A stretch of 64,000 nt of DNA, taken from assembly GCF_000470315.2 (NCBI RefSeq), contig NZ_CBRF02000019.1:1-64000 (forward strand), given 5' to 3'. Under the pieces are notes generated by a model. The model saw only the letters and a list, made by a program, of their open reading frames with translations. It did not search any database and was not told where the DNA came from. A program made the position numbers and the translations under genes. This DNA comes from Psychromonas sp. SP041. GTDB lineage: Bacteria; Pseudomonadota; Gammaproteobacteria; Enterobacterales; Psychromonadaceae. Positions 1 to 64,000 of the stretch are shown here, one piece after another (the stretch's first letter is position 1; each line of letters begins with the position of its first letter).

Positions 1-1
1 T

Positions 2-97
2 GTAATAGTGAAACTCAATGAAAGACCAAGAAAGAAATTAGATTACAATACGCCAGCCAAATTAATGGCTGAACATATGGCAGCTATAGCTGCTTAG
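2..97 (+). CDS. IS30-family transposase, C-terminal end (partial)
   Basis: This frame is open from the window edge to a TAG at 95-97. It encodes a short tail containing LNERPRKKLDYNTPAKLM and ending MAAIAA. The N-(E/N)-RPRK-x-L-x-Y-x-TP pattern is typical of the extreme C terminus of IS30-type DDE transposases. Only about 31 codons are visible, so the catalytic core and start lie to the left of the window and intactness cannot be judged. A candidate terminal inverted repeat follows directly downstream. Confidence 0.7.
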   Translation, partial: VIVKLNERPRKKLDYNTPAKLMAEHMAAIAA

Positions 98-103
98 TCG
101 TTA

Positions 104-126
104 TGCACTTCAGACTTGAATCTGCC
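104..126 (+). repeat. Candidate right terminal inverted repeat of the IS30-type element
   Basis: The sequence TGCACTTCAGACTTGAATCT, continuing with GCC, starts 7 bp after the transposase stop. This is the right distance and character for an IS30-family terminal repeat. The matching left end is outside the window, so the call rests on position and general resemblance. Confidence 0.45.
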
Positions 127-216
127 AAAAACAATATTATTGATTATTCCTAATATTATGAATCATAACCTTTATTGTTAGATTATAAATATTAAGATAC
201 AAATCAATTAGTACTT

Positions 217-870
217 TTATTCATCCAGCACAATGGATTGACGTGTCATGCATAACGCTAATAATTCATTTAATGAATGATAAACCGAGTCAATATATTG
301 TTTGGCATCTTCTTCAAATGGAATCGCTTCACCAATCACCACATCACAGTTAAAAGGCACAAACACCCTTTCACCTTTAGGTAATGCTCGGCCAAGTCCA
401 TGCATCATCACGGGAACGACTTTTAAGGATGGACGTTGTTTAATAATGTGGTGAATGCCTCGTTTTAATGCACTTAACGCTTCGGGCTTTCCACGAGAAC
501 CCTCAGGGAAGATGAGTAATATATCGCCATTGTCTAATGCTTTATGGCACTCAGCAAAGAGCGCTTCTTTGTCTCGTATATTGCTGCGCTGAATAGGAAT
601 GATACCTATGATATTCAGAGAGAACCAAGCAACGACTTTATGACATAAGAAATAATCAGCAGCAGCGACTGGTCGTATTTTATGGATCTGACTGAGTGGA
701 TACAGGCTCATTAATACTAGGGTATCTAAATGGCTATTATGATTTGCCACCACCATCGCAGGACCTGCTTTAGGTAGCCTTGCTTTGAAAAAGATATTTA
801 ACCCTAGCCCCAACAACACCATTGGTTTAACTAATAGTGCAAAAAATAGTATTTTTAAACAACGATTCAT
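217..870 (-). CDS. 1-acylglycerol-3-phosphate acyltransferase-like protein (PlsC/YnbC-like)
   Basis: A 217-aa member of the PlsC acyltransferase family, which moves an acyl group onto lysophosphatidic acid or a related acceptor at the inner membrane. Visible motifs are the catalytic HX4D (His44 to Asp49, in NHNSHLD), the FPEGSRG substrate motif at 121-127, and a hydrophobic N terminus (about 7-27). It is the last gene of a minus-strand set with a CDP-diglyceride synthase and a CDP-alcohol phosphatidyltransferase, the same functional set as E. coli ynbABC. It matches only the acyltransferase part of YnbC, without the hydrolase part. The acceptor is unknown. The main housekeeping plsC is probably elsewhere. 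Confidence 0.85.
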   Translation of the reverse strand: MNRCLKILFFALLVKPMVLLGLGLNIFFKARLPKAGPAMVVANHNSHLDTLVLMSLYPLSQIHKIRPVAAADYFLCHKVVAWFSLNIIGIIPIQRSNIRDKEALFAECHKALDNGDILLIFPEGSRGKPEALSALKRGIHHIIKQRPSLKVVPVMMHGLGRALPKGERVFVPFNCDVVIGEAIPFEEDAKQYIDSVYHSLNELLALCMTRQSIVLDE

Positions 871-941
871 AAACTGTCCTTGTTAATGCTATTAAGCCTA
901 ATTGTTCTATTAGGCTCTGTAATGATGCTATAGGGTTTAGC

Positions 942-1874
942 TTAGTAGCATAAGTAGTATAGAAAGTGGAAAAACAATGGAGCAGTGTAGATAAGGCTAT
1001 CGATTCGGTCTAATAACCCGCCATGTCCTGGAATTAGTGTGCCACTGTCTTTAATGGCTAAATCTCGTTTAACCGATGAAATAACCACGTCGCCAACAAA
1101 CCCACTCACTGCAATTAACGACCCTGCGACAAACCCTTGCACCATGGTTAATGGTGTTAAATAAGGTGCGAGTAATCCTGAAATAATAGTAACGGTCACC
1201 ACACCACCAATAAACCCTTCCCATGTTTTTTTAGGACTGACTTTCGGTATAATTTTATGTTTTCCGAACGTTTTACCCCAAATATACTGGCATACATCAT
1301 TAAACTGCGTAATAAAAATCAAAAATAATACAAGCCCTAAGGCTCCTGCTTCTTCATTAATAACAGGCAGTTGCAACAGATAAGCAATATGACTAATGCA
1401 CAGTACTGATAACATTACAGCCCAATGAATAGTGCCTAAAGAACGAATAAATCCTTTGGTTTCGCCAATAAAAACAGCTCGCATCGGTAAAAACAGAAAG
1501 ACGTAAATAGGGATAAAAATAAGAAACATGCCATACCAAGCTGTCTCAACCCAATAATATTGAGCCGGTATCGCTAGATATGCCCATAATAAAACACGCC
1601 TATCAGCTTGGCGCGTAGGCATTATTGAGAAAAATTCTTTTAATGCGAGAAAGCTTAATAATGCAAAAAATGTAATTGAAATAGTGGTTGGTGCTAATAA
1701 GATCCCAAATAAAATGGCAATCATCCACCACCAAGATTGAATTCGCTGTTTTAGCTCAGTGTAATCAACAGACGGGTTTTTACGTTGTAAACGTAATCGA
1801 ATTAAAGAGCCTGCGATTAATAAAAAAATCACAAACAACATCATATAAAAAGAGTGTAACGGTATATTAAACAT
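942..1874 (-). CDS. ynbB: Phosphatidate cytidylyltransferase (CdsA/YnbB-like)
   Basis: A 310-aa polytopic membrane enzyme that makes CDP-diacylglycerol from CTP and phosphatidic acid. The family signature is complete near the C terminus: SVKRDLAIKDSG, then PGHGGLLDRID, within residues 267-292. The conserved SPKKTWEG motif is at 213-220. About eight hydrophobic segments are visible. Its start overlaps the stop of the upstream phosphatidyltransferase gene by 8 nt, so the two are probably translationally coupled. The operon context suggests a YnbB-type paralogue rather than the housekeeping CdsA, which usually sits beside dxr and rseP. The symbol is given by analogy with E. coli. Confidence 0.85.
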   Translation of the reverse strand: MFNIPLHSFYMMLFVIFLLIAGSLIRLRLQRKNPSVDYTELKQRIQSWWWMIAILFGILLAPTTISITFFALLSFLALKEFFSIMPTRQADRRVLLWAYLAIPAQYYWVETAWYGMFLIFIPIYVFLFLPMRAVFIGETKGFIRSLGTIHWAVMLSVLCISHIAYLLQLPVINEEAGALGLVLFLIFITQFNDVCQYIWGKTFGKHKIIPKVSPKKTWEGFIGGVVTVTIISGLLAPYLTPLTMVQGFVAGSLIAVSGFVGDVVISSVKRDLAIKDSGTLIPGHGGLLDRIDSLIYTAPLFFHFLYYLCY

Positions 1875-2562
1875 TATCGTTCTCCTTACTCTGATTAATG
1901 GTTTGATCCGTTGTTTGAGGTGACTCTAAATACTGGTAAGCGTCGCGGCTGCGGTTAAATATAGTGATCACACAACCAATACAAATACTGAACAATGCTA
2001 TTAGTAGAATATAACCTTGAGTATCAAACAAAAGTGCTTCAAATGGCATTAACAATAGTGCGAATGTCATAATAGCCATTCGATGTTGTTTTGCCATTGG
2101 TCCGGTAAATAAAGTCGGAGCACTCATTGACGTAGCCAGTACGCGTACATAAGCTGTCATTACAGCTAACAATCCGGCTAACCAACCTAACTCTGTTGCC
2201 CATGGAAAAACAGCAATGGCATAACCTGCACACACCAAAATTAATGGGTCAGCGACTCTATCGGGAATATCATTAAACAACTCACCTGAAGGCGTTGATT
2301 TTCCGCCTTCCATCGCCACCATTCCATCGAATAAATTACATAATAATCGGCATTGAACCAATATGGCGGCTAACCAACTCAACCAAATGCTACTGCCTGA
2401 ACCGACAGCAATTAAACATAGACCAGATAAAAGCGCAAAAAAGACACTAGCGATTGATATTTGATTAGGGGAGATATTACGTTTACTTAAAGCAATCGCG
2501 ATTTGATTCATTATTTTTAAATCACGAACTTTTAGGGGGCGACGAGCATCTGAGTCTGTCAT
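1867..2562 (-). CDS. ynbA: CDP-alcohol phosphatidyltransferase (YnbA-like)
   Basis: A 231-aa membrane enzyme of the CDP-alcohol phosphatidyltransferase family, which moves a phosphatidyl group from CDP-diacylglycerol to an alcohol. The catalytic region is at about 76-104 (NLFDGMVAMEGGK, then GELFNDIPDRVAD). It keeps DG, A, G and the last two aspartates. It differs from the classic D-x2-DG-x2-AR-x8-G-x3-D-x3-D: the first Asp is Asn76 and the Arg is Met84. This variant is my recollection of the YnbA-type subfamily. First gene of a three-gene lipid operon. The product lipid is unknown. Confidence 0.8.
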   Translation of the reverse strand: MTDSDARRPLKVRDLKIMNQIAIALSKRNISPNQISIASVFFALLSGLCLIAVGSGSSIWLSWLAAILVQCRLLCNLFDGMVAMEGGKSTPSGELFNDIPDRVADPLILVCAGYAIAVFPWATELGWLAGLLAVMTAYVRVLATSMSAPTLFTGPMAKQHRMAIMTFALLLMPFEALLFDTQGYILLIALFSICIGCVITIFNRSRDAYQYLESPQTTDQTINQSKENDNV

Positions 2563-2872
2563 TCTGTTTCCTTACAAAACCGATTAGTAAAAACCACTTA
2601 ACTATTATCACTTAATCATTAATATACATTTTTATGACATATTACTTTAAATTATTTGCTAACGGTATCTAAGCTTTTGTTTAGACGATTATAAATTTAG
2701 AGAGTAAAATACCAGTAACAAATACATTGATTTTATACCTAATATTTTTGCTATTAAATGATGTACTGAACAGCTAAAAAAATGACTGTATTTATTAACT
2801 CGCGACTAACATAGTCAATAGAAGTTGTGTAATATCAGATCATTATCTATCCACCTATATATCGAGCTCCTC
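2563..2872. other. Divergent intergenic region, no gene
   Basis: About 310 bp of AT-rich sequence between the divergent ynbA-like operon and the DUF294 gene. Both promoters should lie here. I see no convincing operator, RNA or small ORF. A weak in-frame TTG at 2825 could extend the DUF294 protein but has no supporting ribosome site. Confidence 0.5.
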
Positions 2873-4750
2873 ATGGAAGTTGAACTATTAGAAATTCAAG
2901 ATTTTATCAGCCAACACGCCCCTTTTGACCAACTTCCCGAAGAAGCATTAGCTGATGTTGTACGCAGTGTTGAAATTTCTTATTACCGTGCAGAAACCAA
3001 TATTATTGACTTTAAAGATGATATTAATGAGCTGTATATGATACGTAGTGGCGTAGTTGAAATTTATAGACGTAATGGCAACCTTTATAACCGATTAGAT
3101 CAAGGGAAACTCTTTGGTCAAATGGGTTTATTAACCAGTAATAAAGTCCGTTTTCCCGCTAAAACGACCAAAGATACCCTCTTATATTGCATTCCAGGTT
3201 CTGTTTTTTATGATTTATGTGATCGCTTTGAAAGCTTCGCTGATTTTGTAGAAGCGGAAGATAGCACTCGCTTAAAACAAGCAGTAGAAAATAAAAGCGA
3301 TAATGGTAATGCACTAACGACCTCTAAGGTGAAAACCTTATTAACCAGAGAGCCGCTGATTTTACCGAGTGATAGTAGTATTCAATCTGTTGCAAAAATA
3401 ATGGCAGAAGAAAGCCAATCAGCCGCGTTAATTAAAGACCCAAGTATTGATGACCAAGAAGGTTACAGTTTTGTTGGTTTAATTACTGAGCATGACCTTT
3501 GTGCAAAAGTAATTGCCTCTGGCTTAAGTGTTGAAACACCTGTATCCGAGGTGATGTCTACAGAGTTAATGTCATTAGATCATAACGCCTATATTTTTGA
3601 AGCAATGTTAATTATGTTACGCCATAACGTACATCACTTACCTATTATGAAAAATAAGCGCCCAATCGGCTTAATTGAAGTCTCTGACATTATCCGTTAT
3701 GAGTCTCAAAACAGTTTGTTATTTGTAAGCAGTATTTTTCAACAACAAAGCACTGAAGATCTAGCCCAACTATCTGTTCAATTAAAAGATTGTTTTGTAC
3801 GAATGGTTAATGAAGACGCCAATTCACACATGGTTGGACGAGCGATGTCTGAAATTGGACGTAGCTTTAAGCAGCGTTTATTAGAATTAGCAGAAGAACA
3901 GTTTGGACCACCGCCTATCCCATATTGTTTTTTAGCGTTGGGTTCAATGGCACGTGACGAGCAACTCTTAGTAACAGACCAAGATAATGGACTGATTTTA
4001 GATAATAGTTACGATGAAAAGTTACACGGCAAATACTTTGAAAAGCTATCTCACTTTGTATGTGACGGCTTAGATGCCTGTGGTTATGTTTATTGTACTG
4101 GCGAGATCATGGCGACCAATCCAGAGTATCGTAAAACGCAAACGCAATGGGAAACTTGTTTTACCGACTGGATAGATAATCCCAACCCTAAAGCATTATT
4201 AAACTGTAATATTTTCTTTGATTTAACCGGTGTGTATGGTCGAGTGAAATGGGCTGAACAGCTTAATGCCTTTATTTTACGTCGAGCAAAAAAGAACAAT
4301 CGATTCCTTGCTTGTATGGCGCGTAATGCGCTTAATAGAAAACCACCACTAGGTTTCTTTAAAGACTTTGTAATGGAAAATGATGGACGACATAACAACT
4401 CCATCAACCTAAAACGTCGTGGTACAGCCCCACTTGCTGACTTAATTCGAGTGCATGCTTTAGCGATCGGTTCTCAATCTCAAAACTCTTTTGATCGTTT
4501 AGAAGATATTATTGAAGCGGGTATATTGCCTAAATCTAAAGGTGCTGATTTAAGGCATGCCATGGAGTTAATCTCCTTAGTACGTTTACGTCATCAATCA
4601 TTGGATGTTGAGTCTGACATTGAGCCTGATAATAATATTGAGCCAGAGAATATGTCCGATCTTGAAAGACGTAATCTTAAGGACGCATTTTTAGTATTAA
4701 GTAATGCTCAAAACTTTTTAAAATATCGTTACACAGCAAACAAATTTTAA
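2873..4750 (+). CDS. cNMP-binding/CBS/DUF294 putative nucleotidyltransferase
   Basis: A 625-aa cytosolic signalling protein with four parts. A cyclic-nucleotide-binding-type domain (about 13-130) comes first, then a CBS pair (about 155-280). Next is a DUF294 nucleotidyltransferase-like domain (about 300-440) with GSMARDEQ at 357-364 and TDQDN at 368-372, resembling GlnD-type catalytic motifs. A helical DUF294 C-terminal domain (about 470-610) ends it. The reaction and target are unknown in this family. The start at 2873 (MEVELLEIQDF) is preferred over a TTG at 2825 that adds 16 unsupported residues. Nine bp separate it from a DEDDh exonuclease, so the two are probably cotranscribed. Confidence 0.85.
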   Translation: MEVELLEIQDFISQHAPFDQLPEEALADVVRSVEISYYRAETNIIDFKDDINELYMIRSGVVEIYRRNGNLYNRLDQGKLFGQMGLLTSNKVRFPAKTTKDTLLYCIPGSVFYDLCDRFESFADFVEAEDSTRLKQAVENKSDNGNALTTSKVKTLLTREPLILPSDSSIQSVAKIMAEESQSAALIKDPSIDDQEGYSFVGLITEHDLCAKVIASGLSVETPVSEVMSTELMSLDHNAYIFEAMLIMLRHNVHHLPIMKNKRPIGLIEVSDIIRYESQNSLLFVSSIFQQQSTEDLAQLSVQLKDCFVRMVNEDANSHMVGRAMSEIGRSFKQRLLELAEEQFGPPPIPYCFLALGSMARDEQLLVTDQDNGLILDNSYDEKLHGKYFEKLSHFVCDGLDACGYVYCTGEIMATNPEYRKTQTQWETCFTDWIDNPNPKALLNCNIFFDLTGVYGRVKWAEQLNAFILRRAKKNNRFLACMARNALNRKPPLGFFKDFVMENDGRHNNSINLKRRGTAPLADLIRVHALAIGSQSQNSFDRLEDIIEAGILPKSKGADLRHAMELISLVRLRHQSLDVESDIEPDNNIEPENMSDLERRNLKDAFLVLSNAQNFLKYRYTANKF

Positions 4751-4759
4751 GGTTTATAG

Positions 4760-5476
4760 ATGCATAATTTTACTAATAAAAAAATCTTAAATTGGAATGC
4801 TTATTTACAGTTACAGGCGCAAAACTGTAAAGATTCACGGCTCAAAACATTCTATAAGACAGGCACTTACCATGATGACACTTTGTTAAAAGACATCGAG
4901 TTTGTTGCTTTAGATTTTGAAACAACAGGTTTAGATCCTAAACAAAATAGTATTATTAGTATTGGTTTAGTGCCTTTTACCTTAAACAGAATATTCTGTA
5001 ACCAAGCAAAAAAATGGTACGTTAATCCACAAGATAAGCTTGAGGAGGAGTCAGTGATTATCCACGGTATCACTCATTCTGACTTGAAAGGTGCACCTGA
5101 TTTAAGACGTATTTTAAATCAGTTACTTGATGAATTAGCAGGTAAGATTGTGGTGGTACATTACCGTAATATTGAACGTGACTTTTTAGATTTAAACTTA
5201 CGCGCATTGATTGATGAAGGGATTATTTTCCCAGTGATTGATACGATGCAAATTGAAGCTGAAATTCAGAATAAACAAATACAAGGCTTTTTTAATTGGC
5301 TGAAAGGTAAAAGACCAGGTTCTATTCGTTTAGGAAATAGTCGTCTGCGTTATAACTTACCCGGTTATCAACCACATGATGCATTAACCGATGCGATTGC
5401 GACTGCAGAGTTATTACAAGCGCAAGTGAGTTATTATTACAGCCCTGAAACACCGATTAAAAACATCTGGTTATAA
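4760..5476 (+). CDS. DEDDh 3'-5' exonuclease (DnaQ-like)
   Basis: A 238-aa protein with an exonuclease domain from about residue 45. Exo I is LDFETTG (Asp52, Glu54), Exo II lies in VVHYRNIERDFLDL, and Exo III is HDALTDA (H-x4-D), which gives the DEDDh catalytic set. Proteins of this type remove 3' nucleotides from DNA or RNA. It is not the replicative epsilon subunit: it has a 45-residue N-terminal extension and no polymerase-binding tail, and it is not next to rnhA. It follows the DUF294 gene by 9 bp with an AAGG ribosome site overlapping that gene's stop. The pairing suggests a shared but unknown role. Confidence 0.85.
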   Translation: MHNFTNKKILNWNAYLQLQAQNCKDSRLKTFYKTGTYHDDTLLKDIEFVALDFETTGLDPKQNSIISIGLVPFTLNRIFCNQAKKWYVNPQDKLEEESVIIHGITHSDLKGAPDLRRILNQLLDELAGKIVVVHYRNIERDFLDLNLRALIDEGIIFPVIDTMQIEAEIQNKQIQGFFNWLKGKRPGSIRLGNSRLRYNLPGYQPHDALTDAIATAELLQAQVSYYYSPETPIKNIWL

Positions 5477-5496
5477 GCTTTAAACAACATTGAAAT

Positions 5497-5535
5497 GAGT
5501 ATTTCCTTATCGTGAGCGACGATGAGGTAATACTT
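5497..5535 (+). terminator. Imperfect hairpin after the exonuclease gene
   Basis: Arms 5497-5513 and 5519-5535 pair over about 14 of 17 positions around a 5-nt loop, 20 bp after the exonuclease stop. No clear U tract follows, so this may be an RNA-stabilising 3' hairpin rather than a strong intrinsic terminator. Confidence 0.4.
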
Positions 5536-5586
5536 TAAAGCCAATGAATCAAAGATAGATTGGAAGAAGTGTAGCCAGAGTCAATA

Positions 5587-5664
5587 TCTATAAAACGCAA
5601 CGTCTATAAACCACATCTATAAAATGCCACTTCTATAAACACCACATCTATAAAACGACACACA
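5587..5664. repeat. Five spaced TCTATAAA repeats
   Basis: TCTATAAA occurs at 5587, 5603, 5616, 5632 and 5647, at intervals of 16, 13, 16 and 15 bp. The spacers are related and CA-rich (for example CCACA and ACCACA). This looks like a degenerate short tandem array in non-coding DNA. Confidence 0.7.
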
Positions 5665-6065
5665 GTTGCACCACCGTTTAGCCTCATGTCTTTGTAGCAC
5701 TAAATCCCTCTATTGAATTTACCCCCTCCTTTTTATTAATCGCACTTTTTTAATCGCACTTTTTAAATGATACTTTTTTCAATCGCATTAGCTTTCATAT
5801 AACCGTTAAGTTTAATTTCTAACCTCAATTCTGATTAATGAAAGCGGCATTAGATTTAAAAGCATAAAGCTATATTTTTGCTATTCAGTGCCGTTAGTTT
5901 TGCGCAGTTCGAGGCGAATTATTGAAGCAATAACGGGTTATTGAGTATTGAGAGATTATTTAACGCAGAAATCTATGGATATAGCGGTGTTGTATCGCTT
6001 TGCTTATACTGAATTGAGGGTGTTCTATACATCCCATTGACTCAGTCTTACTAATACAAACCCCA
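5665..6065. other. Long intergenic stretch without a gene
   Basis: This is the remainder of the 712-bp gap between the exonuclease and BCCT genes. It contains direct repeats of AATCGCACTTTTT near 5738-5765 with a related copy shortly after, and AT-rich sequence. No coding frame with protein-like composition or structured RNA was recognised. Confidence 0.5.
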
Positions 6066-6102
6066 TAAAAAAAGCGGAATCACTTTTAATGATTCCGCTT
6101 TA
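6066..6102 (-). terminator. Intrinsic terminator of the BCCT transporter gene
   Basis: A perfect 12-bp stem (6071-6082 with 6090-6101, AAAGCGGAATCA) around a 7-nt loop is followed on the minus strand by a run of seven T (6073-6067). It lies about 90 bp after the transporter stop. Confidence 0.88.
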
Positions 6103-6188
6103 ATACAACGAATAGTCAAACTATTGCTGCAAACTAATAGTGAAAGCTACCTATTAAACTAATAATAGTGAAATTAGTAGCAGTCAAA

Positions 6189-7769
6189 CTAGCTTTTATT
6201 ATGTTTTTCAGTACGCATACCCATCAACAAACTCACACACATTATTAACAGAATAATAGTGAATGGTAATGCCGTTGAGATAGCACCCGCTTGTAGTGCT
6301 TGGATAGCATTTGTGCCGCCAACCCAAAGCAATGCAATTGCGATAGCACCTTCTATTAATGCCCAGAAAATACGTTGTGGAACAGGCGCATCAACTTTAC
6401 CACCAGCAGTAATACTGTCGATAACTAATGAACCAGAGTCAGAAGAGGTAATAAAGAATACCAATACTAAGACCACAGCCAATAGTGAAAGAATGTTACC
6501 AAATGGTAATTGGTCAAACATTTGGAACATAGCAAGCGGTACTTCAGTTAAACCGTTTGCACCTAACTCACCGACGTTATTAATGATTTGATCAATCGCG
6601 ACACCACCGAACACTGACATCCAAAGAATGGTGACAACCGTTGGAATAATTAATACAGCGATAAGGAATTCACGTACCGTACGACCACGTGAAACACGTG
6701 CAATGAACATACCTACGAAAGGAGACCATGAAATCCACCAAGCCCAATAGAACACAGTCCAACCGTGCATCCACGCTTCATCTTCACGACCAATCGGGTT
6801 ACTTAGCGGGATAATGTTTTCTATATAGCCCATTACAGTCGTAGGAATAGTGCCCATTGAAACAGCCATTGTCACTAATGCAACAAAAACAATTAATACA
6901 ATCGCTAATAACATATTAATGTTACTGATGACTTTAACACCACCATCAATACCACGTACAACCGATACAACGGCTAACAGTGTGACAACGACAATAATGA
7001 TGATTTGCGTTAATAAGCCATCATCAATACCAAATACATGATGAAAACCACTTGCAGCTTGTTGAGCGCCTAAACCTAAAGACGTTGCAAGACCAAACAA
7101 GGTTGCGATAACAGCAAAGATATCAACAATATGACCAGGCCAACCCCATGTGCGATCACCTAAAATAGGATAGAACACAGAACGCATTGAAAGCGGTAAA
7201 CCTTTGTTATAAGCAAAGAAAGCTAATGATAATGCAACAACACCGTAAATTGCCCAAGGGTGTAAACCCCAATGGAACATGGTTGCGCCTAACGCTAGCT
7301 TAGCCGCTTCTGGTGTATTAGGTGTGACATTTAATGGTGTTTCATACCAACCAGTGAAATATGCAACAGGTTCAGCAACCCCCCAAAACATAAGACCAAT
7401 ACCCATACCGGCAGCAAATAACATTGCTATCCAAGACATGGTTGAGTAATCGCTTTTAGCATCATCACCACCAAGGCGAATTTTACCAAAAGGTGATACC
7501 ACTAAGGCTAAACAGAAAACAACAAATATATTAGCAGACCACATAAATAGCCCATCAAACATACCTATAATTTGCCATTTTAACCCGTCTAATGCCGCTT
7601 TTGAAACTTCAGGGTCAACTAACATAATCGCAATTAAAAACAGTGCAATGAAACCTGCACTAAATCCAAAAACAGGATTGTGAACATCAAACCCCCATTT
7701 TTGAACATTATCCTGACCTACAGTGTAATCGGTGTTATCGATACTGTACTTATCTTTATTTAAACTCAT
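6189..7769 (-). CDS. BCCT family betaine/choline/carnitine transporter
   Basis: A 526-aa inner-membrane symporter with about 12 hydrophobic segments. It carries the glycine stretch GMGIG at 121-125, the form seen in sodium-coupled BetP-type carriers, and the tryptophan box WWISWSPF that forms the betaine site. It probably imports glycine betaine or a related quaternary amine for osmoprotection, as expected in a marine cell. The exact substrate cannot be read from sequence. GAGG lies five bases before its ATG, within the end of a 54-aa ORF whose TAA overlaps this start as TAATG. Confidence 0.92.
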   Translation of the reverse strand: MSLNKDKYSIDNTDYTVGQDNVQKWGFDVHNPVFGFSAGFIALFLIAIMLVDPEVSKAALDGLKWQIIGMFDGLFMWSANIFVVFCLALVVSPFGKIRLGGDDAKSDYSTMSWIAMLFAAGMGIGLMFWGVAEPVAYFTGWYETPLNVTPNTPEAAKLALGATMFHWGLHPWAIYGVVALSLAFFAYNKGLPLSMRSVFYPILGDRTWGWPGHIVDIFAVIATLFGLATSLGLGAQQAASGFHHVFGIDDGLLTQIIIIVVVTLLAVVSVVRGIDGGVKVISNINMLLAIVLIVFVALVTMAVSMGTIPTTVMGYIENIIPLSNPIGREDEAWMHGWTVFYWAWWISWSPFVGMFIARVSRGRTVREFLIAVLIIPTVVTILWMSVFGGVAIDQIINNVGELGANGLTEVPLAMFQMFDQLPFGNILSLLAVVLVLVFFITSSDSGSLVIDSITAGGKVDAPVPQRIFWALIEGAIAIALLWVGGTNAIQALQAGAISTALPFTIILLIMCVSLLMGMRTEKHNKS

Positions 7770-7933
7770 TAATCCTCATTTAGAGCATACCGCTCTTCAT
7801 TATTAATCCATTTGACCGAATGCATAATAACAAACATATGTCGGTGAAACATAATAGCAAAATCAATGTCACATTTCAGCGGTACATTATCAATTAGCTC
7901 ATATTTATCTGAAATTGGTCTAAAACTGACCAT
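7769..7933 (-). CDS. Small hypothetical protein coupled to the BCCT transporter
   Basis: I do not recognise this 54-aa ORF. It starts MVSFRPISDKYEL and ends ERYALNED. It is soluble-looking and mixed-charge, with a hydrophobic His/Met-rich middle (FAIMFHRHMFVIMHSVKW), and has no signal peptide. Its TAA overlaps the transporter ATG in a TAATG junction and it contains the transporter's ribosome site, which suggests translational coupling. An upstream in-frame start at 7966 would add 11 residues. The ribosome site for the ATG at 7933 is weak, so it may be a leader ORF rather than a stable protein. Confidence 0.5.
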   Translation of the reverse strand: MVSFRPISDKYELIDNVPLKCDIDFAIMFHRHMFVIMHSVKWINNEERYALNED

Positions 7934-8259
7934 TAGAAGGTAATAAAAATAACAATGGATTGTCATATATACTCTCTCATTTGTTCTTATCTATTCTCTT
8001 GTCTAATATTTTATATACGGTGATATCGACTTTAAAGGTTACACATAAAAAACGTCTTGATGCTGCTAACAAGGCTCACTTCTTTAACTGTTTTATCAAA
8101 AATATTGTGACTAAAAAAGATAACGATAACTCATTGTTCTTGTTGCTTAATTAGACCTCCTTATTAATACAAACAACCTTCTCAACACTAAGGGAAATGA
8201 TAGATAATTAATGGTTTTGGCATTACAATGCTTTTTTACCTTTTTTATGTGGAATGTTA
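7934..8259. other. Divergent intergenic region between BCCT and epd
   Basis: About 325 bp of AT-rich DNA with divergent genes on either side. Open frames here are low-complexity and unconvincing. No operator or RNA element was recognised. Confidence 0.45.
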
Positions 8260-9279
8260 ATGGCACTTCGAATTGCAATAAATGGTTATGGGCGTATTGG
8301 ACGTAGTGTTGTACGAGCACTATTTGAAGGTCATCATCAAACACAAATCGATATAGTCGCGATCAATGAATTAGCGACACCCGAGGCGATTTGTCACCTA
8401 ACTCAATATGATTCAACGCATGGACGCTTTCCTTTCGAAGTCACACAAAGCCATGACTTACTGATAATTGAGCAGCACCCTATTCAATTATTAGCGTTTA
8501 AAGACATTAATGACTTACCTTGGAAAGCATTAGACATTGATATCGTTATTGATTGTACCGGTATCTATGGATCAAAAGCGGATGCCGATGCACATTTGTT
8601 AGCGGGTGCTAAGAAAGTAGTGTTTTCACACCCAGCCGATCAAGATGTCGATGCCACGGTTGTTTATGGTGTTAACCACCAACAATTAACGGGTAAAGAG
8701 CAATATATTTCAGGGGCATCTTGTACAACCAATTGTATTGTTCCTGTGATTGCTATTTTAGATGACGCTTTCAGTATTAAGTGCGGCACTATTACCACTA
8801 TTCATTCGGCAATGAATGACCAACCCGTCATTGACTCTTATCACCATGACTTACGTAGAACGCGAGCAGCTAGCCAATCAATTATCCCTGTTGATACAAA
8901 ACTAGCAGCAGGTATAGAGCGAATTTTACCTAAGTTTGCTAATAAGTTTGAAGCGATTGCCGTACGTGTACCCACCATTAATGTCACGGCCATGGATTTG
9001 AGTATTACCGTTGATAAAAGCGTTTCAATTGCTGATATAAACCAATGTTTAAAACAGATAGCAGAAGGTGAACTAAAAGGTATTTTGGGTTACACGGAAG
9101 CGCCATTAGTGTCAGTGGATTTTAATCATGATCCGCGCTCTTGTATTATTGATGGTACTCAAACACGTGTGAGCGATGGCAACTTAGTTAAACTATTAGT
9201 GTGGTGTGATAATGAATGGGGTTTTGCTAATCGTTTATTAGATACTTGCTTACACTTAAAGAAATTATCAGAGCAGTAA
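8260..9279 (+). CDS. epd: D-erythrose-4-phosphate dehydrogenase
   Basis: A 339-aa cytosolic NAD-dependent enzyme that oxidises erythrose 4-phosphate to 4-phosphoerythronate, the first step of the DXP-dependent pyridoxal phosphate pathway. It has the Rossmann motif INGYGRIGR at 7-15, catalytic Cys155 in SGASCTTNC and His182 in TTIHSAMND. Epd-type features separate it from Gap[22 protein letters not shown] and [11 protein letters not shown]. The ATG at 8260 gives the E. coli length and leaves GGA 6 nt upstream; an ATG at 8254 would sit directly against that ribosome site. The gene stands alone here, without the pgk and fba that often follow it. Confidence 0.93.
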
Positions 9280-9523
9280 GTTTCAGATTCATCGTTATGG
9301 CGTTGGTGAACTCATGAAGTTGGTGCAGATTAGGGTTGATTAATAATCGTAAAATCCTAAACTGCATAAATTGATAGTGTTATTAATACACGTTTAAGTC
9401 TTATTCAACATTCAATGCTTTCTATTCTTCTGTACAGCATTAAAGCTTTATTCTGCAGTCAACTACTTGATAGTGATCAGTTTATTATTTCAGCCATTCA
9501 ATAAACGTCTTTTTAACACACCT

Positions 9524-9826
9524 TTATTTAGCCGCCACAAATTCAACACTACATTCGTAAGAGCCCATTTCGAATATTCGGCATACCCAAGGTCTGTTTT
9601 CATAGATAGTGCAGAGCTTTGTATCTCGGTCAACACAGATACACCATCCATCATCTAAACGTTTCATCGTTTCACCACCCCACTGATCATGTTCGATATA
9701 TTGATCAGGCACACCGGTATCCGTGATTAGCATGACCTCTAATTGGCAGCACGCAGCATTGCATTTAGCACAGGTTAAATCAGGGCTATTTACTTCTTTT
9801 ATTGCTATAGGGTTAGAGTCAGTCAT
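9524..9826 (-). CDS. YkgJ family cysteine-cluster protein
   Basis: A 100-aa protein of the YkgJ/UPF0153 family, thought to bind zinc or iron through conserved cysteines. CAKCNAACC (Cys19, 22, 26, 27) and a second set in WCICVDRDTKLC, WVCRIF and YEC match the family pattern. The biochemical role is not established. It lies 96 bp downstream of ubiT on the same strand and may be read from the same transcript. Confidence 0.85.
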   Translation of the reverse strand: MTDSNPIAIKEVNSPDLTCAKCNAACCQLEVMLITDTGVPDQYIEHDQWGGETMKRLDDGWCICVDRDTKLCTIYENRPWVCRIFEMGSYECSVEFVAAK

Positions 9827-9922
9827 TCATCCACAATGTAGTTATTAAAATGTAAAGTGCTAAGCCTATAGCGCTAAGCCTTTAAAAGATACCTTGTTGT
9901 GATCAACAGTTTATTTTTACTT

Positions 9923-10459
9923 TCAAATTTTAATGTTAAGCACATTAGTATCAGGCGAAACTGGTATCGACACACCTGTTTTAATCAAATCAGACAAAGT
10001 CACGATCATTCTTTCAATGAATGGCGATAATTGCTCAAATTCAATGTTATCCAATAGGTTTTTAACTTCTAATCCTAGTTCTGTATCGCCTTGTATTTTT
10101 AGGCGACGTTGAAAAAATAACGTATCAGGATCTTCTTTGCGGCCAGCAACTAAAATAAGGTCATTCAGCGTCGCACTGAATGACACATCGGTCTGTTCTG
10201 CTTTATCTTTAACGATAATATTGTCATCAAAACTGATGAACCACGTTAACTTCAAATCAGTCACCGTCACTTTTAACCATTTCCCCTCTAAAAAAGCTAA
10301 ATCATCGTCTTCAATCGCTTCTTTAAAAATATGGTTAATGATTGAGAGCAAACATTTTTGTTGCACGCTAAATGGAATAAATTGACTGGGTACCGCTAAG
10401 AATTGAGGTGTAATGACCACAAGCTTTTGCAATAGTTTGTTACGTAATGGTATCAGCAT
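9923..10459 (-). CDS. ubiT: Ubiquinone anaerobic biosynthesis accessory factor UbiT
   Basis: A 178-aa SCP2-domain lipid-carrier protein (YhbT type) that supports oxygen-independent ubiquinone synthesis, probably by binding the hydrophobic intermediates. The SCP2 region runs from about 45 to 150 (WFISFDDNIIVKD, LILVAGRKEDPDTLFFQRR, IQGDTELGLEVKNLLD). The start at 10459 (MLIPLRNKLLQ) has AAGGA seven bases upstream; an ATG at 10480 would add seven residues without that support. It is divergent from ubiU-ubiV, which is strong context for the function. Confidence 0.93.
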   Translation of the reverse strand: MLIPLRNKLLQKLVVITPQFLAVPSQFIPFSVQQKCLLSIINHIFKEAIEDDDLAFLEGKWLKVTVTDLKLTWFISFDDNIIVKDKAEQTDVSFSATLNDLILVAGRKEDPDTLFFQRRLKIQGDTELGLEVKNLLDNIEFEQLSPFIERMIVTLSDLIKTGVSIPVSPDTNVLNIKI

Positions 10460-10526
10460 GATATTCCTTTCAATGATCATCTTTTAAAATAAGAAACAAA
10501 TTATAAACGTTCGTAAAAACCACAAC

Positions 10527-10540
10527 TTAGTTTAAATCAA
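10527..10540. promoter_or_regulatory. Possible FNR-like site between ubiT and ubiU
   Basis: TTAGTTTAAATCAA has one perfect FNR half-site (ATCAA) and one poor half-site (TTAGT in place of TTGAT) at the right 4-nt spacing. It lies in the divergent promoter region of ubiT and ubiU, where anaerobic control is expected. Weak by sequence alone. Confidence 0.3.
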
Positions 10541-10667
10541 CATACGTTCTATTATTGATACTTATTTTTTGAAAATATCATGATGAATGTAAGTTGTATG
10601 CCCTACATCAATAAACAATTAAAATAACTTTTTACAATAACGATATTAATAAAAATGGAGTTATTGT

Positions 10668-11681
10668 ATGGAATTATTATGTCCAGCAGGCAGTTTACCC
10701 GCATTAAAGACCGCCATTGATTGTGGTGCAGATGCTGTCTACGTAGGGTTAAAAGATGATACTAACGCACGCCATTTTGCAGGGTTAAACTTTAATGATA
10801 AAAAACTCGCAAAAGGCGCTCAATATGTACGTGATCACAATAAACATTTACACGTAGCCATTAATACATTCGCTCACCCAGGCGAAGAAAAGCGTTGGTT
10901 TAACGCCGTTGATAAATGTGTGGATTTAGGAGCGAATGCCGCCATTATTGCCGATATTGCGACACTTGATTATGCAGCTAATAAGTACCCTGATTTAGAA
11001 TTACATTTATCGGTTCAGGCTTCAGCAACAAACACTGCCGCTATCGATTTTTATCAACAAAACTTTAATGTAAAGCGTGTGGTATTGCCTCGGGTTTTGT
11101 CGCTTCATCAGGTAAAGCAATTAGCGCGTAATACGTCTATCGACTTAGAAGTCTTCGCTTTTGGCAGCCTGTGTATTATGGCTGAAGGCCGTTGTTATTT
11201 GTCGTCTTACTTTACGGGCGAGTCACCCAATACGGTTGGCGCTTGTTCGCCTGCTAAATATGTTCGTTGGCAAGAAACAGAGAAAGGCCTGGAGTCTCGT
11301 CTCAATGATATTTTAATTGATCGTTATCAAGAAAATGAAAAGGCTGGCTACCCTACTTTATGTAAAGGCAAATTTACCGTAGATAGCATTGATAATGAAG
11401 AGAAGATCCTTTACCACGCGCTTGAAGAACCCACCAGTTTGAATACCTTATCCATATTGCCTGAATTATTTATGGCCAACGTCAAATCAGTCAAAATTGA
11501 AGGCCGTCAACGCAGCCCTGCTTATGTTGAGCAAATTACTAAGGTATGGCGTGCGGCCATTGATAACTACAAACAATCACCAGCGGATTATAAAGTAGAA
11601 GCTGACTGGAATGCTGTTTTAGCCAATGTATCTGAAGGTAGCCAAACAACCTTAGGTGCTTATCATCGCGATTGGCAATAG
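10668..11681 (+). CDS. ubiU: Ubiquinone biosynthesis protein UbiU (U32 family)
   Basis: A 337-aa U32-family Fe-S protein that acts with UbiV in oxygen-independent hydroxylation of the ubiquinone ring. Four cysteines that hold the [4Fe-4S] cluster in E. coli UbiU (169, 176, 193, 232) are at exactly those positions here, in GSLCIMAEGRCYLSS, GACSPAKY and PTLCKGKF. The N-terminal LCPAGSLPALKTAIDCGADAV is typical of U32 proteins. GGAG lies upstream of the ATG. It is followed 36 bp later by ubiV and is divergent from ubiT. It is not a protease despite the historical family name. Confidence 0.96.
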   Translation: MELLCPAGSLPALKTAIDCGADAVYVGLKDDTNARHFAGLNFNDKKLAKGAQYVRDHNKHLHVAINTFAHPGEEKRWFNAVDKCVDLGANAAIIADIATLDYAANKYPDLELHLSVQASATNTAAIDFYQQNFNVKRVVLPRVLSLHQVKQLARNTSIDLEVFAFGSLCIMAEGRCYLSSYFTGESPNTVGACSPAKYVRWQETEKGLESRLNDILIDRYQENEKAGYPTLCKGKFTVDSIDNEEKILYHALEEPTSLNTLSILPELFMANVKSVKIEGRQRSPAYVEQITKVWRAAIDNYKQSPADYKVEADWNAVLANVSEGSQTTLGAYHRDWQ

Positions 11682-11717
11682 TCGCTCTATTTTAACGCAT
11701 CAAAGTTAGGATTAAAT

Positions 11718-12596
11718 ATGAAATTATCATTAGGGCCTTTATTATATTATTGGCCAAAACAAACAACCGAAGACTTTTATCAACAAGCCATGAGCAGCGA
11801 TGCTGATATTATTTATTTAGGCGAAACTGTCTGTAGCAAACGTCGTGAATTGAAAGCGCGTGATTGGATAAATTTAGCTAAAGAGCTCAATCACCAAGGC
11901 AAAGAGATTGTTTTATCGAGCATGGCGTTATTAGAAGCCCCATCAGAAATCAAAGTATTAAAACAACTTTGTGAAAATGGAGAAATGTCCGTAGAAGCCA
12001 ATGATATTGGCGGCATTCAATTGTTATCAGAAAAGAAAGTGCCTTTTGTTTGCGGCCCTGCCATCAATTGTTATAACGCTCATACGCTTAAGTTATTTGT
12101 AAACAAAGGCATGCATCGTTGGGTTATGCCCGTAGAACTTTCCCGAGACTGGTTACAAAAAGCATTAACAGATGCAGAAAAAATGGGCATAAGAGGTCAA
12201 TTCGAAGTAGAAGTTTTTGCACATGGTCATTTACCGTTAGCTTATTCTGCACGTTGCTTTACCGCAAGGTCTGAAAATAAAGCGAAAGATGATTGCGAAC
12301 TTTGTTGTATCAAATACCCACAGGGAAGAGCGACGAGTACTCAGGAAGGCCAACAAGTATTTGTACTGAACGGCATACAAACTCAATCTGGTTATTGTTA
12401 TAACTTACTCAATGATATTGAAAGTATGACAGGTCTCGTTGATGTCGCACGCGTTAGCCCAAGCTCTATGGATAGCTTAACCACATTACATCAGTTCAAA
12501 CAAAAGATATTAGGTGCAGAGCAATACGTTAAGCACGATAACTTACAATGTAATGGTTATTGGCATCAAATTGCAGGCCTTTCTTTACAAGGTTAA
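11718..12596 (+). CDS. ubiV: Ubiquinone biosynthesis protein UbiV (U32 family)
   Basis: A 292-aa U32 protein, partner of UbiU in the anaerobic ubiquinone hydroxylation complex. The cluster ligands known for E. coli UbiV (Cys39, 180, 193, 197) are all present at the same numbers: GETVCSKR, YSARCFTA and DDCELCCIKY. TTAGGA precedes the ATG. With ubiT and the nap/moa genes that follow, it fits quinone supply for nitrate respiration without oxygen. Confidence 0.96.
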   Translation: MKLSLGPLLYYWPKQTTEDFYQQAMSSDADIIYLGETVCSKRRELKARDWINLAKELNHQGKEIVLSSMALLEAPSEIKVLKQLCENGEMSVEANDIGGIQLLSEKKVPFVCGPAINCYNAHTLKLFVNKGMHRWVMPVELSRDWLQKALTDAEKMGIRGQFEVEVFAHGHLPLAYSARCFTARSENKAKDDCELCCIKYPQGRATSTQEGQQVFVLNGIQTQSGYCYNLLNDIESMTGLVDVARVSPSSMDSLTTLHQFKQKILGAEQYVKHDNLQCNGYWHQIAGLSLQG

Positions 12597-12658
12597 TGTT
12601 GATTTACTTTAAGGGCGCTTAACCAGTAAATACATTCGCTAATGCATTAGTTAACACA

Positions 12659-13738
12659 TTAATTAATTATGCTCATGGTTTTAACATGAGCATAAACATG
12701 GCTTCCAATCGCTAAGTTAAGTTTGTTAAACGAGCGTAGCGTAATGTACGCATAAATTGATTGTGATTGTACTTGTAAGGTCAAGACCACTGCTTTTTGG
12801 TTGTCTTGAGAGAAGTCGACTATTTGCGCTGATAAGCAGTTTAATAACGAACTCCCTTCAATAGGCTTAAGCGCAACAATCACATCACGACTGTTTATTT
12901 TTACTTGTATTTGCGATGTGGTAGGTGCTTGTTCTGCAGAAACATACAATATTTGACCGTCTAAGCACCCTTTGATCAACGCTTCTTGTTGATCATATTC
13001 TTTCACTAAGACCGTTAAAATTAATCCTTGTTGTGCAAACTTTATCAACGATAGATGACTATCTAAAAATAGCTTCTGTGGCTCACCAATCGCTTCAACT
13101 TGACCATCATTAACCAACAACATCTGTTTACTAAGATAAAACAGCTCATGCTCTGAATGAGTAATATAAAGAATGGGAATTTGTTCACTTACCTGCTTTA
13201 AAAAAGGTAATAGTAGTCGTTTACTGGTCACATCTAACGATGAAAGAGGTTCATCCATGACTAATAATGCAGGATTAGTTAATAACGCGCGAGCGATGGC
13301 AATTCGTTGCTTTTGCCCACCAGACAACTGAGTTGTTTGGTGTGATAAAAGATCTGAAAAACCTAATTTTTCTGCTAAATGGTGAATGGTAAACGTGCTG
13401 TTTTTTGCTTTTCGTACTGCCAATTCCAAGTTTTGTTGCACATTCAAATGCGGGAATAGCCTGGGTTCTTGAAAGACAACGCCGATGTTCCGATCTTCCA
13501 CTGCTAACTTATGGATCTTGTTATTACCATTAGATCCTAACCACTGTTGTCCTTGAAAGGTAATATTACCCGTACAGCTTTCTAACCCTATTAAACAACG
13601 TAATAACGTGGTTTTACCTGCGCCAGAATCACCAAAAATGGTACACACACCGGATAAGTCAACTTCACCTTTAAAGTGTAAATCTTTACTGTGCTTGTCT
13701 TGCCCTTTAAAGGATTTTTGAATATTAAATTTAAGCAT
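12659..13738 (-). CDS. modC: Molybdate ABC transporter ATP-binding protein ModC
   Basis: A 359-aa ATPase subunit of the high-affinity molybdate importer. Walker A is GDSGAGKTT (36-44), the signature LSGGQKQR (138-145) and Walker B LLVMDEP (158-164). A C-terminal Mop/TOBE-like domain (about 285-355) can bind oxyanion and regulate the pump. Last gene of modABC, overlapping modB by 8 nt. A perfect hairpin lies in its last codons. Confidence 0.96.
   Translation of the reverse strand: MLKFNIQKSFKGQDKHSKDLHFKGEVDLSGVCTIFGDSGAGKTTLLRCLIGLESCTGNITFQGQQWLGSNGNNKIHKLAVEDRNIGVVFQEPRLFPHLNVQQNLELAVRKAKNSTFTIHHLAEKLGFSDLLSHQTTQLSGGQKQRIAIARALLTNPALLVMDEPLSSLDVTSKRLLLPFLKQVSEQIPILYITHSEHELFYLSKQMLLVNDGQVEAIGEPQKLFLDSHLSLIKFAQQGLILTVLVKEYDQQEALIKGCLDGQILYVSAEQAPTTSQIQVKINSRDVIVALKPIEGSSLLNCLSAQIVDFSQDNQKAVVLTLQVQSQSIYAYITLRSFNKLNLAIGSHVYAHVKTMSIIN
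12667..12695 (-). terminator. Hairpin in the last codons of modC
   Basis: A perfect 11-bp stem (12667-12677 with 12685-12695) around a 7-nt loop overlaps the final modC codons. On the minus strand it is followed by TTAATTAATG, not a clean U run, so it may be a weak terminator or a 3'-end stabiliser. Confidence 0.4.
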
Positions 13739-14417
13739 TTAACACTCTCTGTTGACGTTTTTGCAGGAACCCATATATCACCACCAGCAAAGAGGTCGAA
13801 AAAGCTAATAAGATGAAAGAAAGTTGATGCGCTGAACTGTATTGCAGAGATTCAACATGATCAAATAAGAGAATAGATAACACTTGCGTCTCCCCAGGAA
13901 TGTTACCACCAATCATCAACACCACACCAAATTCGCCAATGGTATGTGCAAAACCTAATGCACCAGCAATAATAAAACTAGGTAATAACATTGGAAATAT
14001 TATTTTGTATAACCGTTCATACTTTCCATAACCAAGTGTCGCACTGACTTCTAAATAGCTTTTGTCTAAATGCACAAAAGCACTTTGCAAAGGCTGAACA
14101 ACAAAGGGTAATGAGTAGATCACTGAAGCAATCACTAAACCAGTAAATGAAAATGCCAATGAAGTATCGTTAAAGCTCAACCACCATTCGCCTAAAAAAT
14201 GTTCTGGAGAAAAAGCGATTAATAAATAAAAGCCTAAAACAGTGGGAGGTAATACTAAAGGTAAGGCGACAAGCGATTCTATTAGCGGACGTATTTTTGT
14301 TTGGCTGCGCGCTAACCACCACGCCAAAGGAGGAGCAATGATCATCAGCAATAACGTAGTCAAACTCGCTAATTTAAGGGTTAACCAAATTGCTTGGTAA
14401 TCTCCAGCGCTTAGCAT
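13731..14417 (-). CDS. modB: Molybdate ABC transporter permease ModB
   Basis: A 228-aa inner-membrane permease with about five or six membrane segments. The cytoplasmic coupling motif EVSATLGYGKYERLYKIIFP matches the EAA loop that contacts ModC. Its ATG overlaps the modA stop (TAATG), and its 3' end overlaps modC by 8 nt, so the three subunits are tightly coupled. Confidence 0.95.
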   Translation of the reverse strand: MLSAGDYQAIWLTLKLASLTTLLLMIIAPPLAWWLARSQTKIRPLIESLVALPLVLPPTVLGFYLLIAFSPEHFLGEWWLSFNDTSLAFSFTGLVIASVIYSLPFVVQPLQSAFVHLDKSYLEVSATLGYGKYERLYKIIFPMLLPSFIIAGALGFAHTIGEFGVVLMIGGNIPGETQVLSILLFDHVESLQYSSAHQLSFILLAFSTSLLVVIYGFLQKRQQRVLNA

Positions 14418-15136
14418 TAATTATAACCCTGAGATTTAATCTGTTGTTGTACTTCCTTAGACAGTAAAAAGTCTCGAAACAAATTAGCTTCCTTTAACTT
14501 CTTATCATTGAGTACGATACCTGATTGTATTAATGGTTGATGCCATGCAGTGGGAATTAACAAATAATGCTGTTGATTTTTTTGTAGTACTGCGGCATAC
14601 GATACTAACCCTGCAACAACATTTTTCGATTCTACAAATTGATAAGCTTGGTTGATGTTATTACCTTGTATGTACTGCAGAGATTGCCATTTATGTGTAA
14701 ATTCAAGCGATTGCTGTGCAGCAATACCATAAGGAGCAAACTTAGGATTTGCGATGGCGAGCCGACCTGTGTAAGCCATAAAATCATCTATTGTAGGATT
14801 GCTTAAAGCATTGGGTTGCCAAAATACTAAACGCCCCTGTGCATAGATAAAGTCTGGTTGTGTTGTTTTGTTTTCTGCTTTTAATAGATCGATATGTTTT
14901 TGATCTGCTGATAAAAATAGATCAAAAGGAGCACCACGTAATATTTGTTGGTACAACGTGCCCGTTGAAGCGCTAGAGATATTAACGTCGATAGCGTATT
15001 TATTAGAAAATTGTTGTCCAATATCTAATGCTAATAATTTAAAGTTGCTAGCGACTGCAACGTTTAAAGCAGCATGACTTTGGAGGCTGACTAAACCAGT
15101 GAATATAAAAAGAATAATGCTTAGGTATTTATTCAT
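14417..15136 (-). CDS. modA: Molybdate-binding periplasmic protein ModA
   Basis: A 239-aa periplasmic binding protein with an N-terminal signal peptide (about 1-22, cleavage after SHA). The ligand-binding signature is clear: VAVASNF, SSASTGTLYQQI and GAPFDLFLSAD. It captures molybdate for ModBC and so feeds the Moco genes and NapA next door. First gene of modABC. Confidence 0.95.
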   Translation of the reverse strand: MNKYLSIILFIFTGLVSLQSHAALNVAVASNFKLLALDIGQQFSNKYAIDVNISSASTGTLYQQILRGAPFDLFLSADQKHIDLLKAENKTTQPDFIYAQGRLVFWQPNALSNPTIDDFMAYTGRLAIANPKFAPYGIAAQQSLEFTHKWQSLQYIQGNNINQAYQFVESKNVVAGLVSYAAVLQKNQQHYLLIPTAWHQPLIQSGIVLNDKKLKEANLFRDFLLSKEVQQQIKSQGYN

Positions 15137-15524
15137 TAATGTTAATAACCTTTATGGAAATGCTCAAAATGGCGATGCTCAAAAAAAAGGGTTCAAATAC
15201 AGAGGTGGAGAACTCTATCCCTTAAACTAGAACCAATCAAGCATAGAGGGCGGTGTAAGAAAGTGAATACAGTAACAAAGTGAATTCAAAAATTGATTCG
15301 AACATAACTTGAATCTGCCACTTAAAACATAACTTAGAAAAATAAAACCAAATCACTTTACGATGAAACGTATTAACCACTTAAAAGCGCCATTAAACAA
15401 TAAAACATAGCAGCATCATACAGTGGCACCACATAGCAAAACAATATAGTAAAACAACATAGTGCACCGATTAATAAAAAGCCTATTATTGCAACTAAAT
15501 CACCACGTGAATTAGTTTACTGTT
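15137..15524. other. Intergenic region between moaE and modA
   Basis: About 390 bp without a gene. It should hold the modA promoter (minus strand) and the end of the moa transcript. I find no ModE-type palindrome. A 14-bp string at 15307-15320 (ACTTGAATCTGCCA) is identical to part of the IS30-type end at 114-127. Several short ACATAG repeats lie at 15400-15460. Confidence 0.5.
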
Positions 15525-15977
15525 TTATTTAACAGCCCACTTAGACAGCGCATCTTGATCGACTTCGCGAGCATCTACCCATTGAGTTTCGCCATTCGAC
15601 ATGGTTTCTTTTTTCCAAAATGGTGCTTGAGTTTTTAAGTAATCCATGATGAATTCACAGGCAGCAAACGCATCCCCACGATGTTGGCTGGCAATACCAA
15701 CAAATACAATTTGGTCTGAAATAGCCAAGTGCCCTACACGATGAATCACAGTCGACTCAATAATGTTCCAACGCTGTTTTGCTTGTTCAACAATGTCTAT
15801 TAAGCACTTTTCAGTCATACCAGGGTAATGCTCTAACGATAAATCGCTAACACTTTGACCATTATTAATATCACGTACTAAGCCTGTAAAAGTCACAATG
15901 GCACCGACCGATGTTTTACATTTTAAGCGGTCGTATTCTTCTTGCTGATTAAAGTCTTGTTCTTGAACACTGATCAT
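15525..15977 (-). CDS. moaE: Molybdopterin synthase catalytic subunit MoaE
   Basis: A 150-aa large subunit of molybdopterin synthase, which moves sulfur from MoaD onto cyclic pyranopterin monophosphate. Conserved family segments are present: GAIVTFTGLVR, LEHYPGM, IHRVGHL and the catalytic lysine region PFWKKE (about 116-121). It begins directly after the moaD stop. Confidence 0.96.
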   Translation of the reverse strand: MISVQEQDFNQQEEYDRLKCKTSVGAIVTFTGLVRDINNGQSVSDLSLEHYPGMTEKCLIDIVEQAKQRWNIIESTVIHRVGHLAISDQIVFVGIASQHRGDAFAACEFIMDYLKTQAPFWKKETMSNGETQWVDAREVDQDALSKWAVK

Positions 15978-16226
15978 TTATCCGCCTGTCACCGGTGGGA
16001 AATAAGCTACTTCGTCACCGTCTTTTAATAACACATTGTCGTTAACCATCGCTTGATTGACAGCTTTCAAACAAAGCTGTGACGTTAAAATAGTGCTCCA
16101 CTCAGCTTTGTGTTCAATCAAATATTGAAATAGCTGATCAGTATTTTCAACGGCAGTCGCATCGACTTGTAGTTCTCGACAACCAAGTTGTTCGCTCAGC
16201 TTGGCAAAAAAAAGTACTTTAATCAT
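15978..16226 (-). CDS. moaD: Molybdopterin synthase sulfur carrier MoaD
   Basis: An 82-aa ubiquitin-fold sulfur carrier ending in the required Gly-Gly (FPPVTGG), where the thiocarboxylate forms. It sits between moaC (9 bp) and moaE (0 bp) in moaBCDE. Confidence 0.95.
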   Translation of the reverse strand: MIKVLFFAKLSEQLGCRELQVDATAVENTDQLFQYLIEHKAEWSTILTSQLCLKAVNQAMVNDNVLLKDGDEVAYFPPVTGG

Positions 16227-16235
16227 TTAACAACC

Positions 16236-16718
16236 CTATTCTGCGGCTTTGAAGTGGCCAGATTTTCCACCTGTTTTTTCTAACAACTTCACAGCGGAAA
16301 TAACCATGTCTTTTTGAATCGCTTTACACATATCATAAATAGTTAATGCTGCGACCGATGCAGCCGTTAATGCTTCCATTTCAACACCTGTTTTACCCGA
16401 TAATTTACAGAGACTTTCAATACGTACTCTATTGTATTCAGGCTCTGCAGTGATATTCACTTCGACTTTAGTTAAGGCAAGTGGATGGCATAATGGAATA
16501 ATGTCTGATGTTTTTTTAGCGGCCATGATGCCTGCAATGCGAGCAGTGGCAAATACGTCACCTTTATGATGTTGACCATTAACAATTAATGCTAGGGTTT
16601 CTGCTGACATATCGACATAGGCTTCAGCAATAGCTTGACGAACCGTCACTTCTTTTGCTGTGACATCAACCATATTAGCTTTACCATCTTGGTTAATATG
16701 GGTAAAAGTAGCAGACAT
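16236..16718 (-). CDS. moaC: Cyclic pyranopterin monophosphate synthase MoaC
   Basis: A 160-aa enzyme that works after MoaA to form cyclic pyranopterin monophosphate. Recognised by [37 protein letters not shown] cut here to its ends, and KTGGKSGHF at the C terminus. Its ATG overlaps the moaB stop (TAATG). Confidence 0.96.
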
Positions 16719-17236
16719 TATTTAGCTCCTAGGTGCGGCATAAAGTTGCATGGTTTATGTTGAGCGTTGATTTGCTCTTCAATTATTTTAGTCCAAGCTG
16801 TTTTACAAGCACCAGTAGAACCAGGCATACAAAAAATAACGGTATTGTTAGCAAAACCCGCTAATGCACGACTTTGGATCGTTGAAGATCCAATTTCCTG
16901 ATAAGAAACAGCGCGGAATAACTCACCAAATCCTTCTACTTGTTTATCAAATAACACAGATACCGCTTCAGGCGTTGTATCACGGGCTGTAAAACCAGTT
17001 CCACCTGTGATTAACACAACTTCAATTTTCTCATCTGCAATCCACTGCGACACAATTGCGCGGATTTTATACGGGTCATCAATGACAATTGTCTTATCGA
17101 CTAGTTGGTGACCTGCCGTCGTTAACGCTTCAACTAAATACCCACCTGATGTGTCAGTCGTTTCATTACGCGTGTCGGAAACTGTTAACACTGCAATTTT
17201 TGCAGCAGTAAATTCTTGGCTTGATAAATGACTCAT
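16718..17236 (-). CDS. moaB: Molybdenum cofactor biosynthesis protein MoaB
   Basis: A 172-aa protein of the MoaB/Mog family, probably involved in molybdopterin adenylylation or cofactor handling. [14 protein letters not shown] and MPGSTGA are the family signatures. The start at 17236 (MSHLSSQEF) has AAGGA five bases upstream; a longer frame to 17269 lacks support. First gene of moaBCDE. moaA lies separately at 23.0-24.0 kb. Confidence 0.93.
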
Positions 17237-17315
17237 ATTAATCCTTGTTGATCTCATTCTAAAATACACGATTATATTGTTTAATTCTTTTTGTTCTTAT
17301 TTAGTATCACTTTTC

Positions 17316-17360
17316 TTTATTTGGTATTGCTTTATTTGGCATTGCTTTGCTTAATTGGGT
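17316..17360. repeat. 15-bp direct repeats upstream of moaB
   Basis: TTTATTTGGTATTGC at 17316-17330 is followed directly by TTTATTTGGCATTGC at 17331-17345, then by a more diverged copy (TTAATTGGGTATGG). A fourth weak copy precedes them. They lie between mobA and moaB, probably in the moaB promoter region. Confidence 0.7.
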
Positions 17361-17379
17361 ATGGCCTTGATTACATTGT

Positions 17380-18024
17380 TTATTGCATCGCACGTAATAG
17401 GGTTAAGCAGTGTTGCCATTGTTCCGGAGTATTCGTATTTTCAAATCGAAATGCGTTTTCTTCTTTTTGATTAAACCCTTTTATATCAAGGGATTCAAGT
17501 AGGCGATACAAAGAACGGTGTTTTTTATTGGTGGTAGTAACAACGTCAGCTAAATAATCTAACAACGCTTGGTTTAATGTGAGCAACATAGGAAAGGTTG
17601 TTTTCTGATAGTAAACACCCTGCGGGATCGATAACTCAGTATTTGTTGTGTTTAATGTCAGAAAATACTGTAGTAAATAACGGCAGTCTTGTTCAGCTAA
17701 TAACGGCATGTCGACAGGAATAATAAACATTGCGTCATAATCATGATAAAGCTGCTTAGCACATGCCGCAATTCCTGCAATTGGGCCTAAGTCAGTTTGT
17801 TGATCAGCAATACAATCAAAGCCTTCATATTGTCCACTTACAAAGCAATCGTCGAACCCAACGCGATGTAATAGGTCAACGCTTCGTTCCAATAAAGTTT
17901 GTTGTGCAATAGTTAGCGTCGCTTTATCTCGCCCCATTCGTAATGACTGTCCACCCGCTAAAACAACACCTGCAATTTTCACATCAACACCTAATGATTT
18001 CCATACACTTTCATGCACTTCCAT
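17380..18024 (-). CDS. mobA: Molybdenum cofactor guanylyltransferase MobA
   Basis: A 214-aa enzyme that attaches GMP to molybdopterin to make the bis-MGD cofactor needed by NapA. The nucleotide motif LAGGQSLRMGRDKATL and PVDMPLL identify it. The start is uncertain: ATG at 18024 is the first sensible one, but a GTG 14 codons downstream (giving MKIAGVVLAGG) has AGG at a good distance and matches the usual short MobA N terminus. An extension to 18117 is unlikely. Confidence 0.9.
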   Translation of the reverse strand: MEVHESVWKSLGVDVKIAGVVLAGGQSLRMGRDKATLTIAQQTLLERSVDLLHRVGFDDCFVSGQYEGFDCIADQQTDLGPIAGIAACAKQLYHDYDAMFIIPVDMPLLAEQDCRYLLQYFLTLNTTNTELSIPQGVYYQKTTFPMLLTLNQALLDYLADVVTTTNKKHRSLYRLLESLDIKGFNQKEENAFRFENTNTPEQWQHCLTLLRAMQ

Positions 18025-18153
18025 ACTAAAAAATAAAACTATACTTACTTTGCTCTGTATCGCTATTAAATTGGAGCATTTCAATATCATACCAATCACG
18101 ATAAATAGCTTATTCAACGTTGTACATCGTTTAACTCGCTTTATACCATAAAC

Positions 18154-18179
18154 AAAAAAGGAGCTATAAGCCCCTTTTT
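18154..18179 (-). terminator. Intrinsic terminator of the nap operon
   Basis: Arms 18155-18165 and 18169-18179 (AAAAAGGAGCT) pair with one mismatch around a 3-nt loop, with a T run on both strands. On the minus strand it lies about 175 bp after napC and before mobA, so it separates the two transcripts. Confidence 0.75.
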
Positions 18180-18353
18180 ATTGATTAAAACACCAATTTT
18201 AGTATCTAAACCATTGTAACAACTACGTTGCTGATCTGTTCAACTATTTATTTAAGCTGAACAAATCATTGTTTTGAGAGTAATAAACATTGAGTCATCA
18301 ACACTAAATAATCAATTTACTCCGTACTCAATTGCCAAATAGAGTGTTACTTA

Positions 18354-18932
18354 TTACTGCCAGCCTTCAATACCTTTCATATCAGGTAATTGATGTGCAA
18401 TCCCTTTATGGCAGTCAACACAGGTTTTATCACCAGAGGCAAGCGCTGTTGAATGTTGGCTTACACTGCGTTTACCTTGTTCACTGAAGTCCATATATTC
18501 AAATTGATGACAATTACGACATTCTTGTGAATTATTTTCTTTCATTCGCTGCCATTCACGGTTAGCTAAATGAGCACGACGTGCTTTAAATTTCTCATCA
18601 GTATCGATTGTCCCCATTGCAAATGCGAACAATTCTTTTGATGCTTGTACTTTACGCACAATTTTATCAGTCCATTTATGTGGCACATGGCAATCAGAAC
18701 AAATAGCACGCACTCCTGAACGATTAGAATAGTGAATGGTTTCACGAATTTCTTTTACGATAGGCGCATGACAACCTGAACAAAAGGCTTCTGTATTAGT
18801 TGCCTCCATTCCAGTATTAAACCCACCCCAAAAGATAATGCCTCCTAGAAAACCAATGACCAGGATAAAGCCAAACGAGGCTGTTGAAGGTGACTTCATG
18901 ATCACCCATAAACGCTTTAATAGTTTAAGCAT
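18354..18932 (-). CDS. napC: Cytochrome c-type protein NapC
   Basis: A 192-aa membrane-anchored tetraheme cytochrome of the NapC/NirT family. It oxidises quinol and passes electrons to NapB and NapA. One N-terminal membrane anchor is at about 20-38. Four CXXCH sites are at 51-55, 78-82, 138-142 and 171-175. Last gene of napFDABC. No napG or napH is present, so NapC is the visible quinol route. Confidence 0.96.
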   Translation of the reverse strand: MLKLLKRLWVIMKSPSTASFGFILVIGFLGGIIFWGGFNTGMEATNTEAFCSGCHAPIVKEIRETIHYSNRSGVRAICSDCHVPHKWTDKIVRKVQASKELFAFAMGTIDTDEKFKARRAHLANREWQRMKENNSQECRNCHQFEYMDFSEQGKRSVSQHSTALASGDKTCVDCHKGIAHQLPDMKGIEGWQ

Positions 18933-18947
18933 ATTTTGTGCTCCTGC

Positions 18948-19415
18948 TTAGCGTAACGAATCAACCGGGGTAAATGTATTATCTACTAACGGCTTAGCAT
19001 CTGCCTGCGTTACGTGACACTGTAAGCAGAAGTAACGACGAGGTGACACATCTGACAATGTTGTACCTTCACGTGTAATAAAGTGCGTGACGCTTACTTT
19101 CGTTGCCCCCATCGCACCGGCATTTTTAAAGCTATGGCATGACAAACATTTATTCGCGTTTAAATTCACCTGATAACCTCGAATAGAGTGAGGAATTAAA
19201 GGCGGTTGTTGCACATAATTTCGATCAATCAAGTGTTGTTCACGTGGTACTTTTTTTAAAGCTTCTGCTTTATTTACATCTGAAACTTCAACTAAACCAC
19301 GTAACGAGGGCACGCCACCATTATGAGTTAAAACAACTTCTTCTGTGCTAAACACAGCAGGCGAAGAAAATGCGATGACAGAGGCAGTGAAGATCGCTGT
19401 TAATATTTTTTTCAT
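18948..19415 (-). CDS. napB: Nitrate reductase cytochrome c-type subunit NapB
   Basis: A 155-aa periplasmic diheme cytochrome that passes electrons to NapA. A signal peptide covers about residues 1-23. CXXCH sites are at 90-94 (CLSCH) and 130-134 (CLQCH). The start at 19415 (MKKILTAIF) has GGAG at a good distance and begins a proper signal peptide; a frame to 19496 would add 27 residues in front of it. Confidence 0.95.
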   Translation of the reverse strand: MKKILTAIFTASVIAFSSPAVFSTEEVVLTHNGGVPSLRGLVEVSDVNKAEALKKVPREQHLIDRNYVQQPPLIPHSIRGYQVNLNANKCLSCHSFKNAGAMGATKVSVTHFITREGTTLSDVSPRRYFCLQCHVTQADAKPLVDNTFTPVDSLR

Positions 19416-19533
19416 ACTCTTTCTCCATTTTGTTACAACTGATATGAATAAGTTATCCGTTGTAACAAAGTGCGCTAAATTTAAATAAGTGCTCAATCAT
19501 ATAATTAAGCGGCATTATAAATACCGCATTTAA

Positions 19534-22029
19534 TTAGGCTTTTTTAGTGATTTTAACGGCACATTTTTTATAGTCAGTTTGTTTTGACAATGGATCAGTT
19601 GCATCCAGCGTTATCTTATTGACTAACTGCTTTGCATCAAACCAAGGCATAAACACTAAGCCTTTAGGCGGACGGTTACGACCACGCGTTTCAACACGAG
19701 ACGTTAGCTCACCGCGTCTTGACGCCATCACAATTTGATCCCCGCGACGTAAGCCACGTTGTTGTGCATCATCAGGATGCATAAATACAACTGCATCTGG
19801 AAATGCTTTATACAATTCAGGTACACGTCTTGTCATCGAGCCTGAATGCCAATGCTCAAGTACACGTCCAGTGCTTAACCATAAGTCATATTCTTCATCT
19901 GGAGATTCTGCAGGTGGCTCGTAAGGTAAAGCAAAAATAACCGCTTTTTTGTCTGCATGCCCATAAAACTGGTAGCCGGTTCCTTTTTCTACATAAGGGT
20001 CAGAACCTTCTCTGAAACGCCATTGTGTTTCTTTACCGTTCACCACAGGCCAACGTAAGCCACGTTCTTCATGATATCTATCATAAGGTGCGAGATCATG
20101 ACCATGGCCACGTCCAAAACTTGCATACTCTTCGAATAAACCTTTATGAACGTAAAAGCCAAAATGACGCGCATCATCATTTAGTTGATCATCTTTGATT
20201 TCATCTAAGCTAAATGCATCAACATTGCCATTTCGATACAGTACGTCGTACATGGTTTTGCCTTTAACTTCTGGCATTTTAGCGATCAAATCTTCGCTCC
20301 AAACCTCTTCAATCTTGAATCGTTTAGCAAACTCCATCATTTGCCATAAATCAGACTGCGCACCTTCAGGCGCTTTAACTTGTTGATGCCATACTTGTGT
20401 ACGACGTTCGGCATTACCGTAAGCCCCCTCTTTTTCAACCCACATTGCTGTCGGTAAAATAAGGTCACCGAGTTGCGCCGTGACGGTTGGATACGGGTCT
20501 GATACCACAATAAAGTTCTCTGGATTTCTGTAACCCGGAATAACTTCTTCATTAATGTTGGCAGCCGCTTGCACATTGTTATTACACATCACCCAGTAAG
20601 CATTCAATTTGCCATCTTTTAACATACGGTTTTGTAAAACGGCATGATATCCAGGTTTAGCAGGAATAGTCCCTTCCGGTAATTTCCATAATTTTTCAGC
20701 GATAGCACGATGTTTAGGATTATTAACCACTAAATCTGCAGGCAAACGATGCGAGAACGTACCCACTTCACGAGCAGTACCACAAGCAGATGGCTGACCC
20801 GTTAAAGAAAACGGACCTGAACCTGGTTTTGATATTTTGCCTGTTAATAAATGCACGTTGTACATTAAGTTATTAGCCCACACACCACGAGTGTGTTGGT
20901 TAAAGCCCATGGTCCAGTATGACGTTACTTTAATGTTTGGATCAGCGTATATTTTGGCAAGTTTAATCAGTTTATCAGCAGGTACGCCTGACATTTTTTC
21001 AGCATACTCGACATCAAATTCAGAAACATAATCAGCAAACTCTTCAAATGACATTGGCGTTGAAGCACCTGAGTCAGGATTTTTAGCCGCCGCTTGTAAA
21101 GGATTAGTAGGACGTAAGCCATAACCAATATCTGTAGTACCTTTACGGAAATTAATGTGTTTTTTGATAAAGTCTTTATCAACCGCATCATTTTTAATAA
21201 TGTAATTTGCAATAAAGTTAAGAATCGCTAAATCAGTTTGAGGCGTGAAAATCATCCCGTTATCTGCAAGCTCAAAAGAACGATGCGTATAGGTAGATAA
21301 TACATGCACGCGTACATCGGGATTACTTAAGCGACGATCGGTTAAGCGCGACCATAGAATTGGATGCATCTCTGCCATGTTTGATCCCCATAAGACAAAG
21401 GCATCAGCATTTTCAAGATCATCATAACAACCCATTGGCTCATCAATACCAAAGGTACGCATAAACCCACCTACGGCAGAGGCCATACAATGACGCGCAT
21501 TAGGATCTAAATTATTACTGCGAAAACCTGCTTTTAATAGTTTACTCGCAGCATAACCTTCCATCACAGTCCATTGACCAGAACCGAACATACCTACTGA
21601 CGTTGGCCCTTTCTTTTTTAAAGCGGCTTTAAATTTTTCAGCCATGATGTCAAAAGCTTCATCCCAAGAGATAGGTTCAAACTCGCCTTCTTTATCATAG
21701 ACGCCATTGGTCATTCTTAATAAGGGGGTTGTTAAGCGGTCTTTACCGTACATTATTTTAGAAAGAAAATAGCCTTTTACACAGTTAAGTCCTTTATTAA
21801 CAGGTGCTTCTGGATCACCTTGTGTAGCGACCACTCTGCCATTTTGTGTCCCTACTAGCACACCACAACCTGTACCACAAAATCGACATGGCGCTTTATC
21901 CCATTTGATTTTAGTAGCATCTTTACTGGCAATAATATTGCTCGCAGAGACAGGTAATGCAATGCCTGCTGCCGTTGCTGCAGCAGCCACTGCTTGTGCT
22001 TTCATAAAATCACGTCTGGTAAATTTCAT
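19534..22029 (-). CDS. napA: Periplasmic nitrate reductase catalytic subunit NapA
   Basis: An 831-aa molybdoenzyme that reduces nitrate to nitrite in the periplasm. A Tat signal (RRDFMKA, cleavage after about residue 29) sends it out folded. Cys48, 51, 55 and 83 bind the [4Fe-4S] cluster, Lys85 is the conserved electron-transfer lysine, and Cys181 (ARHCMAS) is the molybdenum ligand. The length is normal and the frame intact. Its ATG overlaps the napD stop (ATGA). Confidence 0.98.
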
Positions 22030-22301
22030 TGTGCTTCCTCGCTGTTATTTTGCGTAGATTGTTCAAACTCATGGTAAACAAGACTCGTATGTACAACGCC
22101 GTCTATGTCATTAATATTATCAATACACTTCATTATTTCTCGTTGGTTTGCAGCTTCTATCACTACAATGGCTTTACCTTTTTCAGTGACCGTGACCAAT
22201 TCCGCTTGTTGTGACTCTTCAATGCAAGTTTTAAGGTTTGATATATTTTCAGGCTTAACATGAACAATTAAGCTCGATATATGCAATTCATCTGTTCTCA
22301 T
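22026..22301 (-). CDS. napD: NapD, Tat chaperone for NapA
   Basis: A 91-aa cytoplasmic chaperone that binds the NapA signal peptide and holds back export until the cofactor is in. The NapD fold is recognisable from [15 protein letters not shown] near the N terminus and [14 protein letters not shown] near the C terminus. Coupled to napA by a 4-nt overlap. Confidence 0.92.
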
Positions 22302-22356
22302 TTACTTTCCTCATTGACTGTCTTCACCTTTCCCTTACCTAACTTTCTATTTTTAT

Positions 22357-22374
22357 TGCCATCATCTGATGGCA
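22357..22374 (-). other. Intercistronic hairpin between napF and napD
   Basis: TGCCATCA (22357-22364) and TGATGGCA (22367-22374) form a perfect 8-bp stem directly after the napF stop. No U tract follows on the minus strand, so it is more likely an mRNA-processing or stability element than a terminator. Confidence 0.5.
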
Positions 22375-22857
22375 TCATCTACTTTCTTCAATATTAATTG
22401 CGCTTGTTGGGCAAGGTGAAAAGCAGGCGCCACAGCCATTACACTTTTCTAAATCAATTTCTGGAACTGCATTAATGCCAATTTTAAAATGTAGCGCTTC
22501 TTCAGGACAACTTTCCCCACAACTTCTGCAATACACGTTTTCAAGTGCTAAACAGGCATCGCTAATCACTGCTTTTTTATGCCAAGCTTGCTCTGTTATT
22601 GGTGTAAAAATATCTTCTTGGCAACTTTCAGCACATTTGCCGCAAAAGGTGCACTCTCCCAATGAGAAATCAATCACAGGGAAACCACCGTCTCCTTTTA
22701 AGATAATATTTTCAGGGCAACTTGTTATGCAGTGTCCACATTGAGTACAGCTATCCAAAAATTGCTGTTTGTCATCAATCCACGGCATTAAATTATTAAT
22801 AATAAGCTCAGATTTACGTCGAAATAAATTGCGCTTTTGCATGTCAACCATAGGCAT
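22375..22857 (-). CDS. napF: Ferredoxin-type protein NapF
   Basis: A 160-aa cytoplasmic Fe-S protein implicated in loading or maturation of NapA. Cysteine clusters are CTQCGHCITSCP, CTFCGKCAESC, the partial set CRSCGESCP, and CNGCGACFSPCP. First gene of napFDABC, about 85 bp after a perfect FNR box. The start is not certain: ATGs at 22857, 22851 and 22842 are all possible and no strong ribosome site is visible. Confidence 0.93.
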   Translation of the reverse strand: MPMVDMQKRNLFRRKSELIINNLMPWIDDKQQFLDSCTQCGHCITSCPENIILKGDGGFPVIDFSLGECTFCGKCAESCQEDIFTPITEQAWHKKAVISDACLALENVYCRSCGESCPEEALHFKIGINAVPEIDLEKCNGCGACFSPCPTSAINIEESR

Positions 22858-22910
22858 AAAATAAATGTTAATTTAATGTAAAATAAGATAAGTGTAACTG
22901 TAGCAGAACT

Positions 22911-22920
22911 ATTTTATGAA
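22911..22920 (-). promoter_or_regulatory. Likely -10 region of the napF promoter
   Basis: On the minus strand, TTCATAAAAT lies at the spacing expected for a class II FNR-dependent promoter relative to the FNR box upstream. Inferred from spacing, not from a strong consensus. Confidence 0.45.
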
Positions 22921-22941
22921 GTGAGACTGATTGGATGTTGC

Positions 22942-22955
22942 TTGATTTGGATCAA
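22942..22955 (-). promoter_or_regulatory. FNR binding site upstream of napF
   Basis: TTGATTTGGATCAA matches the FNR consensus TTGAT-N4-ATCAA exactly. It lies 85 bp upstream of the napF start. It is palindromic but serves the minus-strand nap operon, since the other neighbour (moaA) ends here. It indicates anaerobic activation of nitrate reductase. Confidence 0.85.
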
Positions 22956-22979
22956 GTGAATTTATGAGGTATTTAGACA

Positions 22980-22999
22980 TTCTCCGCAAAAGCGGAGAA
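22980..22999 (-). terminator. Hairpin after moaA
   Basis: TTCTCCGC and GCGGAGAA form a perfect 8-bp stem with an AAAA loop, 20 bp after the moaA stop. There is no T run on the minus strand (AATGTC follows). It could be a Rho-assisted or weak terminator that insulates the napF promoter. Confidence 0.5.
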
Positions 23000-23018
23000 A
23001 TTATAAGCAAATGAGTAA

Positions 23019-23996
23019 CTAACCGCCGATAGACGCTAAGTGAGGAGTACCGCCTGTTAACCCTAGATCAAGAAAGTGTGAGGATTTCTTTTCTTTTAAA
23101 GCGGCTAAAATAGTCGATTTTAACTCTGCTTTATCAGCACTATTTTGTAACAAGTGGCGAAGATCAACGCCATCTTCACCAAATAAACAAAGGTGTAAAC
23201 GTCCAACAGCAGAAACACGTAATCGATTACAATTATCACAAAAATCTTTACTGTAAGGCATTATTAAACCGATCTCTCCCAAATAATCAGGATGTGAAAA
23301 AACTTCCGCAGGGCCATCGTTAGCATGTCGCGTTTTTTGAACCCATTGTTGACTTAGTAAGACATCTTTAATGCTTTGACCAGAGAGATGATACCGATTA
23401 AAAAACTCTGCATTATCATCGGTCTGCATTAACTCAATAAATCTGAGTTGTATTGGTTGTTTTTTTATCCAAGTTAAAAATGTACTGAGGTCGTTATCAT
23501 TTAACCCTTTCATTAATACACTGTTCACTTTGACTTGTTCAAAGCCCGCAGTAATACAAGCATCAACACCTTCCATTACTTTATGGAAAATATTTTTACC
23601 CGTAATAAGATTAAAAGTATTGGCATCCAAGCTATCTATACTGACGTTAATGGCACTTAGTCCAGCTTCAAACCAATCTTCGGCATGTTTACTTAAATTA
23701 AACCCATTAGTGGTTGTCACCACCTTCTTAATACCATCAGTATTCGCTATCTGTTCGATGATATTAGGGAAGTCTTTACGTAAACTCGGTTCTCCACCTG
23801 TAATTCTCACTTTACTGGTGCCTAATTCTGCAAAAGCATTAATTAGGTTTTGTATTTCATTTTGTGACAAAAATTGCTTTTGATGAGTACGTTGGTAGCC
23901 ATCTGGCAAACAATAATTACATTTGAAATTACACTCATCAGTAATAGATAAGCGTAAGTATTCAAATTTTCGATGATACTTATCAACTAGTTGCAT
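23019..23996 (-). CDS. moaA: GTP 3',8-cyclase MoaA
   Basis: A 325-aa radical SAM enzyme that starts molybdopterin synthesis from GTP. The SAM cluster motif CNFKCNYC is at 22-29. A second cluster motif (CDNCNRLR, then CLFGE) is near the C terminus, which ends in the conserved Gly-Gly. The start at 23996 (MQLVDKYHRKF) has AAGGA seven bases upstream; a 12-residue longer form is less likely. Divergent from the sensor kinase gene. Confidence 0.95.
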   Translation of the reverse strand: MQLVDKYHRKFEYLRLSITDECNFKCNYCLPDGYQRTHQKQFLSQNEIQNLINAFAELGTSKVRITGGEPSLRKDFPNIIEQIANTDGIKKVVTTTNGFNLSKHAEDWFEAGLSAINVSIDSLDANTFNLITGKNIFHKVMEGVDACITAGFEQVKVNSVLMKGLNDNDLSTFLTWIKKQPIQLRFIELMQTDDNAEFFNRYHLSGQSIKDVLLSQQWVQKTRHANDGPAEVFSHPDYLGEIGLIMPYSKDFCDNCNRLRVSAVGRLHLCLFGEDGVDLRHLLQNSADKAELKSTILAALKEKKSSHFLDLGLTGGTPHLASIGG

Positions 23997-24071
23997 GGTC
24001 AGTTCCTTTCCAAACACGGGAGGCAAACCCATTTCTAAGTTTACCCTTCTTAACCATTTATCAGTTAAGCG

Positions 24072-24119
24072 GCTTATATCGCATATTTAAAAAAATATGT
24101 TAAAGTTAGCGATATAAGC
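24072..24119. promoter_or_regulatory. Palindrome between moaA and the sensor kinase gene
   Basis: GCTTATATCGC (24072-24082) is repeated as an exact inverse at 24109-24119. Inside it, CATATTT and AAATATG also pair, so the whole can form a long interrupted hairpin. It lies in a divergent promoter region. The arms resemble ModE half-sites but point the opposite way, so a regulator cannot be named. Confidence 0.5.
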
Positions 24120-24216
24120 TCGGAGCTAAATTAAATATAAATGACATAAGCCTCCTTTAATAACGGAAACTCAATCAACATGTTACCTACAATTCTTAAC
24201 TATGTCTTAACTATGT

Positions 24217-25917
24217 ATGAAGATTAATCTACTATTTCATTCACTTTCTATTACGAAAGTGATTACAACGATCGCTTTACTGATATTAATCATATCAGGA
24301 TCTCATATTTTTATTTTCCTTACGACAACGCATAGCCAAAATATTAATAGGGAAGCAATTAAAAATTTGGTTATTCTCAAACATGAAACCCAAAACTTCA
24401 TCAACATGAAGAAAGTCGATCGCAATGACATCGTTACTTCGTTTAATAAGTTCTCACCACGGCTTGCGAATAAGTTACTCGAAAAGAAATTTTTTGATGT
24501 TACTCATATTTCCACGGCAAACACAGAGCTAAAGTTTCAATTATTAACACTACAAGAAAAATTCAGTGAACTCTCAGATGCTAAACTAGACATACAACTA
24601 GAAAATTTAGTCGATAACATTATGTTGACGGTGAAACAGTATGACCTCCTGTTAGAAAAAGAAGCGTCGGTTATCTTCATTTCTCAAATAGTCGTCTTTT
24701 TATTTATATTACTTATTTCATTATTTCTATTAGTTTATTGCCGTCGATACATAGTCACACCACTTAATCAATTAGAAGAAAATGTTCTGTCAATTTCTAA
24801 CCATCATTTTAATGTTGAGTTTTTAGATCATTCAAACGAAATTGGTGTACTTTCAACGGGTTTAAAAAGCATGTCAGCAGAGCTTGAGTCTTTAATTGCG
24901 GCCATGCAAAAGAAAGTGTTCGATAAAAAAACTGAATTAGAAAGTGCCAATGAAAGTATTCAATTCTTATTCACTATTTCTCAAAAGCTAAGTACGGTTA
25001 AATTAACTCACCCTATTATTATTGAAGCGTTAAACGCATTAGCAAAACAAACTAACCTGACAAAATTATGTTTAGAACTTGTAAACGGTGTGCAGATAGA
25101 CAGTGACTATGGCTGTGCAACTGAAAATCAAAATAACAAACGTATCCCTATTATTATTAATGGCGAACCTTATGGTTATTTAAACTATATTCAAGCAATC
25201 GCAACAGATGAAAACACATCTATCATCGTTAGCTTTAGCAGCTTGTTAGCCCGTGCTTTATATCAAGAAGAATACAGCTTACAAGAACAAAAACTATTAT
25301 TAATGGATGAGCGAGGTGTTATTGCTCGTGAGCTCCATGACTCTATCGCACAGGCCCTTTCATTCCTTAAAATACAATGTACGGTATTAAATCGTCAAAT
25401 TGATTCAAATGCCGACAGTGAACAAGTTAAAAGCTCAGTAGGTAATATTAAAGAAGCGGTTACCGATGCTTATGTGCAACTTCGTTCATTACTTTCTACT
25501 TTCAGATTAAACATCAGTGTTTCTGACTTTAAAGAAGCGGTGTTAATCATGACGTCTCAATTACAAAAACAAACAGCAGCAAAAATCCAATTAGGATTAT
25601 TTGAATCCAACTTCCAAACCCATGCCAATCAACATATACATTTATTACAAATAATAAGAGAAGCCATAATAAATGCGATGAAACATGCAAATTGTGACAA
25701 CATTGTTATTAATTGTGTGGTTATTGACCAAAAAATTGCAACACAAAAGGTTATTATTACTATTTGTGACGATGGTGTAGGAATAGAAGAAAAACCAGGT
25801 AAAGATAACCATTATGGAATAGAAATCATGAACCAAAGAGCAAATGAGCTCAATGGTATATTAGAAATCAAAAACTTACCCGTCGGCACAGAAATAAAAC
25901 TTATATTTGAAATTTAG
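24217..25917 (+). CDS. narQ: NarQ-like nitrate/nitrite sensor histidine kinase
   Basis: A 566-aa membrane kinase, the same length as E. coli NarQ. Membrane segments at about 14-36 and 154-175 flank a periplasmic domain. HAMP (about 176-230), a GAF-like linker and a HisKA_3 domain follow, with the phospho-acceptor His374 in ARELHDSIAQAL, then an ATPase domain (REAIINAMKHA, CDDGVGI). The narP-like gene is 107 bp downstream. The P-box that binds nitrate is poorly conserved: the region at 41-59 (NINREAIKNLVILK) has Asn50 where NarQ has the nitrate-binding Arg. The input signal may therefore differ. The symbol is by context and architecture. Confidence 0.8.
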   Translation: MKINLLFHSLSITKVITTIALLILIISGSHIFIFLTTTHSQNINREAIKNLVILKHETQNFINMKKVDRNDIVTSFNKFSPRLANKLLEKKFFDVTHISTANTELKFQLLTLQEKFSELSDAKLDIQLENLVDNIMLTVKQYDLLLEKEASVIFISQIVVFLFILLISLFLLVYCRRYIVTPLNQLEENVLSISNHHFNVEFLDHSNEIGVLSTGLKSMSAELESLIAAMQKKVFDKKTELESANESIQFLFTISQKLSTVKLTHPIIIEALNALAKQTNLTKLCLELVNGVQIDSDYGCATENQNNKRIPIIINGEPYGYLNYIQAIATDENTSIIVSFSSLLARALYQEEYSLQEQKLLLMDERGVIARELHDSIAQALSFLKIQCTVLNRQIDSNADSEQVKSSVGNIKEAVTDAYVQLRSLLSTFRLNISVSDFKEAVLIMTSQLQKQTAAKIQLGLFESNFQTHANQHIHLLQIIREAIINAMKHANCDNIVINCVVIDQKIATQKVIITICDDGVGIEEKPGKDNHYGIEIMNQRANELNGILEIKNLPVGTEIKLIFEI

Positions 25918-26024
25918 CTTTTTATTAAAAAATCATTTATATTTCATGTTTATTATTTTCTTAAATTCACATTTATACTGATTTAGTATGTTTAATTTAA
26001 ATATTACCAGTAAAGGAATCACAA

Positions 26025-26660
26025 ATGAGCAATGTATCTACCGTTATTGTTGTTGATGACCATCCCCTTATGCGCAAAGGCATTACACAACTATTAAGTA
26101 TTGACCCGAACTTTGTTGTTATCGACGAAGCGACCAATGGTATCGAAGCTGTCAGCATGGTAAAGAAACAACACCCTGATATGGTGTTGTTAGATTTAAA
26201 CATGAAAGCGGTTTCCGGTTTAGAAACGCTTAAAGCATTACGAAATGATGGTATCACCAGTAAAATTGTTATTTTAACGGTATCTGATGCTAAACAAGAT
26301 GTTATTTCATTAATCAACCAAGGGGCTGACGGTTACTTATTAAAAGATACCGATCCAGAAATCTTATTGGATAGCTTACACCGTATCCAACAAGGTAAAT
26401 TAGTGGTGAGTGAAGGTTTAACACAATATTTAGATTGTTTAGATCAAGAAAACAACATTAGAGAGAAAATCGCGACATTAACACGCCGTGAAAATCAAAT
26501 CATGGAAGAAATTTCACGAGGATTAAGTAACAAAGAAATTTCTGAAAATCTTAATATTTCAGAAGGGACTGTAAAAGTACACGTTAAAAGCTTACTTAAA
26601 AAATTAGCAATTAAGTCTCGTGTTGAAGCAGCAGTATTATTCTTAGAGCAACCCAAGTAA
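26025..26660 (+). CDS. narP: NarP/NarL family response regulator
   Basis: A 211-aa response regulator with a receiver domain (acidic pair Asp11/Asp12, phospho-acceptor Asp57 in LLDLNM, Lys in LLKD) and a LuxR-type helix-turn-helix (about 148-205, with LTRRENQIM and GLSNKEISENLNISEGTVKV). AAAGGA lies upstream of the ATG. Paired with the kinase gene just upstream. It probably controls nap and related anaerobic genes, but I could not find convincing 7-2-7 sites. Confidence 0.9.
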   Translation: MSNVSTVIVVDDHPLMRKGITQLLSIDPNFVVIDEATNGIEAVSMVKKQHPDMVLLDLNMKAVSGLETLKALRNDGITSKIVILTVSDAKQDVISLINQGADGYLLKDTDPEILLDSLHRIQQGKLVVSEGLTQYLDCLDQENNIREKIATLTRRENQIMEEISRGLSNKEISENLNISEGTVKVHVKSLLKKLAIKSRVEAAVLFLEQPK

Positions 26661-26728
26661 TAAACGCTCACATTAGAAAGTAAATCGGTGTTATGAAATA
26701 ACATATAGCGATATTATCTCAGCTAAAT

Positions 26729-26767
26729 AACCTTTATTTTGGTAAACTCCCGAAATAAAGGTTTTTT
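26729..26767 (+). terminator. Intrinsic terminator after narP
   Basis: AACCTTTATTT (26729-26739) pairs perfectly with 26753-26763 around a 13-nt loop, followed by a T run at 26762-26767. Confidence 0.85.
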
Positions 26768-26821
26768 GCTTTTGTTCGTTTACTATTCTGTTTGTTAATG
26801 CACCGAGAATACAAAAAATTT

Positions 26822-28879
26822 ATGCTTTCAGACTCACTCAAAAAAGAAATTCGCACTAACTACGAGCTTATTACTCAATCATTACCGCAATTCAAAGCGC
26901 GTAAAGCTCAAAACTATTTAGTCGCAGAAATAGCAAAAGTGCTAGCAGGGAATTATGACAAGTCACGTCGTATATTAGTCGCCGAGGCAGGTACAGGTAT
27001 TGGTAAATCATTAGCTTATATTTTAGCGGGTTTGCCGGTCGCATTAAGACTCAACAAAAAGCTTATTATTTCAACTGCAACGGTTACCTTACAAGAGCAG
27101 TTAATCAGTAAAGAGCTGCCCTTCTTTCTTCAGCATAGCGATTATAAGTTTACCTTTACGTTAGCAAAAGGCAGACAACGCTACTGTTGTGAGCATAAAT
27201 TATTAAATCTCCAAGCGAATGATCCAGAGCAAACATTATTGTTCGCAGAAAAGCCGCAGGCTGGCGATACTGAATTATTAGCTAAACTAAAAAATGCATA
27301 TTTAGACGGAAAATGGAATGGCGATCAAGACAGTTGGCCAATGCCTATTCCTCGTCGTATTTGGCAACAAATCATTTCAGATAAACACAGTTGTAAAAAA
27401 GCCTTAGCGAATCATCGTCAATGTCCATTTCATCGCGCTCGAGATAATATCAATAAAGCAGACGTCATTGTGGTGAACCATGCATTATTGTTGGCTGATT
27501 TAGAGTTAGGTGGCGGTGTTATTTTACCTGAACCAGATGCTTGTTTTTATGTACTGGATGAAGCACATCACTTACCAAAAATTTCGCGTGATTTTTCAAG
27601 TGCAAACGTCAACATTAAAACCAGCCAAGATTGGCTTAAAAAAATAAAACAAGTCAGTGCCCATGTTAACCGAGTGGTGCATCGTCAAACGACCATCACG
27701 CCTGGTATTAATATGCTAGAAAGTGCTAACGAAATGGTTAATGACTTAAAAAGTATTGAGCTCTATTTTAGAGATAACCCACTCGATTACAATAAATCAA
27801 ACCAATATCGATTTTCGATGGGTGAAGTACCACAACCGATTGTTAATGCATTAATTAGTTTAAAAGAAGAAACGAAAAAATGTTTAAGTGCCGTTAATAA
27901 GCTATCAAATATTACCTCTGAAGAATTAAAAGACGCGAGTATTAAGTTATCAGATGCTGAACCAATTTTAATTGAAACAGGTTTCTATATTCAGCGCTTA
28001 GAAAACTTAGCAGCATTATGGAAAATGTTATTAAAAGACCGAGCAACAAATCAAGCTCCTATTGCGGCATGGGTAAACAATGAAAATGATGGATTCACAC
28101 TCTGTGCGAGCCCATTAGAAGTCGGTGGTTTATTAGAATATATGTTGTGGTCACAAGCGGCAGGTGTCATTTTATGTTCAGCAACGTTAACCTCATTAAA
28201 CAGTTTTGATTACTTTATGCGTCAAGCTGGCTTAAAAAATAATGACGGCACTCAATACTTGCGCTTAAAATCGCCATTTGACTACCCTGCTATCTCGTTG
28301 AATGTGGCGAAGATGAAGTATGACCCAACAGAGAAAGGTTTTGATAACGAATTAATCGATAATATTGCTCAACGTATAGAGGACAAAGCAGGTAACTTAG
28401 TTTTATTTGCTTCGTATTGGCAAATGAACTTGGTCGCAGACAAATTACGTCGAAAGTTTCCAACGTCTTTGTTAGTACAGGGTGAAACATCGCGTACTAA
28501 AATGATCACCACTCATAAAAAGAACTGTGATCAAGGGTTAACGAGTATCTTATTTGGTACCGGTAGCTTGGCTGAAGGGTTAGACCTTCCTGGGCATTAC
28601 CTAACCAACCTTATGATTACTAAATTGCCTTTTGCTGTGCCAGACTCTCCTGTCGAAGAAGCCCATGCAGAATGGATAACATCGAAAGGCGGTAATCCGT
28701 TTATGCAAATAACTATCCCAGAGGCCAGTAAAAAATTAATACAATCTTGTGGCCGATTAATTCGTAAAGAAGAGGATACAGGAAAAATTACTATTTTAGA
28801 TAAACGAGTTGTTACCAAGCGATATGGCAAAAGCTTAATCGATTCCCTTCCTCCTTTTGCTTTAAACGTAGAGAAATAA
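26822..28879 (+). CDS. dinG: ATP-dependent DNA helicase DinG
   Basis: A 685-aa superfamily 2 helicase of the XPD/DinG type, which unwinds DNA, R-loops and related structures in repair. Walker A is AEAGTGIGKS (54-63), the DEAH box is VLDEAHHL, and helicase motif VI is QSCGRLIRKEED. The Fe-S region shows CC at 122-123 and Cys191 and Cys201; the fourth ligand expected between the last two by comparison with E. coli is not seen. The start at 26822 (MLSDSLKKEIRTNY) matches the usual N terminus; TTG 26792 and ATG 26798 would add about ten residues. Confidence 0.9.
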   Translation: MLSDSLKKEIRTNYELITQSLPQFKARKAQNYLVAEIAKVLAGNYDKSRRILVAEAGTGIGKSLAYILAGLPVALRLNKKLIISTATVTLQEQLISKELPFFLQHSDYKFTFTLAKGRQRYCCEHKLLNLQANDPEQTLLFAEKPQAGDTELLAKLKNAYLDGKWNGDQDSWPMPIPRRIWQQIISDKHSCKKALANHRQCPFHRARDNINKADVIVVNHALLLADLELGGGVILPEPDACFYVLDEAHHLPKISRDFSSANVNIKTSQDWLKKIKQVSAHVNRVVHRQTTITPGINMLESANEMVNDLKSIELYFRDNPLDYNKSNQYRFSMGEVPQPIVNALISLKEETKKCLSAVNKLSNITSEELKDASIKLSDAEPILIETGFYIQRLENLAALWKMLLKDRATNQAPIAAWVNNENDGFTLCASPLEVGGLLEYMLWSQAAGVILCSATLTSLNSFDYFMRQAGLKNNDGTQYLRLKSPFDYPAISLNVAKMKYDPTEKGFDNELIDNIAQRIEDKAGNLVLFASYWQMNLVADKLRRKFPTSLLVQGETSRTKMITTHKKNCDQGLTSILFGTGSLAEGLDLPGHYLTNLMITKLPFAVPDSPVEEAHAEWITSKGGNPFMQITIPEASKKLIQSCGRLIRKEEDTGKITILDKRVVTKRYGKSLIDSLPPFALNVEK

Positions 28880-28880
28880 G

Positions 28881-29663
28881 ATGACTGAGTTTGCATTAGA
28901 TCCAAACAGTTGGATGCTATTAGCATTAGTAGGCCTAGCTGCAGGATTCATTGATGCTGTGGTAGGTGGAGGTGGAATGTTAACCGTCCCTACTTTATTA
29001 AGCGTTGGTTTACCGCCACATTTAACCCTAGGAACCAATAAACTATCTGCAAGCTTTGCCTCTGGTACAGCGGCTTTCACTTACTTTAGAAAGAAGTTAT
29101 TTGATCCACAGTTTTGGAAACATTGTTTTTATAGTACTTTTATTGGTGCATTATGTGGCACAATTTTGGTCAATTACATTTCTACAGAATTCCTCAATAA
29201 GTTTCTACCGTTAGTGATATTAGCCGCCGCTATTTATACTTTATTTAGCCGAGTCAAAGAAATTGATAATGCTATCTTGCCCGAGCAAACGCCCTTATTA
29301 AAAGTTAAACAACGAATTCAGGGGCTTATTTTAGGGTTTTATGATGGAATATCAGGCCCAGGAACGGGTGCATTTTGGGTTATTTCAAATATGCGTTTGT
29401 ACCGTTTAAATATTTTGTTATCCAGCGGTATCGCAAAGGCAATGAACTTTACCAGTAATTTTGTTTCACTGTTAATTTTCATATACTTTGGTCAAGTCAA
29501 TTGGTTTATCGGTTTAACCATGGGTGCTTGTTTAATGTTAGGCGCTTTTATTGGCGCCCATTCCGCTATTTATTTCGGCGCTAAGTTTATTCGCCCTTTG
29601 TTCATTATTATTGTGTTAATAATGGCCATTAACCTTGGATATAATGCATGGTTCAGTCAATAG
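28881..29663 (+). CDS. TSUP family membrane permease (TauE/SafE, YfcA-like)
   Basis: A 260-aa inner-membrane protein with about eight hydrophobic segments, of the TauE/SafE sulfite-exporter family. Two repeats of the family signature are visible: AGFIDAVVGGGGMLTVP and LGFYDGISGPGTGAFW. E. coli YfcA is the closest relative I recognise. The substrate is unknown, perhaps an organosulfur or sulfonate anion. It begins one base after dinG and overlaps priC by 16 nt. Confidence 0.85.
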   Translation: MTEFALDPNSWMLLALVGLAAGFIDAVVGGGGMLTVPTLLSVGLPPHLTLGTNKLSASFASGTAAFTYFRKKLFDPQFWKHCFYSTFIGALCGTILVNYISTEFLNKFLPLVILAAAIYTLFSRVKEIDNAILPEQTPLLKVKQRIQGLILGFYDGISGPGTGAFWVISNMRLYRLNILLSSGIAKAMNFTSNFVSLLIFIYFGQVNWFIGLTMGACLMLGAFIGAHSAIYFGAKFIRPLFIIIVLIMAINLGYNAWFSQ

Positions 29664-30211
29664 ACTTAAAACACTTAAACGCTTTATTTACACAGCTTGA
29701 AGCGCTTAGTTTGCGTTGTCGGGAGTGGGATAATAAAGTCACTTTATCAGAAAATAAATCATTTCGTTTTGAAGTACATTTATTTAATGCGAGTAGCTTA
29801 ACCCTGTCTGGTTACTGCCAACAAATCCATACCACCTTTGAACATTTAAAACACGTTATTACCAAAGACATGGGTAATACCATCATCAATTATGAATGCG
29901 AAAAGTTTATCAATCAATTTTCAGCTTTATTGAATATTGTGAATCAGTTGGATGCAGGAAAAGCGGAAGGTTTATATAAACGCTATTCCACACAGCAAGA
30001 AAAAGTATACCAACAGTTACAACGCCAGTATCAATATGAAAAAAGGTTGTTAGCCATGATAGATGAAGAAAATACCCTTTATCGAGATGCGACTAGTGCA
30101 CATAAAGAAATACATAAAACCAGAGTCGGCGTACTCAAAGAACGTTATCAAAAATGTAATGAGTTCACACAATCATTAGAATTTAAGATGGAAGCATTAG
30201 ACAATGATTAA
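29648..30211 (+). CDS. priC: Primosomal replication restart protein PriC
   Basis: A 187-aa helical protein that loads DnaB on stalled forks. Family features are FEVHLFNA, the long basic helix YEKRLLAMIDEENTLY, and coiled-coil content throughout. It overlaps the permease gene by 16 nt and the ybaM gene by 8 nt. The priC-ybaM order matches E. coli, which supports the call. Confidence 0.88.
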   Translation: MVQSIDLKHLNALFTQLEALSLRCREWDNKVTLSENKSFRFEVHLFNASSLTLSGYCQQIHTTFEHLKHVITKDMGNTIINYECEKFINQFSALLNIVNQLDAGKAEGLYKRYSTQQEKVYQQLQRQYQYEKRLLAMIDEENTLYRDATSAHKEIHKTRVGVLKERYQKCNEFTQSLEFKMEALDND

Positions 30212-30374
30212 CCGTAAAAATGAACAAAGTACCAGTCTAGAAACTGCACCAGAAGAAATAAAACTAGCAGTCGATTTAATACAACTGTTAGAAGAAAATG
30301 AACTTGAATTAGAAACAACGATTCAAGCGTTAGAAATTGTATTAGCAGACTTTAAAAATAAGCGAAAGAAATAA
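30204..30374 (+). CDS. ybaM: YbaM family small protein (DUF2496)
   Basis: A 56-aa protein (MINRKNEQSTSLETAPEEIK at the start) with the conserved core APEEIKLAVDLIQLLEEN, which matches E. coli YbaM (APDDVKLAVDLIVLLEEN). It is acidic and helical with a basic tail. The function is unknown. It overlaps the end of priC by 8 nt, the same neighbour as in E. coli. Confidence 0.9.
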   Translation: MINRKNEQSTSLETAPEEIKLAVDLIQLLEENELELETTIQALEIVLADFKNKRKK

Positions 30375-30449
30375 CCTATTCAGAATAAATGAAATGTTTA
30401 AAAGCGCATAAAAAAGTAAGTAATAAAAAATAGAAGTAGAAATAGAAGT

Positions 30450-30478
30450 AAAAAGGAGAACAATTGTTCTCCTTTTTT
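30450..30478 (+). terminator. Intrinsic terminator after ybaM
   Basis: A perfect palindrome, AAAAGGAGAACAA with its inverse (30451-30463, 30464-30476), followed by TT. The A run on the left means it could also stop minus-strand transcripts from cysS. Confidence 0.88.
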
Positions 30479-30521
30479 GCAATCTTGTCCTTATTTATGA
30501 CAAGGACTTAGTTGGTACTGG

Positions 30522-30548
30522 AAGCTATCTACTGTCTTTAGATAGCTT
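30522..30548. other. Hairpin at the 3' end of cysS
   Basis: AAGCTATCT (30522-30530) pairs with 30540-30548 around a 9-nt loop, 15 bp after the cysS stop. There is no T run on the minus strand. Possibly a transcript-end hairpin. Confidence 0.4.
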
Positions 30549-30562
30549 ATAATTTACAATGC

Positions 30563-31960
30563 TTAAACTTTACGCCAAGTTGTGCCGTTAGCACCATCTT
30601 CAAGTACGACGTTTAAAGCGGCTAATTTATCACGAGCATCATCTGCACTCGCCCAATCTTTATTCGCTCTTGCTGTATTACGTTGAACGATTAACGCTTC
30701 TATTTCAGCTGCTTGGTCGTCTGAACCGCTATCACCTTGCAAGAAATGATCTGGATTTTGCGTTAATAAACCCAGTACGTTAGCAAACTTAACTAACATA
30801 CTTGCTAACTGTATTGCTTTTTCTGCGTCATTTGATTTAACACGATTAAGCTCTTTAGCGAGGTCGAATAATACGGCTAATGCTTCAGGCGTATTAAAGT
30901 CATCATCCATTGCTTTAACAAAACCTTGATAAAACTTACTTTCTTTAACGGTATCATCTGACGTTGTAATGTCAGTAACATCAACATCGCGTATTGCTGT
31001 GTATAGACGTTCTAGGCTTGCTCTAGCTTGCTTTAAATTATCTTCAGAGTAATTTAATTGGCTACGGTAATGACCAGAGATTAAGAAATAACGCACTGAT
31101 TCACTGTCATAAACATCTAATACATCTTTAATCGTAAAAAAGTTATTCAATGATTTAGACATTTTAACTTTATCGACTTGTACCATACCTGAATGCATCC
31201 AAGTATTAACGTATTGGCCATGATGTGCACAACACGACTGTGCAATTTCATTTTCATGATGTGGGAAGCTCAAATCCGAACCGCCACCGTGAATATCAAA
31301 GACTTCACCTAGATGTTTTTTGTTCATCGCTGAACATTCGATATGCCAACCTGGACGCCCTTCTCCCCATGGAGATGACCACGCAGGTTCACCAGGTTTA
31401 GCCATTTTCCATAAAACAAAATCAAGCGGGTCGTGTTTACTGTCTTCTACTTCAACACGAGAACCAGCCTGTAGCATCTCTAAATTTTGCCCACTTAATT
31501 GGCCATATTCAGGGAAAGATGAAACAGAGAAAAGTACATCACCAGAATCAGCAACATACGCATGATTTTTAGCAATCAACGCTTCTACCATTTCAATCAC
31601 TTCAGGCATGTGGTCAGTCACACGAGGCTCAATATCGGGTCTGATCATATTTAATGCATCAAAATCAGCATGCATTGCATCAGTAAATCGAGTTGTTAAT
31701 TGGTCACACGTTTCACCGTTTTCATTGGCGCGTTTAATGATCTTGTCATCAACATCAGTGATATTACGAATAAAATTTAAATCGTAACCACTAAAACGCA
31801 AGTAGCGAGCAACAGTATCAAAAGCAACAAATGTACGGCCGTGACCTATATGACAATAATCGTAGATGGTAACACCACACACATACATTCCCACTTTGCC
31901 TTCAACAAGGGGTTTAAATTGTTCTTTACTACGAGTTAGTGTGTTATATATTTTTAACAT
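30563..31960 (-). CDS. cysS: Cysteine--tRNA ligase
   Basis: A 465-aa class I aminoacyl-tRNA synthetase that charges tRNA-Cys. The HIGH motif is [13 protein letters not shown] near residue 35, the KMSKS loop is VKMSKSLNN, and the zinc site includes Cys28, the CSAMN cysteine, and the histidine and glutamate in [11 protein letters not shown]. The length is standard. Divergent from ppiB, as in many relatives. Confidence 0.98.
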
Positions 31961-32247
31961 TTTCCATCCAATGCGATTACTGTAAAAAGGCTTATTCTAA
32001 CCTGCTAAAGTGACAAATTCACCCTTTGTATTTAATGAATTAACAGGTTATATCGAAGGCAGTCATTAACTGCTCAAGTATTATGCTACAAAATAGATAT
32101 TAACCCAGTATCAAACAAAAAAGAGAGTTCTTTTTCTTTAAAAATCATCACTAACGAGTAATCGATTTGGATACGTGGCATTGAGCCTCTTTTTAATTTC
32201 ATTGCTATTAAGGTACAATAAGGCTCTTTTTAGGATAGGATTTTATA

Positions 32248-32742
32248 ATGATTACTTTACACACAAACTTTGGCGACATCACATTAGAAATGAATGAAGA
32301 AAAAGCACCGAAAACGGTTGCTAACTTCATTAAATATGCAACAAGTGGTCATTACGACAATACCATTTTTCATCGTGTTATCGATGGTTTTATGGTTCAA
32401 GGTGGCGGTTTCGCACCGGGTATGGAAGAAAAAGATAGCCAAAAACCAATTAAAAATGAAGCAAACAACGGTTTATCAAACGTTAAATATTCTGTCGCAA
32501 TGGCTCGTACGATGGAACCACATTCAGCGTCAGCTCAGTTCTTCATCAATGTTGGTGATAATAAATTCTTAGACTTTAAATCAGAAACAACTGATGGTTG
32601 GGGATACTGTGTATTCGCTAAAGTAACCGCAGGTGAAGATGTAGTCGATAAAATCAAAGGTGTTGCAACAGGTAACGCACATTACGTACATCAAGATGTG
32701 CCACTAGATGATGTTGTTATCACTAGCGTTACAGTAGCGTAG
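32248..32742 (+). CDS. ppiB: Peptidyl-prolyl cis-trans isomerase B
   Basis: A 164-aa cytoplasmic cyclophilin that speeds proline isomerisation in folding proteins. The active-site blocks are [20 protein letters not shown] and [10 protein letters not shown]. No signal peptide is present, so this is PpiB rather than the periplasmic PpiA. TAGGATAGG lies upstream of the ATG. It is followed by lpxH after 5 bp. Confidence 0.95.
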
Positions 32743-32747
32743 TTATT

Positions 32748-33488
32748 ATGCGCACTTTATTCATTGCAGATTTACATCTCAGCGAGAATCACCGTCATAT
32801 CACGGATGCGCTTTTTGCTTTTCTTGAAAAAGAAGCAACTAATGCAGAAACGCTTTATATTTTAGGCGACATGTTTGAAGTATGGATTGGAGACGATGAA
32901 CACACACCTTTAATGGATGAAGTGGCGCAAAAGCTAACCAGTTTTGCTAAAAAGAATAATGCTAAAATATTTTATATACACGGAAACCGTGATTTTATGA
33001 TCGGTAAACGTTATGCAAAACAAGCTTCAATGACCTTGTTACCTGAACACACTGAAATAGATTTATACGGTATAAAAACATTAATCATGCACGGCGATAC
33101 ACTTTGTTTATTTGATAAAAATTATCAACGTATGCGCAAAGTCATTCATAATCCAATATTGCAATTCATATTTAACTGCTTGCCGTTAAAATTGCGTAAA
33201 CGTATTGGATGGAAAATCCGCACGGCGAGCCAATCTAAAAAAGTGTATAAAAATACTAATATGATGGGCGTCACTGAACAAGAAGTCATTCGCTTAATGG
33301 AACATCATAAAGTACAACGTTTAATACACGGTCATACTCATCAAGCTTTTATTCATGACTTTACGGTTAATGAGCAAGCAGGACAAAGGTTTGATGTAGG
33401 GGATTGGTATACAAACTTGAGTTTTGTTGATGCTAACCCTGAGGGTGTTGAGTTAGTGATTTTACCGATAGATTATTACCAGCAGTAA
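32748..33488 (+). CDS. lpxH: UDP-2,3-diacylglucosamine diphosphatase LpxH
   Basis: A 246-aa peripheral membrane enzyme that makes lipid X in lipid A synthesis. The calcineurin-like metal motifs are all present: DLHLSE, LGDMFEVWIGDD, HGNRDF, MHGDTLC and HGHTHQ. The ppiB-lpxH order is conserved in gammaproteobacteria. Confidence 0.96.
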   Translation: MRTLFIADLHLSENHRHITDALFAFLEKEATNAETLYILGDMFEVWIGDDEHTPLMDEVAQKLTSFAKKNNAKIFYIHGNRDFMIGKRYAKQASMTLLPEHTEIDLYGIKTLIMHGDTLCLFDKNYQRMRKVIHNPILQFIFNCLPLKLRKRIGWKIRTASQSKKVYKNTNMMGVTEQEVIRLMEHHKVQRLIHGHTHQAFIHDFTVNEQAGQRFDVGDWYTNLSFVDANPEGVELVILPIDYYQQ

Positions 33489-33511
33489 CACAGGGTTATT
33501 TACAGTCAGCA

Positions 33512-33554
33512 AACGAGTTAATTTATTAAACAATATAAATTAACTCGTTTTTCT
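33512..33554 (+). terminator. Intrinsic terminator after lpxH
   Basis: A perfect 15-bp stem (33512-33526 with 33537-33551, AAACGAGTTAATTTA) around a 10-nt loop, followed by T-rich sequence. Confidence 0.8.
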
Positions 33555-33561
33555 ATTTTTA

Positions 33562-33638
33562 ATTCTTAGTTCTTATTTCTTATTTCTTATTTCTTAATTC
33601 TTATTTCTTATTTCTTAATTCTTAATTCTTAATTCTTA
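33562..33638. repeat. Heptamer tandem repeat, 11 units
   Basis: Eleven perfect-length units of DTTCTTA (first base A, G or T) run without interruption over 77 bp: ATTCTTA, GTTCTTA, TTTCTTA three times, ATTCTTA, TTTCTTA twice, ATTCTTA three times. The array lies between the convergent lpxH and fadD genes and is non-coding. Confidence 0.95.
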
Positions 33639-33673
33639 GTTATGGATAAATCCTATTCACTTTATAAATACTC

Positions 33674-35335
33674 TTACCTTTCTTTTAATAAACGTCGTAA
33701 TACTTTTCCGACATTATTTTTAGGCAACTCGGTCACAATTTCTATTTGTTTAGGCTGTTTATAGCGCGTCAAATACTTTGCGCAATGGGTTTTAATGTTT
33801 CCAACGGTAACCTTATGATCGTTTAATACAACAAACAATTTAACTCTTTCCCCCGTTGCTTCATCTTCAATCCCAATAACAGCAGCTTCAAGTACACCGT
33901 CCAATTGAACCACTATATCTTCAATTTCATTAGGATAAACATTAAAACCAGAGACTAATATCATGTCTTTTTTACGATCGACCAAATACAGAAGTCCCTC
34001 TTCATTAAACAATCCTATGTCACCACTTTTAAACCAACCATCATTAAAGGCTTCTGCAGTTTCAGTTGGGCTATTCCAATAACTGACCATGACTTGCGGG
34101 CCTTTAATTTCGATTTCGCCGACACAATTAACGGTATCGACAATCTCATTTTTATCATTGATTAAGCGCAAATCAGTTCCTGGCATAGGCAGTCCGATAG
34201 AACCATCATGTACATCAACATTATAAGCATTAACACTGACCATCGGTGCACATTCAGTTAATCCATATCCTTCAATAACCGTACTTCCTGTCACTTCTTT
34301 CCATTGTTTAGCAACCTTGGTTTGCGTTGCCATCCCACCCGCTAACGTGATTTTTAAATGAGAAAAATCAACGGTATTTATTTTAGGGTGATTTAATAAT
34401 GCATTAAACAATGTATTAAGCGCAGTAAAGTAAGTAAATCTATATTTACTTAAGGTTTTAATGAAGGTATCTAAGTCGCGTGGGTTGGTAATGAGTAAGT
34501 TGGTAGCCCCTCTTTTAATAAAGAACAAGCAATTTACAGTTAACGCAAAAGCATGGTAAAGAGGTAAGGCAGTAACAATCATTTCTGTTTCTTGTTCAAT
34601 CGTTAACCCAAAGACTGCATCTGCTTGTGCAAGGCTTGCCGCCATATTTCGATGAGACATAACAGCTCCTTTAGATAACCCCGTTGTCCCTCCGGTATAT
34701 TGTATAAATGCGATATCGTCTAAGTTAATAACAGGACGAATATATTGACCTTTTGCGCCCTCTTTTAACGCATTTCGATAACTTTTCGCACTTGGTAATT
34801 TAAATTTAGGCACCATTTTTTTGACATAAGCGACAATAAAGTTAACTAATTTACGCTTCATCAGTGGTAATGCGTCACCAATTTTAGTTAAGACTACATG
34901 CTCAATGTCAGTCTCTTTAACAATGCTTTCTAATGTCTGTGCATAATTAGAAACGATAAATATTGCTTTAGCTCCGGAATCGTTAAGTTGGTGTTTTAAT
35001 TCTGAAGCGGTGTATAAAGGGTTAACATTAACAGCAACTAGGCCTGACCTTAATATACCTAATAAAATAATAGGGTATTGTAAGAGGTTAGGCATCATTA
35101 CCGCAACGCGGTCGCCCTTTGATAATTGAGAGGTTTGTTGTAGATAAGTGGCTATATCACGCGATTGTGACTCTAGCTCTCTGTAGGTTAACGTTTCATC
35201 CATGTTGATAAAAGCAATGTGATCTGCATATTCATCGAATGAATGTTCAAACATATCAACTAAGTTGATTAGTGTTTTTTCATTAATATCGCTGCTAATA
35301 CCAGGTGGATATTTATCTAACCAAGGTTTAAACAT
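33674..35335 (-). CDS. fadD: Long-chain-fatty-acid--CoA ligase FadD
   Basis: A 553-aa acyl-CoA synthetase that activates fatty acids for beta-oxidation or phospholipid use. The AMP-binding motif YTGGTTGLSKGAV, the GYGLTECAP motif, and the fatty-acyl signature SGDIGLFNEEGLLYLVDRKK cut at its ends are present. The ATG at 35335 has GGAG at a good distance; a TTG two codons earlier is not needed. Confidence 0.94.
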   Translation of the reverse strand: MFKPWLDKYPPGISSDINEKTLINLVDMFEHSFDEYADHIAFINMDETLTYRELESQSRDIATYLQQTSQLSKGDRVAVMMPNLLQYPIILLGILRSGLVAVNVNPLYTASELKHQLNDSGAKAIFIVSNYAQTLESIVKETDIEHVVLTKIGDALPLMKRKLVNFIVAYVKKMVPKFKLPSAKSYRNALKEGAKGQYIRPVINLDDIAFIQYTGGTTGLSKGAVMSHRNMAASLAQADAVFGLTIEQETEMIVTALPLYHAFALTVNCLFFIKRGATNLLITNPRDLDTFIKTLSKYRFTYFTALNTLFNALLNHPKINTVDFSHLKITLAGGMATQTKVAKQWKEVTGSTVIEGYGLTECAPMVSVNAYNVDVHDGSIGLPMPGTDLRLINDKNEIVDTVNCVGEIEIKGPQVMVSYWNSPTETAEAFNDGWFKSGDIGLFNEEGLLYLVDRKKDMILVSGFNVYPNEIEDIVVQLDGVLEAAVIGIEDEATGERVKLFVVLNDHKVTVGNIKTHCAKYLTRYKQPKQIEIVTELPKNNVGKVLRRLLKER

Positions 35336-35354
35336 AATCAACTCCTACTAAAAT

Positions 35355-35384
35355 AAAAAAACCGACTATAGAAGTCGGTTTTTA
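35355..35384 (-). terminator. Intrinsic terminator after prc
   Basis: AAAAACCGACT (35357-35367) pairs perfectly with 35373-35383 around a 5-nt loop, with a run of seven T on the minus strand. It lies between prc and fadD, both on the minus strand, so it keeps fadD on its own transcript. Confidence 0.85.
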
Positions 35385-35404
35385 TTTTAATACCGAACAA
35401 TTAT

Positions 35405-37399
35405 CTATAGGTTGGCATAATCCAAAGTGATGTGGCCAGCTTCAATTAAAAATGCATCAACAGGTTCAAAATCATCTGGTATATCATCTAATGATTTAAC
35501 TTCTTTTAAACCTGCACGTTTAAGACGTTCATTCGTGCGTTTTAGGTTATCGACTTCATTTGCTTCTCGCTCAGAAACGCGATCCTTTTCAACTAATGAA
35601 ATACTCGTTTTATCTTTTTCAAGTTTATATTCATTAATGTCATCGGCTAAATAACCAAATTCAATTTCATCTTTAATACGTGTCTTATGATCTAATGTTA
35701 GCTCTTTTATTTGTTCTTGCAGATCATCAACTTTATTATATTTTGCTGATTTAACATTATCCCACGGTAACGCATTCTTCGCTAAACTTTCGCCTGTATC
35801 TTTAGGGTCGATCGCAGTTGGGAAAGCAATATCAGGAATCACACCTTTATTTTGTGTGCTTCCACCATTAATTCGGTAAAATTTTGCAATTGTATATTGC
35901 ACTGAACCGACAGCATCTTGATTAGTATCATAATAACGTGCAATACGTCGATGTTGTTGAACCGTCCCTTTACCGTAACTTTGCTCACCAATAATAATCG
36001 CTCGACCATAATCTTGTAATGCAGCAGCAAAGATTTCTGATGCAGAAGCACTATTACGATTAATTAATATGGTTAAAGGACCGTCATAAGAGATAGATTC
36101 GTTATCATCTACTTGCACAGAGATTTCTTGACGACTATCTCTCACTTGCACAACAGGGCCTGTTTTTATAAATAATCCTGTTAACAATGTTGCTTCGCTT
36201 AATGCACCGCCACCATTGTTTCGTAAATCAATAACAATACCTTTAACATCTTTTTTAGCTAATGCAGCTAACTCACGGTCAACATCTTCACTAAGCTTAA
36301 TGTAAAAGCTTGGAATAGTGATAACGCCAATATTTTTACCATCAATTACTTCTACTGATGATTTAGCTTCTCTGTCTTCAAGGTGAATTTCTTCACGCAC
36401 AATATTAATGACTTTATTAACATCGCCAGCTTTACCCGATAGAATTTGTAACTGAACCGTTGTGCCTTTCGGGCCTTTGATTAATTCAACGATATCGTCT
36501 AAACGCCATCCAACAACATCAATAATTTTCTCGCCTTTTTGGCCGACACCGATTATTTTGTCATCTTTTAACAATAGTTTAGATTTATCTGCAGGGCCGC
36601 CAGGGACAAGACTGCGAACAACAGTGTAATCATCTTCAAGTTGTAAAACGGCACCAATCCCTTCTAAAGAAAGATTCATTTCCATTTTAAAACGTTCAGC
36701 ATTACGAGGCGATAAGTAACTTGTATGCGGTTCAATGGTGTATGCATAAGCATTCATGAAAGTTTGAAAAACATCTTCACTTTCAGTCTGCGTTAAATGC
36801 TTCAGAGCATAATTATAACGTTTAGTTAGTAACGTTTTAATTTCAGGCCACTTTTTATCAGATAACTTTAATGTCAGGGCATCCGATTTAACGCGAGCTT
36901 GCCAAAGCATATCTAACTCTGTTTTATCTTTAGCCCAAGCTGCATCACTTCGATCGTATTGATACTCTTCTTCTGTATCGAACTTAATTTCATTGTCTAA
37001 TAAAGATAATGCATAAGTAAAACGTTCAAATCGACGTGTTAAGTTAAGTTGATAAATTGCGTAGATTGAATCTAATTGACCAAACTTCAAATTATCATCA
37101 AAAGTGAATTGATATGCTTTCATATCATCAATATCACTTTGCATGAAAATTTGTTTATTAAAGTCTAATTGTTCAATATAACGTTCAAATACCTTGGCAG
37201 ATAATTCGTCGTCTAAAGGAATATATTTGTAATGAGAGCGACTGAATAAGTCGCTCACTCTTTTCGCCACTTTTGCATGTTGAGATTCTTGCTTCAACTG
37301 TGGAATATCTTTTAAAGAGACACTATCGGTGGCGGAAAATGTCGCCCCCACAAAACATAACTGAGAGAGAATTAATGCATGACGAAAGAGTTTTTTCAT
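35405..37399 (-). CDS. prc: Tail-specific (C-terminal processing) protease Prc
   Basis: A 664-aa periplasmic serine protease with a PDZ domain, which cuts proteins from the C terminus and helps control peptidoglycan hydrolases. The signal peptide is about residues 1-22. The PDZ region is about 230-320. The catalytic Ser lies in NRNSASASEIF and the Lys in GEQSYGKGTVQ. The ribosome site lies in the 12 bp after proQ, as in E. coli. Confidence 0.95.
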   Translation of the reverse strand: MKKLFRHALILSQLCFVGATFSATDSVSLKDIPQLKQESQHAKVAKRVSDLFSRSHYKYIPLDDELSAKVFERYIEQLDFNKQIFMQSDIDDMKAYQFTFDDNLKFGQLDSIYAIYQLNLTRRFERFTYALSLLDNEIKFDTEEEYQYDRSDAAWAKDKTELDMLWQARVKSDALTLKLSDKKWPEIKTLLTKRYNYALKHLTQTESEDVFQTFMNAYAYTIEPHTSYLSPRNAERFKMEMNLSLEGIGAVLQLEDDYTVVRSLVPGGPADKSKLLLKDDKIIGVGQKGEKIIDVVGWRLDDIVELIKGPKGTTVQLQILSGKAGDVNKVINIVREEIHLEDREAKSSVEVIDGKNIGVITIPSFYIKLSEDVDRELAALAKKDVKGIVIDLRNNGGGALSEATLLTGLFIKTGPVVQVRDSRQEISVQVDDNESISYDGPLTILINRNSASASEIFAAALQDYGRAIIIGEQSYGKGTVQQHRRIARYYDTNQDAVGSVQYTIAKFYRINGGSTQNKGVIPDIAFPTAIDPKDTGESLAKNALPWDNVKSAKYNKVDDLQEQIKELTLDHKTRIKDEIEFGYLADDINEYKLEKDKTSISLVEKDRVSEREANEVDNLKRTNERLKRAGLKEVKSLDDIPDDFEPVDAFLIEAGHITLDYANL

Positions 37400-37411
37400 T
37401 AAAAAGACCTT

Positions 37412-38041
37412 TTATACGATTAAATGCTTAGCTTTAACTTTCACAACCATTCCTGAGTCTAGTTGTACTTGTACTTCTTCTTTTAAAATTTCTACTACGG
37501 TTGCAGAGACTGGAGTCTTACCTAAAAGAACTTTGACTGATTGTGCCACTTTTAGTTCATTATGGTTAGCTTCTTTATATTGGCTTAAATCAATCTCAGG
37601 CTTTTTAGCTGCTTTTTTAGGCGCATCTTTTTTACGACTTGGTACAGATACTTTCTTAGCAGCACGAGCAGGTGCTTTATTTGATTCTGTTTTTTTCTTA
37701 TTAGCAAATGCTTTTTCTTTACTTTCTTTTAGTGACAATTGAGCGTGGTCAGCATGCTCTTGTGACACTTCATCACCTTCTACACCGTCTAAGTCGATAC
37801 GTTTAGTACCTGCTTTAACACAGTGAAGGTAGCGCCAGCTCATTGTGTATTGACGTAACGCGCCTCTAAGCTGTGTTTTGCTTACACGCGTTTCGTTTTC
37901 TAGACGAGCCGCTAATTCTTGGAACACACCAATTTTTAATGGTTTTGCAGACTCTGAACCAGCGATGAAACAAGCTGGGAACTGTTCTGTTAAGAAGGCA
38001 ATGATTTGTTTGTTATTTGTAAACTTTTCTGTGATTTCCAT
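37412..38041 (-). CDS. proQ: RNA chaperone ProQ
   Basis: A 209-aa ProQ/FinO-domain RNA-binding protein that binds many small RNAs and mRNA 3' ends. The FinO domain covers about 1-115 ([32 protein letters not shown]). A Lys/Ala-rich linker follows, then a C-terminal Tudor-like domain ([28 protein letters not shown]). The proQ-prc order is conserved. Confidence 0.96.
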
Positions 38042-38308
38042 GTAAAACCTAATATTTAAAAACGATGTTGAAAGATATCCAGAGTAAATCTCTGATTATC
38101 ATTAAGAAAATTACTCGGTAGTATAGTGTTGCGTTTATTAAATGTGAACCGAATTATTGTTATAGGAACCTATTCCCGTCAATTTATTGATATTTATTAT
38201 GAAAAGTTAAGGTTTATCAGCTTCTTCTACACCTTTTTTATAAAAACAAGTAATATATTTACATTAATTTTACGATGTTACGACTTGATTATCATTAAAG
38301 AGAGACCG

Positions 38309-39652
38309 ATGAAACCAGAATTATTATCACCAGCAGGCACATTAAAGAACATGCGATACGCTTTTGCTTATGGAGCAGATGCAGTTTACGCAGGTCAACC
38401 TCGCTACTCTTTACGTGTTCGAAATAATGAATTTAATATCGAGAAGTTACAGATTGGCATTAATGAAGCGCATGCTCAAGGTAAAAAATTATACGTTGTT
38501 TGCAATATACAGCCTCATAATTCTAAATTAAAAACATTTATTCGTGATATGAAGCCCGTTGTTGATTTAAAACCAGATGCATTAATTATGTCCGATCCTG
38601 GTTTAATCATGATGGTGCGTGATGTTTTCCCTGATATGCCTATTCATTTGAGCGTACAAGCGAATGCAGTCAATTGGGCCACCGTTAAATTTTGGTATCA
38701 ACAAGGTATTGAGCGCGTTATTTTGTCTCGTGAACTATCACTAGATGAAATAGAAGATATTCGTTACCACTGTCCTGAGATTGAAATTGAAGTTTTTGTA
38801 CATGGCGCATTATGTATGGCTTATTCTGGGCGTTGTTTATTATCTGGCTATATTAACAAACGCGATCCAAATCAAGGGACGTGTACTAATTCATGCCGTT
38901 GGAAATACGATGCGCATGAAGCCCAAGAAAATGAAACCGGTGATATTGTTGCTATTCAACCTGCTGAACCTACTTTAGGTAGCGGACAAACAACAGACCA
39001 ACTATTTTTGTTGCAAGAACAAGGTCGCCCTGGTGAATATATGCCTGCTTTTGAAGATGAGCATGGCACGTATATTATGAACTCGAAAGATTTACGGGCG
39101 ATTCAACATGTAGAGCGCCTTTTAAAAATAGGGGTTCATTCATTAAAAATTGAAGGGCGTACCAAGAGCTTTTATTATTGTGCACGAACAGCGCAGATTT
39201 ATCGTAAAGCAATGGATGATGCAATCGCTGGCCACCCTTTTGATCCATCATTAATGAGTTCTTTAGAAAACTTGGCGCATCGTGGTTATACCGAAGGTTT
39301 CTTAAGTCGCCATACTCATGACCAGTATCAAAATTATGATGTTGGATATTCAGTAAGTGACACGCAGCAATTTGTAGGCGAAATAATGGGCCGTAATGCT
39401 CAAGGACTTGCTGAAGTTAACGTTAAAAACAAATTTTTAGTGGGTGACAAACTAGAATTAATGACACCACAAGGTAATATCAACTTTAAACTTGAAGAGC
39501 TACATAACCGAAAAGGCGAATTAGTCGATGTTGCGCCAGGCTCTGGCCATACTTTATATATACCCGTACCAAAAGAAATTGATTTGAACCACGGCTTACT
39601 AATGCGTAACCTTGCTCAAGGTAATGACACCCGCAATCCGCACTCTAAATAA
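38309..39652 (+). CDS. trhP: tRNA U34 hydroxylase TrhP (YegQ, U32 family)
   Basis: A 447-aa U32 protein of the YegQ/TrhP type, which hydroxylates wobble U34 using prephenate as the oxygen source in E. coli. The N-terminal LLSPAGTLKNMRYAFAYGAD and the cysteine set in GALCMAYSGRCLLSG and CTNSCRWKY are typical. The start at 38309 (MKPELLSPAG) has AGAGAG upstream. The frame stays open to 38126 but those 61 residues are hydrophobic non-family sequence. It is followed by a YfhL ferredoxin, which may supply electrons. Confidence 0.92.
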   Translation: MKPELLSPAGTLKNMRYAFAYGADAVYAGQPRYSLRVRNNEFNIEKLQIGINEAHAQGKKLYVVCNIQPHNSKLKTFIRDMKPVVDLKPDALIMSDPGLIMMVRDVFPDMPIHLSVQANAVNWATVKFWYQQGIERVILSRELSLDEIEDIRYHCPEIEIEVFVHGALCMAYSGRCLLSGYINKRDPNQGTCTNSCRWKYDAHEAQENETGDIVAIQPAEPTLGSGQTTDQLFLLQEQGRPGEYMPAFEDEHGTYIMNSKDLRAIQHVERLLKIGVHSLKIEGRTKSFYYCARTAQIYRKAMDDAIAGHPFDPSLMSSLENLAHRGYTEGFLSRHTHDQYQNYDVGYSVSDTQQFVGEIMGRNAQGLAEVNVKNKFLVGDKLELMTPQGNINFKLEELHNRKGELVDVAPGSGHTLYIPVPKEIDLNHGLLMRNLAQGNDTRNPHSK

Positions 39653-39685
39653 GATGGCTTAGTTATAAAATGGTACTACTATAAA

Positions 39686-39934
39686 ATGGCGCTGCTAATA
39701 GAAGATAGCTGTATCAATTGTGATATGTGCGATCCAGAATGCCCAAATGAAGCAATAACATTTGGTGCAGAAATATATGAAATAAACTCAGATCTTTGTA
39801 CTGAATGTGTTGGTTTTTATGAAAAAGCAACTTGTGTCGCTGTCTGCCCTATTAACTGTATTATCGTTGACCCGAACAACAAAGAAACACAAGAACAGTT
39901 GTTAGATAAGTTCGCTAGTTTATACGTTAATTGA
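39686..39934 (+). CDS. yfhL: YfhL family 4Fe-4S dicluster ferredoxin
   Basis: An 82-aa Allochromatium-type ferredoxin with two [4Fe-4S] motifs: CINCDMCDPECP at 9-20 and CTECVGFYEKATCVAVCP from residue 38. The insertion between cysteines in the second motif is typical of YfhL. It lies 33 bp after trhP, a likely operon. Its TGA overlaps the TTG start of the MATE gene. Confidence 0.93.
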   Translation: MALLIEDSCINCDMCDPECPNEAITFGAEIYEINSDLCTECVGFYEKATCVAVCPINCIIVDPNNKETQEQLLDKFASLYVN

Positions 39935-41265
39935 CGGTGTCGTTAACCGCTAAATTTACACAAGGAGATATCTCCGAACACATTATAAAAATGGCACTCA
40001 CCAATGTAATTGGACTGAGTGTTTTCTTTATTGTCGATCTTGTCGATATCTACTTTATTAGTTTATTAAATCAACCTCTGCTTTTATCTGCCATTGGCTA
40101 CGCTGCTGCAATTTTGTTTTTCACAACGTCTATTACCATCGCAATGATGATTGCAAACTCAGTTGTTGTCGCAAGAATGATTGGTCAGCAACAAGAACAA
40201 CAAGCTAAACAAGCAGCAATGACTTGTTATGTGATCACCTTTATTATTAGCTTATTAGTTAGCTTCCTTATTTTTTGTAACGCAAATACCTTATTAACAT
40301 TATTAGGCGCTAAAGGTGACGAATTACGAGCAGCAAGTGATTATTTAAGTATCACGCTTATTGCATTTCCTATCATTGCACTCGGTATGCAAATAACCTC
40401 AACATTGCGCGCACTAGGCAAAGCAAAATTAGGTATGTATTGCACGATTACCGCGGGCGTAGTTAATATTATTCTTGACCCGTTAATGATTTTTTATTTT
40501 GAACAGGATCTTAAAGGTGCCGCTTTTGCTTCCTTGATGGCTAAAAGCGCGATGTTATTACTGGCGGCTTATTATTTATTGATCAAAGCTAAATTTATAA
40601 CGAAAGTTGGATTTACAGCGTTTAAAAAGCAAGCTCAATTTATTTTAAAAGTCGCACTCCCCGTGTCACTAACACAAATGGCAACGCCGCTTAGTCAACT
40701 TTACATTACTTATGAAATAGCTAAATTTGGACCAAGCTTTGTGGCAGGCTGGGCTATCATTAGTCGATTAATCCCTGTTGTTTTTATGATGCTATTTGCG
40801 ATGCCAGGTGCGATAGGGCCAATCATTAGTCAAAACATTGGTGCAAGGCAATTCAAACGCGTTAAAACAACATTAAACCAATCACTTAATTTTATTATTA
40901 AATATGTCTTTGTATTGGCATTAGTACTTTCTTTATTACAAGAGTATTTGGTTACCTTATTTAATGCACAAGATGGCGCAGCTATTATGATTCGGTTTTT
41001 CTGCCAATATATTAGCATTACTTTTATTTTTGTTGCCATGAATTTAGTGGCGATGTCATTTTTAAATAATGTGGGTCACCCGAAAATAGCAAGCTCCCTT
41101 AATCTCGCAAAAATGTCGTTAGGCACAATCCCTTTTGTGAGTATTGGCGCTTATTATTATGGTGCTCAAGGAATACTGATCGGTCAAGCATTAGGCAGTG
41201 TTATATTTGCTATCATGGCAATTATGATATGCTACCGAATACTGCGTAAATTAGATTATAATTAA
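39931..41265 (+). CDS. MATE family efflux transporter
   Basis: A 444-aa multidrug and toxin extrusion protein with about 12 membrane segments in two related halves. The MatE family blocks (for example LLNQPLLLSAIGYAAAIL and MQITSTLRALGKAKLGM) are recognisable. Substrate and coupling ion are unknown. Two starts are possible: TTG at 39931, overlapping the ferredoxin stop by 4 nt, or GTG at 39937. Neither has a strong ribosome site, so translational coupling is likely. Confidence 0.9.
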   Translation: MTVSLTAKFTQGDISEHIIKMALTNVIGLSVFFIVDLVDIYFISLLNQPLLLSAIGYAAAILFFTTSITIAMMIANSVVVARMIGQQQEQQAKQAAMTCYVITFIISLLVSFLIFCNANTLLTLLGAKGDELRAASDYLSITLIAFPIIALGMQITSTLRALGKAKLGMYCTITAGVVNIILDPLMIFYFEQDLKGAAFASLMAKSAMLLLAAYYLLIKAKFITKVGFTAFKKQAQFILKVALPVSLTQMATPLSQLYITYEIAKFGPSFVAGWAIISRLIPVVFMMLFAMPGAIGPIISQNIGARQFKRVKTTLNQSLNFIIKYVFVLALVLSLLQEYLVTLFNAQDGAAIMIRFFCQYISITFIFVAMNLVAMSFLNNVGHPKIASSLNLAKMSLGTIPFVSIGAYYYGAQGILIGQALGSVIFAIMAIMICYRILRKLDYN

Positions 41266-41398
41266 CTCAATACGAACGAATTTATTGTATTAATTTCATT
41301 AAATTACCGAGTTAACCTATCCTTATGATATTTAATATTTTATTTCAGCTTATCAAATGTTAAATTAGCCTTATTACTCTAATGGAATAGCAAACACT

Positions 41399-43003
41399 AT
41401 GCGTTTAATATGCTTATTGTTCTTAATTGTCAGCCTCAGTGGTTGTTATCAAAATAAAGCGCTGACACAAAATACGCTTATCTATTGTACAGATAGTCAG
41501 CCGACCTCATTTAATCCCCAAATAAGCGATGACATCGCGAGCTTAGATGCAACAACTCATCAAATATTTAGTCGCTTAGTAAAAATCGACTCTAAAACCA
41601 ATGAGTTTGTGCCTGATTTAGCAAAAAGCTGGGAACGTAGCGATGACAAACTTCGTTATCGTTTTACATTACGTAATAATATCAGTTTTCATGAAACCGA
41701 TTACTTTCAGCCAACAAGGTTTTTAAATGCAGACGATGTGTTGTTTAGTTTTAATCGCATGCTGGATGTAACGAATCCTTACCATACTGTTAATAATCAA
41801 TCAGTAAATTACTTTTACAACCACCCTTTTACTAATTTATTATCTGCAATAAATAAAATTGATGAACATACCGTTGAGTTTGTTCTATCAAAGCCAGATG
41901 TCACTTTGATTGCTAATTTAGCAGCACATTACGCAGTCATTCATTCTAAAGAATATAGTGAACAGTTACTAAAAGAAGGACATCCAGAAAAAATTGATTT
42001 TCAGCCGATCGGCACAGGACCATTTAAATTTAAGAGCTTTGATAATAACGGTACTATTCGTTATACCAAAAATGATCTTTACTGGCAGTCGATGACTAAT
42101 ATCGAAAATCTCATTTTTTTCACTAACCCAAGCGCAACAAAACGTTATACTAAATTGTTATCTGGTGAATGTGATGCTATCTCATACCCAGCTGCTAGCC
42201 AGTTAGAAACCATTAGTCACAATAAAGAAATCACTTTAAACAGTAAATCTACCGCGAACATTTCATTATGGGCATTCAATACTCAACAAGATAAGCTGAA
42301 AAACCCTAAAATTAGACAAGCCTTAGCACAAGCTGTCGATACAGAAACTATTTTAAACGCTGTTTATTTTCAGAGCGCAATACAGACAGAAACATTATTA
42401 AGTAAACAATCATGGGCATTAAAGCCTCGTTTTGATAACGATTTATTTAACCCTGAACAGGCAGAGCAGACATTAAAAGATCTACACTTTGATTTTTCAC
42501 AAACACTACGCATTTTACTATCTGATAGCTCCGATGTATTTAATCCTAACTTTCATAAAACGGCTGAATTAATTCAAGCAAATTTAGCGGCTGTTGGCGT
42601 TAAAAGCCGTATCGATGATTTACATGAAATCGCATTAAAAGCTAAATTAGACAGTGGAAATTACGATACTTACTTAACGGGAATTAACGTCCATATTAAT
42701 GATCCTGATAGTATATTTAGACCATTACTCAGTTGTAACTCTACTCCAGAAACAGGAAACAGCAGTAACTGGTGCTCTCCTAATACACAAGTATTGTTAG
42801 ACCAATCATTAACTGAGTCTAATTTCGCACAACGCATTAAAAACTATTATCACATCCAAGATGAAGTTTTTAATCAACGTCCGTACTTACCTATTGCACA
42901 TGTTTTAAGATTAGATGCGATTTCAAAATCGATCTTGAATGTAGAAGTGAATCCATTAACCGGCATTAATTTTCAGAATGCCATTAAACAAGATTTGAAT
43001 TAA
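41399..43003 (+). CDS. sapA: Peptide ABC transporter substrate-binding lipoprotein SapA
   Basis: A 534-aa solute-binding protein of the oligopeptide (SBP_bac_5) family. It begins with a lipoprotein signal ending LSGC (Cys16), so it is lipid-anchored here, unlike the soluble E. coli SapA. Shared SapA features are FQPTRFLNADDVLFSFNR, GTGPFKF and DPDSIFRPLLSC. It probably binds peptides or haem-type ligands; in other species it is linked to antimicrobial peptide resistance. First of sapABCDF. Confidence 0.93.
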   Translation: MRLICLLFLIVSLSGCYQNKALTQNTLIYCTDSQPTSFNPQISDDIASLDATTHQIFSRLVKIDSKTNEFVPDLAKSWERSDDKLRYRFTLRNNISFHETDYFQPTRFLNADDVLFSFNRMLDVTNPYHTVNNQSVNYFYNHPFTNLLSAINKIDEHTVEFVLSKPDVTLIANLAAHYAVIHSKEYSEQLLKEGHPEKIDFQPIGTGPFKFKSFDNNGTIRYTKNDLYWQSMTNIENLIFFTNPSATKRYTKLLSGECDAISYPAASQLETISHNKEITLNSKSTANISLWAFNTQQDKLKNPKIRQALAQAVDTETILNAVYFQSAIQTETLLSKQSWALKPRFDNDLFNPEQAEQTLKDLHFDFSQTLRILLSDSSDVFNPNFHKTAELIQANLAAVGVKSRIDDLHEIALKAKLDSGNYDTYLTGINVHINDPDSIFRPLLSCNSTPETGNSSNWCSPNTQVLLDQSLTESNFAQRIKNYYHIQDEVFNQRPYLPIAHVLRLDAISKSILNVEVNPLTGINFQNAIKQDLN

Positions 43004-43004
43004 T

Positions 43005-43982
43005 ATGCTGTCATTTTTAATCAGACGTTTAAACCTACTATTAATCACTGCGCTTATTTTAACTATTATTGCTTTTATGATTGATCGTACTGTGACAATC
43101 AGTCACGCGACGACAACGTTAGATCAAAGAAATTATATTGCACAGTATTTTTCTTATCTATGGCAGATTATAAATGGTAATTTTGGTTATTCCTCTATTG
43201 ATCAACAAGGTTTACTAAAACGCGGACTCGTATTTTTTGCTTCTACATTAGAGCTCTGTTTTGTTGCTTTATTATTTTCAAGCTTAATGGCGATTCCGCT
43301 AGGATTACTTGCAGGGTTATTCAGAAATACAAAACTTGATTATATGATCATGACTATTGCTATCATCGGCCTTGCACTACCTGTGTTTTGGGTCGGTGTG
43401 ATGGCTATTTTATTACCGAGTATCGGAGGTGATATTTTACCCGTTGATGGTAATTTAAGTTTAGTGTATGACATCCCAGTAGTCACAGGTTTTTTATTAA
43501 TTGATACTTTATTGGTTACTGAACAATATGGGTTTTTCGCGTTTATTGACCGCGTTGCCCACTTGATATTACCGGCGTTGGTTTTATCCTTTTTCTTAAT
43601 TGCGGAGATAGTCCGTTTGACACGTCACTCGATGACCATGGTGATGCGCAGCAACTATATACAAACGGCTTACGCTAAAGGTTTTTCAAGAACTAAAATC
43701 GTTTTCACTCATGCACTGAAGAACGCATTACCACCCATTATTCCCCAATTACGTTTACAATTAAGTACTATTCTTTCATTTGCCATGACGGTAGAAATTG
43801 TATTTAACCTAAACGGTATTGGAAAATGGTTATTCATTTCTTTAAAATCTGGTGATTATCTCGTGCTTCCTGCAGGTATGCTGATTATCACCGGCTTTAT
43901 TTTAATATTCAGTATCGCCACAGAAATCGTTATGGTACTCATTAGCCCACTAAGAAGAGGTTCGTTATATGTTGATAAATAA
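43005..43982 (+). CDS. sapB: Peptide ABC transporter permease SapB
   Basis: A 325-aa inner-membrane permease of the DppB type with about six membrane segments. The coupling loop ARGFSRTK-type sequence is present as YAKGFSRTKIVFTHALKNAL. It starts one base after sapA and overlaps sapC by 14 nt. Confidence 0.94.
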   Translation: MLSFLIRRLNLLLITALILTIIAFMIDRTVTISHATTTLDQRNYIAQYFSYLWQIINGNFGYSSIDQQGLLKRGLVFFASTLELCFVALLFSSLMAIPLGLLAGLFRNTKLDYMIMTIAIIGLALPVFWVGVMAILLPSIGGDILPVDGNLSLVYDIPVVTGFLLIDTLLVTEQYGFFAFIDRVAHLILPALVLSFFLIAEIVRLTRHSMTMVMRSNYIQTAYAKGFSRTKIVFTHALKNALPPIIPQLRLQLSTILSFAMTVEIVFNLNGIGKWLFISLKSGDYLVLPAGMLIITGFILIFSIATEIVMVLISPLRRGSLYVDK

Positions 43983-44859
43983 CGGGTTTAATGAAGATAA
44001 AATTCAATCTCCATTGCGTTATATCTGGTCTATTTTTAAAGGTAAAAGCATTGCTGTCGTCGCAATGTGGTTGATGATTATATTAATTACAACCTCAATT
44101 TTATCACCTTGGTTTATGCCACATTCCCCCCTAACACAAGACCCTGAGAGCATGTTACTCCCGCCCTATTGGGCCAAAGGTGGTAATATAAACCATATAT
44201 TGGGCACTGATGATTTAGGAAGAGATACACTATCTCGTTTATTTCAGGGGTTACAATTCACCTTAGGTGGCGCTTTAACTATTACGTTTTTTGTCGCTTT
44301 TTTAGGCATGGTAATTGGTGCAGGCGCAGCGTTAACTAAAGGCGTTAAAGCCAGTGTTTTACATCATTTATTAGACGCTCTGTTAGCGATACCTTCTTTA
44401 CTTTCTGCATTAATATTAATTACTATTTTTGGACCTAGTTATACCAACTGTTTAATTGCCATTGGACTTTCACTCTTACCTCAATTTATACGAGCCAGCT
44501 ACATTGTCATTGAACAAGAATTAAGTAAACAATACATCGTTGCTTTGCAATTAGACGGTGCGACAAAAACACGGTTATTTCGCTATGGCATTTTACCTAA
44601 TATTTTAGAACCAACGATTACTATCCTTAATCGCTTATTCACTATGTCTATTATCGAAATTGCAACATTAGGTTTTTTAGGTTTTGGTGCACAGTTACCA
44701 CAAACAGAATTAGGTTCATTAATTGCAAACAGTATGGAGCTTATATATCTATCTCCTTGGTTAGTGACCTTTCCGGGCTTAGCTATTTTCCTCGTGATCG
44801 TTATCGTGAATATTTTTGCAGAAGGTCTTCGCCACGCTGTTATTGAAGGAGAAGAGTAA
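43969..44859 (+). CDS. sapC: Peptide ABC transporter permease SapC
   Basis: A 296-aa inner-membrane permease of the DppC type. An N-terminal cytoplasmic segment, about six membrane segments and the motif LGTDDLGRDTLSRLFQG identify it. Second permease of the Sap complex. Its TAA overlaps the sapD ATG (TAATG). Confidence 0.94.
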   Translation: MLINNGFNEDKIQSPLRYIWSIFKGKSIAVVAMWLMIILITTSILSPWFMPHSPLTQDPESMLLPPYWAKGGNINHILGTDDLGRDTLSRLFQGLQFTLGGALTITFFVAFLGMVIGAGAALTKGVKASVLHHLLDALLAIPSLLSALILITIFGPSYTNCLIAIGLSLLPQFIRASYIVIEQELSKQYIVALQLDGATKTRLFRYGILPNILEPTITILNRLFTMSIIEIATLGFLGFGAQLPQTELGSLIANSMELIYLSPWLVTFPGLAIFLVIVIVNIFAEGLRHAVIEGEE

Positions 44860-45869
44860 TGGCTTTATTAGATATCAGAAATTTAAGTATTGATATTGAG
44901 ACGGCACAGGGCAAAATTCGTGTTATCGACAAAGCCTCTTTAAATATTGTCGATGGTTCAATACACGGTTTAATCGGTGAGTCAGGCTCAGGAAAAACCC
45001 TCATTGCTAAAGCTATATTAGGGTTACATAACAGTAATTGGACGGTGACGGCTGACCGCATGTTCCTCGGTAAAACAGACCTATCAAAATTATCACAAAA
45101 AGAGCGACGTCAGATTCTAGGGACTGAGATATCAATGATTTTTCAGGAGCCGAGTTCTTACTTAGATCCCAGTCAAAAAATACATACTCAAATAGAATCG
45201 GTTTTACCTAAAAAAACAATGCAGCAACGCTTCAGACGTATTTTAAGTAAAATAAAGCGTGCTCATATTTCATCAAGACGTTTACAAATTAAAGAATTGT
45301 TACATAAAGTAGGCATTCAAAATGATGTGGCGGTTTTAAATTGTTACCCTCATCAACTATCTGAAGGGGTATGTCAAAAAGTCATGATTGCGATGGCGAT
45401 TGCTAACAACCCTCGATTAATTATTGCCGATGAACCGACAACCTCAATGGAAGCGGTAACACAATCACAAATATTCCGTTTGTTGTACAAGCTTAATCAG
45501 TTAAACAATACGACATTACTCATATTAAGTAACAATTTTGCCAATACAAGTGGCATATCAGATTACATGACCTTAGTTTATTGTGGGCAAACAGTAGAAT
45601 CCGGTTCGTATAAGCAAATTATGGGTTCAGCAATGCATCCTTATACGCAAGCGATGCTTAAAACAATGATCAATAATGAAGAAATCTATGAGCATAAAGC
45701 ACAACTTTATACTCTGCCGGGTAACATTCCCTCTTCAAATCAATTACCCATTGGTTGCCGTTTAGGGCCAAGGTGTCCTAGAGCACAACGTATTTGTGTA
45801 AAAAATCCTACCTTGACGATCAAAAAAGGTCATAGTTTTCGCTGCCATTACCCAATCAAACTGAGTTAA
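44859..45869 (+). CDS. sapD: Peptide ABC transporter ATP-binding protein SapD
   Basis: A 336-aa ATPase. Walker A is GESGSGKT (40-47), the signature is LSEGVCQK (167-174, the same LSEG form as E. coli SapD), and Walker B is LIIADEP. The C-terminal oligopeptide-transporter domain (LPIGCRLGPRCPRAQ) is present. The H-loop is unusual: LSNN at 223-226 puts Asn225 where E. coli SapD has the switch histidine (ISHD). This may make the site weak, with SapF carrying the working site. Confidence 0.94.
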   Translation: MALLDIRNLSIDIETAQGKIRVIDKASLNIVDGSIHGLIGESGSGKTLIAKAILGLHNSNWTVTADRMFLGKTDLSKLSQKERRQILGTEISMIFQEPSSYLDPSQKIHTQIESVLPKKTMQQRFRRILSKIKRAHISSRRLQIKELLHKVGIQNDVAVLNCYPHQLSEGVCQKVMIAMAIANNPRLIIADEPTTSMEAVTQSQIFRLLYKLNQLNNTTLLILSNNFANTSGISDYMTLVYCGQTVESGSYKQIMGSAMHPYTQAMLKTMINNEEIYEHKAQLYTLPGNIPSSNQLPIGCRLGPRCPRAQRICVKNPTLTIKKGHSFRCHYPIKLS

Positions 45870-45871
45870 TT

Positions 45872-46651
45872 ATGCCGTCATTATTAAAAGTTACTAATCT
45901 TTGTAAAAGTTTCACACAACCTTCTGGGTTATTTACCACGCGTGAAAAAGTAGCCTATGGCCCGGTTAGCTTTAGTATAGAAGCAGGACAAACATTAGCA
46001 GTGGTCGGTGAAAGTGGATCAGGAAAAAGTGCTTTAGTGAGAACCATCGCGGGTGTATTAAAAGCAACTTCAGGTAATATATTCATAAAAGGAGAACCGC
46101 TCGAATCTCTTAGTTCTCAGCAACGATGTTTATCTGTTCGTATGATATTTCAAGACCCAAGCAGTTCATTAAATCCAAAAATGACGGTAGGTAAAATCCT
46201 CAATGCGCCTTTAGAATTAAATACTAATAAGAATGCAACTGAACGACATGATAAAATTATTGAAACATTAAAGCTAGTTGGGTTATTACCTGATTATTTA
46301 GCTTTCTTTCCTAATATGTTATCAAGTGTTCAAAAGCATCAAGTCGCCATTGCGCGTGCGATGATTTTAGACCCCGACATTATCTTAGCGGATGAAATTT
46401 TAACGACGTTAGATATCTCACTAAGGTTTAAAATAGTTAACTTGTTACTTAAAATTCAAAGAGAAAAAGGAACAAGTTATATTTTTGTTGCTCACAACAT
46501 GCATTTAGTCAAACACATGAGTGATCAAATTATGGTATTGCATCAGGGGAAAATAATAGAAAAAGGTCCAACAGCAACTATTTGTGAACACCCTCAACAA
46601 GAACAAACAAAATATTTACTATTAACGCACCAACCAGACTACAGAAAGTAA
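45872..46651 (+). CDS. sapF: Peptide ABC transporter ATP-binding protein SapF
   Basis: A 259-aa ATPase, last gene of sapABCDF. Walker A is GESGSGKS (46-53), Walker B IILADE and the H-loop VAHNM keeps its histidine. The signature loop is degenerate: LSSVQKHQ at 150-157 instead of LSGGQ; E. coli SapF also departs from consensus here. It starts 3 bp after sapD. Confidence 0.94.
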   Translation: MPSLLKVTNLCKSFTQPSGLFTTREKVAYGPVSFSIEAGQTLAVVGESGSGKSALVRTIAGVLKATSGNIFIKGEPLESLSSQQRCLSVRMIFQDPSSSLNPKMTVGKILNAPLELNTNKNATERHDKIIETLKLVGLLPDYLAFFPNMLSSVQKHQVAIARAMILDPDIILADEILTTLDISLRFKIVNLLLKIQREKGTSYIFVAHNMHLVKHMSDQIMVLHQGKIIEKGPTATICEHPQQEQTKYLLLTHQPDYRK

Positions 46652-46909
46652 CTTATAGTTGACAAAATTATCATAAAAAAAGATACTTTACCTTATAGCT
46701 TAATTATAGTTATCAATATTTACCTTTTGCAGTTGTCTTATAGCAAACACTTTTATCAGTTTTCAACTATTTTGTAACTAATTGTAAGCCTTACTAAAAA
46801 TAGAGGTTTAATGGTGAGCAATAAAATTAAATAATTAATGTAAATAGTGTAGTGTAATAAAATTAAGCAGCCACTTTCCAAAGTCTAATCACATCAAGAG
46901 GCACCCTAC

Positions 46910-48763
46910 TTGAATAATTTCAAACACAGCCTTTGGGCCTCTAGCCTATTTTTTATAGTTCTAGTTGTTACATTAACTATTGCTGCCAAAGCAATGTTTA
47001 ATACAAGCCTATTACATCAACAGCAATTATTAAGTGAGAGTGAGCAATTATCTTCTTTACCTGATATCACATCATTAAATCAGCTTACTGAAGTGATAGA
47101 TATTGATAAGTTTAGTTACATCAAGATAAGCAATGATCAACTGTCTTCGCCTCTTACATTTGATAATGAGTCAGGAGTGATCTCTTTCGCACATAAATTA
47201 TTACCTATTGCCGAATCTTTAGAAGTATCAACAACGACAAATCAAATCATTGAATACTCAGCAGCGAATATCAATCTTTACCAGTTGTATGAAAACATTG
47301 TTTATTCAATTGTAGGCGGCTTACTACTCACTTTCTTATTTAATAATATTATCTACTTTAGACTGTTTAACTATATTGAACGCATGATCGTGGGTGAAAT
47401 AATTAATAATAAAGCTAAAAAGTCGCCTCTTAAGACAGTTTCAAAACACATTGAAGATAAAAGGCATTTATTTGAAATACAGCTTCAATTAAAAGAAGAA
47501 AAAATCATAAAATTAACCAGCCAAGCAACGATGGATAATTTAACTGGACTAAGTAATCGCCATGCATTCCGTAAAGAATTAACACAATTTTTATCTGATG
47601 AGTATCAACAACAACATGCAATACTTTCTATTATAAGAATATTTGAATTATCAGCGGTTAATATTACTCGGGGGTCGCAACAAGGTGATGAATATATACT
47701 CAGTATCGCGAATATTATTCGTGATGTTGCCGCTAAATTTAAAAATGTAAATGTATTCAGAATTAGCGGTTCAGATTTTGCCGTCATAGCACATAACATG
47801 AGTATCACTAATGCCCAAAAATTCAGTAATGAATTAAAAATAAAATTCGACCAATATCAATCTATTAATGATTTAGAAAGTGTTGCTTTTAACGGTGTAA
47901 CATCGATATCTTCTAACCAATTACCAGAGCAAGTCTTAGCCCGTGCTGATATCGCGCTAGCTAAAGCACAAATTAGCGGTTCAAATGCGTGGGCATTTGA
48001 AGATAGTAAAAACAACAACCAAGAGTTCGATCTGGGCGAAAAATATTGGCGTGCAGTAATTATAGACATTATGGAAAAACGTTCATTTTCTTTCTTACAG
48101 CAACCCGTTCAGGCAGTACATCGCAACATGAAAGGTTATCAAGAAATATTCACTCGATTCATCGGTGATAATGATAATACTATTCCAACAAGCACTGTTT
48201 TTTCAATGGCACAAAGGACTGATACCATTATTAAACTTGAGAAGATAATTCTTGAGAAAGTGATTTCTAATTACCGCGGTAAAGCCAAACCTAATACACG
48301 TTGGGGAATTAATGTAAGCTCTACTGCGATACAAAATAGTAGTTTTATTATTTGGTTAGAACGGTTGTTATTAAGAGAACCAGATATTGCCAGTTCATTG
48401 TTTTTTGAAATACAGGAACGATTATTAGACAGCAATTTAGCGTCTAGCAAGCGCTTTTTTGATATGTTAAAAAGAGTCGGTAGCCACTCAGTGATTTGTA
48501 ATTTTGGTAAAGGTATTGGTTCATTTAGTTTATTTAAAGAATTAAAACCCGACTACATTAAAATTGATGCAAGCTTAGTAGCTGATCTTGAACATGATAG
48601 TTCAAATCAACAATTCATCCGCATGATCATCGATGTTGCACAGCGTATGGAGTGTCAGGTCATCGCAGAAGGCATTGAAAACCCAGAGCAAAGACAGATA
48701 CTAGAAAGCATGTATATTGATGGGGTACAAGGTTTCTTGATTGCCCGTCCAACTGAGTTGTAA
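46910..48763 (+). CDS. Membrane protein with degenerate GGDEF and EAL domains (LapD/CsrD-like)
   Basis: A 617-aa protein. Membrane segments at about 9-29 and 131-151 flank a short periplasmic domain reminiscent of LapD. A coiled linker, a GGDEF domain (about 206-370) and an EAL domain (about 380-615) follow. Both catalytic sites are lost: GGDEF is SGSDF (286-290), the EAL motif is QEI (411-413) and the DDFG motif is CNFG (530-533). Such proteins act as c-di-GMP receptors (LapD) or regulate RNA turnover (CsrD/MshH). Translation starts at TTG 46910 with AGAGG eight bases upstream; no nearby ATG fits. No adjacent lapG was seen, so the role is open. Confidence 0.82.
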   Translation: MNNFKHSLWASSLFFIVLVVTLTIAAKAMFNTSLLHQQQLLSESEQLSSLPDITSLNQLTEVIDIDKFSYIKISNDQLSSPLTFDNESGVISFAHKLLPIAESLEVSTTTNQIIEYSAANINLYQLYENIVYSIVGGLLLTFLFNNIIYFRLFNYIERMIVGEIINNKAKKSPLKTVSKHIEDKRHLFEIQLQLKEEKIIKLTSQATMDNLTGLSNRHAFRKELTQFLSDEYQQQHAILSIIRIFELSAVNITRGSQQGDEYILSIANIIRDVAAKFKNVNVFRISGSDFAVIAHNMSITNAQKFSNELKIKFDQYQSINDLESVAFNGVTSISSNQLPEQVLARADIALAKAQISGSNAWAFEDSKNNNQEFDLGEKYWRAVIIDIMEKRSFSFLQQPVQAVHRNMKGYQEIFTRFIGDNDNTIPTSTVFSMAQRTDTIIKLEKIILEKVISNYRGKAKPNTRWGINVSSTAIQNSSFIIWLERLLLREPDIASSLFFEIQERLLDSNLASSKRFFDMLKRVGSHSVICNFGKGIGSFSLFKELKPDYIKIDASLVADLEHDSSNQQFIRMIIDVAQRMECQVIAEGIENPEQRQILESMYIDGVQGFLIARPTEL

Positions 48764-49036
48764 ACTGATACAGTTTAATTGAATTTGTTGTTTTAGTTAC
48801 TCATTTCACACGATAGAGTTTCTAAAAATTAAGAGGATAAAAGTAAGTTAATTAACAGTGTAAAATAAGTTAATCACTTGCTTTCTTTAATTACATTTAC
48901 AACATGCAAATACGTTATTTTGATCAATCAAACAGATGGCTTATTTATACTGATTGCTATTAGCCAGCTCTTTACATTCACTCCCCTCTTTTTATACAAT
49001 GCGCCTTGTTTTTACTCTCTCTAAACAAGGCTTACC

Positions 49037-49966
49037 ATGACGCAACAACTTTCAGACAAAGAATTATTCGACCTTAAAAAATTAAACAAAGTGTTGCGCA
49101 GACAAACAGGTCAAGCGATTGCCGATTACAATATGATCGAAAATGGCGATAAAATCATGGTTTGTTTATCTGGCGGTAAAGATAGCTATACTTTATTGGA
49201 GATTTTAAGCCAATTAAAAAAAGTAGCCCCAATCAAGTTTGATATTATTGCCGTTAACCTCGATCAAAAACAACCAGGGTTCCCTGAACACGTTTTGCCT
49301 GAATACCTTGACCAATTAGGTGTCGATTACAAAATAGTAGAGCAAGACACATACAGCATTGTGAAAGAAAAATTAGAGCCAGGTAAAACCACTTGTAGCC
49401 TTTGTTCTCGTTTACGTCGCGGTATTTTATATAAAACAGCAAAAGAATTAGGGGCAACGAAAATTGCATTAGGTCATCATCGCGACGATATGTTGGCGAC
49501 GATGATGCTGAACTTGTTTTTTGCAGGAAAAATGAAATCAATGCCGGCAAAATTGGTCTCAGATAATGGCGAACATGTTGTTATCCGCCCTCTTGCATAC
49601 TGTAAAGAAAAAGATATTGAAGCTTTTGCCAAATTACAACAGTTTCCTATCATTCCTTGTAACCTATGTGGCTCTCAGCCTAACTTGCAACGCCAATTAA
49701 CTAAAGATATGTTAAATGAATGGGATGTTAAATACCCAGGTCGATTAGAAACCATGTTTACTGCGATACAAAATGTAGTGCCTTCACATTTAGCAGATAC
49801 GAGTTTATACGACTTTAAATCTATCACTAAAGACTCGGGTATTATTGATGGTGGCGATCTTGCGTTTGATAAAGAGTCTTTTGCTCAACCAGCAGTAATT
49901 GACGAAGATTTAAACAATGACTTTTATAAACAGCAACCAGCTGTGCTATTTACCGAAGTAAATTAA
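49037..49966 (+). CDS. ttcA: tRNA 2-thiocytidine(32) synthetase TtcA
   Basis: A 309-aa Fe-S enzyme that thiolates C32 in tRNA. The PP-loop SGGKDS is at 45-50. The cluster cysteines are Cys120, Cys123 (CSLC) and Cys208 or Cys211 (CNLC). The sequence agrees closely with the E. coli protein through [27 protein letters not shown] string about 110 bp upstream has FNR half-sites at the wrong spacing. Confidence 0.96.
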
Positions 49967-50139
49967 TACATTATTGATTGAACACAATAAAAAATAAGAC
50001 TTTCAGTCAACGCTTGCTTGTATTTAGAGGAGATAACAGATAATTTACTCGGATAGATCAAGTATTGGTAAGTGAAGTAATTTATAATTACAAAAATACC
50101 AGAAAAGCATTCAATTTTAATATAATAATGGAGTCAAAC

Positions 50140-50892
50140 ATGAGAACACCTCTTGTAATGGGTAACTGGAAACTAAACGGTACAAAAGAATCAGTTTCTA
50201 CGCTAATTAAAGGCATTGAAAGTGCTGCAGACGCTGCGACTAATGTTGAAGTAGCAGTATGTCCGCCAGCAATTTTCATTGAACAAGTTGCGAACCTAAC
50301 TACAAACAGCAGCATTGAATTTGGCGCTCAAGATGTAAGCACAAATGTTGCTGGTGCATTTACAGGTGAAACTTCACCAGTAATGGTTAAAGAGTTTGGC
50401 GCTAAATACAGCTTAGTAGGTCACTCTGAGCGTCGTCAATACCATAATGAAACAGATGCTGTTGTTGCTGCTAAATTTGTAGCAATTCAAGCACACGGTT
50501 TAGTACCTGTTTTATGTATTGGTGAAACGCTAGAAGAACGTGAAACTGACAAAACATTTGCAGTTGTTGAAACACAACTTAAAGCAGTTATTGAAGTTGC
50601 TGGTATTGCTGCACTTGAAAATGCAGTTATTGCTTATGAACCAGTTTGGGCAATCGGTACGGGTAAAGTTGCAACCTCTGAGCAAGCACAAGAAGTTCAT
50701 GCACATATCCGTAATTGGTTAAAAGCACAAAGTGAAGTCGTTGCTGAAAAAGTACAAATCCTTTACGGCGGTAGCGTTAAAGCAAACAGTGCAAAAGAGC
50801 TATTTGCTCAAGCAGACATTGACGGTGGTTTAGTAGGTGGTGCAGCACTAATGATTGAAGAATTTGTTGGTATTATCGAAGGCGCTAAATAA
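50140..50892 (+). CDS. tpiA: Triosephosphate isomerase
   Basis: A 250-aa glycolytic enzyme. Catalytic residues are Lys11 (NWKLNG), His in VGHSERR, and Glu in AYEPVWAIGTGK; the phosphate loop YGGSVK is present. The start at 50140 (MRTPLVMGNWK) has GGAG at a good distance; a frame to 50065 adds 25 residues with no family match. Confidence 0.98.
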   Translation: MRTPLVMGNWKLNGTKESVSTLIKGIESAADAATNVEVAVCPPAIFIEQVANLTTNSSIEFGAQDVSTNVAGAFTGETSPVMVKEFGAKYSLVGHSERRQYHNETDAVVAAKFVAIQAHGLVPVLCIGETLEERETDKTFAVVETQLKAVIEVAGIAALENAVIAYEPVWAIGTGKVATSEQAQEVHAHIRNWLKAQSEVVAEKVQILYGGSVKANSAKELFAQADIDGGLVGGAALMIEEFVGIIEGAK

Positions 50893-50908
50893 GCCCTTTC
50901 AATAACAC

Positions 50909-50950
50909 TAAAATGATAAAAGGCACTTTAATGTGCCTTTTATCATTTTA
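50909..50950 (+). terminator. Intrinsic terminator after tpiA
   Basis: An 18-bp perfect stem (50909-50926 with 50933-50950) around a 6-nt loop. It is rich in A on the left and T on the right, so it is likely to act on the plus strand. Confidence 0.85.
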
Positions 50951-50968
50951 TTTCTACTTTCCCTTCTG

Positions 50969-51138
50969 ATACCAATTACGTTAAGTATGTGATCTAAATT
51001 TGGCGCAGAAAAATAATTCAATTCGACGCGTAAATTGAAGTAAATTTTTGCTCCCTTTACAAAATTTACAACAAAGAAGTGAGTTATTTTAGCAAACAAA
51101 ATAGATCAGCTATTTATCGGAGTTAATATTACTTTGGT
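50969..51138. repeat. Diverged MITE-like element (copy C)
   Basis: Starts ATACCAATTACGTTAAGTAT and ends with an inverted ACCAAA...TTAA...TGATCTA end. It shares the terminal ACCAAT, TTAA and TGATC blocks, and a GCGCAG motif, with the two near-identical copies at 52083 and 56119, but most of the interior differs. About 170 bp. The rest of this gap to yccA holds only AT-rich sequence. Confidence 0.55.
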
Positions 51139-51318
51139 TTATTACGCTCTTCTCTTATTTTTACCTTTAGCTTCTTTATAACTCTTTCTAAAACAAGCTA
51201 ATCTCACAACCTATCAATAAAAATTAACACTATTTTATGATCTAAAACAAAAACACTGCACAAGCTAAAATCTGATGTTATGATGTTATTAATTATAATT
51301 CATCAACTGGAGTACATT

Positions 51319-51978
51319 ATGAATTCTTCAATTAATATGACCAAGCCTAAACGCGCTAGTGTTTCAATTAATACAGTATTAAAGAACACTTACATGTTAT
51401 TAGGCATGACATTAGCATTTAGTGCTGTTACAGCAACAATAGCAACAATGGTTGGCATCGGTCCAATGGCATCATTAGGTTTAATGCTAGTTGGTTTTGG
51501 CCTTTTATTTGTTGTTTCAAAAACAGCTAATTCTAGTAAAGGAATATTCTGGGTATTCATGTTTACAGGTGTGATGGGTGCATCACTTGGTAATATGTTA
51601 AACCACTACTTAACCATGGCAAATGGCCCTGCATTAATCATGCAAGCGTTAGGCACAACAGCCATTATCTTCTTTGCTCTATCTGCATATGTATTAACAA
51701 CACGTAAAGACTTCTCATTCATGAGCGGCTTTTTAATGGCAGGTATGATTGCTGTTATTGTTGCAATCATTGCAAATATTTTCTTACAAATTCCATTACT
51801 GCAATTAGTCATCAGTAGTGTTGTTGTTATGATTATGTCTGGTTTAATTTTAGTTGATACAAGTCGTATCATTAACGGTGGCGAAACCAACTACATTCGT
51901 GCAACTGTTTCTTTATACCTAAATATCTTCAACATTTTCGTACACTTATTAAGTATTCTTGGTATTTTAGACGATTAA
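51319..51978 (+). CDS. yccA: Bax inhibitor-1 family protein YccA
   Basis: A 219-aa inner-membrane protein with seven hydrophobic segments, the same length as E. coli YccA, which modulates the FtsH protease. Matching blocks are VLKNTYMLLGMTLAFSAVTA, SAYVLTTRKDFSFM and GGETNYIRATVSLYLN. The start at 51319 has GGAG eight bases upstream; an earlier frame start adds 13 unsupported residues. Confidence 0.93.
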   Translation: MNSSINMTKPKRASVSINTVLKNTYMLLGMTLAFSAVTATIATMVGIGPMASLGLMLVGFGLLFVVSKTANSSKGIFWVFMFTGVMGASLGNMLNHYLTMANGPALIMQALGTTAIIFFALSAYVLTTRKDFSFMSGFLMAGMIAVIVAIIANIFLQIPLLQLVISSVVVMIMSGLILVDTSRIINGGETNYIRATVSLYLNIFNIFVHLLSILGILDD

Positions 51979-52015
51979 TCATTAGCTTTAAGTATTATGA
52001 AAAGCTTATTAATAG

Positions 52016-52044
52016 AAAGCGTACTGTAAAGTACGCTTTTTTTT
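52016..52044 (+). terminator. Intrinsic terminator after yccA
   Basis: AAAGCGTACT (52016-52025) pairs with 52030-52039 around GTAA, followed by a T run to 52044. Confidence 0.9.
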
Positions 52045-52082
52045 GCCTATAATTTACTATCACCTTTATCAATACTTTATTA

Positions 52083-52243
52083 ATACCAATGGAATTAAAT
52101 AAGTGATCAGAAATTGCGCAGGAAAAATTAACACTAATAAGGCGTGAGTTGTAGAAGATAGTTGTTCTCACTTCAAAACTCAGAATGCAGTTAGGGGGGA
52201 TTTTAACCAGCAAGAATGATCACCTTATTAATTCTATTGGTAT
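52083..52243 (+). repeat. MITE-like element, copy A (161 bp)
   Basis: This has imperfect terminal inverted repeats of about 26 bp: left ATACCAATGGAATTAAATAA then GTGATC; right, read inverted, ATACCAATAGAATTAATAAG then GTGATC. It is non-coding. Copy B at 56119-56279 is the same length in the opposite orientation with about seven differences by eye. It lies between yccA and the GDSL hydrolase. Confidence 0.85.
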
Positions 52244-52310
52244 AAGTGTTTCATTAACACTAATGAGCCGACTTGATGTATACAAAGAAATTACTACGAG
52301 ATACTAATTA

Positions 52311-52910
52311 ATGAAAAAATTGCTTTCTATCGTTCTTACTCTTTTATTGACGGCTTGTGGTAATTCAGAGCTGCTTACTCCTCTTAATAACCAACAACCT
52401 ATTTTAGCTTTCGGCGATAGTTTAACTTATGGCTATGGTGCAGCGACAGCGCAAAGTTATCCAGAACAACTTAGTCAACTATCGAACATGGAAGTTATTA
52501 ATGCAGGGATCAGTGGAGAAAAGAGTAAACAAGGATTGGAGCGATTAGGTGCTTTATTAGATGAACATCAACCACAACTATTGCTTCTATGTCATGGTGG
52601 TAATGATGTGCTTAAAAAGCAAAACTTAAACAGTATGAAAGAAAATCTAGCTCAGATGATTGAAATGGCGCAAAGCAAAGACATACAAGTCGTACTTATT
52701 TCAGTACCGGGCGCGTCTTTATTCTTACCTGATATTAAACAATACCAAGAACTTGCAGAGCAATATAATATCCCATTAGAAAATGACATTATTAAAGATG
52801 TTTTAAAGAAACCTTCATTACACAGTGATGCAATACATCCTAATGCCCAAGGTTACCGCTTAATTGCAGAAGCTGTTTATGCCTTATTAGAAGATAATGG
52901 TGCGTTATAG
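52311..52910 (+). CDS. GDSL/SGNH hydrolase lipoprotein (TesA-like)
   Basis: A 199-aa esterase or thioesterase. It starts with a lipoprotein signal ending LLTAC (Cys16). The SGNH blocks are FGDSLTYGYGA (Ser), AGISGEKS (Gly), HGGNDVL (Asn) and DAIHPNAQGY (Asp-His). It resembles E. coli TesA, a periplasmic lysophospholipase/thioesterase, but is lipid-anchored. The true substrate is unknown. It is convergent with lolE. Confidence 0.87.
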   Translation: MKKLLSIVLTLLLTACGNSELLTPLNNQQPILAFGDSLTYGYGAATAQSYPEQLSQLSNMEVINAGISGEKSKQGLERLGALLDEHQPQLLLLCHGGNDVLKKQNLNSMKENLAQMIEMAQSKDIQVVLISVPGASLFLPDIKQYQELAEQYNIPLENDIIKDVLKKPSLHSDAIHPNAQGYRLIAEAVYALLEDNGAL

Positions 52911-52922
52911 TAACGCACCATT
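52896..52922. terminator. Bidirectional terminator between tesA-like gene and lolE
   Basis: AATGGTGCGTTA (52896-52907) pairs perfectly with 52911-52922. The 3-nt loop is the TAG stop of the hydrolase gene, so the stem overlaps its last codons. T-rich sequence follows on the plus strand. Confidence 0.7.
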
Positions 52923-52944
52923 TAAATTATTTTATAGTTAAAGA

Positions 52945-54186
52945 TTAATGGCTGTAACCTAACTCTTTAGCTGGCTCAATATTACTGGCCGTCCAAGCAG
53001 GATAAATTGTTGCAACAACACTCATCACAAAGGCGACACCAGCAATAATAAATACTTGTTTATAATCTAGTTGCGACGGTAAGTAATCAATGAAATAGAT
53101 ATCACCAGAAAGCAATTTTCGTCCTAACAACTCTTCAAAAGTACTAAAAATACTGCTTAAGTTGATGGCTAAATACACGCCAAGTAAAGCGCCGAAAATA
53201 CATCCCACTAACCCATTAAAGGCACCTTGAACAATAAAGATAGCGCGTAAAGACCATTTATCAGCCCCCATTGTTTTTAAGATGGCAATATCTCCACGTT
53301 TTTCATTAACTGCCATTACTAATGTAGATACAATATTAAAACAAGCAACAGCTACTACTAAGAGCAAAATCACGTACATCAATGATTTAACCATTTGTAT
53401 ATCTTGATAAAGGTAACCTTGACTGGTGATCCAGCTCTTTATATACATATAAACAGGGATGCTATAAGCCACTTCTCTCGACAATACCTGTGCCTGTAAA
53501 ACATCATCGACCTTAAATGCGATACCAGTAGCATGATTAAGATTAAGCATTTCTTTAGCTTTATTAATATGGATAAAACCTAATGTACTATCGACCTGAC
53601 CACCCATTTTAAACGTGCCAGTTAATGTAAACATAAATTTACGTGGCGCTCTTAACTTATCACTGCCAGTTTGAGGCAACAATAGGGTTACATGCTCACC
53701 GACAGCTAAACCAAGTTCCTTAGCAACAGGTTCACCTAAAATAATACTGCTGTCAGTGGTTGATAATAATTCCCAACCACCTTGTTTAATATACTTTTCA
53801 ACGGCGGTAACTTGAGTTTCCGTTTCAGGTGTGATCGCCCTCATTTGTAAGGCTTTCATCTTAATATTGTTTTGTAGCAAAGCATTCATCACAATATAAG
53901 GGCTCGCACCAGTTACTCCAGGATGAGACCTTACTTGTTCAAGGATGTTAGTTTCATCCTCAAAATCACCTTTGACGACTTCTAATTCCGCATGCGGGAT
54001 CACGGATAATAATTTATCCCTTAACGCATTTTCAAAACCGTTCATGGTTGAAAGGCCGACGATTAAAACCGCGACGCCCAAAACAATACCAAAAATAGAC
54101 GCCATTGAAATAAAGGAAACAAACTTATTTTTATGTTTGGCTTTGCTATAACGTAAACCAACAAATAACGATAAAGGCCTAAACAT
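52945..54186 (-). CDS. lolE: Lipoprotein-releasing ABC transporter permease LolE
   Basis: A 413-aa inner-membrane protein with four membrane segments and a large periplasmic loop, part of LolCDE that frees lipoproteins for the outer membrane. FVGLRYSKAK at the N terminus, SYIKSW-type loop sequence (MYIKSWITSQGYLYQDIQM) and DIYFIDYLPSQL match LolE rather than LolC. Last of lolCDE, overlapping lolD by one base. Confidence 0.94.
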   Translation of the reverse strand: MFRPLSLFVGLRYSKAKHKNKFVSFISMASIFGIVLGVAVLIVGLSTMNGFENALRDKLLSVIPHAELEVVKGDFEDETNILEQVRSHPGVTGASPYIVMNALLQNNIKMKALQMRAITPETETQVTAVEKYIKQGGWELLSTTDSSIILGEPVAKELGLAVGEHVTLLLPQTGSDKLRAPRKFMFTLTGTFKMGGQVDSTLGFIHINKAKEMLNLNHATGIAFKVDDVLQAQVLSREVAYSIPVYMYIKSWITSQGYLYQDIQMVKSLMYVILLLVVAVACFNIVSTLVMAVNEKRGDIAILKTMGADKWSLRAIFIVQGAFNGLVGCIFGALLGVYLAINLSSIFSTFEELLGRKLLSGDIYFIDYLPSQLDYKQVFIIAGVAFVMSVVATIYPAWTASNIEPAKELGYSH

Positions 54187-54869
54187 TATTGCGTATCCTT
54201 TAAAATGCCGTTACTCATATATAACTGTCTATCTAGCTTATTCGCTAACTGTTGGTCGTGTGTGACAACAATAAATGCGGTGCCAAATTCCGTATTGAGT
54301 TCTTTTAGTAATTGATAAACAGATTCAGCACTCTTAGCATCTAAATTACCAGTGGGTTCATCTGCAAGTACTAAAGAAGGTTTATTGATCAAAGCGCGTG
54401 CAATCGCAACACGCTGTCTTTCTCCACCAGACAACTCAGAAGGCCTATGCTGAATACGCTCACTTAACCCAACTCTATCTAACAACTCAGTGGCTTTTTT
54501 TTGTGCTGATTTTATTGATTCACCAGCAATCAATAGTGGCATTGCAACATTCTCTAGTGCACTAAATTCCGATAACAAGTGATGAAATTGATAAACAAAC
54601 CCTAATTCTTGATTACGCCATTTTGACTGCTGTTTTGAAGACAATTGATGTATATCTTTACCATTGAATACAATATTACCGGTAGTAGGCGCATCCAATG
54701 CACCTAATAAATGTAAGAGTGTGCTTTTACCAGAACCAGATGTTCCGACTATCGCCAATAACTCACCTTGATTAACGGATAAGTTGACCCCCTGTAATAC
54801 TGGTGTCGCTAAGCGCCCTTCTTGATAAACTTTACTTAAATCATTACATACTATTATTGAATTATTCAT
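54186..54869 (-). CDS. lolD: Lipoprotein-releasing ABC transporter ATPase LolD
   Basis: A 227-aa ATPase of the MacB/LolD type. Walker A is GTSGSGKST (42-50), the signature LSGGERQR, Walker B LVLADEP, and the H-loop VTHDQ. It contains [20 protein letters not shown], the LolD-specific segment. It overlaps lolC by 8 nt. Confidence 0.96.
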
Positions 54870-56088
54870 ATCTTAATGCCTCTACTGGGCTCACTTTACC
54901 TGCGCGATAAGCAGGATATAAAGTAGCTAATAAACTTAAAAACATAGCACCAAACATGATTGAGACTATTTGTATTGGTTCATGTACAACGGGTAATAGT
55001 CGAGCGCCACCAGAGGCATTCGCTAATAAATGTAACCCTAGAAATGCCATTACTTCATTAATATAAGTACTTAATAACAAACCTAAACCGGTGCCTATTA
55101 ATGCACCGATAATGCCACTAAATGCGCCTTGGATAATAAAAATGAGATTAATAGTTGAAGCTTGAATGCCTAAGGTTTTTAAAATCGCAACTTCTGCGCT
55201 CTTATCTGTCACCACCATAACCGAAGAAGATAATATGTTAAAAGCAGCGACGGCAATGATTAGGCATAACAATAACCAAATCATATTTTTTTCCATTTTG
55301 ACCGCAGCAAAAAGTTCACCATGTGTGCTACGCCAATCGACGATCATTTCTTCCTTTTCAAGCGTAGGAGGCACCCAAGATTCAACAGCAAAAGGTTCTG
55401 TAAAATAAAAACGTAAGTCCGTCACTTGATCGGTGCCGATGCGAATCAAACGAGCCGCATCTTGCGCATGCATTAACACCAGATATTGGTCAACATCAGA
55501 GCCTACATTAAAGAAACCTGCGATGGTAAAATTACGTTGGCTAGGTACTTGACCAAGTGGTGTATATCGAACACCTCTTGTCGACGTTACTCTGACTTTA
55601 TCACCTAAACGAACACCTAGTTTATTGGCAAGCTGATCACCAATGATAATGTTATATTCACTAGCCTGTAAGTCATCAACGCTACCGACAATAATATTAT
55701 TTTTTACTGTTTGACTGCCATACTTTTCAGGAAAGATGCCTTCTATCTTGATGCCTTGTAGCCCTGTTTTGCTTTGTAAAATGGCCTCCGTATTAATCAT
55801 CGGCTCAATATTGACGACTAAAGGATCGTTAGGGATTGAATCAATACGTTGTTGCCAGTTATTAATAGTTTGAGATTCATTAGTTAACTTTGCATGAGGG
55901 ATCGCACCGAGAATGCGTTGTTTTAACTCACCTTCAAAACCATTCATTACAGACAAAACAGTAATTAAGGCTAAAACGCCTAAAATAATGCCACCAGTGG
56001 AAAATAAAGAAACAAACGACACAAATTGATTATTACGTTTAGATTTTGTATATCGCAAACCGATAAATACACTCAAAGGATAAAACAT
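54862..56088 (-). CDS. lolC: Lipoprotein-releasing ABC transporter permease LolC
   Basis: A 408-aa partner of LolE, with an N-terminal [20 protein letters not shown] and four membrane segments. It contains the periplasmic Hook-type region that contacts LolA. First of lolCDE; the order C-D-E with two short overlaps is conserved. Confidence 0.93.
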
Positions 56089-56118
56089 AGTTACCTTTTT
56101 ATTTTAGTTGTCTTAATA

Positions 56119-56279
56119 ATACCAAAAGAATTAATAAGGTGATCATTCTTGCTGGTTAAAATCACCCCTAACTGCGTTGTGAGTTTTGAAGTGAGAACAA
56201 CTATCCCCTACAACTCACGCCTTATTAGTGTTAATTTTTCCTGCGCAATCTCTGATCACTTATTTAATTCCATTGGTAT
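56119..56279 (-). repeat. MITE-like element, copy B (161 bp)
   Basis: The reverse complement of copy A at 52083-52243, with the same length and the same ends. It lies just upstream of lolC, in the gap to the PilZ-like gene, so it may affect or carry the lolCDE promoter region. Confidence 0.85.
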
Positions 56280-56465
56280 AAAGCATGATTGTTATTAAAA
56301 TAGCGTTATCCGCCAACAATCAACATTAATAGCGCTAAATCTAGACTTAACTTGTTGATTACATTTTAATGGAGGCCATTCTAATGTATCTTTATTCGCT
56401 AAGACAGACAAAACTCCTACAATAAGGTGTTTCTGTATCATTCAATAACAGCCTGGTTTGTAGAT

Positions 56466-57023
56466 ATGAACAATAATGAATATTTTTTAGTAGAACATGC
56501 TCTTTCAATCAATTTAAAATCAATTGATAAATGCGACTTACCACTTAACCAATTCGCTTTTGAAGATGAGATCCCTGGGCCATTCAGAATGGCAAGCGAT
56601 CTTGCAAAAGCAGATGCCAGCATTTTAGCGCCGTTAAAATTAAACAGCGATAATACACAAGCACTATGGAATTATCTACAGGCACAAAACCAAAAAATAA
56701 ATACGTTACTGAGTTATGTACTGACTCAACAAGATGATGAAAAATCTCGCCACCAAACCATTAAGTTTAGTGCCGGTAGTATTATCATAAAAAACAACAA
56801 CACATTGAAAATAGATGACAATATTAGGCTTAAAATATTTTTGCCTGAAGAATCTTCTGCTATCTACTGTTATGCAACAGTGTCAAACATTAATGACTCT
56901 GAATACGCGTTTACATACACATTTATACGTGAACAAGACCGTGAATTATTAATTAGAGCGAGTCTACATGTACAATCACAACAACTAAAAAACAGAGCAA
57001 AACAACGCGAATTAAACACTTAG
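56466..57023 (+). CDS. PilZ-like domain protein
   Basis: A 185-aa soluble protein that resembles a PilZ-domain family found upstream of mfd in Shewanella and Vibrio (from memory). The C-terminal beta-rich domain (about 105-170) is followed by a helix, REQDRELLIRASLHVQSQQL. The c-di-GMP motifs are weak: no clear RxxxR, and KFSAGS in place of (D/N)xSxxG, so ligand binding is doubtful. The start at 56466 (MNNNEYFLVEH) fits the family; GTG 56427 would add 13 residues. Confidence 0.72.
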   Translation: MNNNEYFLVEHALSINLKSIDKCDLPLNQFAFEDEIPGPFRMASDLAKADASILAPLKLNSDNTQALWNYLQAQNQKINTLLSYVLTQQDDEKSRHQTIKFSAGSIIIKNNNTLKIDDNIRLKIFLPEESSAIYCYATVSNINDSEYAFTYTFIREQDRELLIRASLHVQSQQLKNRAKQRELNT

Positions 57024-57115
57024 ATTTAGAACGTTAAATCATCAATAACTCAGTACAAAAAGTTAGATAACACATCTCATAATTAGCAAAAAAACAGTGA
57101 AAATAAGTCAATAAT

Positions 57116-60100
57116 ATGAATAATTTACTCGATATACAACCTTTAAAATCTTCTACTGACACACAACAACTTGCTAATTTAGTTGGCAGTAGTCAAAGCT
57201 TTGTCATTAATCAATGTGCTCAAGCTAATCCACAGAAGTCGCCATTAGTGGTTGTGGTTAATGACACGCCTAGTGCCATTAAGTTGCATCAAGAGTTACT
57301 TTATTTTGCTGAAGGTAAGTTTGAAGTGAAATTATTCCCTGATTGGGAAACATTGCCTTACGATCACTTCTCACCCCACCAAGATATTATTTCAACACGG
57401 ATAGAAACCTTATATCAATTACCCTCGATGAAAGACGGTATCTTGATTGTGCCAGTCACGACTCTATTATTGAGACTAGCACCCCCAAGTTATTTAAAAC
57501 AACATACTTTAGTCGTTAACACAGGGCAAAAGTTAGAATTACAATTACTACGAGAGCAACTTCAAGAAGCGGGTTATTACTCAGTCGATCAAGTACGAGA
57601 GCATGGTGAGTTTTGTGCAAGAGGATCGTTGTTAGATATTTACCCAATGGCCAGTAATACACCTTATCGTATTGATTTCTTTGATGATGAAGTTGATTCG
57701 ATCCGTCCTTTTGATACTGAAACACAACGCTCATTACCAACGATAAAACAGATAAAAATGTTACCTGCGCATGAATTTGCAACGGATAAACAAGCGATTA
57801 CCAACTTTAAAACAGCTTATAGTGAGAAATTCACTTCAAAAGTATCAACTAGTGCGGATTCTATTTACCAGCAAATATCTCAATCCAACTTACCGGCAGG
57901 TATCGAATACTACTTACCGCTGTTTTTTAATGAAACCGCCACCTTATTTGACTATCTTCCTAAACATACTCGTCTGTGTATTGTCGGTGATATTAATAGT
58001 GCCATTGATAGTTTTTGGAAAACCATAGAACACCGCTTTGAAGAACGAGGCGTTGATTTATTACGCCCTCTACTGCAGCCTATCGCCCTTTATTTACGAC
58101 AAGAACAATGCTTTAAACGTTTAAATGAATTTCCTAAATATCAATTACAACAAGATTCTTTTGCAGCGCCTAAAGCAGGTAAAACTAATTTACCGTTAAC
58201 AACCCTGCCAGATATAAAAATTCATCATAAAGATAAAAACCCACTGGCCAACATTGCAGCTTTCATTGACGACTTTCCTGGTAAAGTATTATTAAGTGTT
58301 GAGTCAGCTGGGCGTAAAGAAGCGTTATTAACCTTATTAAGCCCACTTAAATTATCCATCAAATCAGTCGATAGCATTAGTGAATGCCATCAAAATAAAA
58401 ATAAAGTGTCTATTACCGTTAGCCGTGTTGAGAACAGCTTTTTAATTATCGACAGTCAATTTGCTTTTATTACTGAAACGGAATTACTTGGCAGCAAAAT
58501 TACGCAACGTCGACGTCAAAATAAAGAGAATCAAAGTGAAGAAAGCTCTGAACATATAGTACGTAACCTCGCAGAATTAAAAGTAGGTCAACCTGTTGTT
58601 CATATAGACCATGGTGTTGCACGTTATTTAGGGTTACAAACGATTGAAGTATCAGGCAGCATTAATGAATTTGTAACACTTGAATACCTTCGAGGTGACA
58701 AATTATATGTTCCAGTAACCTCCTTACACCTTATTGGACGTTATAGTGGCAGTGATGTTGAAACAGCACCCATTAGTAAATTAGGTAATGATACTTGGGC
58801 TAAAGCTAAAAAACGTGCTGCTGAAAAAGTACGTGATGTCGCCGCTGAGTTACTTGAAATTTACGCACAACGAGCGGCGAAAAAAGGTTTTAAGTACCAA
58901 TTTAATCAAGCTAATTACGCCGCCTTTAGTGATGACTTCCCTTTTGAAGAAACGCATGATCAGGCACTTTCTATCAACTCTGTTATTTCCGATATGTGTT
59001 CATCACAACCAATGGATAGGCTCGTTTGTGGTGATGTAGGGTTTGGTAAAACAGAAGTTGCAATGCGAGCTGCATTTATGGCGACGGATAATGCTCGACA
59101 AGTTGCTTTGCTCGTCCCAACAACGCTTCTTGCACAGCAACATTTTGAGAATTTTCGTGACCGATTTGCTAACTGGCCAGTTAAAATAGAAGTGTTATCT
59201 CGTTTTAAAACAGCAAAAGAACAGAAGCTTATTTTGCAAGAAGCCGCTGAAGGTAAAATCGATATATTAATAGGTACCCATAAACTATTAAGTGATGGTA
59301 TTAAGTTTGCCGATTTAGGCTTATTAATCATCGATGAAGAGCATCGTTTTGGTGTTCGTCAAAAAGAAAAAATCAAACGCCTTCGTGCTCAAATTGATAT
59401 TCTAACGTTAACTGCGACACCTATTCCACGAACATTAAACATGTCTATGAATGGTATGCGAGACTTATCCATTATTGCTTCTCCACCTGCTAAACGTTTA
59501 GCAGTCAAAACATTCGTTGAACAAAAAACAGATCAAACGATTAGCGATGCCATCACTCGTGAAATTATGCGCGGTGGACAAGTTTATTTTTTACACAATA
59601 ATGTTGAAACCATTGCAAAAGCGGCAGCCGACTTACAAGTTTTATTACCGCAAGCCCGTATTTCAGTTGCGCATGGTCAAATGAATGAACAACAACTTGA
59701 ACGCGTCATGTCAGATTTTTATCATCAGCGTCAAAACGTTTTGGTGTGTACCACTATTATTGAAACAGGTATTGATATTCCAACAGCCAATACCATCATT
59801 ATTAACAGAGCAGATCACTTAGGTCTTGCTCAATTGCATCAATTACGTGGTCGAGTGGGCCGTTCACATCATCAAGCTTATGCTTACTTATTAACACCAA
59901 CGCCGAAATTAATGACTAAAGATGCTAAAAAACGTTTACAAGCAATTAGCTCATTAGACACATTAGGTGCGGGGTTTACCTTAGCAACGCACGATTTAGA
60001 AATTCGTGGTGCAGGTGAATTACTGGGTGACGAACAATCAGGTCAGATAACCAGTATCGGCTTTAACCTTTACATGGATATGCTAAATCAAGCAGTTGAT

Positions 60101-60595
60101 GCATTACGTAATGGCCAAGAACCAAGTTTAGAACACCTGTTAGCCACACAAGCAGAGGTTGAGTTACGTATACCGGCACTGATACCAGATGATTACATTC
60201 CAGACGTTAATATGCGCCTTTCTTTATACAAACGTATTGCGAATAGTAAAAATAATAATGAACTAAATGAGATTCAAGTTGAACTAATTGATAGATTTGG
60301 CTTGTTGCCTGACTCAACAAAAAACTTAGTTGCGGTAACCGCTATCAAACAACGTTGCTCAAAACTGGGCATTGCACGCATTGAAGCACATGCTTTAGGT
60401 GGTGCAGTTACCTTTACTGAACATTCAAAAGTAGAGCCGATGTTTCTTGTTTCGTTACTGCAAACTCAATCAAATACCTTTAAACTAGACGGTCCAAGTA
60501 AACTGAAATTCACCATGGCACTAGAAAATAGCGCAGAGCGCCTAAATTGGTTGAAACAATTACTTGATAGCTTTAAATTACACCTAATTAAATAA
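57116..60595 (+). CDS. mfd: Transcription-repair coupling factor Mfd
   Basis: A 1159-aa ATPase that pushes stalled RNA polymerase off DNA and recruits UvrA. It has the UvrB-like N-terminal module (FPDWETLPYDHFSPHQDI), the RNA-polymerase-binding CarD-like domain (about 490-560, VGQPVVHIDHGVARYLG), and the RecG-like motor with Walker A GDVGFGKTE and DEEH box. The TRG motif and C-terminal domain are complete. Confidence 0.97.
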   Translation: MNNLLDIQPLKSSTDTQQLANLVGSSQSFVINQCAQANPQKSPLVVVVNDTPSAIKLHQELLYFAEGKFEVKLFPDWETLPYDHFSPHQDIISTRIETLYQLPSMKDGILIVPVTTLLLRLAPPSYLKQHTLVVNTGQKLELQLLREQLQEAGYYSVDQVREHGEFCARGSLLDIYPMASNTPYRIDFFDDEVDSIRPFDTETQRSLPTIKQIKMLPAHEFATDKQAITNFKTAYSEKFTSKVSTSADSIYQQISQSNLPAGIEYYLPLFFNETATLFDYLPKHTRLCIVGDINSAIDSFWKTIEHRFEERGVDLLRPLLQPIALYLRQEQCFKRLNEFPKYQLQQDSFAAPKAGKTNLPLTTLPDIKIHHKDKNPLANIAAFIDDFPGKVLLSVESAGRKEALLTLLSPLKLSIKSVDSISECHQNKNKVSITVSRVENSFLIIDSQFAFITETELLGSKITQRRRQNKENQSEESSEHIVRNLAELKVGQPVVHIDHGVARYLGLQTIEVSGSINEFVTLEYLRGDKLYVPVTSLHLIGRYSGSDVETAPISKLGNDTWAKAKKRAAEKVRDVAAELLEIYAQRAAKKGFKYQFNQANYAAFSDDFPFEETHDQALSINSVISDMCSSQPMDRLVCGDVGFGKTEVAMRAAFMATDNARQVALLVPTTLLAQQHFENFRDRFANWPVKIEVLSRFKTAKEQKLILQEAAEGKIDILIGTHKLLSDGIKFADLGLLIIDEEHRFGVRQKEKIKRLRAQIDILTLTATPIPRTLNMSMNGMRDLSIIASPPAKRLAVKTFVEQKTDQTISDAITREIMRGGQVYFLHNNVETIAKAAADLQVLLPQARISVAHGQMNEQQLERVMSDFYHQRQNVLVCTTIIETGIDIPTANTIIINRADHLGLAQLHQLRGRVGRSHHQAYAYLLTPTPKLMTKDAKKRLQAISSLDTLGAGFTLATHDLEIRGAGELLGDEQSGQITSIGFNLYMDMLNQAVDALRNGQEPSLEHLLATQAEVELRIPALIPDDYIPDVNMRLSLYKRIANSKNNNELNEIQVELIDRFGLLPDSTKNLVAVTAIKQRCSKLGIARIEAHALGGAVTFTEHSKVEPMFLVSLLQTQSNTFKLDGPSKLKFTMALENSAERLNWLKQLLDSFKLHLIK

Positions 60596-60614
60596 ATCCC
60601 AGAAAGGATAAGCT

Positions 60615-61496
60615 TTGAATTTACGTTATATTTTACCATTACTGATCGCAACAACATGTTCATTTAATGTACAAGCAGGAGATCGTTGGTTTGATGTTGA
60701 AATTATTGTCTTTAAACGCAATGTTGATGTAAAAAATGTCAGTGAACAGTTAGATCAGAATAATGTTTATTTAAAACAACGTGATCGCCTAGAAGTCATT
60801 AAAGCAGAGCCTGCAACAAGTTGTTTAGCAGGACAACCTTGCTTACATAAACAAAACCCAGTTCAAATAACTGATAATGAAATGGTAAAGGAAGGCAATA
60901 GACTTATATTATTAAAAGAGTTAAGACTTAAAGAGCAACTTAGAAGACTTAATAATCATCAATTATTTACGCCACTATTACATACTGCATGGCGTATGCC
61001 GATTCAAAATAAACAAGATGCATTACCTATTCATTTGTTTGCAGGTAAAAACTATGCATTAGATATGCCTCAATCAGCTAAGCTTGAAAAAGCACAAGCA
61101 ACAACAGTATCAAATGAACTGACAGCAGATTCTAAAAAGTTAGATGTATTAGCGTCACTACAAAAAGATGAAACCCTACAAGATCTATATGAAATAGATG
61201 GTAATTTTTTGATTTATGTTCAACATTATTTACAAATAGATGCACAGCTCATTGTTAGAACAGAAACAGAAAAACCAGTCTCTTCATCAGTATCAGTACT
61301 AGCAACTGAAGCGCCAACTGTTGATACGGATGCAACGGCAGAAGTTGTTGCTCAAGAACCCGTTCCTAAAAGAAATGTTAGAACAGAGAAAGTAATAACA
61401 GAAACGTTGTTTGATCAAACAAGACGTTTAAAGAGCGGTGAAATTCATTATTTAGACCACCCTCTCTTTGGTATTATTATCCAGATACGAAGATAG
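60615..61496 (+). CDS. csiV: CsiV family peptidoglycan-binding protein
   Basis: A 293-aa periplasmic protein with a signal peptide (cleavage after VQA, about residue 22). The opening GDRWFDVEIIVFKR matches the CsiV family, which in Vibrio cholerae supports LpoA and PBP1A and lies beside mfd. A Val/Glu/Ala-rich low-complexity stretch lies at about 220-250. It starts at TTG 60615 with AAAGGA upstream, 19 bp after mfd, so it is probably cotranscribed. Confidence 0.85.
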   Translation: MNLRYILPLLIATTCSFNVQAGDRWFDVEIIVFKRNVDVKNVSEQLDQNNVYLKQRDRLEVIKAEPATSCLAGQPCLHKQNPVQITDNEMVKEGNRLILLKELRLKEQLRRLNNHQLFTPLLHTAWRMPIQNKQDALPIHLFAGKNYALDMPQSAKLEKAQATTVSNELTADSKKLDVLASLQKDETLQDLYEIDGNFLIYVQHYLQIDAQLIVRTETEKPVSSSVSVLATEAPTVDTDATAEVVAQEPVPKRNVRTEKVITETLFDQTRRLKSGEIHYLDHPLFGIIIQIRR

Positions 61497-61505
61497 TTTT
61501 TAAAG

Positions 61506-61774
61506 TTATACCCGTTACCATTCAAGGTGCATAATTCATAAAGCAGTGAAGTGAACAGATGCTAGGTAGAAAGAGGAAGTTCTAACGGGTTAAATCGACA
61601 ATTTATAACAACCAATGTGTTTGCTTTACCGCTTTCCCACTGGGTTGTTAGCTTTAAAACCAACTCTGCGTTGCAACCTTCAATAAGGAATCGACATTGC
61701 CATCATGTTGCGCCTTGATTTGAAGTCCAAGCTAACAACTGAATAAAGCTCCTTGAGCGGTAACAGGTGTAATA
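61506..61774. repeat. Palindromic-ended intergenic repeat (possible MITE)
   Basis: About 269 bp. The left end TTATACCCGTTACCATTCAA and the inverted right end TATTACACCTGTTACCGCTC agree at most positions over about 27 bp. Inside, GTTGTTAGCTT (61644-61654) and its exact inverse (61729-61739) form a second palindrome. No coding frame is evident. It is unrelated to copies A to C. Confidence 0.65.
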
Positions 61775-61838
61775 TAATAAGCCTAATCTACGAGCTCTAA
61801 TATAATAAATCTTATTTAAGATAAGTCAGGGCTATCAT

Positions 61839-61868
61839 AAAAAAGGAAGCTAATTAGCTTCCTTTTTT
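61839..61868. terminator. Bidirectional terminator between csiV and ybiB
   Basis: A perfect 30-bp palindrome, AAAAAAGGAAGCTAA with its inverse, with A and T runs on the two sides. It can end both the csiV and the ybiB transcripts, which converge here. Confidence 0.9.
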
Positions 61869-61891
61869 ATTTCTACACTCACTGGAAAGCC

Positions 61892-62869
61892 TTAAACCGT
61901 TCGACTTTCCCATAGTTTTTTTGCTTTTTGTAATGCTTCATCTTGCGAACTATCGGGCTGCATTTGCTTTAATACCATTGCAACAGTAGTGATAACAGCA
62001 GCATCTCCATAAGCATCTTCAATCTCTTTATTCCAAACCTTCAACAAGTACTCGGCAGACACTTCTGTATGAGCACCTGAAAAATCTTCTAAGTACGTTG
62101 GCCAATCTTGCTCAACGTATTGAGCTTTTCCATTTACTTGCGTTACACCACAAGCCAAAGTAGAAACACGAGGATTAACTTCACTTTCTCCACCTTCTCC
62201 TTTGAATGCAATAATGCTGTGTTCATTATTTAATAATGCAGCTTGTGCATGAATCTTTTCATAACTTTTATGAAATACGCCATGAATACTGTAGGGCGCA
62301 TTACTTGGATTGACGCTTCTAGCAACCGTATTAAGTGGAGTACGTAAACCAACTTGCTCGCGTAGTGCCAATAATTCAATGAGTTCAGGGCAATAAGCTG
62401 ATAAAGGCACATACACCAATGAATCATTTTCTAACGCAATTTTAGCTTTCTCAGGTGTGTCGGCAATAGCAATGTTAAGTAAAGGACAGGCTGACTCAAC
62501 TTGGTATTTCACTAAATCAACCGTCATGTGACCGTGTAAAAATATCTTCACGCCATTGGCAGCAAGCAACTTAGCGGCTAACAGTAACCAAGGTGGCTGT
62601 CTTTTTTTGCCCGCAAAACATGGCCAATCAAGATCAGGTGTTAATCTATGCCAATCATTTGAAACTTTAGTACGCAGTGCTGCAATATAGCCGGCAGCTT
62701 CTTCGGGAGTTTCACAACGAACACGTTGTAACATCAACAATACAGCTAACTGTAATAAAGTAGCATCGCCATTTAAGTAATCAGTTAAGGCTTGTTTTGA
62801 TTCATCCATGGTTAAAGGACGACGGCCTTTTTCACCACGACCCGTTAATTTAATATATTCACTAAACAT
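61892..62869 (-). CDS. ybiB: YbiB, anthranilate phosphoribosyltransferase-like DNA-binding protein
   Basis: A 325-aa protein of the TrpD2/YbiB family, which has the TrpD fold but, in E. coli, binds nucleic acid rather than catalysing the tryptophan step. The family regions are GRGEKGRRPLTMDESKQAL, LLMLQRVRCETPEEAAGY and FKGEGGESEVNPR. The ATG at 62869 (MFSEYIK) has AAGGA at a good distance; an ATG two codons earlier overlaps that site. In E. coli it is LexA-controlled, but no LexA box is visible here. Confidence 0.87.
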   Translation of the reverse strand: MFSEYIKLTGRGEKGRRPLTMDESKQALTDYLNGDATLLQLAVLLMLQRVRCETPEEAAGYIAALRTKVSNDWHRLTPDLDWPCFAGKKRQPPWLLLAAKLLAANGVKIFLHGHMTVDLVKYQVESACPLLNIAIADTPEKAKIALENDSLVYVPLSAYCPELIELLALREQVGLRTPLNTVARSVNPSNAPYSIHGVFHKSYEKIHAQAALLNNEHSIIAFKGEGGESEVNPRVSTLACGVTQVNGKAQYVEQDWPTYLEDFSGAHTEVSAEYLLKVWNKEIEDAYGDAAVITTVAMVLKQMQPDSSQDEALQKAKKLWESRTV

Positions 62870-62929
62870 TATCATTCCTTTTAATCGATGAATATTTCAC
62901 AAAGACGTAAGTTAAAAGATCGACTAACA

Positions 62930-62950
62930 ATTAACTATTAACTATTAACT
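62930..62950. repeat. Short heptamer tandem repeat
   Basis: Three exact copies of ATTAACT lie between ybiB and the HAD gene. Minor and non-coding. Confidence 0.8.
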
Positions 62951-63008
62951 ATTTGTCAGTAACAGCTATTGACTAATGATCCGGTCACAGCACAGTTAAA
63001 AACAGTGA

Positions 63009-63653
63009 TTAAATGTAGTCATATAGTTGCGTCGCTAAGCAATCAACAACCGCAACGGGTTTAGACAACATTAAGATATCGCGACCATGCACGCCATAAC
63101 TAACGCCTAGACTATTTACACTGGCATTAGCAGCCATATCTAAATCATAACTTGAATCACCCACCATCAAAGCTTCCGATGGGTTTATATTCAATTCTGT
63201 TAATAAGGCGTAAATCATCGATGGATCTGGTTTCGAACTAGATTCATCAGCGCATATTGTGGCTGAAAACAAATGTTCAGTATTTGTTTTGCTCATCATG
63301 CGGTTTAACCCATTACGCCCTTTACCTGTTGCAACAGCAAGCGTATACCCTTGTACTTTCAGATTAATTAATAACTCAGCAATACCATCATAAAAAGGCG
63401 TGTCGATGTCATGCATTCTATTATATTGATCTCGATACGCTTCAACTAATAACGCATGTTCAGTTAATGAACCGTTTGGAAAAAGTTGTTGCATCGCTTT
63501 TAATAAACTTAAACCAATAATATTTTTCACCGCCTGTTCTGCAGGTATTGTTTGCTTTTGCTGTTTGGCAGCTTGTTGCATGCACAGAACAATTTTATCA
63601 ATGGAATCCATTAAGGTTCCATCCCAGTCAAAAATAATTAATTGATATCTCAT
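63009..63653 (-). CDS. HAD-superfamily phosphatase (Gph-like)
   Basis: A 214-aa HAD-IA hydrolase. Motif I is FDWDGTLMDS (Asp9, Asp11), motif II VATGKG, motif III KPDPSMIY, and motif IV GDSSYDLDMA. It is of the phosphoglycolate-phosphatase type, but the substrate cannot be assigned. It follows rluC by one base, an arrangement seen in relatives. Confidence 0.9.
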   Translation of the reverse strand: MRYQLIIFDWDGTLMDSIDKIVLCMQQAAKQQKQTIPAEQAVKNIIGLSLLKAMQQLFPNGSLTEHALLVEAYRDQYNRMHDIDTPFYDGIAELLINLKVQGYTLAVATGKGRNGLNRMMSKTNTEHLFSATICADESSSKPDPSMIYALLTELNINPSEALMVGDSSYDLDMAANASVNSLGVSYGVHGRDILMLSKPVAVVDCLATQLYDYI

Positions 63654-63654
63654 A

Positions 63655-64000
63655 TTAGCTTCGCTGTAACTTCTCTAATAATTCCTCTAAACGAGGGCAA
63701 AGTGGCGCACTTACGGTCATTCTTTTCTCAAGCACAGGGTGAAAGAAAGTAATATGAGCTGCATGTAAAAATAGTCGATTCAACCCTAATGCTTTCATTT
63801 TACTATCAAAGGTTTTATCGCCGTAACGTTCATCACAAGCAATATTATGTCCTTTACAAGCCGCGTGAACACGAATTTGATGTGTTCGGCCAGTCACTGG
63901 GCTCGCTTCAACTAATGTAGCACCGTCATAACGTTGAACAATTTTAAAATGTGTTTCTGATGCTTTTCCTAACGGACTCACTTTAACCACGGAATCTTGA
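63655..64000 (-). CDS. rluC: 23S rRNA pseudouridine synthase RluC, C-terminal part
   Basis: The frame runs off the right edge, so the start is outside the window. The visible 115 or so residues contain SPVTGRTHQIRVH and GLNRLFLHAA, the conserved RluA/RluC-family core after the catalytic aspartate. The catalytic Asp region itself is beyond the edge. The adjacent HAD gene supports RluC over RluA or RluD. Confidence 0.85.
   Translation of the reverse strand, partial: QDSVVKVSPLGKASETHFKIVQRYDGATLVEASPVTGRTHQIRVHAACKGHNIACDERYGDKTFDSKMKALGLNRLFLHAAHITFFHPVLEKRMTVSAPLCPRLEELLEKLQRS

Follow-up and report, generated by a model that had tools for sequence, protein, structure and literature searches.

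A nap-linked NarQ orthologue of Psychromonas with an eroded P-box is probably cut loose from nitrate

The window (the whole 64,000-nt stretch of Psychromonas sp. SP041 DNA analyzed here) contains a narQ-like sensor kinase gene, with moaA and napFDABC upstream in divergent orientation and a NarP/NarL-type regulator gene downstream. These are the surroundings of a nitrate sensor, and annotation by overall similarity would still call the Psychromonas protein one. Does this kinase in fact read nitrate, given the state of its nitrate-binding motif? No literature on Psychromonas NarQ was found in a search that most subscription papers lay outside of, and none of the titles on Psychromonas nitrate reductase or napA concerned regulation. 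Among the matches listed, PMC8199190 and PMC1802743 are the close works on NarQ and its P-box. Genomes, loci and families are referred to by our own handles (G, L and f numbers) where they must be told apart.

Descent and surroundings of the kinase gene

The open reading frame is intact over exactly the span given in Table 1, and its product aligns contiguously with the curated NarQ profile NF008184 (385.9 bits, residues 11-565 on positions 6-558 of 565), a score that does not reach the profile's membership cut-off of 553 bits. The next-best curated profile is NarX, at 205.3 bits. HisKA_3 (E 1.1e-16) and HATPase_c exceed their Pfam cut-offs, HAMP falls under its own (20.4 vs 25), and the PilJ sensor family (PF13675) gives no Pfam match in the protein at E<=1. 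Within its own genome the kinase is the sole match to itself at E<=1e-5, and its five relatives at 70-96% identity are all from Psychromonas. Of 24 Psychromonas genomes, 20 have a narQ match, which is full length in 16; NF008184 is matched at E<=1e-45 in 19 of the 24 and above 553 bits in none. The Psychromonas sequences are monophyletic with support 100, the window belonging to one of two clades.

The protein is like E. coli NarQ (PDB 5jeq, 5iji, 6yue) in length, domain order and the H, N, D and G boxes. The N, D and G boxes are conserved within the genus, and the H-box with its D-x-x-x-Q motif is invariant in the 16 full-length proteins. The sensor-TM-HAMP fold of NarQ was recovered by structure comparison (Foldseek E 7.5e-7; VIA Z 16.8 to NarQ structures, with 5jeq matched over 222 residues at rmsd 3.5 and 20% identity), the alignment behind the model having itself held canonical NarQs. 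The GAF-like domain was modeled at pLDDT 83.8, and its top PDB matches include GAF domains. Structure alignments used 69/96 sequences.

The partner regulator scores 253.4 bits with NF007935 (NarL; cut-off 250) and 252.6 bits with NF007708 (NarP; cut-off 343). The order of narQ with narP, moaA and nap brings together the same neighbours in several other families. The preliminary description had called the length, domain order and nap context NarQ-like, which the end-to-end profile alignment and the adjoining napFDABC, moaA and NarL/NarP-type regulator genes bear out. Judged from sequence, the gene descends from NarQ as an orthologue, but its product lacks the motif that defines the nitrate-sensing class.

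Table 1. Positions of the kinase gene, its parts and the neighbouring features in the window
Feature	Position	Strand	Basis
napFDABC, periplasmic nitrate reductase operon	18354-22857	-	Pfam
napC	18354-18932	-	Pfam
napB	18948-19496	-	Pfam
napA	19534-22029	-	Pfam; TIGR01706, 1595 bits
napD	22026-22301	-	Pfam
napF	22375-22857	-	ferredoxin domains and position
Perfect FNR-type palindrome upstream of napF	22942-22955	-	pattern search
moaA, between nap and narQ	23019-24032	-	Pfam
narQ-like sensor histidine kinase gene, 566 aa	24217-25917	+	intact ORF, NF008184 profile match
Periplasmic sensor (four-helix bundle, residues 40-149), the part evolving fastest	24334-24663	+	joint alignment, rates, AlphaFold model
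Eroded P-box, residues 44-61 (E. coli NarQ 39-56)	24346-24399	+	register tests, conservation
Lys55 codon, counterpart of nitrate-binding Arg50	24379-24381	+	register tests, conservation
Reduced GAF-like domain, residues 248-364	24958-25308	+	alignment, AlphaFold model
H-box IARELHDSIAQ, His374 and D-x-x-x-Q motif, identical in 16/16	25321-25353	+	alignment, HisKA_3
NarP/NarL-type response regulator, 211 aa, partner gene	26025-26660	+	curated profiles, synteny

The P-box and the sensor domain

The preliminary description placed the AIN of NarQ on the NIN of the Psychromonas protein and read Arg50 as Asn50. That register (offset 0) averaged -59.0 bits when the TM1-H1 segment was scored against a canonical NarQ profile, compared with -14.4 for an offset of +5, which was the best of the gapless offsets tried for all 16 Psychromonas proteins; the window protein has five extra residues ahead of the P-box relative to E. 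coli NarQ. The +5 register was repeated by HMM alignment (gap-free up to H1 in 15 of 16) and by hhalign (probability 99.3 global, 98.8 local). The structural alignment sets model residue 6 on NarQ residue 1, which is not independent because the alignment behind the model included NarQs. The earlier register is thus overturned by all four comparisons, and with the offset of +5 Arg50 corresponds to Lys55 and Gly47 to Val52.

In this register the G-x-x-R of nitrate/nitrite-sensing histidine kinases reads V-x-x-K in the window. Position 55 is Lys in 13 and Arg in 3 of the 16 full-length proteins, the glycine equivalent to Gly47 is lost in 15 (kept only in G008), and position 51 carries Leu throughout the 16, in place of the Ala or Ser of canonical NarQ. 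The window protein also has Met136 at the site of Asp133, the partner of Arg50 in NarQ (PMC7247690); it further differs from E. coli NarQ in scoring under the curated NarQ cut-off (386 vs 553 bits). The set of 16 omits G018 and G020 (contig ends), G009 (truncated) and G022 (frameshifted); the G020 box is readable and by eye ends in Lys. Among 80 canonical NarQs drawn from ten further families in the order, Gly47 and Arg50 are each kept in 79, a set biased towards resemblance to the query because it was taken from the better-scoring matches among the 173 non-Psychromonas genomes with a match. Recurrence of the erosion in 16 genomes, against 79 of 80 intact elsewhere, argues that it is neither chance nor a sequencing slip, and its presence in both clades places the loss of the pocket at the base of the genus or close to it. 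The single exception among the 80, G077 (family f12, L069), has Asn for Gly47 and Ala for Arg50 and represents an independent loss of the P-box; napA was not found in this genome, and the three other f12 genomes have both napA and the P-box. Unlike Psychromonas it is a single lineage, with no Cys at 285 or 300.

The claim that the canonical nitrate pocket is gone therefore holds: the GSLRM core is absent from the window protein and the glycine is now Val52. The detail given for the arginine site does not hold, since proper alignment puts not Asn but a conserved Lys or Arg there, in the first periplasmic helix, an outcome that goes part of the way towards the refutation which the preliminary description had set for itself. 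A survey of 6121 nitrate-sensing kinases describes Gly and Arg at 100% (PMC8199190). As its selection is described, by the sensor domain IPR029095, NarQs of the Psychromonas type would have been invisible to it because that domain is what they have lost.

A ligand-insensitive NarQ with Lys is already known, and the present case would be a genus-wide variant of it. Arg-to-Lys is reported to make NarX ligand-insensitive and to lock it as a phosphatase (PMC7247690), and R54K and R54S in NarX as well as P-box changes in E. coli NarQ are reported as ligand-insensitive (PMC7247690, PMC1802743). E. coli NarQ with P-box changes that include Arg-to-Lys is described as locked off, and gonococcal NarQ with its Lys as locked on (PMC1802743). 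The protein of Neisseria gonorrhoeae is alike in having a natural Lys at the Arg54/Arg50 site and a NarP partner, and is itself insensitive to nitrate and nitrite; ten of the 18 residues of its P-box match E. coli NarQ or NarX (PMC1802743), and by eye the Psychromonas box has fewer E. coli matches than that. The E. coli mutants NarX R54K/R54S and NarQ R50K/R50S likewise lack the nitrate-coordinating arginine (PMC7247690); these are single changes made in the laboratory, whereas in Psychromonas the glycine and the packing have also changed, and across a genus. From these parallels we infer that Psychromonas NarQ is a nitrate-blind kinase, for which being on, off or gated elsewhere are all possible.

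The sensor domain is the least conserved part of the 16 proteins (mean identity 0.316). Partition rates from IQ-TREE were 2.26 for the sensor, 0.84 for the GAF-like domain and 0.53 for the catalytic part, and the resulting sensor/catalytic ratio of 4.2 compares with 0.66 to 2.6 in eight control clades, of which the top two are f2, with a very short tree, and f10, with four sequences (clade tests used 76 of the 80 canonical NarQs). The pooled Psychromonas omega was 0.109 in the sensor versus 0.041 in the kinase (ratio 2.7), against 0.167/0.210, 0.049/0.060 and 0.095/0.071 in three control families (ratios 0.8 to 1.3). In this test dS was near saturation in several pairs, two of the five Psychromonas sensor values were not computable, and control families f21 and f18 gave zero usable dN/dS pairs. 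Since a sensor omega of 0.109 is well below 1, the domain is relaxed and not neutral or free to drift.

Promoter and gene content around nap

We take the FNR-type pattern to be TTGAT-N4-ATCAA and the NarP-type pattern to be a 7-2-7 site. A perfect FNR-type palindrome lies upstream of napF in 19 of 20 Psychromonas promoters and in 0 of 15 outgroup promoters; a 7-2-7 site at the usual distance (25-30 bp downstream from where the FNR site starts; <=3 mismatches) is present in 4 of the 20 (G002, G007, G008, G022) and in 11 of the 15, compared with 2-3% in shuffles, the counts and their Fisher p-values ignoring shared ancestry. The comparison covers 20 of the 21 napA-bearing Psychromonas genomes (G018, with napA pieces on other contigs, was omitted) and 15 of 20 outgroup loci (five had no napF match). 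No 7-2-7 site was found at the usual spacing in the napF promoter of the window, nor in any of the eight nap-bearing genomes of its clade. Decoupling from NarP is incomplete in the genus, since four genomes keep a NarP-like nap site. Nap of Shewanella oneidensis is described as governed by Crp and not Fnr (PMC3519889), so some of the FNR-like outgroup sites may serve Crp. The chance expectation for FNR-type palindromes is 0.29 per 64 kb; a second perfect one in the window (11317-11330) lies within the ORF at 10668-11681.

Gene content also varies along the genus. NapA is present in 21 of the 24 genomes and nap adjoins narQ in most genomes looked at; nrfA was found in two of the 24 and narG in none. 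In G013 and G021, moaA, narQ and narP are kept and nap is missing from its place between mobA and moaA, and in G001 narQ-narP is present and napA was not found, making three genomes that keep narQ-narP with nap, narG and nrfA all not found. Conversely, napA is present and narQ was not found in G005, G012, G015 and G019: at the locus, both narQ and narP are missing from the first two, G015 retains narP alone of the pair, and the G019 contig ends ahead of the narQ place. Between G013 and G021, NarP has an omega of 0.010 and the kinase part of NarQ one of 0.022, beside 0.022 for DinG, 0.030 for MoaA and 0.041 for CysS. If nap was lost before these two genomes split, as parsimony suggests, such low values mean that narQ-narP has been under strong selection without all three respiratory reductases; the mobA-moaA junctions of G013 and G021 differ in sequence, so a shared loss is assumed.

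A search for the output regulon with the strict 7-2-7 pattern gave 28 sites in the 24 Psychromonas genomes and 36 for a reversed control pattern, 14 of the latter in one genome, and 11 against 26 in 25 genomes of a canonical control genus. The pattern thus carried no regulon signal in Psychromonas, nor in the canonical genus. No shared ORF was found next to NarP sites at the 18 loci examined, and the moaA-narQ, narQ-narP and narP-dinG gaps of 16 genomes held no NarP site with under two mismatches. One strict site is common to the nap-less sisters G013 and G021 (near position 1500 of L184 and L190), in what is by eye a homologous stretch between metA-like and metH-like genes.

Two further features were seen at these loci. 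Repeats of a unit of about 20 bases (around CTAAAAAACAGATAA) lie by eye between moaA and napF in G005 and G012 (L094 about 11400-11800, L095 about 4250-4770), which are the two genomes without narQ and narP at the locus. In the G015 narP (L096, 5930-6562), LLKG replaces an otherwise conserved LLKD, as if constraint were easing.

What the kinase may be kept for

Promoter and gene content have shifted along with the P-box, and the surroundings are more telling than the motif. Taken together, the evidence makes it somewhat probable that this is a nitrate-blind NarQ orthologue, decoupled from nap in the window's clade and kept for another job. The nitrate pocket would have been lost at or near the base of the genus, leaving a protein that is blind to nitrate and whose catalytic half may keep its kinase and phosphatase activities towards NarP. 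For nap of the window's clade, expression would have been handed to FNR alone as the FNR site was perfected and the NarP site disappeared, and NarQ-NarP would be retained for a target outside nitrate respiration. Its present input may be a fixed balance of kinase and phosphatase or a signal in the cytoplasmic part. In the AlphaFold model, a monomer prediction, TM1 and H1 form one continuous helix, the state described for ligand-free NarQ (PMC7247690).

The more specific proposal, in which NarQ-NarP was rewired into a nitrate-independent regulator with its input in the cysteine-bearing GAF-like/kinase half while nap passed to the perfected FNR site, is doubtful as a whole.

That the kinase senses a different ligand, as the preliminary description suggested, is retained as an unlikely rival. 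The sensor would have been retuned by repacking of H1 (Leu51, Lys55) on H4 (Tyr142, Leu145), with the basic residue binding another anion; a basic residue at position 55 in 16 of 16 could indeed mean that an anion is still bound. Six columns of this otherwise fast domain (Lys/Arg55, Leu51, Leu105, Leu128, Tyr142 and Leu145), several of them unlike canonical NarQ, are conserved in all 16 proteins, and the pooled sensor omega still reflects purifying selection. However, the sensor remains the least conserved part, and the majority of those conserved columns are hydrophobic core, which the fold alone would need. Moreover, the narQ of G009 is missing about the first 125 residues, which comprise TM1 and the greater part of the sensor. 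No trace of this N-terminus was found at the locus, in the stretch from moaA to the kinase, while the frame is open from TM2 through to the C-terminus and shares 73% identity with G008. Because one species keeps its kinase in this form and the sensor is the fastest-evolving part, a genus-wide new periplasmic ligand is not the leading reading.

With its input moved to the cytoplasm, the kinase might be a redox, oxygen or NO sensor made by cysteines 285, 300, 388, 493 and 500 of the GAF-like, DHp and catalytic domains, which we regard as distinctly unlikely. A redox function of cysteines in NarQ has been proposed (PMC8199190). The 16 Psychromonas proteins share all five of these, compared with zero to three invariant cysteines in the eight control clades, among them one, zero and zero in f21, f6 and f18, which have a similar mean identity; of 79 canonical NarQs, 1 has Cys285 and 6 have Cys300, both invariant in the genus. 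Against this, Cys388 is found in all four f12 NarQs, Cys493 in four canonical NarQs and Cys500 in 69 of 79, and the GAF/catalytic rate ratio of 1.56 is within the control range of 0.78 to 2.36. Since the rate of the GAF-like domain is not unusual, cytoplasmic input was ranked as a rival and not a finding. Raw identities (0.674 in Psychromonas vs 0.323 in 79 canonical NarQs) would make the GAF-like domain appear newly constrained, an idea that was dropped because the partition rates disagree; the contrast is misleading since the canonical set spans many families. The central cysteine cluster of NarX, compared for E. coli NarX only, is not reproduced, as the window protein lacks the insert with most of the cluster; in the alignment its Cys300 falls no more than two residues from the first cluster cysteine.

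The suggestion that nitrate is bound in another way is disfavoured because Gly47 is lost and Arg-to-Lys makes NarX and NarQ insensitive. That nitrate or nitrite is still sensed by a weakened pocket, with Lys or Arg at position 55, is very unlikely. In its favour, the basic residue is present in 16 of 16, nap is still next door in most genomes looked at, and NasR is reported to tolerate the swap of one glycine (PMC8199190). Against it, 15 of 16 proteins have lost Gly47, a Lys here goes with ligand insensitivity in NarX, NarQ and the gonococcal protein (PMC7247690, PMC1802743), and the nap-less G013 and G021 are two of the three Arg carriers.

A decaying pseudo-system without function is hardly credible given 16 intact full-length copies with intact catalytic motifs and an omega of 0.010 to 0.022 in two nap-less genomes, even with narQ damaged in G022 and G009, narQ absent and narP kept in G015, and both absent in G005 and G012. 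In G022, a single-contig genome, narQ (L102, 7756-9457) is two overlapping ORFs in different frames, from either decay or sequencing error. Omega between G009 and G008 was 0.117 for TM2-kinase and 0.060 for NarP, less constrained than in the nap-less pair; the G009 copy, in a small genome 79% complete, may be decaying rather than a sensor-less working kinase, and its raised omega slightly lowers confidence in the nitrate-blind reading.

We conclude that in Psychromonas the NarQ-NarP switch is probably uncoupled from nitrate. The genus forms a natural series, with an eroded box, a missing sensor, a missing kinase and nap lost or kept, and with the intact box outside it. This series lets one ask how a sensor kinase can persist once its ligand is lost, and in what way promoters make up for it.

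PF13675 is found in 7 of the 24 Psychromonas genomes. In the window's own genome a PilJ-domain protein (L047, G000:C44), by eye a diguanylate cyclase, carries an intact INIAGRQRMLSQ box, and the close relative G016 has a protein of the same type (L048); these proteins are a possible separate nitrate-type input.
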